Program-made: the position numbers and the translations under genes | The notes under the pieces: generated by a model | What the model was told of the DNA's origin: nothing | The model's input: the letters and a program-made list of their open reading frames with translations, nothing else | Database searches by the model: none | Assembly: GCF_030542965.1 (NCBI RefSeq) | Contig: NZ_JAUAOA010000029.1 | Location: 1 to 37,102, forward strand | Origin: Azotosporobacter soli | GTDB lineage: Bacteria > Bacillota > Negativicutes > SG130 | Length of the DNA: 37,102 bases | Direction of reading: 5' to 3' | In this document: one piece after another, positions 1-37,102 of the stretch | Layout: every line of letters begins with the position of its first letter | How positions within the stretch are numbered: the stretch's first letter is position 1

Positions 1-12
1 TGAACTGAACCA
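1..12. repeat. IS left terminal inverted repeat
   Basis: TGAACTGAACCA is identical to the complement of 1296-1307. Similarity continues imperfectly inward (GAAACAACG here, ATAAAAACG at the other end). The repeat starts exactly at the first base of the window. Confidence 0.9.
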
Positions 13-60
13 GAAACAACGTACATAAAATAAAACGCCCAGAAGTAGAATAGCTTTAAA

Positions 61-918
61 TTACGCAAACTGGCATCGTTTTTCATACGGTGTCAGTTTT
101 GTTTTTAGTTGAATGCGTTCAAAATTATAAAAATAGATATACTCATCGATAACCTCGTTAGCCTCTGCAAATGTTTTGAGATGTATTCTCGAAATGCATT
201 CTGCTTTCAAAATACTAAAAAAGTTTTCAGCTAATGCGTTATCATAACAATTTCCTCGCCTTGACATGGACGGTGTAATACCATACTCTTTAGTTAGGTT
301 AAAATACCCCTGTGAAGTGTATTGAAACCCTTGGTCACTATGGAGTTGCAGCTCTGTAGTGACTTTTTCCTTTTTCATGGCAGTTCGAATTGTTTCAAGA
401 ACTAAATTTACAGTTTGTTCTGTTCCTGTTTTATAAGCAATAATACTGCGATCAAACGCATCGCGTATCATTGATAAATACAGGATTCCTTGGAGTGTAT
501 GGATGTATGAAATGTCGGTAACCCATTTCTGATTCGGCGCAGTTGCTTCAAAATCACGATTGAGTAGATTTTCATATTTATGAAGTTGTTGCTGCATTCT
601 CTTGTATTTTTTACGTCGGCGAATTTGAGATAATAAATTATATTTGCTCATTAAGCGAAGAACGGTTTTCGGATCAATAAATATATTTCTATTCTGTTGA
701 AGCCACAAATGAACCCTTCGATATCCATACGTTCTTTTTGATATTTCTTGGCATACCGCAATTTCTGCTACGATTCGTTCATTGCGATTCGGTTGATTCA
801 TGCGATGAACAAAATCATAGTACCCACTGCGTGATACATCAAAAAAGTCACACATTGCAGAGATAGAATAGCTGTCTTGGTTTTTATAAATTGCCATGTA
901 TTTTACAGATGGCCTCAC
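61..918 (-). CDS. IS3-family transposase OrfB, DDE integrase domain
   Basis: This 285-residue protein has the rve-type catalytic core of IS3 transposases. An HTH_21-like N-terminal part (about 40-100) contains SKRTYGYRRVHLWL. The DDE residues follow in WVTDISYI, LHSDQGFQY and NALAENFFSILK. The C-terminal YNFERIQLKTKLTPYE stretch is typical of the family. The first codon is GTG, overlapping the orfA stop as GTGA, with GGAAGGAA immediately upstream. Expression could be by reinitiation or by frameshifting into an OrfAB fusion, which is usual in IS3; I did not see a clear A6G slip site. The frame is intact. Confidence 0.93.
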   Translation of the reverse strand: MRPSVKYMAIYKNQDSYSISAMCDFFDVSRSGYYDFVHRMNQPNRNERIVAEIAVCQEISKRTYGYRRVHLWLQQNRNIFIDPKTVLRLMSKYNLLSQIRRRKKYKRMQQQLHKYENLLNRDFEATAPNQKWVTDISYIHTLQGILYLSMIRDAFDRSIIAYKTGTEQTVNLVLETIRTAMKKEKVTTELQLHSDQGFQYTSQGYFNLTKEYGITPSMSRRGNCYDNALAENFFSILKAECISRIHLKTFAEANEVIDEYIYFYNFERIQLKTKLTPYEKRCQFA

Positions 919-1229
919 TTCCTTCCAACGATTTGAAGAAAAGAACGTAATAGTTCGTTTTCCATCTTTAAACGCTTGATTTCATTATCTCTTTTATCCT
1001 GTATGGTAACATAGCTTTTAGGCGGTCTGCCTTTTTTCCGTGGAATAATTCCAGATTCAATCATCTTTTGTTTTCGGTTGTGTCTTCGGATTAGTTCTTT
1101 GATTACGTATTTATCCTTAAATCCATAGAACTCGCTAATTTCACGATTCGTTTTGCCTTCTTCTTTCATTTTTAGAACGTCGAGAATAATGTGTTCTCCA
1201 AAATGTTTTATTCCTCTTTGCCCTGACAT
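915..1229 (-). CDS. IS3-family OrfA, helix-turn-helix transposase subunit
   Basis: This 104-residue protein resembles the OrfA subunit that binds IS ends. It has an N-terminal helix-turn-helix (KMKEEGKTNREISEFYGF), a basic linker (RPPKSYVTIQDKRD) and a C-terminal leucine-rich coiled region (EIKRLKMENELLRSFL) that would pair with OrfB. ATG at 1229 is chosen because GGGGGTG lies 5-7 bases upstream. An in-frame ATG at 1247 exists but has no ribosome site. The chosen ribosome site lies inside a long hairpin, described separately. Confidence 0.85.
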   Translation of the reverse strand: MSGQRGIKHFGEHIILDVLKMKEEGKTNREISEFYGFKDKYVIKELIRRHNRKQKMIESGIIPRKKGRPPKSYVTIQDKRDNEIKRLKMENELLRSFLQIVGRK

Positions 1230-1232
1230 ATG

Positions 1233-1275
1233 AACACCCCCAGTCATAGATTAATTATCTACAACTGGGGGTGTT
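1233..1275 (-). promoter_or_regulatory. Hairpin that can sequester the orfA ribosome site
   Basis: AACACCCCCAGT (1233-1244) and ACTGGGGGTGTT (1264-1275) are perfect 12-base complements. On the minus strand the downstream arm contains the GGGGGTG Shine-Dalgarno of orfA. A transcript entering the IS from outside would contain both arms and hide the site. A transcript starting inside the loop would contain only the downstream arm. Confidence 0.75.
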
Positions 1276-1282
1276 TTGTCAT
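1254..1282 (-). promoter_or_regulatory. Predicted internal promoter of the IS
   Basis: On the minus strand ATGACA (1277-1282) and GATAAT (1254-1259) are separated by 17 bases. The expected start, about 7 bases past the -10, falls in the loop of the hairpin at 1233-1275. A native transcript would therefore lack the upstream arm. Confidence 0.6.
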
Positions 1283-1295
1283 TGTCCGTTTTTAT

Positions 1296-1307
1296 TGGTT
1301 CAGTTCA
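1296..1307. repeat. IS right terminal inverted repeat
   Basis: TGGTTCAGTTCA is the complement of the left repeat. This end lies upstream of orfA, so it is the promoter-proximal end of the element. Confidence 0.9.
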
Positions 1308-1328
1308 TATGCGACTGTGGGGTGATCT

Positions 1329-2000
1329 TTACTTTTCCAGCGCGGCGCGCAGCATTTCAAATTGGGGCGGCGACGGTTCCAGCGTCAAGCGATGCAGGAT
1401 TGCTCCGGCGTCAGCCTTGTCGATATCGCCGAGGATATCAAAGCGGCTGCCAAGCAGGCTGGTAAAAATCGCTTCATGATAATTGTCTTCTTGGATGATC
1501 TCTTCATATAGCGTTTTTTTCAGCCAATACGGTACCGGCCCGGAAACGAAGAGCAGCTTTTCCACCTGTTTTAACGAACGCGGCGGCGTTAGCATTTGCA
1601 GCCAGGCCTCGGCAACGCGCTTTGGGTTTTCAAAATAATCGCACCACAACGTATATTCGACCGGACGCGATACGCTTTCTTCATCACTGTATAGATAGCC
1701 GCGAAACCTGGCCCAAACCGAATTCCGCTCTGACGCTCCAAGCTCTTTCCAGTGTTCGGCAATGCCGGCTAAGAGCGCATACGCCGGCAGTTCCTCATAA
1801 ATCGCGAATATCGCATCCAGCTTGCTTCGCACCGTCTTTTCCTCCGCCCAAATCAGATCGCTGATCTTGTATGGCACCGGTGAATTGACGCAGCCGCTGC
1901 GCCATCGCATCAGGTTCGCCGCTTCCTGCGGCATTTGGCGGCAAGCCTCTTCGTATTCGGCTTGCCCGACAATTCCTTTGATCCGTTTCAAATCGATCAT
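1329..2000 (-). CDS. Hypothetical protein, family not recognised
   Basis: I do not recognise this 223-residue protein. It looks soluble and mostly helical, rich in Trp, Glu and Leu, with no signal peptide, membrane segment or metal motif. ATG at 2000 (MIDLKRIKG) is preferred: GGGGAG lies 11 bases upstream. The in-frame GTG at 2012 directly abuts that ribosome site and so has no usable one. The gene ends 21 bases from the IS right end and is complete. It is divergent from the cobalt transporter operon. A seven-codon frame (ATG at about 2025) overlaps its ribosome site and could be a leader peptide, but this is weak. Confidence 0.7.
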   Translation of the reverse strand: MIDLKRIKGIVGQAEYEEACRQMPQEAANLMRWRSGCVNSPVPYKISDLIWAEEKTVRSKLDAIFAIYEELPAYALLAGIAEHWKELGASERNSVWARFRGYLYSDEESVSRPVEYTLWCDYFENPKRVAEAWLQMLTPPRSLKQVEKLLFVSGPVPYWLKKTLYEEIIQEDNYHEAIFTSLLGSRFDILGDIDKADAGAILHRLTLEPSPPQFEMLRAALEK

Positions 2001-2274
2001 GGCCAGCTTCACTCCCCATCACGCGCTGTCATTACCCTCTCGTTCCCTCCACTTTAGCAAATTTCAGCGAAAGCGCCTATATTTTTTAATTTATTCAACC
2101 CTTTCTTTTTTAATAAAAGCCGTTTTCGCAACACGTGACGGCAAGTCGCTGAGAAACATCGCTTTTTTCAAACGCTGTTTCGCCCGATAAAAAAGGATTT
2201 TCCCCTTCCGCAACAAATATCTTACTTATGGATTCGCTCTGCTTTTTCACTCTTACATGCTGGGAGGTTTTCTT

Positions 2275-3309
2275 ATGCACATGGCTGATGCCTTACTTTC
2301 GCCAGCGGTCAGCGCCACGATGTGGCTGAGCGCCGCAGGCCTGACCGCTTACGCCTCCCGTCGCCTACCGACGCAATTGGAAGAAGACCGCGTTCCGCTG
2401 ATGGGCGTACTGGGCGCATTTGTCTTTGCCGCACAAATGCTTAACTTTTCCATCCCCGGCACCGGTTCAAGCGGCCATCTTGTCGGCGCGATCTTATTGG
2501 CGGCGCTGCTCGGACCGTGCGCCGCGTTCCTTGTCATGGTCTCGGTCCTTTCGATTCAGGCTTTTTTCTTTGCCGACGGAGGACTGCTGGCGCTCGGCTG
2601 CAATATCTTCAACATGGCTTTTCTGCCCTGTTTTATCGCCTACCCTCTCGTTTACCGGCCGCTGGCCGACAAACATCTCTCGCTCGCTGCGGTTCTTTCT
2701 GCCGTCATCGCTTTGCAGCTCGGCGCGTTGGCGGTCGTGCTCGAAACGAGCTTGTCCGGCATTTCCGCCTTGCCGCTTGCCGCCTTTCTTGCACTGATGC
2801 AGCCGATCCATCTTGCGATCGGTTTGATCGAAGGTTTAATCACCGCCGCAATCCTGGCTTTTATCCGTCGGGCGGAACCGGGACTGTTAGGGCAGAAATC
2901 TGGCGCATTGCCCTCACGCGGCAGATCCGCGTTCACTCCGGTGCTGATCGTTTTCGCAGTGCTGGCCTTTTGCAGCGCGGGCTTCTTCGTCTGGTTCGCG
3001 TCGAGTAGCCCGGACGGTCTCGAATGGTCGATTGAAAAACTGACCGGACAAACGGAACTGCCTCCGCCGGAGGGAATTCATGCCGTCATCGCCCGCTTGC
3101 AGGAAAGCAGCGCATTCTTTGCCAATTATACCTTGCCCGCCGCGGCGGCAAACGTGGACGCCGAAAGCGTCAAGCAAAACAATGCCTGGCCGAATGTGGA
3201 AAGCAGCGTTTCCATCGCCGGCATCGCGGGCGCACTGATCACGCTATTCGTCAGCACTTTGCTGGGAAAAAGTCTGCGCGCCTATCATGCCGCCGCTAAA
3301 CGCAGCTAA
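2275..3309 (+). CDS. cbiM: Cobalt/nickel ECF transporter substrate-capture protein CbiM with fused CbiN-like domain
   Basis: This is the S component of an energy-coupling-factor importer for Co2+ or Ni2+, in the cytoplasmic membrane. The mature N terminus MHMADALL places His2 for metal binding, as in CbiM/NikM. A second conserved His is at about 68 (GTGSSGHLVG). Several membrane helices follow. The C-terminal part has PDGLEWSIEK at about 246-255 and a last membrane helix, the CbiN/PDGLE domain fused in the same chain; total length is 344 residues. ATG at 2275 is chosen because GGGAGG at 2262-2267 precedes it and because His2 needs it; ATG 2257 is rejected. Cobalt versus nickel cannot be decided from sequence alone. 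No cobalamin riboswitch was found upstream. Confidence 0.88.
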   Translation: MHMADALLSPAVSATMWLSAAGLTAYASRRLPTQLEEDRVPLMGVLGAFVFAAQMLNFSIPGTGSSGHLVGAILLAALLGPCAAFLVMVSVLSIQAFFFADGGLLALGCNIFNMAFLPCFIAYPLVYRPLADKHLSLAAVLSAVIALQLGALAVVLETSLSGISALPLAAFLALMQPIHLAIGLIEGLITAAILAFIRRAEPGLLGQKSGALPSRGRSAFTPVLIVFAVLAFCSAGFFVWFASSSPDGLEWSIEKLTGQTELPPPEGIHAVIARLQESSAFFANYTLPAAAANVDAESVKQNNAWPNVESSVSIAGIAGALITLFVSTLLGKSLRAYHAAAKRS

Positions 3310-3323
3310 AAAGGAGTTTTATC

Positions 3324-4136
3324 TTGTTACGATTAGAATCCGCCTGGCTGCATCTGCACCAATTCGATGAACTGGCCACACTGCACACGCCAATCCATAG
3401 GCGTCACGCAAGCGCTAAAATACTGGTCACGTTTGCGCTGCTCGTTTTGACGGCCTCTTTTCCTCCTTATGCTTTCTCCGCAATGCTGCCGCTTTTGCTT
3501 TATCCGCTGCTTTTGCTTCGCCTGGGGAGAATACCGTTCTCGCCCGTTCTCAAACGCCTGGCGTTGGCGCTCCCGTTTTTGCTCTGTCTCGGTCTTTTTA
3601 ATCCGCTCCTTGACCATACACCGCTATTGGTCTTCGGTTCCTGGCAGGTAAGCGGCGGTTGGCTCTCTTTCTTTTCACTTTTGCTGCGCTCTGGCCTTGC
3701 GGTGAGCGCCGCTTTGCTGCTTCTGGCTACGACAGGTCTGCCTGCGCTTTGCCACGCTTTGCTTGCTTGGCATGTGCCGCGCCCTCTGCTGGTTCAATTC
3801 CTTCTTTTGCATCGCTACAGCTATGTGCTGCTCGAAGAAATGCTGCGCACGCTGCGCGCCTACCAGCTTCGTTCCAACGGCAGCGCGGCGCTGCAACGTT
3901 CCGTTTGGGGTTCTTTGCCCGGCCATTTGCTGCTGCGCAGTCATCAGCGCGCCAAACGAATCTATCAGGCGATGCTTTGCCGCGGCTTCGACGGTTCGCT
4001 GCCGCTTCCCTCCGCCGCACCGTTTACCTGGCTCGATGCGCTTTACGTGGCCGCCTGGGGCACTTTTTTTCTGTTCGTGCGCTGCTATGACTTACCGCAC
4101 GCCTTAGTCACTTTATTCTTAGGAGGCCGCCTGTGA
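3324..4136 (+). CDS. cbiQ: Cobalt/nickel ECF transporter transmembrane protein CbiQ
   Basis: The 270-residue T component couples CbiM to the ATPase. It opens with the family-typical TPIHRRHASAKIL, has about five hydrophobic helices, and carries a coupling segment with basic residues near the end (RAKRIYQAMLCRGFDG, matching the ERAERIYEAMLARGFDG type). The start codon is TTG at 3324, with AAAAGGAG at 3308-3315 just before it. It follows cbiM by 14 bases, and its TGA overlaps the ATG of cbiO, so the three genes form one operon. Confidence 0.88.
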   Translation: MLRLESAWLHLHQFDELATLHTPIHRRHASAKILVTFALLVLTASFPPYAFSAMLPLLLYPLLLLRLGRIPFSPVLKRLALALPFLLCLGLFNPLLDHTPLLVFGSWQVSGGWLSFFSLLLRSGLAVSAALLLLATTGLPALCHALLAWHVPRPLLVQFLLLHRYSYVLLEEMLRTLRAYQLRSNGSAALQRSVWGSLPGHLLLRSHQRAKRIYQAMLCRGFDGSLPLPSAAPFTWLDALYVAAWGTFFLFVRCYDLPHALVTLFLGGRL

Positions 4137-4894
4137 TGCAATCGATTATTCAAATCGACGCTCTTTCTTATCAATATCCGGATGGAACGGTCGCCTTGGA
4201 CGGCATCAGCTGTCAAATTCAACGCGGCGAAAGCGTCGCAGTCATCGGCGCCAACGGCGCGGGAAAATCCACCTTGCTCGCGCATCTTGTCGGCTTGCTG
4301 ACGCCGCAGCAAGGACAAATCCGAATCGGCGACCATGCACTGACGCAGCAAACGCTCGCACCGATCCGTCGCTTGGTCGGCATGGTCTTTCAAAACCCGG
4401 ATGATCAGCTTTTTATGCCCACCGTGTGGGAAGACGTCGCCTTCGGGCCTTTGAATCTCGGTCTAACGGACGATGAAGTCAATCAGCGCGCAACAAAGGC
4501 GCTTGCACAAGTCGGTGCGCTTGCGCTACGAACGCGCGCACCGTATAAACTGTCCGGCGGACAAAAGCGAGCCGTTTCACTTGCGGCCGTACTGGCCATG
4601 CAGCCTGAGATCCTCGTCATGGACGAACCGAGCGCCGGGCTCGACTCCGCTTCGCGCCGCCAGCTGATCAATCTTTTTCTGACGCTTGAGCAGACCCGCG
4701 TCATCGTTAGCCATGATCTGGACCTGATTCTCGACACCTGCCCACGCACGATCATCTTGAAAAACGCCCGTCTCTTAGCGGACGGACCCAGCAGCGTGTT
4801 GCTGCAAGACGACAAGCTGCTCGCAGCAGCAGGTTTGGAAAAGCCGCTGCGTTTTCAAGACTGTCCGCTCTGCAAAAGCAGGCAGCATGCTTAA
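4136..4894 (+). CDS. cbiO: Cobalt/nickel ECF transporter ATP-binding protein CbiO
   Basis: This 252-residue ABC ATPase energises CbiMQ. Walker A is GANGAGKST (about 38-46), the Q loop is FQNPDDQ, the signature is LSGGQKRAVSLA (about 139), Walker B is ILVMDEPSAGLD (about 159), and the switch His is in VSHDLD. ATG at 4136 is chosen: AGGAGG at 4121-4126 is 9 bases upstream and the start overlaps the cbiQ stop as TGATG. An in-frame GTG at 4133 is less likely. The tail is unusual, ending CPLCKSRQHA, a CxxC pair plus His that could bind metal. Confidence 0.9.
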   Translation: MQSIIQIDALSYQYPDGTVALDGISCQIQRGESVAVIGANGAGKSTLLAHLVGLLTPQQGQIRIGDHALTQQTLAPIRRLVGMVFQNPDDQLFMPTVWEDVAFGPLNLGLTDDEVNQRATKALAQVGALALRTRAPYKLSGGQKRAVSLAAVLAMQPEILVMDEPSAGLDSASRRQLINLFLTLEQTRVIVSHDLDLILDTCPRTIILKNARLLADGPSSVLLQDDKLLAAAGLEKPLRFQDCPLCKSRQHA

Positions 4895-4934
4895 ATAGTC
4901 TCAGAGACCGCCGTATGGCGGTCTCTGAGACTAT
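4895..4934. repeat. Perfect 18-bp stem with 4-base loop after cbiO
   Basis: Arms 4895-4912 and 4917-4934 are exact complements (core TCTCAGAGACCGCC) around loop GTAT. The stem begins at the base after the cbiO stop. No T tract follows, so it is not a standard intrinsic terminator. It may protect the 3' end of the cbi message, or be a transposed or regulatory palindrome. Confidence 0.85.
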
Positions 4935-4950
4935 CGACAAGATGAAATCA

Positions 4951-4989
4951 AGTGGGATGTTTTTTACACGAAGAGTCGAAGAAGGGAAG
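4951..4989 (+). repeat. Dispersed repeat, copy 1
   Basis: This 39-base stretch recurs inverted at 11637-11675 with two mismatches; the inner 31 bases (4959-4989) are identical. The core reads TTACACGAAGAGTCGAAGAA. Downstream at 5053-5063 lies CTTCTTCGTGT, complementary to ACACGAAGA in the core, and between them is CGGGTCGATA-G-TATCGACCCG (5026-5046), so copy 1 can fold into a larger structured element of about 110 bases. Confidence 0.75.
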
Positions 4990-5129
4990 GTCGGAAGAGA
5001 TTTTAAATTCTTCCTTTCTTCTCACCGGGTCGATAGTATCGACCCGCTTCGCTTCTTCGTGTTTCGTTTTCTTTACTCTTTCTATTCGTTCCTGTTATCG
5101 CATTCTACTTCTTCAATTGTCTCTTCTCT

Positions 5130-6086
5130 TTATTTCTTATCAAACTCCGTTTTATACAAACGCCGGTTATGCAAGAGCCAGACTTTTTCCGTCAGTTGGC
5201 CCGCTTCGACGCCCGAGAGAACTTTCCCCATGTCATACATCCGCGCATCCATCAAATCGAGATAATGCAGGATTTCCGCCTCCGGAACCATCGGACGCTT
5301 CGGGCTGCCGAACTCCGGTTCATAGTGGTGCGAAAGGATCATATGCTGCAGCACCATCGCAACCTCCGGATTGGCTCCGGTTGCTTCCGCTGCGCGGTCG
5401 ACCAGTTTGATGCCCTGTACGATATGGCCCAGCATTTCGCCTTCGATCGTGTAGGCATTGACCAGGCCCAGTTCGCCCGCATCCATTTCCTCAATCTTCG
5501 CCAGATCATGCAAGATCACGCCCGCGGTCAAAAGGTCTTTGTTTAAAAGCGGGTAAACCTCGGCGACCTTCTGCGCCATCGTCAGCATCGTCAGGACATG
5601 GTAGAGCAGACCGGAACGGATGGAATGGTGGTTTTGCTTCGCCGCCGGATAGTAAATCAGCTGCGCTTCAAATTGTCCCACCAGATGTGTCACCAGACGG
5701 CGGATATCCTCCTGTCCGATCGCCGCAATCGCGGCCTTCAGCTCCGTCAGCATCGTTTCCGCCTCGATCGGCGCGCTCGGCACAAAATCAGCCAGCTTCA
5801 CATTGTCTTCCGGCAAAGCGAGGCGGATCTTTTCCACCTTCAGCTGCAAGCGCCCCTGCCACTCGTCCACCTTGCCGCGAATCTTGACCAGGCTGTGTTG
5901 AATGTATATCTCTTCCTCGCCGTTCTTACAGTCCCACAGCTTCGAACCCATTTCGCCGCTGTCATCGGCGACGATCAGATCCAGATACCGTTTGCCGTTG
6001 GAACCGGTCTTGCCGTCCGCCTGCTTTAGAAGGAAAAATCCTTCGGCGGCATCGCCCGCCTTCAATGCAGCAATTTTTTTCTCCAT
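5130..6086 (-). CDS. yhaM: 3'-5' exoribonuclease YhaM family
   Basis: YhaM trims RNA 3' ends in Firmicutes and is metal dependent. The 318-residue chain has the family layout: an N-terminal OB-fold (GKRYLDLIVADDSGEM, then IRGKVDEWQGRLQLKVEKI) and a C-terminal HD domain with NHHSIRSGLLYHVLTM, ILHDLAKIEEM (the HD at about 193-194) and MILSHHYEPEFGSPKRP. Length matches the family. Two ATGs are possible; 6086 has better spacing (5 bases) from GAGGAG and overlaps the upstream TGA as TGATG, so the gene is translationally coupled to the TRIC-family gene. Confidence 0.92.
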   Translation of the reverse strand: MEKKIAALKAGDAAEGFFLLKQADGKTGSNGKRYLDLIVADDSGEMGSKLWDCKNGEEEIYIQHSLVKIRGKVDEWQGRLQLKVEKIRLALPEDNVKLADFVPSAPIEAETMLTELKAAIAAIGQEDIRRLVTHLVGQFEAQLIYYPAAKQNHHSIRSGLLYHVLTMLTMAQKVAEVYPLLNKDLLTAGVILHDLAKIEEMDAGELGLVNAYTIEGEMLGHIVQGIKLVDRAAEATGANPEVAMVLQHMILSHHYEPEFGSPKRPMVPEAEILHYLDLMDARMYDMGKVLSGVEAGQLTEKVWLLHNRRLYKTEFDKK

Positions 6087-6712
6087 CATATCTCCTCACT
6101 ATCTTCCCGTCTTCCCACAACCGGTAAGTGCAAATCAAACTGCAGTGAAACCAACCGGATGATCACCGTTATGGCAAAGCAAAGGTACATCGCGCCTTCG
6201 CTGCCAAGCTGCGGCCGTGCATAAAAGAGCCCCAGCGCGCCGGCCAAAGACGCGACCGCATAGATTTCACGCCGAAAGACCAGTGGAATTTCACGCGCCA
6301 GCATATCCCGGATGATTCCGCCGCCTACGCCGGTCAAGACGCCCATCATGACCGTCAGCAGGAGGCGATTATAATCGAGCGCGAACGCCAGATTCGCTCC
6401 GGCCGCGGTAAACGCGCCGAGCCCGACGGCATCGCAGACCAGCATCAGCTTGTTGTATTCGCCCAACCAGCGATACGTGAAGCAGGTCGCCACCGTTGTA
6501 AGAATGCTGATAATCGTAAAGATCGGATACATGAAAGCCGTGGGCGGTACTTTACCGATCAATAAGTCGCGCAAGATACCGCCGCCAACTGCGGTCGCCA
6601 ATGCCAGCATCAGCACGCCGAAAATATCGAGTCGTCGCTGAATGCCTACCAAAGCACCCGCCGCGGCGAAGGCAATCGTGCCAATAATTTCAAAAATACC
6701 AAGTACGTTCAC
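6086..6712 (-). CDS. TRIC-type cation channel family membrane protein (UPF0126)
   Basis: This 208-residue integral membrane protein has two repeated halves of three helices plus a seventh, each half carrying the family signature: GGGILRD (about 43-49) and GGGIIRD (about 130-136). Bacterial members form homotrimeric K+-permeable channels; the physiological role here is unknown. The start is GTG at 6712 with AAGGAG 8 bases upstream. A promoter is predicted at 6788-6816. It overlaps yhaM by one base, so the two are co-transcribed. Confidence 0.88.
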   Translation of the reverse strand: MNVLGIFEIIGTIAFAAAGALVGIQRRLDIFGVLMLALATAVGGGILRDLLIGKVPPTAFMYPIFTIISILTTVATCFTYRWLGEYNKLMLVCDAVGLGAFTAAGANLAFALDYNRLLLTVMMGVLTGVGGGIIRDMLAREIPLVFRREIYAVASLAGALGLFYARPQLGSEGAMYLCFAITVIIRLVSLQFDLHLPVVGRREDSEEI

Positions 6713-6787
6713 TACACTGTCTCCTTCTTGCTGCTATGATAATCCGTTTCATCGCGATGTTACACTTTTCGAGAAAAACGTGATTCT

Positions 6788-6816
6788 ATCATATCAAAAA
6801 AGAAGCGCTCTGACCA
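6788..6816 (-). promoter_or_regulatory. Predicted promoter for the TRIC-yhaM operon
   Basis: On the minus strand TGGTCA (6811-6816) and TATGAT (6788-6793) are 17 bases apart. It lies in the 110-base gap behind the hydroxyacid dehydrogenase gene. Confidence 0.5.
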
Positions 6817-6822
6817 GATACG

Positions 6823-7824
6823 TTACACTTTATTTTTTGTAGCGGCAAGCGGGTTCAAGAGATTAGGCGGCTCTTTCTTTTCCACCAAGGCTGCCAGCAG
6901 ATTGTCCACTGTCAGCATACTCATCGCAGTTCTTGTTTCGATCGTAGCACTGCCCAGATGCGGCGCCAAGACAACATTGTCAAGTTCGCTGAGTCCCGCG
7001 GCCAGCAAAGGCTCCTCTTCGTAAACGTCAAGACCGGCGCCCCAGATCTGTCCGCTTTTTAGCGCACTCACCAATGCCGCCTCGTCAACGACCGCGCCGC
7101 GTGCCGTATTGACCAGGATCGCGGTCTTTTTCATCTGTGCCAGTTCCCGACTGCCGATATAGTGGCGCGTCTCCTGTGAAAGAGGCATATGCAGCGACAG
7201 GAAATCGGCTTTTGCCAGCAAGACGTCCTTCTCCACGAATTGCGCGCCGGTTTCCGCTTCGAGTTCTTCTTTTCGCTGCCGCGCGGTATAGAGTATTTTC
7301 ATGTTGAAACCCTTGGCCCGTTTCGCCATCGCCGCTCCGATCCGCCCCGCACCGGCAATGCCGAGCGTTTTGCCGCTGATTTCGCGCCCGAGCATATACA
7401 AAGGGCCCCAGCCTTTAAAACCCTGTTTGCTGCGCATGACCCGATCGCCTTCCGCGACCCGCCTGGCCGTAGCGAGCAGCAGCGCCCAGGCCATATCGGC
7501 CGTGGCATCGGTCAGGACGTCCGGCGTATTGGTCACCCAGATGCCGCGCCGCGAAGCCGCATCGATATCGATGTGATTGAACCCTACGCCGAAGTTGGCG
7601 ATGATCCTGCACCGCTCGCCCATCGCTTCGATCACCGCCTCGTCGATTACATCGCCGATCGCGCAGAAAATTCCATCGTAATCCGCCTCCGCCAGCCTGA
7701 GCAGCATTTCCTCTTTGCTAAGCAGACGATCCTGCTCGTTCACCACGATGTCCACCTGTTCGCGCAGCCGATCCATCGCCTCCTGCGGCATCTTCAGCGT
7801 CACATAAACCTTGGGTCTAGTCAT
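6823..7824 (-). CDS. D-2-hydroxyacid dehydrogenase, glyoxylate/hydroxypyruvate reductase-like
   Basis: This 333-residue NAD(P)-dependent enzyme interconverts 2-oxoacids and D-2-hydroxyacids. The Rossmann motif is GIAGAGRIG (about 155-163). The catalytic triad is visible: Arg242 in NTARGAVVDE, Glu271 in DVYEEEP and His289 in APHLGSAT. NFGVGFNHID is the substrate-loop signature of the GyaR/glycerate dehydrogenase branch. The exact substrate is inferred only. Its ATG overlaps the stop of the glycosylase gene (ATGA), so it belongs to the same transcript. Confidence 0.88.
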   Translation of the reverse strand: MTRPKVYVTLKMPQEAMDRLREQVDIVVNEQDRLLSKEEMLLRLAEADYDGIFCAIGDVIDEAVIEAMGERCRIIANFGVGFNHIDIDAASRRGIWVTNTPDVLTDATADMAWALLLATARRVAEGDRVMRSKQGFKGWGPLYMLGREISGKTLGIAGAGRIGAAMAKRAKGFNMKILYTARQRKEELEAETGAQFVEKDVLLAKADFLSLHMPLSQETRHYIGSRELAQMKKTAILVNTARGAVVDEAALVSALKSGQIWGAGLDVYEEEPLLAAGLSELDNVVLAPHLGSATIETRTAMSMLTVDNLLAALVEKKEPPNLLNPLAATKNKV

Positions 7825-8417
7825 TTCACACGCCTCCTTCCCTTCATTTCAGCCACAATAGGATGCCGCCAGCAATCCGTCTGATGATCATTGACCATGC
7901 CGACCGCCTGCATGAACGCATAGCAGATCGTCGGGCCGACGAACGTGAAGCCGCGCTGCTTGAGCGCCTTGCTCATCCGGCGCGATTCCTCCGTCTCCGC
8001 CGGGACATCGCCCAGCTCGCGCCAGTTATTCTCTAACGGTTTCCCTCCCACGAACTGCCAAAGAAAAGCAACCGCACCGCCGCTCTCCTCTTCAAGTTTC
8101 AGATACGCCGCGGCATTTCTCACCAGCGCCTTCATCTTCAGGCGATTGCGGATCAAACCGGTATCCTGCATGCATCGCTCCAGCTCCGCTTCCGTCATCT
8201 GCGCCATCGCCAGCGGATCGAAGCCATGAAAAACCTGCCGATAGCGTTCGCGTTTCTTTAAGACCGTAAGCCAGCTAAGCCCCGCCTGCAAACCCTCCAA
8301 AAGCAGCATTTCAAAGAGCGCTTTTGCATCAAACTGCGGCACGCCCCATTCCTCATCATGATATTTTTCATAGAGAGGATCTTGCGTCAGCCATGCGCAA
8401 CGTTTTTTCTCTTCCAT
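7821..8417 (-). CDS. tag: DNA-3-methyladenine glycosylase I
   Basis: Tag removes N3-methyladenine from alkylated DNA. The 198-residue chain starts with the family pattern KRCAWLTQDPLYEKYHDEEWG. The zinc ligands correspond to Cys7, His20, His178 and Cys182 (VNDHQTDCWRH). The catalytic-pocket Glu lies in LLLEGLQAGLSW. GFTFVGPTICYAFMQAVG is the conserved C-terminal segment. It follows the AEC permease by 24 bases and overlaps the dehydrogenase by 4. Confidence 0.95.
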   Translation of the reverse strand: MEEKKRCAWLTQDPLYEKYHDEEWGVPQFDAKALFEMLLLEGLQAGLSWLTVLKKRERYRQVFHGFDPLAMAQMTEAELERCMQDTGLIRNRLKMKALVRNAAAYLKLEEESGGAVAFLWQFVGGKPLENNWRELGDVPAETEESRRMSKALKQRGFTFVGPTICYAFMQAVGMVNDHQTDCWRHPIVAEMKGRRRVK

Positions 8418-8441
8418 CCTGTTCTCCTTTCCTGCTTGCTT

Positions 8442-9404
8442 TTACCAACCGGCAACAGCGAAGAGCGCCATATACACTGGGATGACAAACATGCCGACAA
8501 TCGTGCTTAGCGTCGTCACAACCGCGCCGTATTTCGCATCCGCGCCATAGCTTTGCGCCACGATCGCCGTCTGCGTCATGACAGGCAATGCAGCCTGGAT
8601 AATAAAAACCTTCTGCATCAAAAGCGGCAGCGGCAATAGCTGCGCGACCGCAAAAATCACCGCGGGTGCGACGATGAAGCGCCCGGCCAGCACCGCCGCC
8701 ATATCGCGGCTGAACTCCAAACGCTTCAGATCGACGCTGCGAATAGTCAGTCCGATAAAAAGCATCGATAACGGCGTCGTCAGATTGCCCAGGTAATGGC
8801 AGGTATCCATGACAAAGACCGGCAGTTGCCAGCCGAGGAGAATCAGCGCCATTGCCAAGAGAAAGCCCAGTAGCGGCGGCGAGAAGACCTTACCTGCGAC
8901 GCCCCGCCAATCGATGCCCGGCGTCTTGCTGCCGTCCTGCTGAATGCCGCCGACGCCGACCGTCCAAAAGAAAGTCGTGTTCGCGATATAATAGAGCAGC
9001 ACATACGGTACGCTGGCTTCGCCGAACAGCGCAAGATTGACCGGCAGACCGATGAAAATGCTGTTCGAGACAAAAAACATCGAACGAAAAATCCCCCGCC
9101 TCTGACGCGGCACGCGAATCAGTTTTGCAGTTGCATAAGCCAGGACGAATGAAAGCGCGATTGAAGCGAACGGCACCAGCATTCCCTTCGCCAGCTCCAA
9201 TAGCAAAGCCTTGTTAAAACTGCTCAACAAATTCCAGATCATATAGCACGGCAAAGCAACATTGGTGATCAAACGCGCGAACGCGCGGCCGATCGTCGCA
9301 TCCAGCCAGCCTTTCACCGTCAGCTGATAACCGGCGATGATCATCAAAATAATACTAATCATACTCTGAATGCTATGAAAAAATTCCATTACCATGATTT
9401 CCAC
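8442..9404 (-). CDS. AEC-family (auxin efflux carrier-like) permease
   Basis: This 320-residue membrane protein has about ten hydrophobic helices in two halves, with NVALPCYMIWNLL in the first half and NSIFIGLPVNLALFGE at the crossover, both typical of AEC permeases. Firmicute members often export or exchange malate or other organic acids; the substrate is not deducible. The start may be GTG 9404 (AAGGAA 5-6 bases upstream) or ATG 9395. It lies directly after a terminator and heads the AEC-tag-dehydrogenase group. Confidence 0.87.
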   Translation of the reverse strand: MEIMVMEFFHSIQSMISIILMIIAGYQLTVKGWLDATIGRAFARLITNVALPCYMIWNLLSSFNKALLLELAKGMLVPFASIALSFVLAYATAKLIRVPRQRRGIFRSMFFVSNSIFIGLPVNLALFGEASVPYVLLYYIANTTFFWTVGVGGIQQDGSKTPGIDWRGVAGKVFSPPLLGFLLAMALILLGWQLPVFVMDTCHYLGNLTTPLSMLFIGLTIRSVDLKRLEFSRDMAAVLAGRFIVAPAVIFAVAQLLPLPLLMQKVFIIQAALPVMTQTAIVAQSYGADAKYGAVVTTLSTIVGMFVIPVYMALFAVAGW

Positions 9405-9427
9405 CTGATTCCTTGTTCCCTATTGAT

Positions 9428-9451
9428 AAAACCCGGCTCACGCCGGGTTTT
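9428..9451. terminator. Bidirectional terminator
   Basis: AAAACCCGGC and GCCGGGTTTT flank loop TCAC. On the minus strand it ends the two-gene unit at 9453-10932, starting one base after the stop. Confidence 0.85.
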
Positions 9452-9452
9452 C

Positions 9453-10385
9453 CTATCCTCTATGCCGCCAGCTTGGATCCGGCTCACGCAATCCGGACGC
9501 CCCGGCCAGCGTTTGCTGCATATGATCCAGCACCGACTGCGCGCTCACCGTTGTGATCACCGCTTCGCTGTCGCTGGCTTCCAGGCAGAGAATGTCGCGC
9601 ACACCGGCTTGCACATAACTTGTGCCGCTGACAATCAATGCGTCATCTTCCGGCGTGTAACCGGCGCTGACATGAAGAATGCCCTCCAGCGCCAAAAAGC
9701 GGCCCGCCAGGCGCAACGCCCCCTCCGACAAACGATATTGTCCCGCTTCGTGCAAGAGCAGTCCCTTGCCGACCAGTTCTTGCGCCGCACGCTCACTCTC
9801 TTCCTGACTGAACGGCCAGTTGAGTTCGGCGGTATCGGCCATCAAGGCCGCCAGACTTTGCTGCAGCTGCGGCTTTTGTGCGGCAAAAGCAAGCAGGTCG
9901 CAGGCGACGGCAACCCGTTCGCCGTCGCCGCCCATTGCCGCCCAGAATTGCCGTCGCTGTTCATCGAGCAGACAGCAAAACAACACTCCCGCCAACGGGC
10001 TGACCTGACAATGAAAACGCTGGCCGATCAAGGTGCTCTTACCCATGTTCCGCCCCAGGCTGTCGAGCAGCTCACGAATCGGCGCAGGCGCTTCCAACAG
10101 AACCTCCTTGCCAAGCGCCGTCAGTGAGACGCCTTCGATATTGCACGCCGAAAAATAAACGGTATGCTCAAACAATTCGGGACTGTTGCTAAAACGCACC
10201 TGGACGAAGCCTTTGGCCTGCGCCAGTTCCTTTAAAACAGGCTGCAAACCCGGTTCACTCTCCTCCAAAACATCGCCCGCTTCCTCGCTCCAAACGGCAA
10301 ACGGAGACAGCGGACTCATCGCGACGCCGAGCCGCTTGCCCCATGTCACCAATTGGCCCGGCGAAATACGCGTTTTGATCATCAT
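9453..10385 (-). CDS. Hypothetical protein, partner of a zinc-ribbon protein
   Basis: I do not recognise this 310-residue protein with confidence. It is soluble, with an N-terminal alpha/beta part and an apparently helical C-terminal part in which FSQEESERAAQELVGKGLL and YRLSEGALRLAGRFLAL could form winged-helix units. The overall shape recalls EspG-like (ESX-associated) proteins, but this is a weak impression. ATG 10385 (MMIKTRISPGQ) has AAGGGG 5 bases upstream; the reading frame continues further upstream, but that part overlaps the neighbouring gene in another frame and is rejected. It follows the zinc-ribbon gene by 16 bases and ends at a terminator. Confidence 0.75.
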   Translation of the reverse strand: MMIKTRISPGQLVTWGKRLGVAMSPLSPFAVWSEEAGDVLEESEPGLQPVLKELAQAKGFVQVRFSNSPELFEHTVYFSACNIEGVSLTALGKEVLLEAPAPIRELLDSLGRNMGKSTLIGQRFHCQVSPLAGVLFCCLLDEQRRQFWAAMGGDGERVAVACDLLAFAAQKPQLQQSLAALMADTAELNWPFSQEESERAAQELVGKGLLLHEAGQYRLSEGALRLAGRFLALEGILHVSAGYTPEDDALIVSGTSYVQAGVRDILCLEASDSEAVITTVSAQSVLDHMQQTLAGASGLREPDPSWRHRG

Positions 10386-10401
10386 CGGCACCCCTTTACC
10401 G

Positions 10402-10932
10402 CTATTCCCGTATTCCTTGGTACATTGCCTTGCGCTTGAACAGCGCCGTCTTAAATTCCCAGCCGGACATTTCCGCAATGTTTTTGATCTCACTGCGGAT
10501 CCGGCTATATTCGCGCTGGTAGCTGCGTACTTTTTCATCCGAGTCATAAAGCAACTCATTGAGCCCTTCGCGCCCCTCAATTCCGAGTTTTCCGGACGCA
10601 AAGCCGCCGATAAAGCCGATTTCACTGCCCGTCTCTTTCACCATTTCCCAAAAGACGACGACTTTTTCCTCTTCCTGCAACAATAAATAGGCGGTATATT
10701 CGAGCTTCTTGTGTCCAAAGCCCCAATCGGCATCGCCCAACAAGCTTTCAATTTCCAAATCGCTTTTTTGCCCTTTGACGGTTCGCAATGTATCATGCCT
10801 CTGCAACATATCTTCTACGGCAGAGAGAATCGCATCCTTCGCGCACTGCTGTCCGAGAATCCCTTCTTCACCACATTGACTGCATGCGCGGCTTCCCTCG
10901 GGCAGCACGCAACCGCATTGACGGCATCGCAT
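10402..10932 (-). CDS. Zinc-ribbon protein of unknown function
   Basis: This 176-residue protein opens with MRCRQCGCVLPEGSRACSQC, a double CxxC zinc ribbon (Cys3, 6, 17, 20). An alpha/beta middle follows (EYTAYLLLQEEEKVVVFWEMV), then a Gly-rich turn (GFIGGFASGKLG) and a helical C terminus with basic residues. ATG 10932 has AAGGAGG 9 bases upstream. It is the first gene of a tight pair with the unknown gene at 9453-10385, which suggests a joint role. No function is assigned. Confidence 0.75.
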   Translation of the reverse strand: MRCRQCGCVLPEGSRACSQCGEEGILGQQCAKDAILSAVEDMLQRHDTLRTVKGQKSDLEIESLLGDADWGFGHKKLEYTAYLLLQEEEKVVVFWEMVKETGSEIGFIGGFASGKLGIEGREGLNELLYDSDEKVRSYQREYSRIRSEIKNIAEMSGWEFKTALFKRKAMYQGIRE

Positions 10933-11008
10933 AAGCCGATTCCTCCTTCAGTCATAACGCCTTCTATAGCTATTCGCTTCGCTGCGAAAGTTCCCCTTTC
11001 GCCAGCGC

Positions 11009-11431
11009 TCAGACATTTTTATTTTTTTCTAACAGCGCCGCCTTCGCAACCGCCTCGGGATACGTCGCGCACTCGACAAGCCACCTCTCACTTTGCAACC
11101 GTGAGCCGTCTTCATTTAGCTTGCGCCAGCTGGCATCCAGCGCGCTTATTTTTCTCCACACCGCATCCGCCGCAACCGGATCTTTAGAATAAAACGCTAC
11201 GCTTTCCTCATATTGCTCGCGCAGTTTTAGCGTGTGCAGCCGCTCCTCTTTCACCTTGATCACCACGCCGCCAGCCTCCGCCAATTCCTCCGGCGACGCC
11301 AGCCATTTCACTTCCATTTCCGCACTGAATTGCAGCATATGCGTCGCCCAGACATAATCCATCAGCGCGATTGCCACTGCAATATCTAACTCCCGCCCCG
11401 GCTTAAGCGCCAAAATTTCTTCCTGCGTCAT
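11009..11431 (-). CDS. Small soluble protein, possible phage ABA-sandwich (BC1872-like) N terminus
   Basis: The 140-residue chain begins MTQEEILALKPGRELDIAVA, which resembles the start of DUF2591/phage ABA-sandwich proteins (EEILALKPGRELDALVAEKV type). The remainder is helical and charged (DPVAADAVWRKISALDASWRKL) and not recognised. ATG 11431 with GGGGGAG 6 bases upstream is clear. An in-frame extension to 11674 would read through a dispersed repeat and a leader, and is rejected. Such proteins are common in prophages, but no other phage genes are nearby. Confidence 0.65.
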   Translation of the reverse strand: MTQEEILALKPGRELDIAVAIALMDYVWATHMLQFSAEMEVKWLASPEELAEAGGVVIKVKEERLHTLKLREQYEESVAFYSKDPVAADAVWRKISALDASWRKLNEDGSRLQSERWLVECATYPEAVAKAALLEKNKNV

Positions 11432-11636
11432 CTTGCTCCCCCCGAAGGTTTTATCTTTATTATAACAGCAAAGCAAAACGAACTCATTAAGAGTTTTACA
11501 CAAAAAAGCAGCTGTCACCGCAAGCACGATTAGAACTACAAAGACGCAGAGGCCACAAAACAAAACATTCTTCGCGACCTCTCTTGCTCCTGGTAATCTC
11601 TGCCGCCCATAGTGTCGACAATTGAAAAAGAATGCG

Positions 11637-11675
11637 CTTCCCTTCTTCGACTCTTCGTGTAAAAAACGTCTCACT
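11637..11675 (-). repeat. Dispersed repeat, copy 2 (inverted)
   Basis: The reverse complement matches 4951-4989 at 37 of 39 positions, with 31 contiguous identities. Flanking sequences do not match, so the shared unit is short and discrete. It lies between convergent/tandem gene ends, outside coding sequence, like copy 1. Confidence 0.75.
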
Positions 11676-11712
11676 TACTAGTATTCTTTATGGTGAAGAT
11701 CTGGCTCTATAC

Positions 11713-11757
11713 AAAAAGCTGCCTCATTTAGGCGAAAAAGCCTATTTTGAGACAGCC
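11713..11757 (-). terminator. Terminator after psuG
   Basis: On the minus strand GCTGTCTCA pairs with TGAGGCAGC (one G-U), with an inner stem AATAGGC/GCCTA, followed by TTTTT. It lies 12 bases past the psuG stop. Confidence 0.8.
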
Positions 11758-11769
11758 CCTTTTCGTATA

Positions 11770-12690
11770 CTATTTTTTTGCCGCAAGCGCGACCGCAATG
11801 TCGGCGGCGACTTTGGCATTGTTTTTCACCAGCGCGATGTTCGTGATCAGCGACTGCCCGCCGGTGATCTCCTTTACTTTCGCCAGCAAAAACGGCGTCG
11901 TATCTTTGCCGGATACGCCTTTTTCTTCACAAGACGCCAACGCCTGATCGATGGCCTTGGTGATCAGATCCGCATCGATCTCGCTCGCTGTCGGGACCGG
12001 GTTGGCCACGACCACCCCGCCGCGCAAACCCAAATCCCACTTCGTTTTAACCGCATTCGCCACTTCCGCGGCACTGTCACAGCGATAATCAACGCGATAA
12101 CCGGAGACCCTGGTGTAGAAAGCCGGGAATTCGTCCGTCTGATAGCCGGCCACCGGCACACCATACGTTTCCAGCACTTCGAGAGTCAGTCCAATATCGA
12201 GAATCGATTTTGCGCCCGCACATACGATCGCGACATCCGTACGGGCCAATTCCGTCAAGTCCGCCGAAATGTCAAACGTCTGCTGCGCCCGGCGATGCAC
12301 GCCGCCGATGCCGCCGGTCGCAAACACGCGTATTCCGGCGAGCGCTGCGATAATCATCGTTGATGCCACCGTAGTCGCGCCGTTCAAGCCTTTTGCCACA
12401 ACAAACGGCAGATCGCGCCGCGACACCTTTTCGACATCCTTTGCCTTGCCCAGCATTTCCACTTCGTCCCGGCTCAAACCGACTTTGATTTTTCCGCCCA
12501 AAATGGCAATTGTCGCGGGTACCGCGCCTTGTTTACGAATAATTTCTTCCAGTTCCAGTGCCGTCTTCACGTTATCCGGATACGGCATGCCATGCGAAAT
12601 GATCGTCGATTCCAAGGCCACCACGGCTTTTCCCTGCGCTAACGCCGCCTGTACTTCCTCACTGACGCTCATGTATTGTTCGTATTGCAT
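11770..12690 (-). CDS. psuG: Pseudouridine-5'-phosphate glycosidase
   Basis: PsuG reversibly splits the C-C bond of pseudouridine 5'-phosphate to uracil and ribose 5-phosphate. The 306-residue chain carries the family motifs [48 protein letters not shown] and [10 protein letters not shown], and the length fits. ATG 12690 has GGAGG 8 bases upstream; the ribosome site overlaps the end of psuK, which stops 3 bases before. The pair forms a complete pseudouridine salvage module. Confidence 0.96.
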
Positions 12691-12693
12691 ATC

Positions 12694-13605
12694 CTATTCC
12701 TCCATCTCTTCTTTGAATAATTCCGGGCCGACCTCGCTTGAAACCGCGGCATCAACCGCACAGGTCAGCGCGGCCGCACGCGCCGCTATTTTCGCCGCGC
12801 GTTGCGGTAAAAAGCCTTTCAAGAGCGCAACAAACGCCGCCGCAAACAGCGCGTCGCCTGCGCCGGTTTCATTGACCAGCTCGCCATTGCTTTGCGGCGC
12901 AATCAACTCGCGATACAAATCGCTGTACCAGACGAAGCCTTCCGGCCCCATTGATACAATCACATTTTGCGCCCCCTGTGCGGCAAGCAGCGCCGCACAC
13001 TCTTGTGCGCCCGCGCCGTTTTCGCAATCGATTCCCGTCAAGACCTGCGCCTCAAAACGATTCGGTTTCAGTAAAAGCGCACCGTCAATCGCCTCTTTAA
13101 TCCGCACCGCCTTGATGTTGGAAACCGGCTCCAGCGCATAAGCGATCTTTTTTTTGCGCAAAAGCGCGGCCAGCTCCGCAATAAAAGCCGATGAAAAATT
13201 CGCATCGATGATAACGCCATCGTACGAAGAAAAATCAATACCCGCCGCCAGCAAATCCGGTAGCGTAATCGACTCTAGGCCCGACATGTCGCAAAAGGCG
13301 CGCGCCATCAAGCCGTCTTGATCGAGCGAAGCGATATAAATACCCGTACTGGCCTTGTCGATGCAAACCGTTTCAATCCCCTTCGCCGCCAGATCCTGTC
13401 GCAAATAATCGCCCAGCATATCCGGTCCCGCCGCGGTCAGCAGACTGACCTCACAGCCAAGCTGCCTCACATTCTCCGCGATATTGCGTCCCACGCCGCC
13501 CGGGCTGTAGGCGATGCGCGCGCGATTCGAGGTAGCCTCTTCCACCGTCCCTACCGGGCGGCAAATAAAATCGACGTTGCAGCCGCCGACTACAGCGATC
13601 TTCAT
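12694..13605 (-). CDS. psuK: Pseudouridine kinase, PfkB family
   Basis: This 303-residue PfkB/ribokinase-fold kinase phosphorylates pseudouridine to give the PsuG substrate. GGVGRNIAENVRQLG (about 36-50) is the first PfkB signature and NETGAGDALFAAAFVALL is the second, with the catalytic Asp in GAGD. Adenine-site and substrate motifs are conserved (KPNRFEAQVLTG). The assignment rests on the kinase fold plus adjacency to psuG. No winged-helix N-terminal extension is present, unlike some homologues. Confidence 0.93.
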   Translation of the reverse strand: MKIAVVGGCNVDFICRPVGTVEEATSNRARIAYSPGGVGRNIAENVRQLGCEVSLLTAAGPDMLGDYLRQDLAAKGIETVCIDKASTGIYIASLDQDGLMARAFCDMSGLESITLPDLLAAGIDFSSYDGVIIDANFSSAFIAELAALLRKKKIAYALEPVSNIKAVRIKEAIDGALLLKPNRFEAQVLTGIDCENGAGAQECAALLAAQGAQNVIVSMGPEGFVWYSDLYRELIAPQSNGELVNETGAGDALFAAAFVALLKGFLPQRAAKIAARAAALTCAVDAAVSSEVGPELFKEEMEE

Positions 13606-13698
13606 TCCGCGTCACTCCATTCTCCCCTGACAAGTCCTCTGTAAAAGCAGGCGGGCCATGAGAACAATCATCCCATGGCCTTTTATCTTCTACTATTT

Positions 13699-13726
13699 AT
13701 TGTACACTATATCGCGATAAACACAA
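13699..13726 (-). promoter_or_regulatory. Predicted psuKG promoter with central palindrome
   Basis: On the minus strand TTGTGT (13721-13726) and TACAAT (13699-13704) are 16 bases apart. A perfect palindrome TATCGCGATA (13710-13719) fills the spacer, a good place for a repressor. No regulator gene is adjacent. A hairpin (GGCCATG...CATGGCC, 13654-13680) lies in the leader. Confidence 0.6.
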
Positions 13727-13775
13727 GAATTTTTGCCGTTCTCTTCCGTTTCTGCTTCCCTGCAGTGGATAAAAT

Positions 13776-13804
13776 AAAAAAGGAGCCTGTTTAAACAGAC
13801 TCCT
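13776..13804 (-). terminator. Terminator after the small outer-membrane protein
   Basis: On the minus strand GGAGTCTGTTTAAACAGGCTCC forms a stem with one mismatch, followed by TTTTTT. Confidence 0.85.
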
Positions 13805-13817
13805 GCATGTGCTTCGC

Positions 13818-14387
13818 TTAGAAACTTGTGTTCAGACCGACGCCGAGGCCCTTCCAGCTAAGATGATCCATGTCACCTTTGCCTTCATGATCCTTGTAGT
13901 TGACGTCCAGATTCAGGTTCGGGCTCAGTTTGACCAGTGCGCCAACCTGGAATTCATTCTCGTTGCTGGACGTTTGGAATGCCGCATAGCCATCGACATT
14001 TTTGCCAAGCTCAGTACGCGCCTTCAGGCCCCAAAGCATGCTGTCTTTGGAATAACTGCCAACCGAATGATGGCGATTACCGGCTACCAAGGAAAAGTTC
14101 TTGTCCAGTTTGTACTGTACAGTCAGATCGGTCGTTTTGATATCATTTCCCCAAGTGCTGACGTTTTCTGTTTCAAAGCCCAGCGCAAACTTATCGCTCA
14201 AACCGCCTTGAATGTAAAAATCATTACCGCTATGATTCGCATCCGCGCCGCCGACTTTCACATTATAGTTCGTATAGTTGTACCCGGCGTTAATCTTCCC
14301 CTGGCCCAACTCCACTGCCGGCGACGCCATGGCGACGCTCGCGCTCATCATAGCGACGGCTGCTGCTGCGACGATTTTCTTCATCAT
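13818..14387 (-). CDS. Small outer-membrane beta-barrel protein
   Basis: This 189-residue protein has a signal peptide (MKKIVAAAAVAMMSASVAMA, cut near 21) and then alternating amphipathic strands with aromatic girdle residues (AGYNYTNYNVKV, FYIQGGLSDKFALGFET, LTVQYKLDKNFSLVAGN). It ends GLGVGLNTSF, a terminal Phe as recognised by the BAM machinery. Eight to ten strands are likely. Such barrels show the cell is diderm. No ligand can be inferred. GGAGG lies about 10 bases upstream of ATG 14387, and a TATACT -10 is at 14443-14448. Confidence 0.85.
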   Translation of the reverse strand: MMKKIVAAAAVAMMSASVAMASPAVELGQGKINAGYNYTNYNVKVGGADANHSGNDFYIQGGLSDKFALGFETENVSTWGNDIKTTDLTVQYKLDKNFSLVAGNRHHSVGSYSKDSMLWGLKARTELGKNVDGYAAFQTSSNENEFQVGALVKLSPNLNLDVNYKDHEGKGDMDHLSWKGLGVGLNTSF

Positions 14388-14442
14388 AATTCATTTCCTC
14401 CGTTCTTGCCTTTAAATATTTTGTCTGCAATAGACGTTTTTC

Positions 14443-14448
14443 AGTATA
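14443..14448 (-). promoter_or_regulatory. Predicted -10 of the small outer-membrane protein gene
   Basis: TATACT on the minus strand with TTTTCA 16 bases upstream. It gives a leader of about 50 bases. Confidence 0.45.
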
Positions 14449-14641
14449 CCACCCGCAAGAACATTGAAAAAGATTTGCTAAGTTTTTAAAGTTATGTAAC
14501 CAATTTCGTATAACTGGTAAACTGGAAACAACGGCAACAATGCATAAAATCATGCGCTACTGTTTTCATTCTGATTTTCTCCTGCACCTATTGCTTAACG
14601 TTTTTTTCAAATTCATCTTGCCATCCGTAATATTCTTCACC

Positions 14642-15070
14642 TCATTTTTTAGAAATTACCCCCTCTCCTAACGCCTGTGCAAAGCGCAACAAATATCCGT
14701 CTGGGTCCATCACTAAAAATTCTTTTTGCCCAAGCAAAACATCTTTCGCGCGATACCAATTATCCTGCAACGTTATTTTTACCGGATACTGCGCTTTTAT
14801 GATCCGTTTATACAACACTTCAACATCCGCTACCTGAATCTGAAAATTAATCCCTCTGCCGAACGGGTATTCCAGTCTCCCCGTCTCCCAACATCCATTC
14901 ACTTCTTCCAGCATGATTTGTACATTGCTTATCGACACTAAAGCAAATTTGTTCTCCGATCGCTCATATTCCATTTTGCCTTGCAGTATCGTGATATAAA
15001 AATCAAGACTCTTTTTGATATCACTAACAGATAATTCCGGTATCAACGCATTCAACTGCAATTCATTCAT
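14642..15070 (-). CDS. VOC-superfamily (glyoxalase/bleomycin-resistance fold) protein
   Basis: The 142-residue chain has one VOC domain of two beta-alpha-beta-beta-beta units: LIPELSVSDIKKSLDFYITIL and INFQIQVADVEVLYKRI, ending FLVMDPDGYLLRFAQ, the usual metal/substrate half with Glu/Asp-Pro-Asp-Gly. It resembles bleomycin-binding-like proteins; resistance function is not shown. ATG 15070 directly abuts GTAGGAG, so TTG 15061 (9 bases from GGAG) may be the true start. It appears monocistronic. Confidence 0.8.
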   Translation of the reverse strand: MNELQLNALIPELSVSDIKKSLDFYITILQGKMEYERSENKFALVSISNVQIMLEEVNGCWETGRLEYPFGRGINFQIQVADVEVLYKRIIKAQYPVKITLQDNWYRAKDVLLGQKEFLVMDPDGYLLRFAQALGEGVISKK

Positions 15071-15139
15071 CTCCTACACCCTAGCTTGCAATCAAAATAA
15101 CTTTAGTACCTATTGGGATTATCTTATTTTCCTCTGTAA

Positions 15140-15748
15140 TTATTCAAAGCCCTGCCGAATCACCGTTTTCCACTTGCTCGGCTCCGCTCGTCTGGTATCG
15201 CTCAAGTAAATTTCATGGTGTTTGCCGCGCAGTTCATAGCCGTTCTCGCTGATGAATTGGTGGAGTTTGACGACTGTCGGTCCTTCTTCACTGAAAGGAC
15301 CGATGTGGAGAATTTGGGCTGCACTTCCTTCGCAAAATGCTTCGTAGCGCAGCTTTCTTACGGTTTCAATTTTCTTTTCCTCTACGACTTTTTCGATTGC
15401 TTGCTGCACAAGCTCCGCCGTGACGTAGTGGGGCTGCATGATCATCAGCGTCCATTTCCAATCGTCTTTGTTAGCACTGGCAAAATCGTCCGGGTTTCCG
15501 CTCCACCAGAGCCCTTCAAGCGGCATTACGCCGTAATCGATCTCCTGCGTCTTTTTGATTGTGAACTTTAATGTGTAGGAGACGGAAAAGAGTGCTTCCA
15601 CCGCCGCTTGAAATTTTGGCGACGTGTTGGGGTTTCCCTGTCCGTCGATCATTAAAAAATTCATTTCCGGCACGTCTACCATCGCACACTTTTTCGCCGA
15701 TGCTGAATACAGTTCTTTCCGTTCTTTTTTTAAGTCGATTTTTTCCAT
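15140..15748 (-). CDS. GyrI-like small-molecule-binding domain protein
   Basis: This 202-residue protein belongs to the stand-alone GyrI-like group. KKCAMVDVPEMNFLMIDGQGNPN is replaced around the conserved FLMIDGQG core, GLWWSGN follows in the middle, and the C-terminal GPFSEEGPTVVKLHQFI and GKHHEIYLSDTRR motifs are typical. These bind hydrophobic or cationic ligands, and some hydrolyse cyclopropanoid toxins. ATG 15748 with GGGGG 5 bases upstream is preferred over 15763. Confidence 0.85.
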   Translation of the reverse strand: MEKIDLKKERKELYSASAKKCAMVDVPEMNFLMIDGQGNPNTSPKFQAAVEALFSVSYTLKFTIKKTQEIDYGVMPLEGLWWSGNPDDFASANKDDWKWTLMIMQPHYVTAELVQQAIEKVVEEKKIETVRKLRYEAFCEGSAAQILHIGPFSEEGPTVVKLHQFISENGYELRGKHHEIYLSDTRRAEPSKWKTVIRQGFE

Positions 15749-15885
15749 GCTTTCCCCCTGCAATTTCCCGCATAAGACATTCTCGTTTCCTTATACTAGA
15801 ATTTCACTTTCCCGTCGATATTTTCCTGCCGCAACGCATTGCCTTCTTTTTCATCCGACCTCTCTGCCAAAAGAATTTTTTAGTC

Positions 15886-15915
15886 TTGACGCCACACCTA
15901 ATCTTGTCATATATT
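15886..15915 (+). promoter_or_regulatory. Predicted porin promoter
   Basis: TTGACG (15886-15891) and TATATT (15910-15915) are 18 bases apart. A Fur-like palindrome begins 3 bases past the -10. The leader is about 130 bases. Confidence 0.7.
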
Positions 15916-15918
15916 AAA

Positions 15919-15933
15919 TGAGAACAATTCTCA
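15919..15933. promoter_or_regulatory. Fur-like box at the porin promoter
   Basis: TGAGAACAATTCTCA is an inverted repeat in the 7-1-7 form of Fur-family boxes (TGATAAT-N-ATTATCA); 5 of 7 bases match in each arm. It covers the expected transcription start. Confidence 0.65.
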
Positions 15934-16051
15934 CTGTTCTTTTTTAAATTTTATCATAAGGAGGAAATAAATTTAACTCTACCTGTCTGTTTTTTTTGCA
16001 AGCAGATGCGTTCGACACCGTGGACTATATTATGGCAAAAGGATGGCATAC

Positions 16052-16999
16052 ATGAAAAAAAGTATCGCACTTACATTGCTTGGTTTGACTTTTTCCGCTT
16101 TTCCCATTGCGCAGGCAGCGCCGCTAACACTGAACGGCGACGTATCCGTCAGTTATGAAAAAGATACGGCCGCAGACGCTGCCTCCTCCGGCTCACGTTA
16201 TACGCTGCGCCTTAAAGGCGAAAGCGAACTCGGCTCTGGCTGGTCGCTCTATGGCCGCGTCACTGCGCAATATGCAAACAATCCTTCTTTTGGCGACTAT
16301 AATCTCGCTGCGTACGGCGGCGAACAAAAATCAGTTTTTTCTTTCGATCAATTCGGCTTAATTCACAAGAACGAACAATTCGTCTATAAGATCGGACGCC
16401 AGGATGCGGCGGTCGGCAAGACGGCGCTGCTTTATAGCCGTGCAGACAGCAACATCGGAAAAAGGACGTTCGTCGACGGACTATCGCTTTCAGGTACGAC
16501 AGGAAAAACGGAAATAGCCGCCCTCTTGGCGCAAGAAGACAATGTCGGTGCTGATGATAATCGTGTCTACGCACTGCGCGGCGGTTATAACGCGACTGAC
16601 AAGCTGAACTTTGGCCTCACACTGGCCCGCTATCAGGACAAGGTGAACGAAAGCACCAATCACTGGGCGGTTGACGGCAGCTATACCTTCGGCAAGAGCA
16701 GTCTGACGGCGGAATATACAAAATCGAGCAGCGCGTCGGAGAACAAAGCCTTCGCACTGGTTTTCAACTACAATTTTGATGATAAGACGACACTTTCGCT
16801 TACCAAGTTCCGCGTGGAAAGCAACGGCGACATGGGCAAACAAAGCGACTTCGACAACAACAACAGCGGCATCTACTACGGCGTCGCACATAAATTGAAT
16901 AAAGCCGAGACGCTGGAGCTTGTCTATAAGGATCAAAAATCACTCAATGACGGACAGAAAAACAGCAAATTTGAAGCGACTTTGACGCACTCTTTTTAA
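16052..16999 (+). CDS. Outer-membrane porin-like beta-barrel, probably iron regulated
   Basis: The 315-residue precursor has a signal peptide ending AQA (cut near 22) and then about 290 residues of alternating strands (LTLNGDVSVSYEKD, YTLRLKGESELGSGWSLYGR, LTHSF at the end). FDQFGLIHKNEQFVYKIGRQD matches the first-strand/L3 region of general porins. It ends in Phe. No S-layer-homology domain is present, unlike the major Negativicutes porins. ATG 16052 has AAAGGA 8 bases upstream; ATG 16043 is too close to it. The Fur-like box suggests a role in iron or siderophore uptake, but a TonB box or plug is absent, so it is not a TonB receptor. Confidence 0.85.
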   Translation: MKKSIALTLLGLTFSAFPIAQAAPLTLNGDVSVSYEKDTAADAASSGSRYTLRLKGESELGSGWSLYGRVTAQYANNPSFGDYNLAAYGGEQKSVFSFDQFGLIHKNEQFVYKIGRQDAAVGKTALLYSRADSNIGKRTFVDGLSLSGTTGKTEIAALLAQEDNVGADDNRVYALRGGYNATDKLNFGLTLARYQDKVNESTNHWAVDGSYTFGKSSLTAEYTKSSSASENKAFALVFNYNFDDKTTLSLTKFRVESNGDMGKQSDFDNNNSGIYYGVAHKLNKAETLELVYKDQKSLNDGQKNSKFEATLTHSF

Positions 17000-17008
17000 C
17001 GCGACCAA

Positions 17009-17048
17009 CAGGAAGACAGATCGTAGACACGCTCTGTCTCCTTGTTTT
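17009..17048 (+). terminator. Terminator after the porin
   Basis: CAGGAAGACAGA pairs with TCTGTCTCCTTG with one mismatch and one G-U, followed by TTTT. Read-through to the DUF3793 gene is possible. Confidence 0.65.
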
Positions 17049-17102
17049 CCCATTGCCGTTTCTTTCAGCGGATGAAAAATCAATCTAAAAAGGAGGTCGC
17101 TT

Positions 17103-17717
17103 ATGCTCGATCCTTCCGTTTTCTCTTTTGCGAATTGGCTTGCGCTGCAACTCGCCCCGACGCTGCTCGGCAGCAAAAACGGCACACTGCTTTCCTTGCA
17201 AGACATTCCCGGACAGCCCTTGCTCAGCGAGTGGCGACAAAACGGCACCGCATTGTTGGCAAGCGGTGTTATCGCATATTTGCCGCTCAAATCGCTGCCA
17301 GGACGGGAAACTGTTTTGTTTTATCGCCCGGATCGTTTGCAGCGTCTCTTTCGCCAACCGCGCACACGCGAATTTCTTGCGCGCCGCGGTTATCCTGTTC
17401 ACCAGGATCTATCCGCCATGCTGCGTTATCTACAGCAGCGCTTCCAACGTTGCTGTCCGCATGAAATCGGCCTCTTTCTCGGCATTCCGCTCAAAGACGT
17501 GATCGGCTTCATCGAATCCCGCTGCCCGCTCGAAGATTGCGCGACGCCTTGGAAAGTCTTCGGTTGCCAGGAAACGTCACTGCGTCTTTGGCGACGCTTC
17601 ATCTCCGATCAGAACCAAATAGAGCAGTTGTTAAGCTATGGCCATTGTCCAAAATCCATCCTGTGTTCCGACTGTCCCTATCTGCCGCCTGCGCAACGCT
17701 TTGCCAGAACCAGTTAA
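17103..17717 (+). CDS. DUF3793 family protein
   Basis: This 204-residue protein has the DUF3793 pattern: FANWLALQLAPTLLGSKNGTLLSL at the start, LFYRPDRLQ in the middle, then the conserved HEIGLFLGIPLKDVIGFI and CATPWKVFG, and a Cys-rich end (HCPKSILCSDCPY). The function is unknown. In Clostridia and Negativicutes such genes often lie next to iron or flavodoxin genes, which fits here. ATG 17103 has AAAGGAGG 6 bases upstream. It is 23 bases from the next gene and likely co-transcribed with it. Confidence 0.85.
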   Translation: MLDPSVFSFANWLALQLAPTLLGSKNGTLLSLQDIPGQPLLSEWRQNGTALLASGVIAYLPLKSLPGRETVLFYRPDRLQRLFRQPRTREFLARRGYPVHQDLSAMLRYLQQRFQRCCPHEIGLFLGIPLKDVIGFIESRCPLEDCATPWKVFGCQETSLRLWRRFISDQNQIEQLLSYGHCPKSILCSDCPYLPPAQRFARTS

Positions 17718-17740
17718 TAAAGAAAAGAGGCTTCTTTGAT

Positions 17741-17920
17741 ATGTACAAGGAATTTCGCTGTCTTTGTTGCGGCAAGCTCCTGTTTAAAGGGCAGATTCAC
17801 TGCGTCGAGATCAAATGTCCGCGCTGCCATGCTTTGCAAAAACTTGAAGGCTGCGAAGCGCCCAAGAATCTGTTGCCGATCGCAACTTCTGCTGCCGCTT
17901 TGCATCACTCCGCCAATTGA
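17741..17920 (+). CDS. Com-like small zinc-finger protein
   Basis: The 59-residue protein has FRCLCCGKLLFKGQ followed by VEIKCPRCHALQKL. The spacing of two CxxC pairs and the IKCPRC motif match phage Mu Com, a zinc-finger protein that activates translation of mom by binding its mRNA. No mom-like modification gene is present. ATG 17741 has AAGAGG 10 bases upstream. Its position after DUF3793 suggests a post-transcriptional or metal-responsive role, as inference. Confidence 0.8.
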   Translation: MYKEFRCLCCGKLLFKGQIHCVEIKCPRCHALQKLEGCEAPKNLLPIATSAAALHHSAN

Positions 17921-17928
17921 GAGCACAA

Positions 17929-17991
17929 AAAAAACAGGCAAGACGGATGTAATAGGAACACTTCCGCTTACATCCGTCTTGCCTGTTTTTT
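17929..17991. terminator. Long bidirectional terminator
   Basis: Arms 17929-17952 and 17968-17991 are perfect 24-base complements (core CAGGCAAGACGGATG) around a 15-base loop, with A and T tracts at the outer ends. It separates the DUF3793-Com unit from the convergent HD-GYP gene. Confidence 0.92.
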
Positions 17992-18043
17992 CGCATTTGG
18001 GGCAGTCTGAAAAAAACATCGCTCGAGAAAAAAGAAAGCTCCA

Positions 18044-18733
18044 TCAAAAATATGCGCTCTTTTTGATACGCTGGATTAAATCTGCGCCCGCCGGTTTTTC
18101 CTCATCGCCCTTTTCGCACACTGTACTTTCCTTAGAGGATTCCAGCAGCAATTTTTCCGGCGCGCATTGCGCTAAAATAAGAAAAGCTTCCGCAACAAGC
18201 GGATCGAATTGTTTGCCGCTTTGCCTGCGAATCTCGCTAAACGCCCACTCCAACGCCAGTGCGTTTCGATACGGACGCGCACTGACCATCGCATCGAACG
18301 AATCGGCCACCGCGATGATGCGCGAACCGAGCGGAATGTCGTGTCCGCTCAGGCGATCCGGGTACCCTTTGCCGTCCCAGCGCTCATGATGATGCCGCAC
18401 CAATGGCGCGAGCGAAGCCAGGGCCGCTGTCTTCGCCAGGATTTCGCCGCCGATCACCGGATGTTGCTTTACGCTCTCCCATTCTTCTAGCGTCAGTTTG
18501 CCGGTTTTCAATAAGACCGCGTCCGGTACGCCGATTTTTCCGATGTCGTGCAGATGTCCGGCCAGATGGATGAGCTTGGTTTCTTCGTCTCCCAACACAA
18601 GCACCTGGGCCAGCGCATCGGCCAGGTGGCCGACGCGTACGGAATGACCGCGCGTATAACTGTTTTTCGCCTCCAGCAGCGCAGTCAGCACTTCGATCCA
18701 GTCATGTGTTTCCTTTACCATTTTCCGCCTCAT
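18044..18733 (-). CDS. HD-GYP domain protein, probable cyclic-di-GMP phosphodiesterase
   Basis: The 229-residue chain is almost only an HD-GYP domain: TRGHSVRVGHLA, GHLHDIGKIGVPD (HD at about 62-63), KQHPVIGGEIL, HHHERWDGKGYPDRLSG (GYP at about 123-125) and IIAVADSFDAM. All metal ligands appear present, so it should cleave cyclic di-GMP or a related dinucleotide. There is no receiver or sensor domain, so control may be transcriptional. ATG 18733 has GGAG 6-7 bases upstream, lying at the end of a possible small upstream gene. A strong promoter with a Fur-like box is about 220 bases upstream. Confidence 0.92.
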   Translation of the reverse strand: MRRKMVKETHDWIEVLTALLEAKNSYTRGHSVRVGHLADALAQVLVLGDEETKLIHLAGHLHDIGKIGVPDAVLLKTGKLTLEEWESVKQHPVIGGEILAKTAALASLAPLVRHHHERWDGKGYPDRLSGHDIPLGSRIIAVADSFDAMVSARPYRNALALEWAFSEIRRQSGKQFDPLVAEAFLILAQCAPEKLLLESSKESTVCEKGDEEKPAGADLIQRIKKSAYF

Positions 18734-18736
18734 TTC

Positions 18737-18838
18737 TTACTCCGCTTCGCTCAAGTTGTCTGCCTTTCCCTTTTCACAGGGCGCTACGCCCTGTCTTTCG
18801 CATTGTTTTGCTGCGCAAGAGCCGCGCTTTATTTTCAT
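18737..18838 (-). CDS. Candidate small ORF upstream of HD-GYP (33 residues)
   Basis: This frame starts at ATG 18838 with AAAGGGAGAG just upstream and stops 3 bases before the HD-GYP start. The peptide has three cysteines (GSCAAKQCERQGVAPCEK) and is basic then acidic. The HD-GYP ribosome site lies in its last codons, which favours coupling. The spacing of its own ribosome site is short, and part of the frame coincides with a hairpin (CAGGGCG-TAG-CGCCCTG), so it may be a structured leader instead. Confidence 0.35.
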   Translation of the reverse strand: MKIKRGSCAAKQCERQGVAPCEKGKADNLSEAE

Positions 18839-18933
18839 TCTCTCCCTTTGCTTTAGCCACGCAGCGCAATGGACAAACGCCGCCCTCTTCGCGCTGCTTG
18901 CGACAAAGATGACGGCGTTCCGGACGCTCTACA

Positions 18934-18948
18934 TGATAATCTTTCTCA
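18934..18948. promoter_or_regulatory. Fur-like box on the HD-GYP side
   Basis: TGATAATCTTTCTCA: one arm matches the 7-1-7 consensus fully, the other at 5 of 7. It starts 3 bases past the minus-strand -10, covering the start. Confidence 0.6.
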
Positions 18949-18951
18949 TTA

Positions 18952-18980
18952 AATATAATTCATTTCTTTTGCCATGTCAA
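18952..18980 (-). promoter_or_regulatory. Predicted promoter towards HD-GYP
   Basis: On the minus strand TTGACA (18975-18980) and TATATT (18952-18957) are 17 bases apart: a consensus -35 and a near-consensus -10. Confidence 0.75.
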
Positions 18981-19050
18981 ACCGTCCTTTGTGCGTCTTT
19001 CCCTTATCAATCTCTTTATTACTGATCTCATCACTTTTTAAATTTAAAGA

Positions 19051-19079
19051 TTGACAGCGTTTCTTTTCTGTCATATCAT
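19051..19079 (+). promoter_or_regulatory. Predicted promoter of the DUF2325 unit
   Basis: TTGACA (19051-19056) and TATCAT (19074-19079) are 17 bases apart. Confidence 0.8.
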
Positions 19080-19088
19080 AAAGACAGT

Positions 19089-19103
19089 TGATAATCATTT
19101 TCA
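19089..19103. promoter_or_regulatory. Strong Fur box at the DUF2325 promoter
   Basis: TGATAATCATTTTCA matches the 7-1-7 Fur consensus TGATAAT-N-ATTATCA at all but one defined position. It lies 9 bases past the -10, at the expected start. Confidence 0.82.
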
Positions 19104-19133
19104 TTTAAATCCGAAAGAGAGGTGCTTTTATCC

Positions 19134-19454
19134 ATGTCGATCATGATCGTCGGCGGCGATTCTCTTGGCGCGATAAACAAAGAGCTTCTTTCTTTAGGCG
19201 CGGAGGAAATTTTGCATGTCGACGGCCGAAAGAGCGGTAAGAACGCACGGCTTTGCATTCCGGAACGCATCGCCTTAGTGCTTGTCTTTACCGATTACGT
19301 CAACCACAATACGGCTAAGCTGGTCAAGCGACTAAGCAAGCTCAACGGTGTTTCCTATCTGTTTGCCAAACGTTCGTGGACTTCTTTGGAAGGGCATGGC
19401 GTACGTCGTTATTTTCCTGTTGCCGCGCCAGAGTCAAAAGGAGGTTCTTTATGA
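19134..19454 (+). CDS. DUF2325 domain protein
   Basis: This 106-residue protein is a single DUF2325 domain: IMIVGGDSLGAINKELLSLG, then LHVDGRK, IALVLVFTDYVNHNTAKLVKR and a Ser-rich end. The fold is probably Rossmann-like; the function is unknown, and no Cys cluster is visible. ATG 19134 has GAGAGG 11 bases upstream; an in-frame GTG at 19122 overlaps that site. The strong Fur box indicates iron repression. The stop overlaps the next ATG (ATGA). Confidence 0.85.
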   Translation: MSIMIVGGDSLGAINKELLSLGAEEILHVDGRKSGKNARLCIPERIALVLVFTDYVNHNTAKLVKRLSKLNGVSYLFAKRSWTSLEGHGVRRYFPVAAPESKGGSL

Positions 19455-19696
19455 GTCTTATGCTTGCAGCCGATTGTCACGGTATCAGCGTCACCGCGTG
19501 CAATGTCACCTGCGCTGCCCAAGTCGAATATTTGTCGCATCAGATCCGAGAGTGTATCCGCCAGGGTTATCAACGGATCATGCTCTTTTTAACCGGTGAG
19601 AACAATCATGCCCCTGGCCTCTATGCCATGCTGCGTGAACTGAAAAGCCAGCTGAACGCCCGCCTGAAGATAGTAGCCACTCGAGAAAGCCTTTGA
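19451..19696 (+). CDS. 81-residue hypothetical protein coupled to DUF2325
   Basis: I do not recognise this protein. It starts MSLMLAADCHGISVTACNVT and has a probable beta-alpha-beta core (YLSHQIRECIRQGYQRIMLFL, then LKSQLNARLKIVAT). It may be a partner of the DUF2325 protein: its ATG overlaps the preceding stop, and GGAGG lies 6 bases upstream. Three cysteines are in the first 37 residues. A terminator follows directly. Confidence 0.75.
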   Translation: MSLMLAADCHGISVTACNVTCAAQVEYLSHQIRECIRQGYQRIMLFLTGENNHAPGLYAMLRELKSQLNARLKIVATRESL

Positions 19697-19697
19697 G

Positions 19698-19739
19698 CTT
19701 CGAATTTGCCTTATATGAAGGCAGTTTCGAAGTTTTTTT
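19698..19739 (+). terminator. Terminator after the DUF2325 pair
   Basis: CTTCGAA pairs with TTCGAAG around an inner GCCTT/AAGGC stem, followed by seven T. Confidence 0.88.
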
Positions 19740-19820
19740 GCGCCCTTCCAAAGAGCCCCTTATCCTCTATCCCACTTTGCCGCTTAGAGCGGATATTATA
19801 TAGGAAAGAAGGTTTTAAAG

Positions 19821-20240
19821 ATGAAAACAATCGCCGTTATTTACTGGAGCGGGACAGGCAACACGCAGAAAATGGCCGAAGAAATCGCAACCGCTGCGCA
19901 GGTCAGCGCGACGCCGGTCGAAATCGCCGATCCGGCAAGCGTTGCCAGTGCGGACGTCATTGCGCTCGGCTGCCCTTCGATGGGCGATGAAGTACTGGAG
20001 GAATCGCTGATGGAACCATTCATCTGCTCGTTGACTCCGCTCATTTCCGGCAAGTCGCTCTTTCTTTTCGGCTCCTACGGCTGGGGCAGCGGCGCTTGGA
20101 TGTCGGCTTGGGAAGAACGCATGCAAGAAGCCGGCGCAAGACTGCTGCGCGAAAGTCTGATCTGCCATGAAACTCCCGATGACGCTGCGCTTAAAGATTG
20201 CCGCCGAGCAGGTGAGGCTCTCTTGGCAGCGCTCGGCTGA
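19821..20240 (+). CDS. Flavodoxin
   Basis: Flavodoxin is an FMN electron carrier that replaces ferredoxin when iron is short. The 139-residue length is that of short-chain flavodoxins. The phosphate-binding loop is WSGTGNTQKMA (about 9-19), the 60s loop is GCPSMGDEVLEE, and the 90s loop is GSYGWGSGAWM. AAGAAGG precedes ATG 19821. No Fur box is seen directly upstream and a terminator lies between it and the DUF2325 pair, so its iron control is inferred from read-through or context only. Confidence 0.93.
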   Translation: MKTIAVIYWSGTGNTQKMAEEIATAAQVSATPVEIADPASVASADVIALGCPSMGDEVLEESLMEPFICSLTPLISGKSLFLFGSYGWGSGAWMSAWEERMQEAGARLLRESLICHETPDDAALKDCRRAGEALLAALG

Positions 20241-20267
20241 TCCAGCTCTTTCAACGCCATTTTAGGC

Positions 20268-20312
20268 AAAGAAAAAAAACTGCAACGGATAAGCCGTGCA
20301 GTTTTTTTCTTT
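20268..20312. terminator. Bidirectional terminator between flavodoxin and hemB
   Basis: AAAAAACTGCA and TGCAGTTTTTT flank a 12-base loop, with T tracts in both directions; it serves both convergent genes. Confidence 0.9.
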
Positions 20313-20322
20313 GTCTTCTTTG

Positions 20323-21303
20323 TTATTTTCCGGCCAGCCAGGCGGCGGCATCGAGTGCATGATAGCTGATGATGATATCCGCACCGGCGCGTTTCATGCC
20401 GAGCAACGACTCGAGCACCATGCGTTCTTCTTCGATCCAGCCTTTAGCGGCAGCGGCTTTGATCATCGCATATTCACCGCTGACATTGTACGCTGCGACC
20501 GGCAGATCGAAGCTGTCGCGTACTTGGCGAATAATGTCCATGTATGCCAGCGCCGGTTTGACCATTACGATATCGGCGCCCTCTTCGATGTCAAGCGCCA
20601 CTTCTCTAAGCGCTTCGCGGCTGTTGGCCGGGTCCATTTGATACGTCTTGCGATCGCCGAACTGCGGCGCAGAACCGGCCGCTTCGCGGAACGGACCGTA
20701 ATAGGCCGAAGCATACTTCGCAGCATACGACATAATTGAAATGTTTTGATGACCATTTGCATCAAGCACTGCGCGAATGGCGGCAACGCGTCCATCCATC
20801 ATATCGGACGGCGCGACCATGTCCGCGCCGGCATCCGCCTGACTGAGAGCAACCTTGGCCAAGAGTTCGAGCGTACTGTCGTTATCCACATAACCGCTTT
20901 CGGTCAGCAAGCCGCAATGGCCATGGCTGGTATATTCGCAAAGGCAGACATCACCCATCACGACCAAATCCGGCAGCGCCCGCTTAATTGCGGTTATCGA
21001 CTGCTGCACCGGCTGTTTGCCGTCCCAGGCGCTTGAGCCTTGCGCATCTTTGTATTCCGGCAAACCGAAGAGCATGATACCCGGTACGCCAAGTTCCTGC
21101 GCCTTGCGCGCCTCTTCGACCGCCATGTCCGCCGAGAGGTGAAACACACCCGGCAGGCTGGAAATTTCTTTACGGATGCCGCTTCCCGGCACCACGAACA
21201 ACGGATAGACGAAATCGTCCGCCCGCAGGATATTTTCTCGCACTAAGGACCGTACCCCCGCCGAAATACGCAGGCGACGCGGCCGCACTTTATTTAGCAG
21301 CAT
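20323..21303 (-). CDS. hemB: Porphobilinogen synthase (delta-aminolevulinate dehydratase)
   Basis: HemB condenses two 5-aminolevulinates to porphobilinogen. In this 326-residue chain the zinc cysteines are in [14 protein letters not shown] (about 118-131), so it is a zinc-type enzyme. The Schiff-base lysines are in SYAAKYAS (about 196) and MVKPALAY (about 249). ATG 21303 has AAGGAG 8 bases upstream; the earlier in-frame GTG 21312 overlaps the preceding stop and this ribosome site. It is the last gene of the tetrapyrrole operon. Confidence 0.97.
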
Positions 21304-21308
21304 ACTTG

Positions 21309-22829
21309 TCACTCCTTGCTTTTTTCTAGGATGGCTTTTGCCAAGCCGTCAATTGTATATTCCGCCGCCATGACATCCGGTTCGATTTTATGTTTCAGGC
21401 AGGTTTCCGCCGTGATCGGGCCGATACAGGCCACCAGCGTCTGCGCGACCAATTTTGCACCGCCTTCTCCCAGTAAATCCAGTAAATTCGTTACTGTCGA
21501 GGAACTGGTGAAGGTGACGATGTCAATTTCTCCAGCAGCTAGCTGTTCGGCAAGCGCCGCGCCGTCGGCTTCGCCCTGTACCGTACGGTAGGCATGCGCC
21601 ACGGTGACATGCATGCCAAGTTTCGTCAACTGCTGCGGCAGCACATCGCGCGCGACTGCAGCCCGTGGTATTAAAATCCGCTGCCCGGCATTCAGCTGCG
21701 GTTCGAGTGCTTCGACCACCGCCTCCGCACGAAACTCCATCGGGATGATATCCGCACGCAGTCCCTGCTGCTGTAAGCGCGCCGCAGTCGAAACGCCAAT
21801 GGCCGCCAGTTTGGCTCCTGCCAGCGCCCGGCTGTCCAGCTTCTTGCTCCAAAGCCGGTCAAAGAAACGGTCCACGCCGTTTGGACTGGTGAAGACCAGC
21901 CATTGATAACTGGACAATTCGCTGATCGCGTCATCGAGTGCGCGATATTCGTCTTCCGGCGGCAGAATCTTGATCGCTGGCGCTTCGATGCATTGCGCAC
22001 CGAGCGATTCCAGTTCGCTCGTCAGCGCACTGGCCTGTTCCCGCGCACGGGTCACCAGTACGCGTTTGCCGAAGAGTGGTTTGTTGTCAAACCAAGCCAA
22101 CTCGTCGCGCAGGCGAACGACATCGCCGACCAGGAAAATGGCCGGTGGTTTGATGCCCGCTTTAGCCACGGCTTCTGCCGCTTCGGCAACCGTAGTGACC
22201 AACACGCGCTGTTCCGGCTTTGTACCCCAGCGAATGACCGCCGCAGGCGTGTCGCCGCATCGTCCGTTTTCCATCAATTTGCCGGTGATATGCGGCAGAT
22301 TTTCCACACCCATCAAAAAGACCAGCGTATCGACCGCCTTGGCCAGATGGTTCCACTGGATCGTAGACTCCGGTTTCGTCGGGTCTTCATGCCCGGTCAC
22401 GACGGCAAATGATGCGGCAATGCCGCGGTGCGTCACCGGAATACCGGCATAGGCCGGTACTGCGATTGCCGACGTCACGCCAGGCACGATTTCAAAGGCG
22501 ATGCCGTTTTCCTTCAGCGTCAGCGCTTCTTCGCCGCCGCGGCCAAAAACGAACGGGTCGCCGCCTTTGAGACGCAGCACGCGCTTGCCCTCTTGCGCCT
22601 TATCCACTAACAATTGGTTAATGTCTTCCTGACGCATCGTGTGGTCGCTCGAAGCCTTGCCGACATAAATCAGTTCCACATCCGGTCGCGCTTCGGCCAG
22701 CAGGCGGCTGTCCGCCAAGCGGTCATATACGATGGTGTCGGCCAGGCGAATGTATTGCTGTCCTTTCAGCGTCATCAGCTGATAGTCGCCGGGTCCGGCG
22801 CCGACTAGATATACCATTCCGTGTTTCAT
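21309..22829 (-). CDS. cobA-hemD: Fused uroporphyrinogen-III C-methyltransferase / uroporphyrinogen-III synthase
   Basis: This 506-residue protein joins two enzymes. Residues 1 to about 240 are SUMT (CobA): [48 protein letters not shown] and the late AIFLVGDVV. From about 250 it is Hem[47 protein letters not shown] and [13 protein letters not shown]. It cyclises hydroxymethylbilane to uroporphyrinogen III and methylates it to precorrin-2. The fusion is common in Firmicutes. Its start overlaps the hemC stop (ATGA). Confidence 0.96.
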
Positions 22830-23758
22830 GCCTGTCCCTCCATGATTTCCTGTAAAATCTCACGCGCGCCGTCATCAAGCATCGCGTCGGCCAGTTGCAG
22901 TCCGAGTTCATTGCCTTTATCGGCCGGGCCGCATACGCTGCGTCGTAGCCCGCGTTTTCCGTCAAGCGAATATACCGCCGCTTCCAAGCGCAGTTCATTC
23001 TTTGTCACCGTAGCATACACGCCGAGCGGCACCTGGCAGCCGCCTTCCACGCGATGCAGATAGGCCCGTTCCGCCGCCGCGCCCTGATGCGTCGGCAAAT
23101 GATCTAAAAAAGCAATCCGCTCTCTGCTTTCGCTGTCGTCAGCGCGGCATTCAATTGCCAGCGCGCCTTGTCCGACTGCAGGCAGACAAATTTCCGGCGG
23201 CAGTTCTTCACGGATTCTCTCCTGCCAGCCCAGTCGTTTTAATCCGGCGGCCGCGAGAAGGATCGCATCAAACTGTCCCTCGTCCAGTTTGCGCAGCCGC
23301 GTATCGAGGTTGCCGCGCAGATCGAGAATTGTCAGATCCGGCCGGTGGTGCAGGAGCTGCGCTTTACGCCGCAGGCTCGACGTTCCCACCTTCGCGCCGG
23401 ACGGCAATTCCGCCAGACTGTTGTATTTCACCGACACCAATGCATCAGCCGCATCCGCGCGCTCGGTAATCGCGCCCAAGATCAGGCCCTCCGGCAATTG
23501 CGTCGGCATATCTTTCAGGCTATGCACGGCCAAATCGATTTCGCCTGCCAGCATCGCCTGTTCCAGTTCTTTCGTGAATAAACCCTTGCCGCCGATCTTA
23601 GCCAGCGGAACATCGAGGATTTTGTCTCCGGTCGTCACCATGTGACGGATTTCAACGTTCAAATCCGGATATTCGCTGCGCAATGCGTCGGCAATATGAT
23701 GCGCCTGCCATAAGGCAAGCTTACTTGCTCGCGTACCGATAACAACTGTTTTTTTCAC
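22826..23758 (-). CDS. hemC: Hydroxymethylbilane synthase (porphobilinogen deaminase)
   Basis: HemC polymerises four porphobilinogens. In this 310-residue chain the motifs are IGTRASKLALWQA, GKGLFTKELEQAML, HSLKDMPTQLPEGL (with catalytic Asp82) and VEGGCQVPLG, whose Cys241 carries the dipyrromethane cofactor. It overlaps hemA by 38 bases and the cobA-hemD start by 4, so the set is tightly coupled. Confidence 0.97.
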   Translation of the reverse strand: MKKTVVIGTRASKLALWQAHHIADALRSEYPDLNVEIRHMVTTGDKILDVPLAKIGGKGLFTKELEQAMLAGEIDLAVHSLKDMPTQLPEGLILGAITERADAADALVSVKYNSLAELPSGAKVGTSSLRRKAQLLHHRPDLTILDLRGNLDTRLRKLDEGQFDAILLAAAGLKRLGWQERIREELPPEICLPAVGQGALAIECRADDSESRERIAFLDHLPTHQGAAAERAYLHRVEGGCQVPLGVYATVTKNELRLEAAVYSLDGKRGLRRSVCGPADKGNELGLQLADAMLDDGAREILQEIMEGQA

Positions 23759-25037
23759 GATGTCTGCCCTCTCCTATTGCTTCCAGTTTAAACAAGTCCC
23801 GAATCGCTTCCAGATAAAAGTCTTCGTCATCGCTGCAGGCCGCTTCATTGATCCGCACCATCGGATCCCTGAGCAACTTGCGTACGATCATCTTCGAAAG
23901 ATTTTCCATCGCCTTGCGCTCTTCCGGCGCAATATCCGGCACCTTGACCAGCGCGCGCTTCAGCTCGCGCTGACGGATCGCCTCCGCCTTGTCGGTCAGG
24001 CGCACCATCACCGGACGCAGCGTCAGATAACGGAAACGTTCCACCAAGGTTTCCAATTCTTCCTGTAGGATGATCTCGGCAAGTTTCGCTTCCTGTTCGC
24101 GCAGTCGCAAGTTCGATTCGACGACCGCTTCGAGCGCATCGATATTATAAAGTTTGACGCCGGCGATCGCCGCCGCTTCCGGTTCCACGTCACGCGGTAC
24201 CGCGATATCGATGATGATCAGCGGGCGATCCGGACGCGTCGGCATGATGTGCGCCAAATCCCAAGCACGGATGATGTAATGCGGTGCACCGGTCGAAGTG
24301 ATGATGATGTCGGCATCGACCGCTTTTTTCATAAAGCCTTCGAACGGTACCGCCACGCCCTGGAATCGTTCCGCTAGCTGCTGCGCCCGTTCATATTTGC
24401 GGTTAGAAACAAAGACCGCTTTCACGCCGTTTTCCACCAGGTGGCGCGCCGTCAGTTCGCCCATTTGTCCCGCACCAAGCAATAAGACATTCGACGAAGA
24501 CAGATCACCGAATACTTTTTTCGCCAGTTCCACAGCGGCGTAGCTGACCGAAACCGCGCTATGCGCGATGCGCGTCTCCGCCCGCACCCGTTTTCCCACT
24601 GCGATCGCCCGATTAAAGAGCGTGTTCAAGACCGCATCGGTTGTGCCGACATCGCGCGCAATCGAGTACGCCTTCTTGACCTGGCTCAGGATCTGTCCTT
24701 CGCCAATGATCAAAGAATCCAGGCTGGCCGACACGCGAAAGAGATGGCTGATGCAATCGTCTTCCAGATGGCAAAAGAAATCATTTTCGAGATCGGGCGC
24801 CGCCTGCGCCATACGCGTAAGCAACTGTTCCATCGCCGCCAGTCCCGCCTCGGCTTCATCGACCACTGCATACATTTCCGTCCGGTTACAGGTGCACAAT
24901 ATGACGCATTCTTGAATTTCATCGTATTCATGAACTCGGCTTAATGCCTGTTTGATTTGGTCTTCCGAAAACGTAAAGCATTCCCGTACGTCTACGGATG
25001 CCGTCTTATGATTGAGTCCCAGCGCTACTAATTGCAT
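23721..25037 (-). CDS. hemA: Glutamyl-tRNA reductase
   Basis: HemA reduces glutamyl-tRNA to glutamate-1-semialdehyde, the first C5-pathway step. The 438-residue chain starts MQLVALGLNHKTASVDVRE. The catalytic Cys50 lies in LCTCNRTEMY, followed by HLFRVSASLDSLIIGEGQIL, the NADPH motif LLLGAGQMGELTARHL and the C-terminal dimerisation helices. ATG 25037 is chosen by family N terminus; GGAGG is 12 bases upstream. The longer in-frame extension overlaps the upstream gene and is rejected. No hemL is in the window. Confidence 0.95.
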   Translation of the reverse strand: MQLVALGLNHKTASVDVRECFTFSEDQIKQALSRVHEYDEIQECVILCTCNRTEMYAVVDEAEAGLAAMEQLLTRMAQAAPDLENDFFCHLEDDCISHLFRVSASLDSLIIGEGQILSQVKKAYSIARDVGTTDAVLNTLFNRAIAVGKRVRAETRIAHSAVSVSYAAVELAKKVFGDLSSSNVLLLGAGQMGELTARHLVENGVKAVFVSNRKYERAQQLAERFQGVAVPFEGFMKKAVDADIIITSTGAPHYIIRAWDLAHIMPTRPDRPLIIIDIAVPRDVEPEAAAIAGVKLYNIDALEAVVESNLRLREQEAKLAEIILQEELETLVERFRYLTLRPVMVRLTDKAEAIRQRELKRALVKVPDIAPEERKAMENLSKMIVRKLLRDPMVRINEAACSDDEDFYLEAIRDLFKLEAIGEGRHREKNSCYRYASK

Positions 25038-25650
25038 TTCGGATCTTTGCCTCCGCTTCTTTAAACTTTCCTGCCCGAAGCAATTCGAGCACCGTTTCAT
25101 CCATCGCCTGCCGCCAGATGCGTTGCCGCTCCGCCGAAACATGCAAAGTCGACTTCAACTCGGCGCGTAAGCGGCCGATCAGTTCCAGATACTGTCCGTA
25201 TTCTTCCCCATAGCGTTCAGCAAGTTCATGCCGAATTTGACGCGCCACAGCCGGGCTCTTGCCGCCGGTCGAAACCGTGAACAGCAAGTCACCGCGCCGG
25301 ACCTGTCCGGGCACGGTAAAATCGCATAATTCAGGGGCGTCGGCCACATTCACCAGCGCCCCTGCCTGTTTGCCGTCGATAGCCGCCTCCCTGTTTACAT
25401 CGCAATGATCGGTGGCGCAAAACAACAAGAAAAACCCGGCGCCGTCCCCCGGCTGCCAGGTCCGATTCCAATGCCGCACCGTCCCGGCTGCAGCCAGACG
25501 CTGAAGCGTTTCCGTCAGACAAGGACTAATCATCGTAACTAGCGCACCGGCTTTTACTGCCGCAACCGCTTTTCGCTCTGCCACGCCGCCGCCGCCGATA
25601 ACGGCAACCGTTCGGCCGGCAAGATTCAGATTCATCGGATAAACAGTCAC
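25006..25650 (-). CDS. Precorrin-2 dehydrogenase / sirohydrochlorin ferrochelatase-type protein
   Basis: The 214-residue chain resembles the Met8p/CysG N-terminal domain. It oxidises precorrin-2 to sirohydrochlorin with NAD+ and may insert iron. The Rossmann motif is VAVIGGGGVAERKAVAAVKAG. DFTVPGQVRRGDLLFTVST and GGKSPAVARQIRHEL are the family core, with the catalytic Asp in NVADAPELCDF. GTG 25650 (MTVYPMNLNLAG) is preferred: TGAGGA lies 10 bases upstream and the N terminus fits the family. It overlaps hemA and leads the tetrapyrrole operon. Confidence 0.92.
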   Translation of the reverse strand: MTVYPMNLNLAGRTVAVIGGGGVAERKAVAAVKAGALVTMISPCLTETLQRLAAAGTVRHWNRTWQPGDGAGFFLLFCATDHCDVNREAAIDGKQAGALVNVADAPELCDFTVPGQVRRGDLLFTVSTGGKSPAVARQIRHELAERYGEEYGQYLELIGRLRAELKSTLHVSAERQRIWRQAMDETVLELLRAGKFKEAEAKIRNAISSAGTQS

Positions 25651-25760
25651 TTTTTTCACATCCTCAATTGTAGCACATTTGGCCGATAAAAGGTACCACC
25701 TGCGCCGGCTTTCCAATCGGTACGCGCAGAGAAAACCAAGGCCGTTCCCGCTTTTTACAT

Positions 25761-26225
25761 TTACTCCGCTTTCAAGTCGACCGCCCGTCCACCGGTAAGT
25801 AATACGAGTTCCTTATAGCTCAGCGGCAGCAAGGCTTGCTGCGAACCGCCTCCGGCGTATATTTCCCCATAGCGGGCCAGCGTTTCATCGATAAAGATCG
25901 GCAGCGGTTCCAGAAGACCAAGCGGGCTCACCGCCCCCACCGCATAACCGGTTACGTGCAGTACCGTTTCCGGCAGCGCGATGCGCGCGCTCTTCGCTGC
26001 TAATATTTTTCGCACTTTGCGATTACTGATCTTGTTATCCCCCGCCGCGACAAAGAGGGCAAAACAGTCTTTGCTTTGAAACAAGATCGACTTCGCCACT
26101 TGCCCGTCTGCGACGCCAATCGCAGCCGCCGCTTCCGGCACCGTCCGCACCCACTCGCCAAGCTGCAGCAAACTGCGCTTGATTCCCGCCGCCTCCAGTT
26201 GTTCCTTGATCCGTTCTGCCGACAC
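25761..26225 (-). CDS. YbaK/ProX-type aminoacyl-tRNA deacylase
   Basis: The 154-residue protein has the YbaK fold: QVAKSILFQSKDCFALFVAAGDNKIS, RKILAAKSARIALPETV, then TGYAVGAVSPLGL and the loop IFIDETLARYGEIYAGGGS. Such proteins hydrolyse misacylated tRNA (Cys-tRNA-Pro, Ala-tRNA-Pro). Lys of VAKS is the conserved catalytic-site lysine. It starts at GTG 26225, with AGGTGG 7-8 bases upstream. It lies 110 bases upstream of the tetrapyrrole operon and could be co-transcribed. Confidence 0.9.
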   Translation of the reverse strand: MSAERIKEQLEAAGIKRSLLQLGEWVRTVPEAAAAIGVADGQVAKSILFQSKDCFALFVAAGDNKISNRKVRKILAAKSARIALPETVLHVTGYAVGAVSPLGLLEPLPIFIDETLARYGEIYAGGGSQQALLPLSYKELVLLTGGRAVDLKAE

Positions 26226-26434
26226 TCGGTTTCCACCTTCCCTCTTTTGCTAACGACATATTTCCAATCTTTTTCGTTTCGACCTTCCGCCCCGCTGCAC
26301 CTGCAGCCAATCGCAATTTCCACAAAAAACTGCCATAACTGCAGATCCTTACCCTATCTTTTGTCTATCTTGGAGTAAATGTCAAATCATCCCTTCGCGT
26401 CTTCGCGTTACTCACCCTTTTTTTAACTCCGCAG

Positions 26435-26466
26435 ACAAAAAACCGGAAGCGATAACGCCTCCGGTC
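26435..26466 (-). terminator. Terminator after the DASS transporter
   Basis: On the minus strand ACCGGAGGCG and CGCTTCCGGT form a stem with one mismatch around TTAT, followed by TTTTTT. Confidence 0.87.
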
Positions 26467-26473
26467 CTCATTC

Positions 26474-27874
26474 CTACCAAACTCCGATAAATTTCATCCA
26501 CGGCATACCGATGCCAATCCAAATCACAAAATGGACAAGCGAAAGCAGGAATCCGATGCGCCACCATTCGCCCTGCGTAATATAACCGGCGCCGAAAAAG
26601 ATCGGCGATACGCCGCAAGCATAATGCGTCAGCGTGGAGCAAGTGTTCGCAATGACGCCGAGCAAGATGCAGGTCATCACGACCGGCGCACCCGCCGCAA
26701 CCGCAACTGACGAGAAGGCGCTGAACAAAGCGACGACATGCGCCGTATTGCTGGCAAAACCATAGTGAACATAATTGTATACGACAAATAGAATCATCAG
26801 TGTGGCGAACCAGGGCACTCCGGCCAACTGTGCGCCAACCAGATTCGCGAACCAGGTGATCAAGCCCAGTTTCGACAGATAGGCGGCCATATTCACCAGT
26901 ACGCCCATCCAAACCATAACGTCCCAGGCGCTTTTTTCGCCGAGTACGTCATCCCAGGTCAATACCTGCGTCATCAACATGACGCAAACGCCGAGGAGCG
27001 CGATAAACGCCGGACTAAACTTAGTAATACTGGTCGTCGCCCACAAACTTAATGCGCCGACAAAAACAAGCAGCAGCACCTTTTCCGCTTTGCTCATCGC
27101 GCCCATCTTGTCGAGTTCCTCTTGCGCGATGATTTTTGCCTCCGGCGTCTTCTTCAGCTCCGGCGGATAAATTTTATAAAGCAGGTACGGAATCACAAGC
27201 GTCGCTACGATGCCCGGCACGATGCAGGCAACGAACCAATCGGCCCAGCTGATGACGACATTGAAATTCTCCTTGGCTAATGCCACAACGACCGTGTTAT
27301 TGGAAGCGCCGGTTAAAAACACCGAGGCGCTGACCACGACGCTGTTATACGCGCTGAACAATAAGAATTTCCCCACGCGTCCGGCGCTTTCGCCCGGTTC
27401 CGATTTAAACGCCGTGCACAGGCTGCGCACGATCGGGAAGATGACGCCGCCGCCGCGCGCCGTGTTGGACGGAGTGGCCGGCGCCACGACAAAATCGGTG
27501 ATTGCCATCGTGTAAGCGAGTTTCAGCGTACTGTCGCCGCAGGAACGCATCAGGCAGTACGCCACCCGGCTTCCGAGTCCGGTTTTGATAAACCCCTTCG
27601 CAAACATGAAGGCCGCCACGATCAGCCAGATCACATCATTACTGAAACCCTGCAATGCATCGACCGGTTTCAAGACGCCCGCCATGACCGTCACCGTCAG
27701 GCCCAGCACGGCCGATGCGCCGATCGGCATTGGCTGCAGAATAAAAGCGGCAATCGTCGCAGCAAAAATGGCCAGCAAATGCCACGCCTCCTGCTTAACG
27801 CCCTCCGGCACCGGAGAAAACCAAATCGCGCTCCCTAGTACGATACAAATCATTCCTCGTACCCATTGATTCAC
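26474..27874 (-). CDS. DASS-family (SLC13/CitT-type) anion transporter
   Basis: The 466-residue membrane protein has about 12 helices and the two duplicated Ser-Asn-Thr substrate motifs: TPSNTARGGGVIFP and FASNTAHVVALF, with a TGASNN element between. DASS members import or exchange di- and tricarboxylates such as malate, succinate, 2-oxoglutarate, citrate or tartrate, many with Na+. GTG 27874 is the start: GAGGAG lies 9 bases upstream; the longer ATG start would translate through that site. A GntR-like operator lies upstream. Confidence 0.9.
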   Translation of the reverse strand: MNQWVRGMICIVLGSAIWFSPVPEGVKQEAWHLLAIFAATIAAFILQPMPIGASAVLGLTVTVMAGVLKPVDALQGFSNDVIWLIVAAFMFAKGFIKTGLGSRVAYCLMRSCGDSTLKLAYTMAITDFVVAPATPSNTARGGGVIFPIVRSLCTAFKSEPGESAGRVGKFLLFSAYNSVVVSASVFLTGASNNTVVVALAKENFNVVISWADWFVACIVPGIVATLVIPYLLYKIYPPELKKTPEAKIIAQEELDKMGAMSKAEKVLLLVFVGALSLWATTSITKFSPAFIALLGVCVMLMTQVLTWDDVLGEKSAWDVMVWMGVLVNMAAYLSKLGLITWFANLVGAQLAGVPWFATLMILFVVYNYVHYGFASNTAHVVALFSAFSSVAVAAGAPVVMTCILLGVIANTCSTLTHYACGVSPIFFGAGYITQGEWWRIGFLLSLVHFVIWIGIGMPWMKFIGVW

Positions 27875-27974
27875 AGTTCCACTCTCCTCTTTCCACATCA
27901 TTCAGCGCGAAACGCGCTTCTTCGTTTGAGTAAACCATTTTTCTTCCTTTATAAAAGTTACCACAGTAACACTA

Positions 27975-28002
27975 TTTTGTAAACAGTATATTGTATACAA
28001 AA
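27975..28002. promoter_or_regulatory. GntR-type operator candidate for the DASS gene
   Basis: TTTTGTAAAC and GTATACAAAA are inverted arms with one mismatch around 8 bases. Inside is the perfect palindrome TTGTATACAA (27991-28000), which fits the GT-N-AC form of GntR-family sites. It lies 100-130 bases before the start. Confidence 0.55.
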
Positions 28003-28041
28003 TTCCTAATACATTATTCTTTTTGAATTTCTTCTTTTCTC

Positions 28042-28097
28042 AATAAAGAACAAAGGCAGCCGTCTTCCAAGGAAAACAGCTGCCTTTGTTCTTTATT
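28042..28097 (-). terminator. Terminator after the LCP gene
   Basis: Arms 28042-28060 and 28079-28097 are perfect 19-base complements (core AACAAAGGCAGC). The near arm reaches the last base of the LCP stop codon. A short T-containing tail follows on the minus strand. Confidence 0.8.
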
Positions 28098-29482
28098 TAT
28101 TTATTGACGAAGTCTTTACCTACCATAACGACCGCATCGCTGCTGCCGCCGCTCTGATTCACTTGCATCGTGTAACGGAACGGCAATCCGCTCAGTTTAT
28201 TGGCGGTTGCCGTACCATTGGCGACTACGGTCGTATTTTTCGTCCCGCCGCCGCTGCCGCTTACCGATACGACTTCGAAGCCTTGCTGACGAAGCAGCGT
28301 TGCCATCTTAGCGCCCGCGCCGTCTTCGCCGCTCACATTGACGACTTCAATGCGGACCTTGCCGCTGGCATTGGCGCTGTCGGCGCCCGGTTTCTTCGGA
28401 TCAAGCGGTTTTTTCGGATCGCCCGGCTTCTCCGGTGTTTTCGCCTTCGGATCGGTCGTATCTTTTGTCTTCGGCGTCTCCACCACTTTCATTTCCTTTG
28501 GAATCGACGTTTCATATTCGGCCGCCTCTTTACTGGTAGCCGCTAAATGTTTGTCTTCCATCGTCACGCCCAGCGTATTCGCGACATGCTGACGCAATTC
28601 CACCAGATTCGGCAACCAATAACTGATATCGTTGATATAGCCCGGTTTCCCCGGCACCATATCCGCTTTTAATCCATTCTTAGATGCGTCGCTGATGATT
28701 TTCGCCAAATCGACCATCTCGCTAACCGACATGTCAGTCTTAACGACGCTACTCAGATCTTTGATCAGGCTTGGAATCTTAACGATTGTCGACGGACTCG
28801 CCGCCTCGGCCAACAGCGCCTTGATAAAATGCTGCTGTCTTGCGACACGGCCGATATCGCCTTCTTCGTCGCGGTAGCGCACATACTGCACCGCTTTTTG
28901 TCCATCAAGATGCTGCAGGCCCGGACGCAAGTCAATGACCAGACCGCCATTGTCATCATAGGGATCGGTATAGTACATCCTCTTTTCCACATTGATATCA
29001 AGGCCGCCTAAAGAGTCGATCACTTTTACGAAACCGCGCGGCGCAATCTTAATCGTATGATCGATCTTGATGCCAAGCAGTCCTTCCACGGACTTTTGCG
29101 CCAACTTGACGCCGCCGTTGGCGTAAGCATGGTTGATCTTATCCCAACCGATGCCCGGAATCTTCACCCGCGTATCGCGCGGAATCGAGAGCATCGCGAC
29201 TTGCTTGGTTTTCGTATCGACCGTCACAACAAACAGCGTATCCGAGCGTCCGACATCGTCATCGCGTTCATCAACGCCAAGCACCATGATATTGACCTTG
29301 TCTTTCGCATACAGCATCGCCTCTTTATCGCCTGATGCTGTCAGGCTTCCGCCAAACCACAAATAGGAAGCGCCGGCAACCATCGCTATTGCCAGTAACA
29401 GCAGCGTCACGACAAATACTCTCTTGCGCCGGATTCTCCGGCCAGCGCGCTGTTCTTCCAGCTTCCGTTCCAAACGTGTCAT
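28097..29482 (-). CDS. LytR-CpsA-Psr (LCP) family cell-wall polymer ligase with LytR_C domain
   Basis: LCP proteins attach undecaprenyl-linked glycopolymers to peptidoglycan outside the membrane. The 461-residue chain has a basic cytoplasmic N terminus (KLEEQRAGRRIRRKR), one membrane helix (about 22-43), the LCP domain from about 64 (IMVLGVDERDDDVGRSDTL, SIPRDTRVKIPG, KINHAYANGG, VRYRDEEGDIGRVARQQ), a Pro-Lys-Asp-rich linker with DPKKP repeats and a C-terminal LytR_C domain (VRIEVVNVSGEDGAG). Catalytic Asp and Arg residues are present. ATG 29482 has AAGGAGG 11 bases upstream. Confidence 0.93.
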   Translation of the reverse strand: MTRLERKLEEQRAGRRIRRKRVFVVTLLLLAIAMVAGASYLWFGGSLTASGDKEAMLYAKDKVNIMVLGVDERDDDVGRSDTLFVVTVDTKTKQVAMLSIPRDTRVKIPGIGWDKINHAYANGGVKLAQKSVEGLLGIKIDHTIKIAPRGFVKVIDSLGGLDINVEKRMYYTDPYDDNGGLVIDLRPGLQHLDGQKAVQYVRYRDEEGDIGRVARQQHFIKALLAEAASPSTIVKIPSLIKDLSSVVKTDMSVSEMVDLAKIISDASKNGLKADMVPGKPGYINDISYWLPNLVELRQHVANTLGVTMEDKHLAATSKEAAEYETSIPKEMKVVETPKTKDTTDPKAKTPEKPGDPKKPLDPKKPGADSANASGKVRIEVVNVSGEDGAGAKMATLLRQQGFEVVSVSGSGGGTKNTTVVANGTATANKLSGLPFRYTMQVNQSGGSSDAVVMVGKDFVNK

Positions 29483-29583
29483 GGATAGTAGTTCCTCCTT
29501 CTAGCTTGCCGTGCTACGCAGTCTTTTTTATCAATCTTCAAGCACAGCTCTCATGCAAACGGCGGGGCCGTCAAATTTCATCT

Positions 29584-29613
29584 AAACGAGCCTCCCAGCG
29601 GGAGGCTCGTTTT
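29584..29613. terminator. Terminator after the copper chaperone-like gene
   Basis: AAACGAGCCTCCC and GGGAGGCTCGTTT are perfect 13-base arms around AGC, with a short T run on the + side and A/T on the other. Confidence 0.85.
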
Positions 29614-29648
29614 CTAAGTATAACAATCCGTCCAGTAACGGTCAAGGG

Positions 29649-29855
29649 TCAGACTACGGTAAACCCGGTGTCGTCAATCATTTCTTTGACCGCCTCCAGC
29701 GTAACCTGCTCCGCATCAAATTCAACGACGACTTCCTTACGCGCCAGTTCGACTTCAACCATCACGACTCCCGGCATGCTGCGAACCGCTTTCTCAATCG
29801 CCGCTTTGCAATGCCCACAGCTCATGCCTTCCACCTGTATCACGCGTCGCTCCAT
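29649..29855 (-). CDS. copZ: Heavy-metal-associated (HMA) domain protein, CopZ-like
   Basis: The 68-residue protein is a single HMA domain. The metal site is GMSCGHCKAAIEKAV (CxxC at about 13-16), and the ferredoxin-like fold continues with VVMVEVELARKEVVVEFD and a final MIDDTGFTVV. It binds Cu(I) and passes it to a P-type ATPase; no CopA gene is in the window. A TATAAT lies just upstream of the ribosome site (complement of 29876-29881). Confidence 0.9.
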   Translation of the reverse strand: MERRVIQVEGMSCGHCKAAIEKAVRSMPGVVMVEVELARKEVVVEFDAEQVTLEAVKEMIDDTGFTVV

Positions 29856-29991
29856 TCAATTCACATCCTCTTCATTATAATAGAAGCAGAGTCTGTTTTT
29901 AAAAGCTAATTCTCCAATAGTAGTATTATATATCGTTGCCGCGGATAGCGCCATACTTGTGATAGAGATTTAAGACAAATGTGAGAAAGAC

Positions 29992-30038
29992 AAAAAATCT
30001 GCCGCAGCAGGGGCTCAAGGCCAGCCTGCCGCGGCAGA
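29992..30038 (-). terminator. Terminator after the GltP-type symporter
   Basis: On the minus strand TCTGCCGCGGCAGG pairs with CCTGCTGCGGCAGA (one mismatch) and is followed by TTTTTT. Confidence 0.88.
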
Positions 30039-30054
30039 GTAAAAGGAAAGGTTC

Positions 30055-31311
30055 TTATTCTTCGTCGTAGTTCAAAGTGTAAGCATGCGCCAACACTTCA
30101 TCCGGCAATTCTTTTTCCCAACGTGCCACGACAACAGCGGCAACACAGTTACCAATCAGGTTACATGCGGTACGAGCCATATCCAGGATGCGGTCGACGC
30201 CAAGGATGATGCCGATGCCTTCAGCCGGCAGACCGAACTGCACGGCGGTACCGGCAATAACGATCAGCGAAGCGCCCGGTACGGCGGCAATGCCTTTAGT
30301 CGACATCATCAGCGTACCCAGCATCAAGAGCTGTGTCGCCAACGGGAAGTCAATATTGTAGATCTGAGCAATAAACACGACGGCCAGCGCGCTATAGAGC
30401 GTCGATCCGTCTAGGTTGAAGGTATAGCCTGTCGGCAAAACGAAGGTAACGATATGTTTCGGCACGCCGAACTTTTCAAGTTTTTCCATCGCCAACGGCA
30501 ATGCAGCTTCACTAGATGCGGTGGAGAACGCGATCATGATCGGTTCTTTAATCGCTCTGAGCAACTGCAGGAACTTGAAGTTGAAAACGATCGAAGCACT
30601 TACCATTACTAACAGGACAAAGACGATCAATGCAAAATAGAGCGAGAAGATCAGCTTGGCCAGCGGAATCAGCATACCGAGGCCAAATTTACCAACTGTG
30701 TAGGCAATCAACGCGAATACGCCAAGCGGCGCCAGTTTCATTACGTACCAGGTTACTTTGAACATGATTTCCGCGATGCTGACCGACAATTTTACGACCG
30801 GTTCGCCGGCTTTACCCATACTGGCAGCCGCTACGCCAAAGAACGTGGAGAAGAAAACGATTTGCAGCATACTGCCTTTGGCAGCGCCATCGACGATGTT
30901 CGTCGGGATGATTTCCAACATAGCCTGCGCCATGTCGATGCTTTTCTTGGCAGCATCCGCCGCCGCTTTTGCATCGCCGGCAGTCAGCGCAACACCAACG
31001 CCCGGTTGGAATACGTTGGCAACGACCAGGCCGACAACCAAAGCGACTGTCGTCGCCAGTTCGAACCAGATCAACGCCTTGCCGCCCAAACGACCCACTT
31101 TCTTAAAGTCGCCCGCGCCGGCAATACCCATGATCAGGGAGCTGAAGATCAAAGGTACAACGATCATCTTGATCATACGAATAAATGCGTCTCCCAGGGG
31201 TTTAAACTTTTGGCCGTATTCCGGGAACATATAGCCAAATACGATACCTAAAACAAGTCCGATCATAATCTGGGCTGAAATACCTAAGCCACCCTTTTTT
31301 CCTTCTGCCAT
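30055..31311 (-). CDS. Dicarboxylate/amino acid:cation symporter (DAACS, GltP-like)
   Basis: The 418-residue membrane protein has the glutamate-transporter fold: eight helices and two hairpins. Signatures are FSTASSEAALP (Ser-rich hairpin 1), GYTFNLDGSTLY (the NMDGT-type cation motif), STKGIAAVPGAS (hairpin 2) and DRILDMARTACNLIGNCVA. It imports glutamate, aspartate or C4-dicarboxylates with H+ or Na+. ATG 31311 has AGGAGG 6 bases upstream. The 485-base upstream region is long. Confidence 0.93.
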   Translation of the reverse strand: MAEGKKGGLGISAQIMIGLVLGIVFGYMFPEYGQKFKPLGDAFIRMIKMIVVPLIFSSLIMGIAGAGDFKKVGRLGGKALIWFELATTVALVVGLVVANVFQPGVGVALTAGDAKAAADAAKKSIDMAQAMLEIIPTNIVDGAAKGSMLQIVFFSTFFGVAAASMGKAGEPVVKLSVSIAEIMFKVTWYVMKLAPLGVFALIAYTVGKFGLGMLIPLAKLIFSLYFALIVFVLLVMVSASIVFNFKFLQLLRAIKEPIMIAFSTASSEAALPLAMEKLEKFGVPKHIVTFVLPTGYTFNLDGSTLYSALAVVFIAQIYNIDFPLATQLLMLGTLMMSTKGIAAVPGASLIVIAGTAVQFGLPAEGIGIILGVDRILDMARTACNLIGNCVAAVVVARWEKELPDEVLAHAYTLNYDEE

Positions 31312-31796
31312 GATAAGCCTCCTATCTTTTTTTGCCTATAACGCCATTTTCTCTTCCCTGTTTGGTGCAGTCCGTTACCGCCCACCCCCTTCTTCTCTGC
31401 TCACAGTAGCCGACTGCGCCTTGCTTTTCTCAATCTGTGGCTGATCTCTGGGTTTATTATTTCGCCGCAAGTAGGCAAAATCCTCCCACAATTCGCACTT
31501 CTGCACAATGCATACAAAGAGCAGTTGGCTACTCTATTCCTTGGATTAAAGAACCATGCCAATTTATTTTCCGTCTTTCAGAGACTTTTCCTTCTTAGAA
31601 ATCTGCAGCACTGTACATTATTCTTGCAACAGGCAAAAAACTTCATTTTCAGCTGTAACATTGGCCTTTTCTTTTAATTGCAAAGATTATTTAAAATTTT
31701 TATAGTTTTTTAAGTAGGCACGCAAATTAAAAACCTGCTATAATGAGTCAAGACACTGAATAGTCAGAATTCAACGGCTAAGGAAGGTGATTTTTT
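31312..31796. other. Long intergenic region between divergent genes
   Basis: 485 bases without a gene. It contains the promoter of the + strand small gene (31739-31744) near its right end and an AT-rich stretch at about 31660-31735. The left half is pyrimidine-rich and probably is the leader of the symporter gene. No riboswitch, tRNA or conserved RNA was recognised. Confidence 0.5.
31736..31744 (+). promoter_or_regulatory. Extended -10 promoter for the 95-residue gene
   Basis: TGCTATAAT is a consensus -10 with the TG extension; no good -35 is seen. The start would be about 45 bases before the GTG codon. Confidence 0.65.
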
Positions 31797-32084
31797 GTGA
31801 AACCAGATTCCCAATCCGTCACGTCATTGGCCCCTGTACCGCCATTAGATGGGCCTGCCGTACAACTTCTGGAAGAAGCACTTTCGAAATCGCCCACCAA
31901 GAGTATCCAGGTCCGAATAAACGATGCTTTTTATCGTTTATCGCGCGAAGGACGTTGGTTCAAGTTTTCGCTACTGACAAAAAAGAATGCCGTAAAAAAG
32001 GCCGCCGTGTTCCAGACTTTATCGGAACTTTATAACCAAGCCATACACGGACATTCTTGGAGTCTGACCCCTCTCGCCACGTAA
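31797..32084 (+). CDS. Hypothetical small protein (95 residues)
   Basis: I do not recognise this protein. It has a Pro-rich N terminus (MKPDSQSVTSLAPVPPLDGP) and then a small alpha/beta part (SIQVRINDAFYRLSREGRWFKFSLLTKKNAVKKAAVFQTL) with basic residues that could contact nucleic acid. The start is GTG 31797, with AAGGAAGGTGA just upstream. It has its own promoter and a terminator at 32101. Confidence 0.7.
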   Translation: MKPDSQSVTSLAPVPPLDGPAVQLLEEALSKSPTKSIQVRINDAFYRLSREGRWFKFSLLTKKNAVKKAAVFQTLSELYNQAIHGHSWSLTPLAT

Positions 32085-32098
32085 TCGCACTGCCAACC

Positions 32099-32746
32099 TT
32101 AGCCAGCCGTACTCCGGCTGGCTTTTTTACGTTGTTCCGCCTCGCGATAGATGGTAAGAAAACGCTGCAGCACTAGCGCCGTCAAACCCCAAATCACCTT
32201 ATCCCGCCAAGGATAAAAATAGACCGCGTAATTTTTTCGCCGCTTCCAGCCATCATCATATCCCGGCAGCAAGTGCAACGGAAATTCCTTAGTCGGCCTT
32301 GTTGCCATTTCCATTTTGCCGACTTCCGGCTTCATTTCGAGCAACTCTGCAAGCGGCACCGAAAAGACTTCCGCCACTTCATCGGGATTGGCTTTTATTT
32401 CGCCTTTCAGCACGCCGACATAGGGATATAGGATTACGCCGATTGGACTGATGACCGGCGCCATCTCGCCCAGTACTTCGATTTCGGCTTCTTTTAGACC
32501 CAATTCCTCGCTGGTTTCGCGCACCGCCGCCCTCTTTGCCTCGAGATCCTTCGCTTCAATGCGCCCACCGGGAAAACAGACTTCACCCGGCTGCCAAGCC
32601 AGATGACCGGCTCTCACTTCGAACAAAACGGCGAGCCCATCTTCGCTTTGCACAAGCGGTACCAACACTGCAGCCTGAAAGTATTCCTCATTTTCCCCAT
32701 CGATCATTCCACGTTTCGTCAGGCAGCGTTTCAACTCTTCCATCAT
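32099..32746 (-). CDS. Nudix hydrolase, CoA-pyrophosphatase-like
   Basis: The 215-residue protein has the Nudix box (GGRIEAKDLEAKRAAVRETSEELG pattern; G at the start, REtsEE at the centre) preceded by HLAWQPGEVCFPGG, which resembles the UPF0035 motif of CoA pyrophosphatases. It probably splits CoA or related dinucleoside compounds into 4'-phosphopantetheine and 3',5'-ADP. Start ATG 32746 or 32743, with GAGGA 4-7 bases upstream; the longer frame to 32800 lacks support. It follows the phosphatase gene by 63 bases. Confidence 0.9.
   Translation of the reverse strand: MMEELKRCLTKRGMIDGENEEYFQAAVLVPLVQSEDGLAVLFEVRAGHLAWQPGEVCFPGGRIEAKDLEAKRAAVRETSEELGLKEAEIEVLGEMAPVISPIGVILYPYVGVLKGEIKANPDEVAEVFSVPLAELLEMKPEVGKMEMATRPTKEFPLHLLPGYDDGWKRRKNYAVYFYPWRDKVIWGLTALVLQRFLTIYREAEQRKKASRSTAG
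32101..32129 (+). terminator. Terminator of the 95-residue gene, overlapping the Nudix 3' end
   Basis: AGCCAGCCG and CGGCTGGCT are perfect arms around 5 bases, followed by T6. The stem lies inside the last codons of the convergent Nudix gene. Confidence 0.88.
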
Positions 32747-32809
32747 GAATTCCTCGCCTCTCTTTATCATTAAGAAAGCAAGCCCCAGACCCACGTCCAA
32801 GACTTGCCG

Positions 32810-33925
32810 TTATAGCCGTACTCCGACAACGGTGGCATCATCATGACCCTGTCCATCAACCACAAGACTCTCCATCAATTGCATGCCGTGCGCATAGTCA
32901 TTCAACTGCAGCATATGTTCCTCCTGCAATAAATCCAATAATCCGTCACTGCAAAAGAAAAAGCAGTCTCCTCTTCGGCACTCCAGCTCTTCTTCTTCAT
33001 ATTTCATATCCGGCAAGATGCCAAGAAAAAGCCCTGGCACTCTTACCGTGATCGTTTCGCCGCCATGCAGGGCGATAAAATGATTGATGCCTGCCGATAC
33101 ATAACGTAAAATGCCCTGTTTCACATCCACTTCAAATGCTAACATCGCTGCAAAAGATCCGTCATTCAAGTACGGCGTCAAATTCCGGTTCAATTCCTCC
33201 ACCCGCTTCGCCAGAGGTTCTTTGCTTTGCAGCACTTGACGCCCGAGAACCATCAGCGCAGACGTCTGCAACGCCGCCCCCAGGCCATGCCCCATGACGT
33301 CTGCCACATAGCCGACGCAGCGTTTTTCTTTTGCACACCACAGATAATCATAAATATCGCCGCTCACTAGATTCAGCGGTTCATAGATCGACTGCACAGT
33401 GATTTCCTCGGCGTTCACCTTTTTCGGCAAAAGCGCACGTTGAATCTTTCCTGCCAGCATCAGATCCTCGCGCAATTTTTGATCGGCCTTTCGCAGCACA
33501 GCCGCCGCCTCTTCCTGCAGCGTGAGATCTTCTTTCAACGTTAAAAAATGGCTGATTTCATTGTTCTCATCGTATAGCGGCGACACGACTACATTCTCCC
33601 AAAAGAGCTCTCCCGTCTTTTTGCGGTGGTGCAGTTTGCCGCGCCAGACCCCGCCGCTGCGAATCGTCGTCAGCATAGCCTGATAAAACTCCGGCAGCTG
33701 TGCACCCGATTTTAAAAACGGAATCTTCTTGCCCAGCACTTCTTCCTTTGCATAGCCGGACGATCGACAAAACTCCTGATTGACAAAGACGATGCAGTCT
33801 CTGCGGTCGGTAATCATTACCCCGCTTAGATGCTGCTCCATCGCGCGCGCCAGGAGCGTCATCCTTTCATCAGGCTCCGCAAAAAAAATGTTTCGCTGAC
33901 TCGCTTTTCCTTCCTGCATCGTCAT
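32810..33925 (-). CDS. PAS-domain PP2C/SpoIIE-type serine phosphatase
   Basis: The 371-residue protein has a PAS domain (about 25-135; GVMITDRRDCIVFVNQEFCRSSGY, then WRGKLHHRKKTGELFWENV), a coiled linker (about 135-165) and a SpoIIE-type PP2C domain (LVSGDIYDY, VADVMGHGLGAALQ, FFFCSDGLLD, GHDDATVV). The metal Asps are present. It should dephosphorylate the STAS protein in response to a PAS ligand or redox signal. It overlaps the STAS gene by 4 bases; ATG 33919 is an alternative start with better ribosome spacing. Confidence 0.93.
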   Translation of the reverse strand: MTMQEGKASQRNIFFAEPDERMTLLARAMEQHLSGVMITDRRDCIVFVNQEFCRSSGYAKEEVLGKKIPFLKSGAQLPEFYQAMLTTIRSGGVWRGKLHHRKKTGELFWENVVVSPLYDENNEISHFLTLKEDLTLQEEAAAVLRKADQKLREDLMLAGKIQRALLPKKVNAEEITVQSIYEPLNLVSGDIYDYLWCAKEKRCVGYVADVMGHGLGAALQTSALMVLGRQVLQSKEPLAKRVEELNRNLTPYLNDGSFAAMLAFEVDVKQGILRYVSAGINHFIALHGGETITVRVPGLFLGILPDMKYEEEELECRRGDCFFFCSDGLLDLLQEEHMLQLNDYAHGMQLMESLVVDGQGHDDATVVGVRL

Positions 33926-34227
33926 CCTTCAATTTCAAAGACACTGGTCAGTCTGGTAAGTTCAAATAATTCCCGTACCAAACCACGCAAGTCGCGAATG
34001 ACAACCTTGCCGTTTTTTTGCAATGCGCGCTTTTGAATCGCCACTAAGACCCCGAGGCCCGAACTGTCAATATAGTCGACGCTGCCCAGATTGATGACAA
34101 AATTAACATGACCCTGCTCAATATATTCCAATAATTGTTCGCGTATCGCGGTCGCTTCTTCGACGTAAATACTGCCGTTCAATTGCACGATGACTTGGTT
34201 GCCAATGACTTCAATATGACTCGTCAT
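33922..34227 (-). CDS. STAS-domain anti-sigma factor antagonist
   Basis: The 101-residue STAS protein has the phosphorylatable serine motif YIDSSGLGVLVAI (Ser55/Ser56). In the unphosphorylated state it should bind the kinase encoded next door. GGAGG lies 8 bases upstream of ATG 34227. The sigma factor or other effector target is not in the window. Confidence 0.93.
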   Translation of the reverse strand: MTSHIEVIGNQVIVQLNGSIYVEEATAIREQLLEYIEQGHVNFVINLGSVDYIDSSGLGVLVAIQKRALQKNGKVVIRDLRGLVRELFELTRLTSVFEIEG

Positions 34228-34231
34228 GCTT

Positions 34232-34672
34232 TCAGCCTCCTATTTTTACAGCCGCTTCATCAATTCTCTTCATCAAAAGCACTTCATTGCCCGCCTGGTT
34301 ATAGCGCATATAATCCGTCAGCATCTGCATAATATGCAAGCCGCGGCCCGATTCCGCCATAATGCCGTCTCGAACCGTTTCTCCAACGCCATGGCCGTTT
34401 CCTGCTTTGCCAGGATGAGCAAACCCGCCGCCGCCGTCCGCAACCCGCACAATCAGGCGACGTCCGGCAATCACATCCATCTTGACGACGACCTGCGTAT
34501 GGCGTTGCTCGCAGCCGCCATGTAAAAGCGCATTGTTAACCGCTTCATTCAGCGCGACTTCCATTGCGCCGCTGTCGAGCACCACCTTCCGCAAGACTTC
34601 ATATAAACAATGCCTCACTAGACGATATCCATCATAATCACGAAATGCCACTTCTAATAAATGGACTTTCAT
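34232..34672 (-). CDS. RsbW/SpoIIAB-like ATP-binding anti-sigma kinase
   Basis: The 146-residue GHKL ATPase has the N box (VALNEAVNNALLHG, Glu43/Asn47), the G1 box (VADGGGGF) and the G2 box (ESGRGLHIMQML). It phosphorylates the STAS partner and binds a target when free. The start ATG 34672 has GGCGGTGA upstream. It is first in the kinase-STAS-phosphatase module, separated by 4 bases. Confidence 0.92.
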   Translation of the reverse strand: MKVHLLEVAFRDYDGYRLVRHCLYEVLRKVVLDSGAMEVALNEAVNNALLHGGCEQRHTQVVVKMDVIAGRRLIVRVADGGGGFAHPGKAGNGHGVGETVRDGIMAESGRGLHIMQMLTDYMRYNQAGNEVLLMKRIDEAAVKIGG

Positions 34673-34773
34673 CGGTCACCGCCCGCATTCGCTAATTTTA
34701 TTTCTCAAACTAACTTCGACGAACTCAGATCGATTCCTTCCGAAATTTTGGAAAACTGCGCATTCTCAAAAGA

Positions 34774-34804
34774 AGAAACCCTTGGCTTTTAACCAAGGGT
34801 TTCT
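34774..34804 (-). terminator. Terminator after amt
   Basis: AGAAACCCTTGG and CCAAGGGTTTCT are perfect 12-base arms around 7 bases, followed by TTCTTTT on the minus strand. Confidence 0.82.
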
Positions 34805-34815
34805 CCGCTTCTCGC

Positions 34816-36126
34816 TTAAGCCAACTCTTCTTCCGCCGTAATCTGCCGCTCAACATGCGCTACACTATGCGGCAGACTCTTAAACGGATTAAATTCCAAG
34901 TCGTTATACGCCGTCATGCCGTGTTCACTGATATCCAGTCCATCCATCTCTTCCTCTTCACTCACCCGTATCCCGACGCTCAGCTGCAGCGCTTTGAAGA
35001 GCAAATACGAAGCCGCAAACCCCCACGCCGAAAGCGCGATAATGCCGATGCTCTGTACGCCGAGCAGATGCCAGCCGCCGCCATAAAAGAGTCCGCCATT
35101 TTCAGCAAAAAGCCCGACCATAAGCGTGCCAAAGGTGCCGCACACACCATGAACCGCAATTGCACCGACCGGGTCGTCCGCCTTCAAATCGTCTAAAAGC
35201 GGCACCGCCTCGACAACCAACACACCCGCGCACGCGCCGATGAGCAGGCTGCTGATCGGTTCCACATACGCGCAGCCTGCCGTGATGGCGACCAGGCCGC
35301 CCAAGGCTCCATTGATCGCCATACTCGGATCCGCCTTACCAAATCTCCGCAGTGTATATAAGCCGGCAAGCGTTCCACCTGCCGCTGCAGCCAGGTTCGT
35401 ATTCAATGCGATACGGGCAATGTTCAAATCCAGACCGGAAAGAGTACTGCCCGGATTGAAGCCAAACCAGCCAAACCAAAGAAGAAACGCTCCTAATGCC
35501 GCCAGCGGCAGATTATGTCCCGGCATGACATTCGCCGAGCCGTCTTTATTGTATTTTCCTGTTCTCGGCCCGAGCACGATCACCGCAGCCAGCGAAGCCC
35601 AGCCGCCTAAGGAATGAATGGCTGCCGAACCCGCAAAGTCGAGCATGCCCATCTTATTAAGCCACCCGCTGGCCCCCCAGATCCAATGCCCCGCAACCGG
35701 ATAAATGAAAGCCGCCACCAGAAAAGAAACGACAATATACGGTGCGAATTTCATCCGCTCCGCGACCGCGCCGGAAATAATTGTCGGCACCGCAATGGCA
35801 AAACCTGCTTGAAAGAGCCAAAACGCATATACCGGAATCTGTAAGCCCAGGTGATCCCACTCGCCTTTTAAGAAAAAGCCGCTTGTTCCGCTAAGACTGT
35901 TCCAATCAACGCCGTACATCAGCGCAAAACCAAGCATGAAATAACCAAGCATCCCCACCGTACAGTCCATGAACACTTTCATAATGATATTCAATGCATT
36001 CTTGCTGCGCACAAAGCCTGCTTCCAGTGCCGCAAAACCACCCTCCATTAAAAATACCAATCCTGCGCATAAGACAACCCATACCGTGTCTAAACCCGCT
36101 GCAATCGAATGAATGCTTGCGTCCAT
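34816..36126 (-). CDS. amt: Ammonium transporter
   Basis: The 436-residue channel has 11 helices. Family motifs seen are LEAGFVRSKNALNIIMKV, GHWIWGASGWLNKMGMLDFAGSAAIH (with the twin-His region), WFGWFGFNPGS, and AIAVHGVCGTFGTL with the second pore His. ATG 36126 has GGAGG 7 bases upstream, while the earlier in-frame TTG codon lies inside the same leader. It lies downstream of glnB in one operon, the usual glnK-amt pairing in reverse order. Confidence 0.96.
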   Translation of the reverse strand: MDASIHSIAAGLDTVWVVLCAGLVFLMEGGFAALEAGFVRSKNALNIIMKVFMDCTVGMLGYFMLGFALMYGVDWNSLSGTSGFFLKGEWDHLGLQIPVYAFWLFQAGFAIAVPTIISGAVAERMKFAPYIVVSFLVAAFIYPVAGHWIWGASGWLNKMGMLDFAGSAAIHSLGGWASLAAVIVLGPRTGKYNKDGSANVMPGHNLPLAALGAFLLWFGWFGFNPGSTLSGLDLNIARIALNTNLAAAAGGTLAGLYTLRRFGKADPSMAINGALGGLVAITAGCAYVEPISSLLIGACAGVLVVEAVPLLDDLKADDPVGAIAVHGVCGTFGTLMVGLFAENGGLFYGGGWHLLGVQSIGIIALSAWGFAASYLLFKALQLSVGIRVSEEEEMDGLDISEHGMTAYNDLEFNPFKSLPHSVAHVERQITAEEELA

Positions 36127-36149
36127 AACCAATCCTCCATTTACTAAAT

Positions 36150-36191
36150 AAAAAACCGGAGCAGAGCTGCCCCTTGGCAGTCATACTCCGG
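36150..36191 (-). terminator. Terminator or attenuator between glnB and amt
   Basis: On the minus strand CCGGAG...CTCCGG with an inner CTGCC/GGCAG hairpin is followed by TTTTTT. It should lower amt expression relative to glnB, or be regulated. Confidence 0.8.
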
Positions 36192-36254
36192 CTTCATTGC
36201 CGATTTTCCGTACAAACCGTATTATATCACACTATCCACAACGTGCAAGTCTTT

Positions 36255-36596
36255 TTATTTCAACGCATGTTTCCCTTTGTCTCCGGTGCGAATACGATAA
36301 ACCTCTTCCACGGGATAAATAAAAATTTTCCCATCGCCCACATTTCCGGTTCGCCCATACTCTAAAATAAGCGCAACGACCTGTTCCACAAGTTCATCGA
36401 GCAGTACGATTTCCAGTTTCACTTTCGGCAACAGCGTGATGTTATATACGTGGCCGCGATAAACTCCCGTTTGCCCTTTTTGCAAACCACAGCCGGAAAC
36501 CTCCGATATCGTCATGCCCCGCACCCCAACCCGCGCTAAAGCAGCTTTGATTTCATTCAGCTTATCCGGCCTGATGATCGCCTCAATTTTTTTCAA
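36255..36596 (-). CDS. glnB: PII nitrogen-regulatory protein
   Basis: The 113-residue PII protein senses ATP/ADP and 2-oxoglutarate and blocks Amt. The T loop GVYRGHVYNITLLPKVKLEIV retains Tyr46 and Tyr51, the uridylylation site. The B-loop/C-terminal signature is GRTGNVGDGKIFIYPVEEV. The T loop has HVYN where E. coli GlnB has AEYM, closer to the NifI-like or GlnK-like branches. Adjacent to amt, so it is probably GlnK-like. GGGAGG lies 11 bases upstream of ATG 36596. Confidence 0.95.
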   Translation of the reverse strand: MKKIEAIIRPDKLNEIKAALARVGVRGMTISEVSGCGLQKGQTGVYRGHVYNITLLPKVKLEIVLLDELVEQVVALILEYGRTGNVGDGKIFIYPVEEVYRIRTGDKGKHALK

Positions 36597-36630
36597 TCAA
36601 CTGCCTCCCTGAAATCTATAATATATGACT

Positions 36631-36636
36631 ATTATA
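36631..36636 (-). promoter_or_regulatory. Predicted -10 of the glnB-amt operon
   Basis: TATAAT on the minus strand. The -35 is poor, and a TGGC/GC pair here does not have sigma-54 spacing. Confidence 0.45.
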
Positions 36637-36722
36637 ACGTCTTCCAGCATTGTTCGCCAGACGCCGCAGCAGCAAAATCTAACACTTCATAAATACATCG
36701 TTTCAAATTTTATAAGTATAAG

Positions 36723-36760
36723 AAAAAGACCGTCTGCACGTTCATGCAGACGGTCTTTTT
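36723..36760 (-). terminator. rRNA operon terminator
   Basis: Arms AAAAAGACCGTCTGCA and TGCAGACGGTCTTTTT around CGTTCA, directly after 5S. Confidence 0.95.
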
Positions 36761-36761
36761 A

Positions 36762-36877
36762 ACCGGCAACTCCCTATCCTCCCAGGCCGCTTCCAGCCAA
36801 GTACTTTCGGCGTATGTGGGCTTAACTGCTGTGTTCGGTATGGGAACAGGTGGGACCCCACAGCCATCATCACCGGA
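36762..36877 (-). rRNA. rrf: 5S ribosomal RNA
   Basis: The minus strand reads TCCGGTGATGATGGCTGTGG at the 5' end and GGGAGTTGCCGGTT at the 3' end, which pair. The interior contains CCACCUGUUCCCAUACCGAAC and GUUAAGC, the universal 5S core. Length about 116. It is followed by a strong terminator and preceded by a 23S gene lying outside the window. Confidence 0.96.
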
Positions 36878-37102
36878 TACTTCGAATTGTCCTAAACCAT
36901 TCATCTGCTGCGTTGCTGCTTGCGGTCCTCGCTCAACGTAGCTTCCGCTACGCCTTCGCTTACGGTCCTCAGCGCGCCTTGCCGCTAAATGCTTTATGCC
37001 AATTCTTTGCAACACGAGCTAACGCATCGCAAGATCTTACAGGTAAACATTTCTACAAGAGAATATATTCCCTGAAAACTTTATAGAAGAAAGATTTGCA
37101 AA
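36878..37102 (-). other. 23S-5S spacer, structured
   Basis: This part of the rRNA operon spacer has no tRNA. It contains a 13-base imperfect direct repeat (36918-36930 and 36958-36970, GCTTRCGGTCCTC) flanking a hairpin, CGTAGC-TTCC-GCTACG (36937-36952). The rest, towards the window edge, is AT-rich and may be the processing stem of 23S. Confidence 0.6.

Follow-up and report, generated by a model that had tools for sequence, protein, structure and literature searches.

An iron-responsive gene island?

The whole stretch of DNA analyzed here (the window) is a 37,102-nt contig of the anaerobe Azotosporobacter soli (NZ_JAUAOA010000029.1), and its segment from 15,886 to 20,240 raises the question of whether genes for a porin, an HD-GYP protein, a flavodoxin and several uncharacterized proteins serve one iron-starvation programme. 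A promoter scan returned P1, P2 and P3 as the three top sigma-70-like sites of the region (Table 1), the score of P1 being equalled by a 10/12 site within the downstream hemB. At each of the three, a TGA...TCA 7-1-7 palindrome begins downstream of the -10 element, at a distance of 3 nt (P1 and P2) or 9 nt (P3), and thus the boxes cover the start region; their half-sites agree at 6, 5 and 6 of 7 positions, respectively. Scan and boxes thereby agree with the first-pass annotation, which had described three promoters with good -35 and -10 elements and Fur-like palindromes close to the start. The palindromes also exceeded random expectation, since dinucleotide-preserving shuffles equalled the best site of the first intergenic region (11/14) in 31 of 1000 cases and that of the second (13/14) in 0 of 1000.

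Operators were then sought by patterns in the 3.77-Mb genome. The sequence TGANAANNATTNTCA was matched seven times, with three of the matches lying in the island within 3.2 kb; most of the remaining strict matches are inside genes or at gene starts (L001, L003, L004). The sequence TGAGANNNNNTCTCA was found at two places only, the P1 (porin/DUF3793) promoter and the promoter of the single feoAB operon of the genome (order DtxR-feoA-feoA-feoB), whose operator reads TGAGAATGAATCTCA. A loose Fur pattern with three mismatches gave 278 matches per strand and was discarded as uninformative. From the sequence and position of the three operators, we infer that the protein binding them is Fur.

Table 1. 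Promoters, operators, genes and terminators of the island (window coordinates).
Feature	Position	Strand	Description	Support
Promoter P1	15886..15915	+	-35 TTGACG 15886-15891, 18-nt spacer, -10 TATATT 15910-15915	promoter scan, 10/12
Fur-type operator of P1	15919..15933	+	TGAGAACAATTCTCA	
Porin-like outer-membrane protein	16052..16999	+	315 aa, signal peptide MKKSIALTLLGLTFSAFPIAQA	
DUF3793 (PF12672)	17103..17717	+	204 aa	Pfam 117.9 bits (gathering cut-off 25.1)
Com-like zinc ribbon protein (PF10122)	17741..17920	+	59 aa, four CxxC cysteines	Pfam 26.9 bits (gathering cut-off 22.9)
Bidirectional terminator, porin operon/convergent HD-GYP gene	17927..17991		perfect 18-bp inverted repeat with A and T runs	
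HD-GYP phosphodiesterase, stand-alone (sensor-less)	18044..18733	-	229 aa	HD_5/HD-GYP 139 bits
Fur-type operator of P2	18934..18948	-	TGAGAAAGATTATCA	
Promoter P2	18952..18980	-	-35 TTGACA 18980-18975, 17-nt spacer, -10 TATATT 18957-18952	promoter scan, 11/12
Promoter P3	19051..19079	+	-35 TTGACA 19051-19056, 17-nt spacer, -10 TATCAT 19074-19079	promoter scan, 11/12
Fur-type operator of P3	19089..19103	+	TGATAATCATTTTCA	13/14 against the classic consensus
DUF2325 (PF10087), Fur-linked subgroup	19134..19454	+	106 aa	Pfam 46.3 bits (gathering cut-off 33.6)
STAS-like protein	19451..19696	+	81 aa; overlaps DUF2325 stop; no canonical phospho-serine motif	
Flavodoxin, short-chain	19821..20240	+	139 aa	Pfam Flavodoxin_1 52.3 bits, above cut-off
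Terminator, flavodoxin operon/convergent hemB	20272..20306		hairpin between A and T runs	

The island families are linked to feo genes and Fur boxes in related genomes

In the same loci of relatives, a box of at least 12/14 was present in 37 of 76 start regions of island families versus 19 of 384 for other genes (Fisher P = 8e-20), and a wider set showed 25/132 versus 16/795 (1e-12), these P values being optimistic as related genomes of one genus are not independent. At 36 of 40 loci of the class and 62 of 80 wider loci, a gene for flavodoxin, Feo or DUF2325 lay no more than 6 kb from DUF3793. Dozens of related genomes have the same genes next to FeoB. Relatives carry them in operons that combine a Fur box with feoA/feoB, and the operator is conserved upstream of the orthologues. 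In one genus (L098-L101), a Com-like zinc finger, DUF3793, HD-GYP, FeoA, FeoB, GGDEF and porin form a single run, while L092 links DUF3793, FeoA, FeoB, flavodoxin, GGDEF and HD-GYP; at L090, L096 and L108, STAS, flavodoxin and DUF3793 adjoin FeoB, GGDEF, HD-GYP and DUF2325. G053, which lacks DUF3793, has GGDEF, HD-GYP, DUF2325, FeoB-Cys and porin, and G010 (L222) shows a box, DUF2325 and flavodoxin in the arrangement of the island P3 operon. In Pelosinus fermentans (L110), the order is feoA-feoA-feoB-DUF2325-DUF3793. Some DUF3793-flavodoxin loci, in Lachnospiraceae and Ruminococcaceae especially, have no recognizable Fur box and, therefore, Fur control is not universal.

Given the Fur operators on three operons and the adjacency to FeoB in dozens of relatives, the uncharacterized proteins and the predicted c-di-GMP-destroying enzyme very probably belong to a single low-iron response. 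The promoters might instead be iron-controlled with the HD-GYP and DUF genes as mere neighbours of flavodoxin and porin, sharing no joint function; the three operons are separate transcripts, and the class abounds in HD-GYP and GGDEF genes. We consider this unlikely, as the same families are reshuffled in order across many families and yet keep their association with Feo and Fur boxes, and boxes mark the stand-alone HD-GYP orthologues rather than the paralogues (16/27 orthologue operons versus 1/22 for other HD-GYPs; Fisher P = 5e-5).

Gene products of the three operons

Model searches upheld the calls of DUF3793 and a Com-like zinc finger behind P1, an HD-GYP phosphodiesterase behind P2, and DUF2325 and flavodoxin behind P3; the first-pass annotation had also listed a porin behind P1 and an 81-residue protein behind P3. 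The P2 product has its metal-binding and signature motifs intact (HDIGK, HHER, GKGYP) and resembles PmGH, a metal-dependent HD-GYP phosphodiesterase (PDB 4mcw/4mdz/4me4; E = 3e-40), with the core HD, HHE and GYP motifs conserved; in contrast, the Glu of the PmGH DPETQNH motif aligns with a Tyr, and the island protein carries no extra domain. It is predicted to degrade c-di-GMP. Most relatives pair this HD-GYP with a membrane diguanylate cyclase, and three further orthologue loci bear an 11-12/14 box upstream of the GGDEF partner. The present genome has no such partner: an alignment-based search for the feo-type GGDEF returned GGDEF-domain matches only and no full-length orthologue. These domain matches number about 34 and, therefore, a single HD-GYP may not shift the global c-di-GMP pool. 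The HD-GYP gene has a long leader, in which Rfam found no riboswitch.

In the P3 operon, the flavodoxin contains the N-terminal FMN-phosphate loop SGTGNT. The 81-residue protein, previously left unnamed, is probably STAS-like, as judged from a relative and a predicted model: Pfam STAS did not match the protein itself, but its L096 relative scored 31.0 bits with STAS_2 (cut-off 29.2), and the model (pLDDT 80) had anti-sigma antagonists as top Foldseek matches (probability about 1.0, TMq up to 0.72, but E above 0.01). DUF2325 as a whole is no iron marker, many paralogues lacking boxes and lying beside other genes.

In the P1 operon, no Pfam or NCBIfam model matched the porin; its orthologues, present in about half of 60 related genomes, have their own perfect Fur box or are the last gene of feo operons. 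The anaerobes that encode DUF3793 range from Clostridia and Negativicutes through to Geobacter, Spirochaetes and Fibrobacter. The 204-aa protein gave a confident AlphaFold model, for which no sequence-related solved structure and no Foldseek match with E <0.05 was found. VIA matched it best with 2guk (Z 6.7, rmsd 3.4, 106 aligned), but no function was assigned from this match because 2guk is itself of unknown function.

The first-pass annotation had further proposed RNA-level control. Spelled out, DUF3793 and the zinc ribbon would be an RNA-binding branch repressing iron-rich proteins post-transcriptionally. In phage Mu, Com regulates translation, and the zinc ribbon passes the Pfam cut-off for Com; the DUF3793 N-terminus has a weak likeness to R3H, KhpB and IF3 domains (Z about 3-5). 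This part of the proposal was not sustained and is quite improbable, as it draws on the Com likeness of a 59-aa protein and on a weak R3H/IF3-like match (Z about 5), a level that the tool calls common. Rfam returned nothing in the island but one spurious hairpin (a mir-3926 match at 17930-17990, which is the terminator), the sole genuine match being a 5S rRNA at 36761. Moreover, the constant partner of DUF3793 is flavodoxin, and the zinc ribbon joins it only in this genome and in the L098-L101 genus, where the relative lies directly upstream of DUF3793 within the feo operon.

Fur versus PerR

The genome encodes a Fur protein at C5:21462 (top NCBIfam model Fur, 153 bits, under the 220 cut-off). 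Binding of the boxes by PerR or another Fur paralogue, making the island an oxidative-stress response, is very improbable even though the genome also has a third Fur-family protein and a PerR that scores over its curated cut-off, Fur boxes resemble PerR boxes and the ferritin gene carries the box TGATAATAATTATCC: Fur-type boxes start with TGA and end with TCA, as those of the island do, whereas PerR boxes start with TTA, the P1 operator recurs at feoAB alone in the genome, relatives place the island genes within feo operons, and the linked families include no gene for a catalase, rubrerythrin or peroxidase.

A proposed low-iron programme

Together, these data most likely describe a Fur-repressed low-iron programme that combines outer-membrane permeability and c-di-GMP turnover with the substitution of flavodoxin for ferredoxin. 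We put the probability of the full account, a three-operon Fur regulon island leading from repression to c-di-GMP, at roughly 85%. The operator shared with feo, the feoA/feoB linkage and the conserved boxes, including those of the HD-GYP orthologues, strongly support the uptake, electron-transfer and c-di-GMP arms of the programme first proposed, leaving out its RNA-level arm. With enough ferrous iron, Fe(II)-Fur would occupy the start-site palindromes and block P1, P2 and P3, as at feoAB, and a drop in iron would derepress all three. P1 would then yield a porin that may pass ferrous iron or its complexes through the outer membrane to FeoB, along with DUF3793 and the zinc ribbon; P3 would supply DUF2325, the STAS-like protein and a flavodoxin substituting for ferredoxin. 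The partner of DUF3793 would most likely be flavodoxin, or enzymes obliged to switch to it. P2 would produce the sensor-less HD-GYP, its activity governed mainly by the amount made. Since this enzyme is predicted to break down c-di-GMP, a shortage of iron would be expected to reduce c-di-GMP and promote departure from surfaces.

Other bacteria offer precedents for placing c-di-GMP enzymes, flavodoxin and porins under Fur. The predicted Fur regulons of the delta-proteobacteria Desulfovibrio and Geobacter, likewise anaerobes, have Fur boxes before flavodoxin (fld), feoAB, porin-like genes, the HD-domain gene hdd and the GGDEF gene gdp; these lie scattered over the genome rather than together, and DUF3793 and DUF2325 are unnamed in the available portion of that paper (Rodionov 2004, PMC545781). 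In the Fur regulon of Clostridioides difficile and Clostridium acetobutylicum, feo is Fur-controlled and the C. difficile flavodoxin gene fldX, strongly up at low iron, has a Fur box; these bacteria are Gram-positive without a porin, and the available part of the report does not name the DUF3793, DUF2325 or HD-GYP of the island (PMC6311696). Fur also acts directly on c-di-GMP genes in Yersinia pestis (hmsT; PMC3528687) and Vibrio cholerae (vieSAB, cdgD; PMC7641913), where it represses cyclase genes and its loss raises c-di-GMP; in the island, by contrast, the target is a stand-alone phosphodiesterase, to which relatives often add a cyclase, inside feo operons. The literature searched did not contain this gene combination or DUF3793 as a low-iron family, and essentially none was found on DUF3793 and Fur-linked DUF2325.

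A broader reading, which we offer tentatively and regard as possible rather than probable, is that the feo-linked GGDEF, HD-GYP, DUF2325, STAS-like, DUF3793 and flavodoxin genes serve anaerobes as a dedicated system for iron-to-c-di-GMP signalling and electron transfer; within it, Fur would set the ratio of paired cyclase to phosphodiesterase and DUF3793 would be a new class of flavodoxin partner letting ferredoxin-dependent metabolism run without iron. The ties to flavodoxin, FeoB and Fur boxes give low iron as the condition under which the functions of DUF3793 and the Fur-linked DUF2325 may be sought. The orthologue-specific HD-GYP box further predicts that iron sets c-di-GMP, and hence attachment or motility, in Negativicutes, and that it would do so through a phosphodiesterase and not through cyclases alone as in Yersinia.

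The Island Comprises Three Transcription Units With Predicted Fur-Type Operators

The window corresponds to contig C29 in a genome of 3.77 Mb and 39 contigs, and three transcription units, P1, P2 and P3, each named after its promoter, make up the island. The first-pass annotation had noted three good Fur-like promoters, each with a 7-1-7 palindrome close to the start. In a promoter scan P1, P2 and P3 ranked top or tied for top among 16 sites in 8 kb; their boxes of the TGA...TCA type, TGAGAACAATTCTCA, TGAGAAAGATTATCA and TGATAATCATTTTCA, lie 3 to 9 nt beyond the -10 element, a position at which a repressor would block initiation. An equally good site arose in 31 of 1000 dinucleotide-preserving shuffles of the first intergenic region and in 0 of 1000 of the second, and 3 of the 7 matches to the pattern TGANAANNATTNTCA in a whole-genome scan fell within the 3.2 kb of the island, most of the others being located within a gene or at its start. 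TGAGANNNNNTCTCA, the strict variant, is present at exactly two sites genome-wide, P1 and the region in front of a DtxR-like/feoA/feoA/feoB operon. That operon alone gives a strong match to FeoB (220 bits; next FeoB_N match, 58). Because TGAGANNNNNTCTCA is common to these two sites only, P1 is tied to ferrous-iron uptake whatever consensus is assumed.

Features of the island and its surroundings in the window
Unit	Feature	Position	Strand	Remark
P1	promoter	15886	+	
P1	porin	16052-16999	+	
P1	DUF3793	17103-17717	+	
P1	Com-like zinc ribbon	17741-17920	+	
P1/P2	bidirectional terminator	17927-17991		perfect 18-bp repeat where the convergent units meet
P2	promoter	18980	-	
P2	HD-GYP	18733-18044	-	229 aa
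P3	promoter	19051	+	
P3	DUF2325	19134-19454	+	
P3	81-aa protein	19451-19696	+	start overlaps DUF2325 stop
P3	flavodoxin	19821-20240	+	
	hairpin	near 20272-20306		between convergent P3 unit and hemB
	small outer-membrane beta-barrel gene, second in the window	13818-14387	-	just upstream of island; no box of the strict kind
	hemB, cobA/hemD fusion, hemC, hemA	20323-25142	-	heme biosynthesis run, convergent with flavodoxin operon
	PAS + SpoIIE-like phosphatase, STAS antagonist, RsbW/SpoIIAB-like kinase	32813-34672	-	consecutive genes; partner-switching module
	5S rRNA	36761-36877	-	close to contig end

The feo operon of this genome opens with a DtxR-family iron repressor gene (contig C6, locus L105, 12328-12771) and also carries Fur-type boxes, so that feo may be under two metalloregulators. 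Elsewhere, a box of Fur or PerR type, TGATAATAATTATCC, lies between a ferritin gene and the divergent gene for a 131-aa protein, which share it (contig C9, 70974-70988; L008).

Island Genes Are Linked to feo in Related Genomes

DUF3793 was present in 45 of the 60 related genomes searched, all of one class, and a single scan of a genome collection at species level gave at least 589 places, the best 80 of which were analysed as a wide set. Profiles made from the proteins of the window and of feo served to assign the neighbouring genes to families. In the comparison of neighbourhoods that the first-pass annotation had proposed, flavodoxin, a Feo protein or DUF2325 lay within 6 kb of DUF3793 at 36/40 class loci and 62/80 wide-set loci, and flavodoxin within 400 bp at 24/40 and 50/80, respectively. 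The same arrangement was seen at named loci of Pelosinus fermentans (L110), Anaerovibrio (L127) and Selenomonas (L175), on the strength of which the class was assumed to be Negativicutes. In one genus (L098-L101) a single run holds zinc ribbon, DUF3793, HD-GYP, FeoA, FeoB, GGDEF and an orthologue of the window's porin (E about 1e-105). Locus L092 has DUF3793, FeoA, FeoB, flavodoxin, GGDEF and HD-GYP, and L090, L096 and L108 have STAS-like, flavodoxin and DUF3793 genes adjoining FeoB, GGDEF, HD-GYP and DUF2325. Genome G053, which lacks DUF3793, carries consecutive GGDEF, HD-GYP, DUF2325, FeoB-associated Cys-rich protein and porin genes; a second locus in G010 (L222) repeats the P3 operon as box, DUF2325, flavodoxin. 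Beyond the class, FeoB, a DtxR/FeoA fusion, DUF3793 and HD-GYP occur together in Geobacter argillaceus (L165), and two Clostridium species (L119, L122) have DUF3793, flavodoxin, DUF3793, FeoA, FeoA, FeoB and DUF2325. Compared with these runs, the island of the window is thus a feo-linked gene set in rearranged order.

Boxes matching at least 12/14 consensus positions preceded 37/76 first-in-operon island-family genes compared with 19/384 other first genes at the related genomes' loci (Fisher 8e-20, an optimistic P since same-genus genomes are not independent; shuffled expectation 0.3%). The wide set gave 25/132 versus 16/795 (1e-12, optimistic for the same reason). At the level of predicted sites, the enrichment is large, and many families show it. 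Porin orthologues have perfect boxes at L194 (TGATAATCATTATCA) and L195 (TGATAATGATTATCA), and lie inside feo operons at L201 and L098.

Copies of DUF3793 were also seen in Omnitrophota, Fibrobacter, Spirochaetes and the MAG of an ANME-2c archaeon (L111, L147, L163 and L151), which suggests transfer among anaerobes, or MAG contamination. Further DUF2325 paralogues (contig C16, 21938; L216, L220-L229) lack Fur boxes and have nitrogenase-like or sulfur amino acid genes as neighbours, so that the family seems to divide according to the metal or cofactor involved.

The Uncharacterised Proteins

The DUF3793 model was confident (pLDDT 90.6), with an invariant core of Y97, P119, E121, G123, L126, P129, D132, W150 and G180; structure comparison yielded no informative fold match. 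The 81-aa protein shares 17-23% identity with relatives scoring as STAS domains, its model runs strand-strand-helix-strand-helix-strand, and its top fold matches are anti-sigma-factor antagonists. SpoIIAA-type proteins are phosphorylated on serine. As this residue was not evident in an alignment of the 81-aa protein and its relatives, classical partner switching is unlikely.

A Stand-Alone HD-GYP and Its GGDEF Partner

The HD-GYP of the window lacks a sensor or receiver domain and retains intact HD, HHE and GYP motifs. Across the 60 genomes, such stand-alone relatives of ~200-250 aa form a group apart from the many multidomain paralogues, and a Fur box of at least 12/14 preceded an operon gene in 16/27 of their operons versus 1/22 control HD-GYP operons of the same genomes. 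TGAAAACAATTCTCA or TGAAAATAATTCTCA lies ahead of the GGDEF partner in another three species, all of one genus, and nearly all the remaining stand-alone operons adjoin Feo genes. This partner, a membrane GGDEF protein with two helices, is encoded before the HD-GYP in many relatives. Of the 11 feo-linked GGDEF genes listed, from loci that in part overlap, 7 combine the GGEE signature with the RxxD inhibitory site. No full-length orthologue of this cyclase is present in the window's genome, so low iron would be predicted to induce the phosphodiesterase alone and lower c-di-GMP.

Relation to Known Systems

Flavodoxin under Fur repression is classic. In C. difficile, fldX has a Fur box and rises strongly in low iron (PMC6311696). 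For Desulfovibrio and Geobacter, Fur boxes have been predicted upstream of flavodoxin and porin genes and of one gene each with an HD and a GGDEF domain (Rodionov 2004, PMC545781). In Yersinia the cyclase gene hmsT is repressed by Fur (PMC3528687), and in Vibrio Fur acts on vieSAB and cdgD (PMC7641913). In the open-licence papers searched we found no description of the feo-linked combination in Negativicutes, of an iron link for DUF3793 or a DUF2325 subgroup, or, for this class, of conserved Fur control over a stand-alone HD-GYP. On sequence grounds, we rate the island as belonging to the Fur regulon, a known kind of system, on which the feo-linked combination would be a variant.

Follow-up and report, generated by a model that had tools for sequence, protein, structure and literature searches.

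Background

Among the described systems closest to the locus presented here is the Fur regulon predicted for Desulfovibrio by Rodionov in 2004 (PMC545781), which comprises gdp (GGDEF), hdd (HD domain), fld and feoAB. In Yersinia pestis, Fur represses hmsT by acting directly on its promoter (PMC3528687), and in Vibrio cholerae it acts directly on the promoters of cdgD and vieSAB (PMC7641913). On the enzyme side, PmGH (PDB 4mcw) has been characterised as a tri-iron HD-GYP phosphodiesterase of cyclic di-GMP (c-di-GMP) (PMC4159591).

The Desulfovibrio regulon resembles the system described below in that its Fur-type sites lie at genes for a GGDEF protein, an HD-domain protein and a flavodoxin as well as at feoAB. 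However, gdp and hdd are listed there apart from feoAB, the site consensus is a different one, hdd is described there by its HD domain, and the accessible text of that paper does not mention a FeoA fusion (PMC545781). The examples from Y. pestis and V. cholerae have in common with our locus that Fur acts directly on the promoters of c-di-GMP enzymes, but these are GGDEF or EAL proteins and not HD-GYP proteins, and the accessible text of both reports makes no mention of a feo operon (PMC3528687, PMC7641913). The original prediction for this locus had called iron-dependent c-di-GMP turnover unusual. This can be kept only in part, as Fur-controlled c-di-GMP enzymes are already known or predicted in Desulfovibrio, V. 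cholerae and Y. pestis.

The HD-GYP gene and its promoter

The window, i.e. the whole stretch of 37,102 nucleotides that was analysed, carries the following features at and around the gene of interest:

18044-18733, minus strand: gene of a stand-alone HD-GYP phosphodiesterase, 229 aa (Pfam HD_5, E 1.6e-40, residues 15-179)
18737-18838, minus strand: possible leader ORF, 33 aa, read from the sequence
18934-18948, minus strand: Fur-type box that covers the expected HD-GYP start site (2 mismatches; matrix score 19.6, rank 2)
18952-18980, minus strand: HD-GYP promoter TTGACA-17-TATATT (promoter scan and direct reading)
17929-17991, no strand assigned: inverted repeat with A/T ends, probably a two-way terminator (30-nt arms, 93% complementary; fold z-score -9.4)

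Pfam recognises no second domain in the 229-aa protein, in agreement with the original description of an HD-GYP gene without a sensor domain of its own. The motifs HDxGK and HHExxDGxGYP are intact in all 33 HD-GYP proteins that were compared, and the window protein, which is one of them, has both the domain and the motifs of an HD-GYP phosphodiesterase. The nearest solved structures are 5z7c and 4mcw. Since the closest one is a cGAMP phosphodiesterase, c-di-GMP is uncertain as the substrate. The window protein belongs to the same family as PmGH and shares the HD and GYP motifs with it in the alignment. The two differ at the PmGH ligand E185, whose position is occupied by a tyrosine in the window protein and by glutamate in none of the 33 proteins, a difference tied to a two-metal centre (PMC4159591); the glutamate or aspartate that would mark a trinuclear centre of the PmGH type is thus missing from the window protein.

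The metal centre also bears on the further claim that c-di-GMP turnover would depend on iron by transcription alone. We find this unsupported. Catalysis by HD-GYP enzymes depends on a metal centre, and iron might therefore affect the protein directly as well. For the same reason, it is conceivable that the enzyme is produced in low iron and becomes active once iron arrives.

On the minus strand, the promoter consists of TTGACA (18980-18975), a 17-nt spacer and TATATT (18957-18952), followed after three bases by the box at 18948-18934, exactly the arrangement that had been predicted. The promoter scan recovers the same promoter with 11 of 12 positions matching. On the plus strand the box reads TGATAATCTTTCTCA, with two mismatches to the pattern TGATAATNATTATCA, and the HD-GYP gene thus possesses a Fur-type operator at its promoter.

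The resulting leader of approximately 210 nt contains the possible 33-aa ORF, which has a purine-rich stretch upstream and a stop 3 nt ahead of the start codon of the HD-GYP gene; it may encode a small, coupled protein or have arisen by chance. A search of positions 18700-19150 against Rfam gave no match. At the other end, the inverted repeat stands between the HD-GYP gene and the convergent DUF3793-Com genes. As a two-way terminator it would separate the two, and the HD-GYP gene is therefore probably transcribed alone.

Three Fur-type promoters in one cluster

The HD-GYP gene is flanked by genes on the plus strand, with two further promoters carrying Fur-type boxes:

15886-15915, plus strand: promoter TTGACG-18-TATATT before the porin-like gene (direct reading)
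15919-15933, plus strand: third Fur-type box, 3 nt past the porin -10 (3 mismatches; matrix score 19.5, rank 3)
16043-16999, plus strand: porin-like gene, 318 aa (assigned by eye, without a match in Pfam)
17103-17717, plus strand: DUF3793 gene (PF12672, E 5.9e-34)
17741-17920, plus strand: ORF of a Com-type zinc ribbon (PF10122, E 3.3e-6)
19051-19079, plus strand: divergent promoter TTGACA-17-TATCAT (promoter scan and direct reading)
19089-19103, plus strand: Fur-type box of the divergent promoter (1 mismatch; matrix score 26.5, rank 1)
19134-19454, plus strand: DUF2325 gene (PF10087, E 5e-12), near FeoB in relatives
19451-19696, plus strand: 81-aa ORF without a Pfam family (ORF list, Pfam)
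19821-20240, plus strand: flavodoxin gene (PF00258, E 8.7e-14)

The boxes at 19089-19103, which is the stronger one, and at 15919-15933 had been absent from the original prediction. The porin-like protein has homologs at 51-58% in relatives. The 81-aa ORF lies between the DUF2325 and flavodoxin genes; feo clusters of relatives contain an 81-aa STAS-like protein, to which it is putatively akin. A pair of IS3-like transposase genes (assigned by eye) is located at the edge of the window (61-1247, minus strand).

Five sites in the window have at most three mismatches to TGATAATNATTATCA, as compared to 1.13 expected, and none of 100 shuffles reaches five. We also scored the window with a matrix built from the sites upstream of the HD-GYP genes of relatives, with the window itself excluded. 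The ranking is led by 19089 (26.5), 18934 (19.6), 15919 (19.5) and 35979 (16.3), with the next site at 8.3, and a score of 19.6 is reached in none of 12 Markov shuffles. The top three are the promoters of one cluster, namely those of the DUF2325, HD-GYP and porin-DUF3793 genes. The fourth site (35979-35993) lies inside an ORF that by eye resembles an ammonium transporter, and is probably a chance match.

With its two mismatches the HD-GYP box is weaker than that at 19089, which has only one, and the reversed pattern, used as a control, occurs six times in the 3.8 Mb of the genome, so that chance alone would give one such site per about 0.6 Mb. One might therefore suppose that the site at 18934 is weak or fortuitous and that only the divergent DUF2325-flavodoxin promoter is regulated. 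We consider this very improbable, since the box follows a near-perfect promoter at a distance of three bases, and the same layout (TATATT, 3 nt, TGAGAA) recurs at the porin promoter. The combination of a TTGACA-like element, 16-18 nt, a TATAAT-like element and a box within 20 nt is found three times in the window, always in this cluster, and occurs at all in only one of 100 Markov-shuffled windows, by thresholds chosen after the sites were known.

Fur-type sites and paralogs in the genome

In the genome as a whole, 30 places match the box pattern with at most two mismatches, five times the count for the reversed pattern. None of the 17 HD-GYP paralogs has a Fur-type box upstream, in a stretch of up to 300 nt that was shorter for three of them. 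The feoAB genes lie on another contig (feoB on contig C6), behind a gene of the DtxR type. An earlier reading that this feo operon is without a Fur box was withdrawn: it has no box with at most two mismatches, yet the matrix of the relatives' sites shows two sites upstream.

The genome encodes three regulators of the Fur family, and the box might accordingly be read by PerR or Zur, in which case the HD-GYP gene would answer to peroxide or zinc and not to iron. Sites of the Fur-family type also occur near ferritin-like and thiol-peroxidase-like genes identified by eye (L228:6975, L229:6828 and L229:6882); they are perhaps PerR sites and would suit such a reading. We nevertheless judge it improbable, for the same matrix that detects the HD-GYP box picks the flavodoxin, DUF3793 and own feo promoters together with the feo sites of relatives, all of them iron genes, and one of the three regulators is encoded beside genes of a zinc-type ABC transporter and is, by eye, probably Zur. 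Iron-responsive Fur remains the preferred reader of the box.

Taking these observations together, we regard it as likely that the window encodes a stand-alone HD-GYP phosphodiesterase of cyclic dinucleotides that belongs to the organism's own Fur regulon, its promoter being shut by Fur-Fe and derepressed in low iron. The apparent Fur control that had been proposed is well supported at the level of the DNA: the box covers the expected start site, matches the feo sites of relatives and has its layout in common with the porin promoter.

Conservation of the operator in the class

The comparison was made at the level of the class, which by gene content is probably the Negativicutes, as the genome of the window was the only one available from its family and order. 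We searched the 47 genomes with a match to DUF2325 (48 of the 200 when the own genome is counted), and 43 of them gave an HD-GYP match at E <= 1e-48. Together with the window, the 36 neighbourhoods taken amount to 37 loci, in 33 of which the HD-GYP proteins fall into one cluster (median 210 aa). By Pfam on representatives as regards GGDEF, FeoB and FeoA fusions, the 37 loci contain a membrane GGDEF protein in 27 cases, FeoB in 22, FeoA in 12, DUF2325 in 10, the porin in nine and DUF3793 in seven. In relatives, about 20 nt frequently separate the end of the GGDEF gene from the HD-GYP gene behind it. All 27 partner cyclases possess a GGEEF-type motif and 24 of them the RxxD inhibition site.

Of the 33 loci, window included, 23 have a box with at most two mismatches in the 4.5 kb upstream; 40 control palindromes of matched composition reach a mean of 1.2 and a maximum of five of 33 loci. 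At most one mismatch is found in 13 of the 33 (control mean 0.05), and under a stricter rule, which admits only the 300 nt upstream of a gene in the run, the box occurs in 16/33 and the reversed pattern in 0/33. Within 4.5 kb upstream, 10/33 loci have no box with up to two mismatches; at L184 and L206 there is a box, but it falls within the cyclase gene itself. The operator of similar genes is thus conserved among relatives, which had been set as a test of the original prediction.

These counts leave out L186, L197, L207 and L208, where the ORF clustering placed no HD-GYP protein, although the FeoB-anchored survey described below found one beside FeoB in L186, L197 and L208. They include L204, although the tree places it with multi-domain HD-GYP proteins.

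Association with ferrous iron uptake

Since the 47 genomes were chosen by a DUF2325 match, they lean toward this cluster, and a count anchored on FeoB is less biased. FeoB occurs at 113 places in 85 of 110 genomes of the class. We examined 79 of these neighbourhoods, 19 of which had originally been chosen for other reasons; the other 34 places are mostly low-scoring and from small genomes. Among genomes of 3.2 Mb or more, a cut chosen after seeing the genomes, an HD-GYP gene is located on the strand of FeoB within 3.5 kb in 20 of 40 FeoB loci, the cyclase in 22 and both in 18. For the 39 loci of smaller genomes the corresponding numbers are two, two and one.

FeoA is a small protein, the role of which is not settled. 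At L176:7712-8539 and L185:7968-8795, the gene encodes an HD-GYP protein with FeoA (PF04023, E 8e-21 and 2.5e-20, respectively) at its C-terminus and is followed by FeoB; such fusions are found in two of the 200 class genomes. Beyond the class, a Caldimicrobium MAG (L052:857-1612) has, among the matches listed, a gene in which FeoA is fused to GGDEF, with HD-GYP and FeoA behind it. The order FeoA-FeoB-HD-GYP occurs, again among the matches listed, in a Bacillota MAG (L010) and in Desulfosporosinus nitroreducens (L011), where boxes and a DUF2325 gene accompany it, while Ammonifex thiophilus (L004) has FeoB-DUF2325 with HD-GYP further on. A scan of contigs with the HD-GYP protein revealed no near relatives of the window among the matches listed, as HD-GYP is too common.

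The gene order points to a conserved connection of iron uptake with the c-di-GMP signal. A search of the literature, mostly without subscription papers, gave no title or abstract opening that describes HD-GYP proteins in feo operons or FeoA fusions, and we did not find the feo-linked pair of cyclase and phosphodiesterase or the FeoA fusions described there.

Phylogenetic position of the window gene

The accessory genes for DUF2325, flavodoxin and DUF3793 adjoin the HD-GYP gene of the window, and neither feoB nor a membrane cyclase of the partner type was found next to it. A search of the own genome for the cyclase gave 17 GGDEF matches, the best with 43% over the GGDEF domain. Since feoAB is on another contig and the cyclase is not adjacent, the window contains what resembles the accessory portion of a feo cluster from which transporter and cyclase are missing.

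Within the class, the feo-linked HD-GYP genes group in one clade (92/81). In the trees the window gene is not firmly inside this clade, into which the own paralog L088, itself without feo context, falls on a long branch. Together with the lacking adjacency of feoB and cyclase, the unplaced position of the window gene and the place of L088 fit another explanation, namely that the window gene is some other HD-GYP gene that gained a Fur promoter beside the DUF2325 genes, its feo-like setting being a case of convergence. We hold this possible, if on the unlikely side. If the two long rows of the own genome, L087 and L088, are omitted, however, the window gene, the feo genes of the class and four Bacillota rows, three of which have feo genes nearby, come to lie on one side of a branch (80/80), and a tree forced to group the window gene with the feo genes of the class cannot be rejected (p-AU 0.234); the smaller trees omit eight near-copy rows, L176 among them, and most outside rows. 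Moreover, DUF2325, flavodoxin, porin and DUF3793 are all neighbours in the feo clusters of relatives, which argues against convergence.

Proposed mechanism and significance

We infer that iron-loaded Fur would bind to 18934-18948, over the start site, and thereby shut the promoter. When iron falls, Fur would leave the box and the HD-GYP enzyme would be made alongside the products of the divergent DUF2325-flavodoxin genes and of the porin-DUF3793 genes. The enzyme produced in low iron may then degrade c-di-GMP, with a presumed effect on the cell. As HD-GYP genes of the same kind stand in the feoAB cluster of relatives, mostly with a membrane cyclase, the underlying unit is probably an iron-controlled pair of cyclase and phosphodiesterase attached to ferrous iron uptake.

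A more far-reaching model would give FeoB-mediated uptake a local c-di-GMP circuit of its own, with a membrane cyclase and an HD-GYP protein co-produced under Fur and, in some lineages, tethered to the transporter by FeoA; local c-di-GMP would gate or report on the transporter and the metal centre of the HD-GYP protein would read the incoming Fe(II). We think that this model is doubtful.

Many of the cyclases and phosphodiesterases in c-di-GMP networks have no known input. In this case, gene order would supply one, namely iron via Fur. That genes of c-di-GMP enzymes adjoin that of the ferrous iron transporter, in some cases as fusions with FeoA, raises the question of whether FeoA places them at FeoB, and whether c-di-GMP may act on iron uptake.
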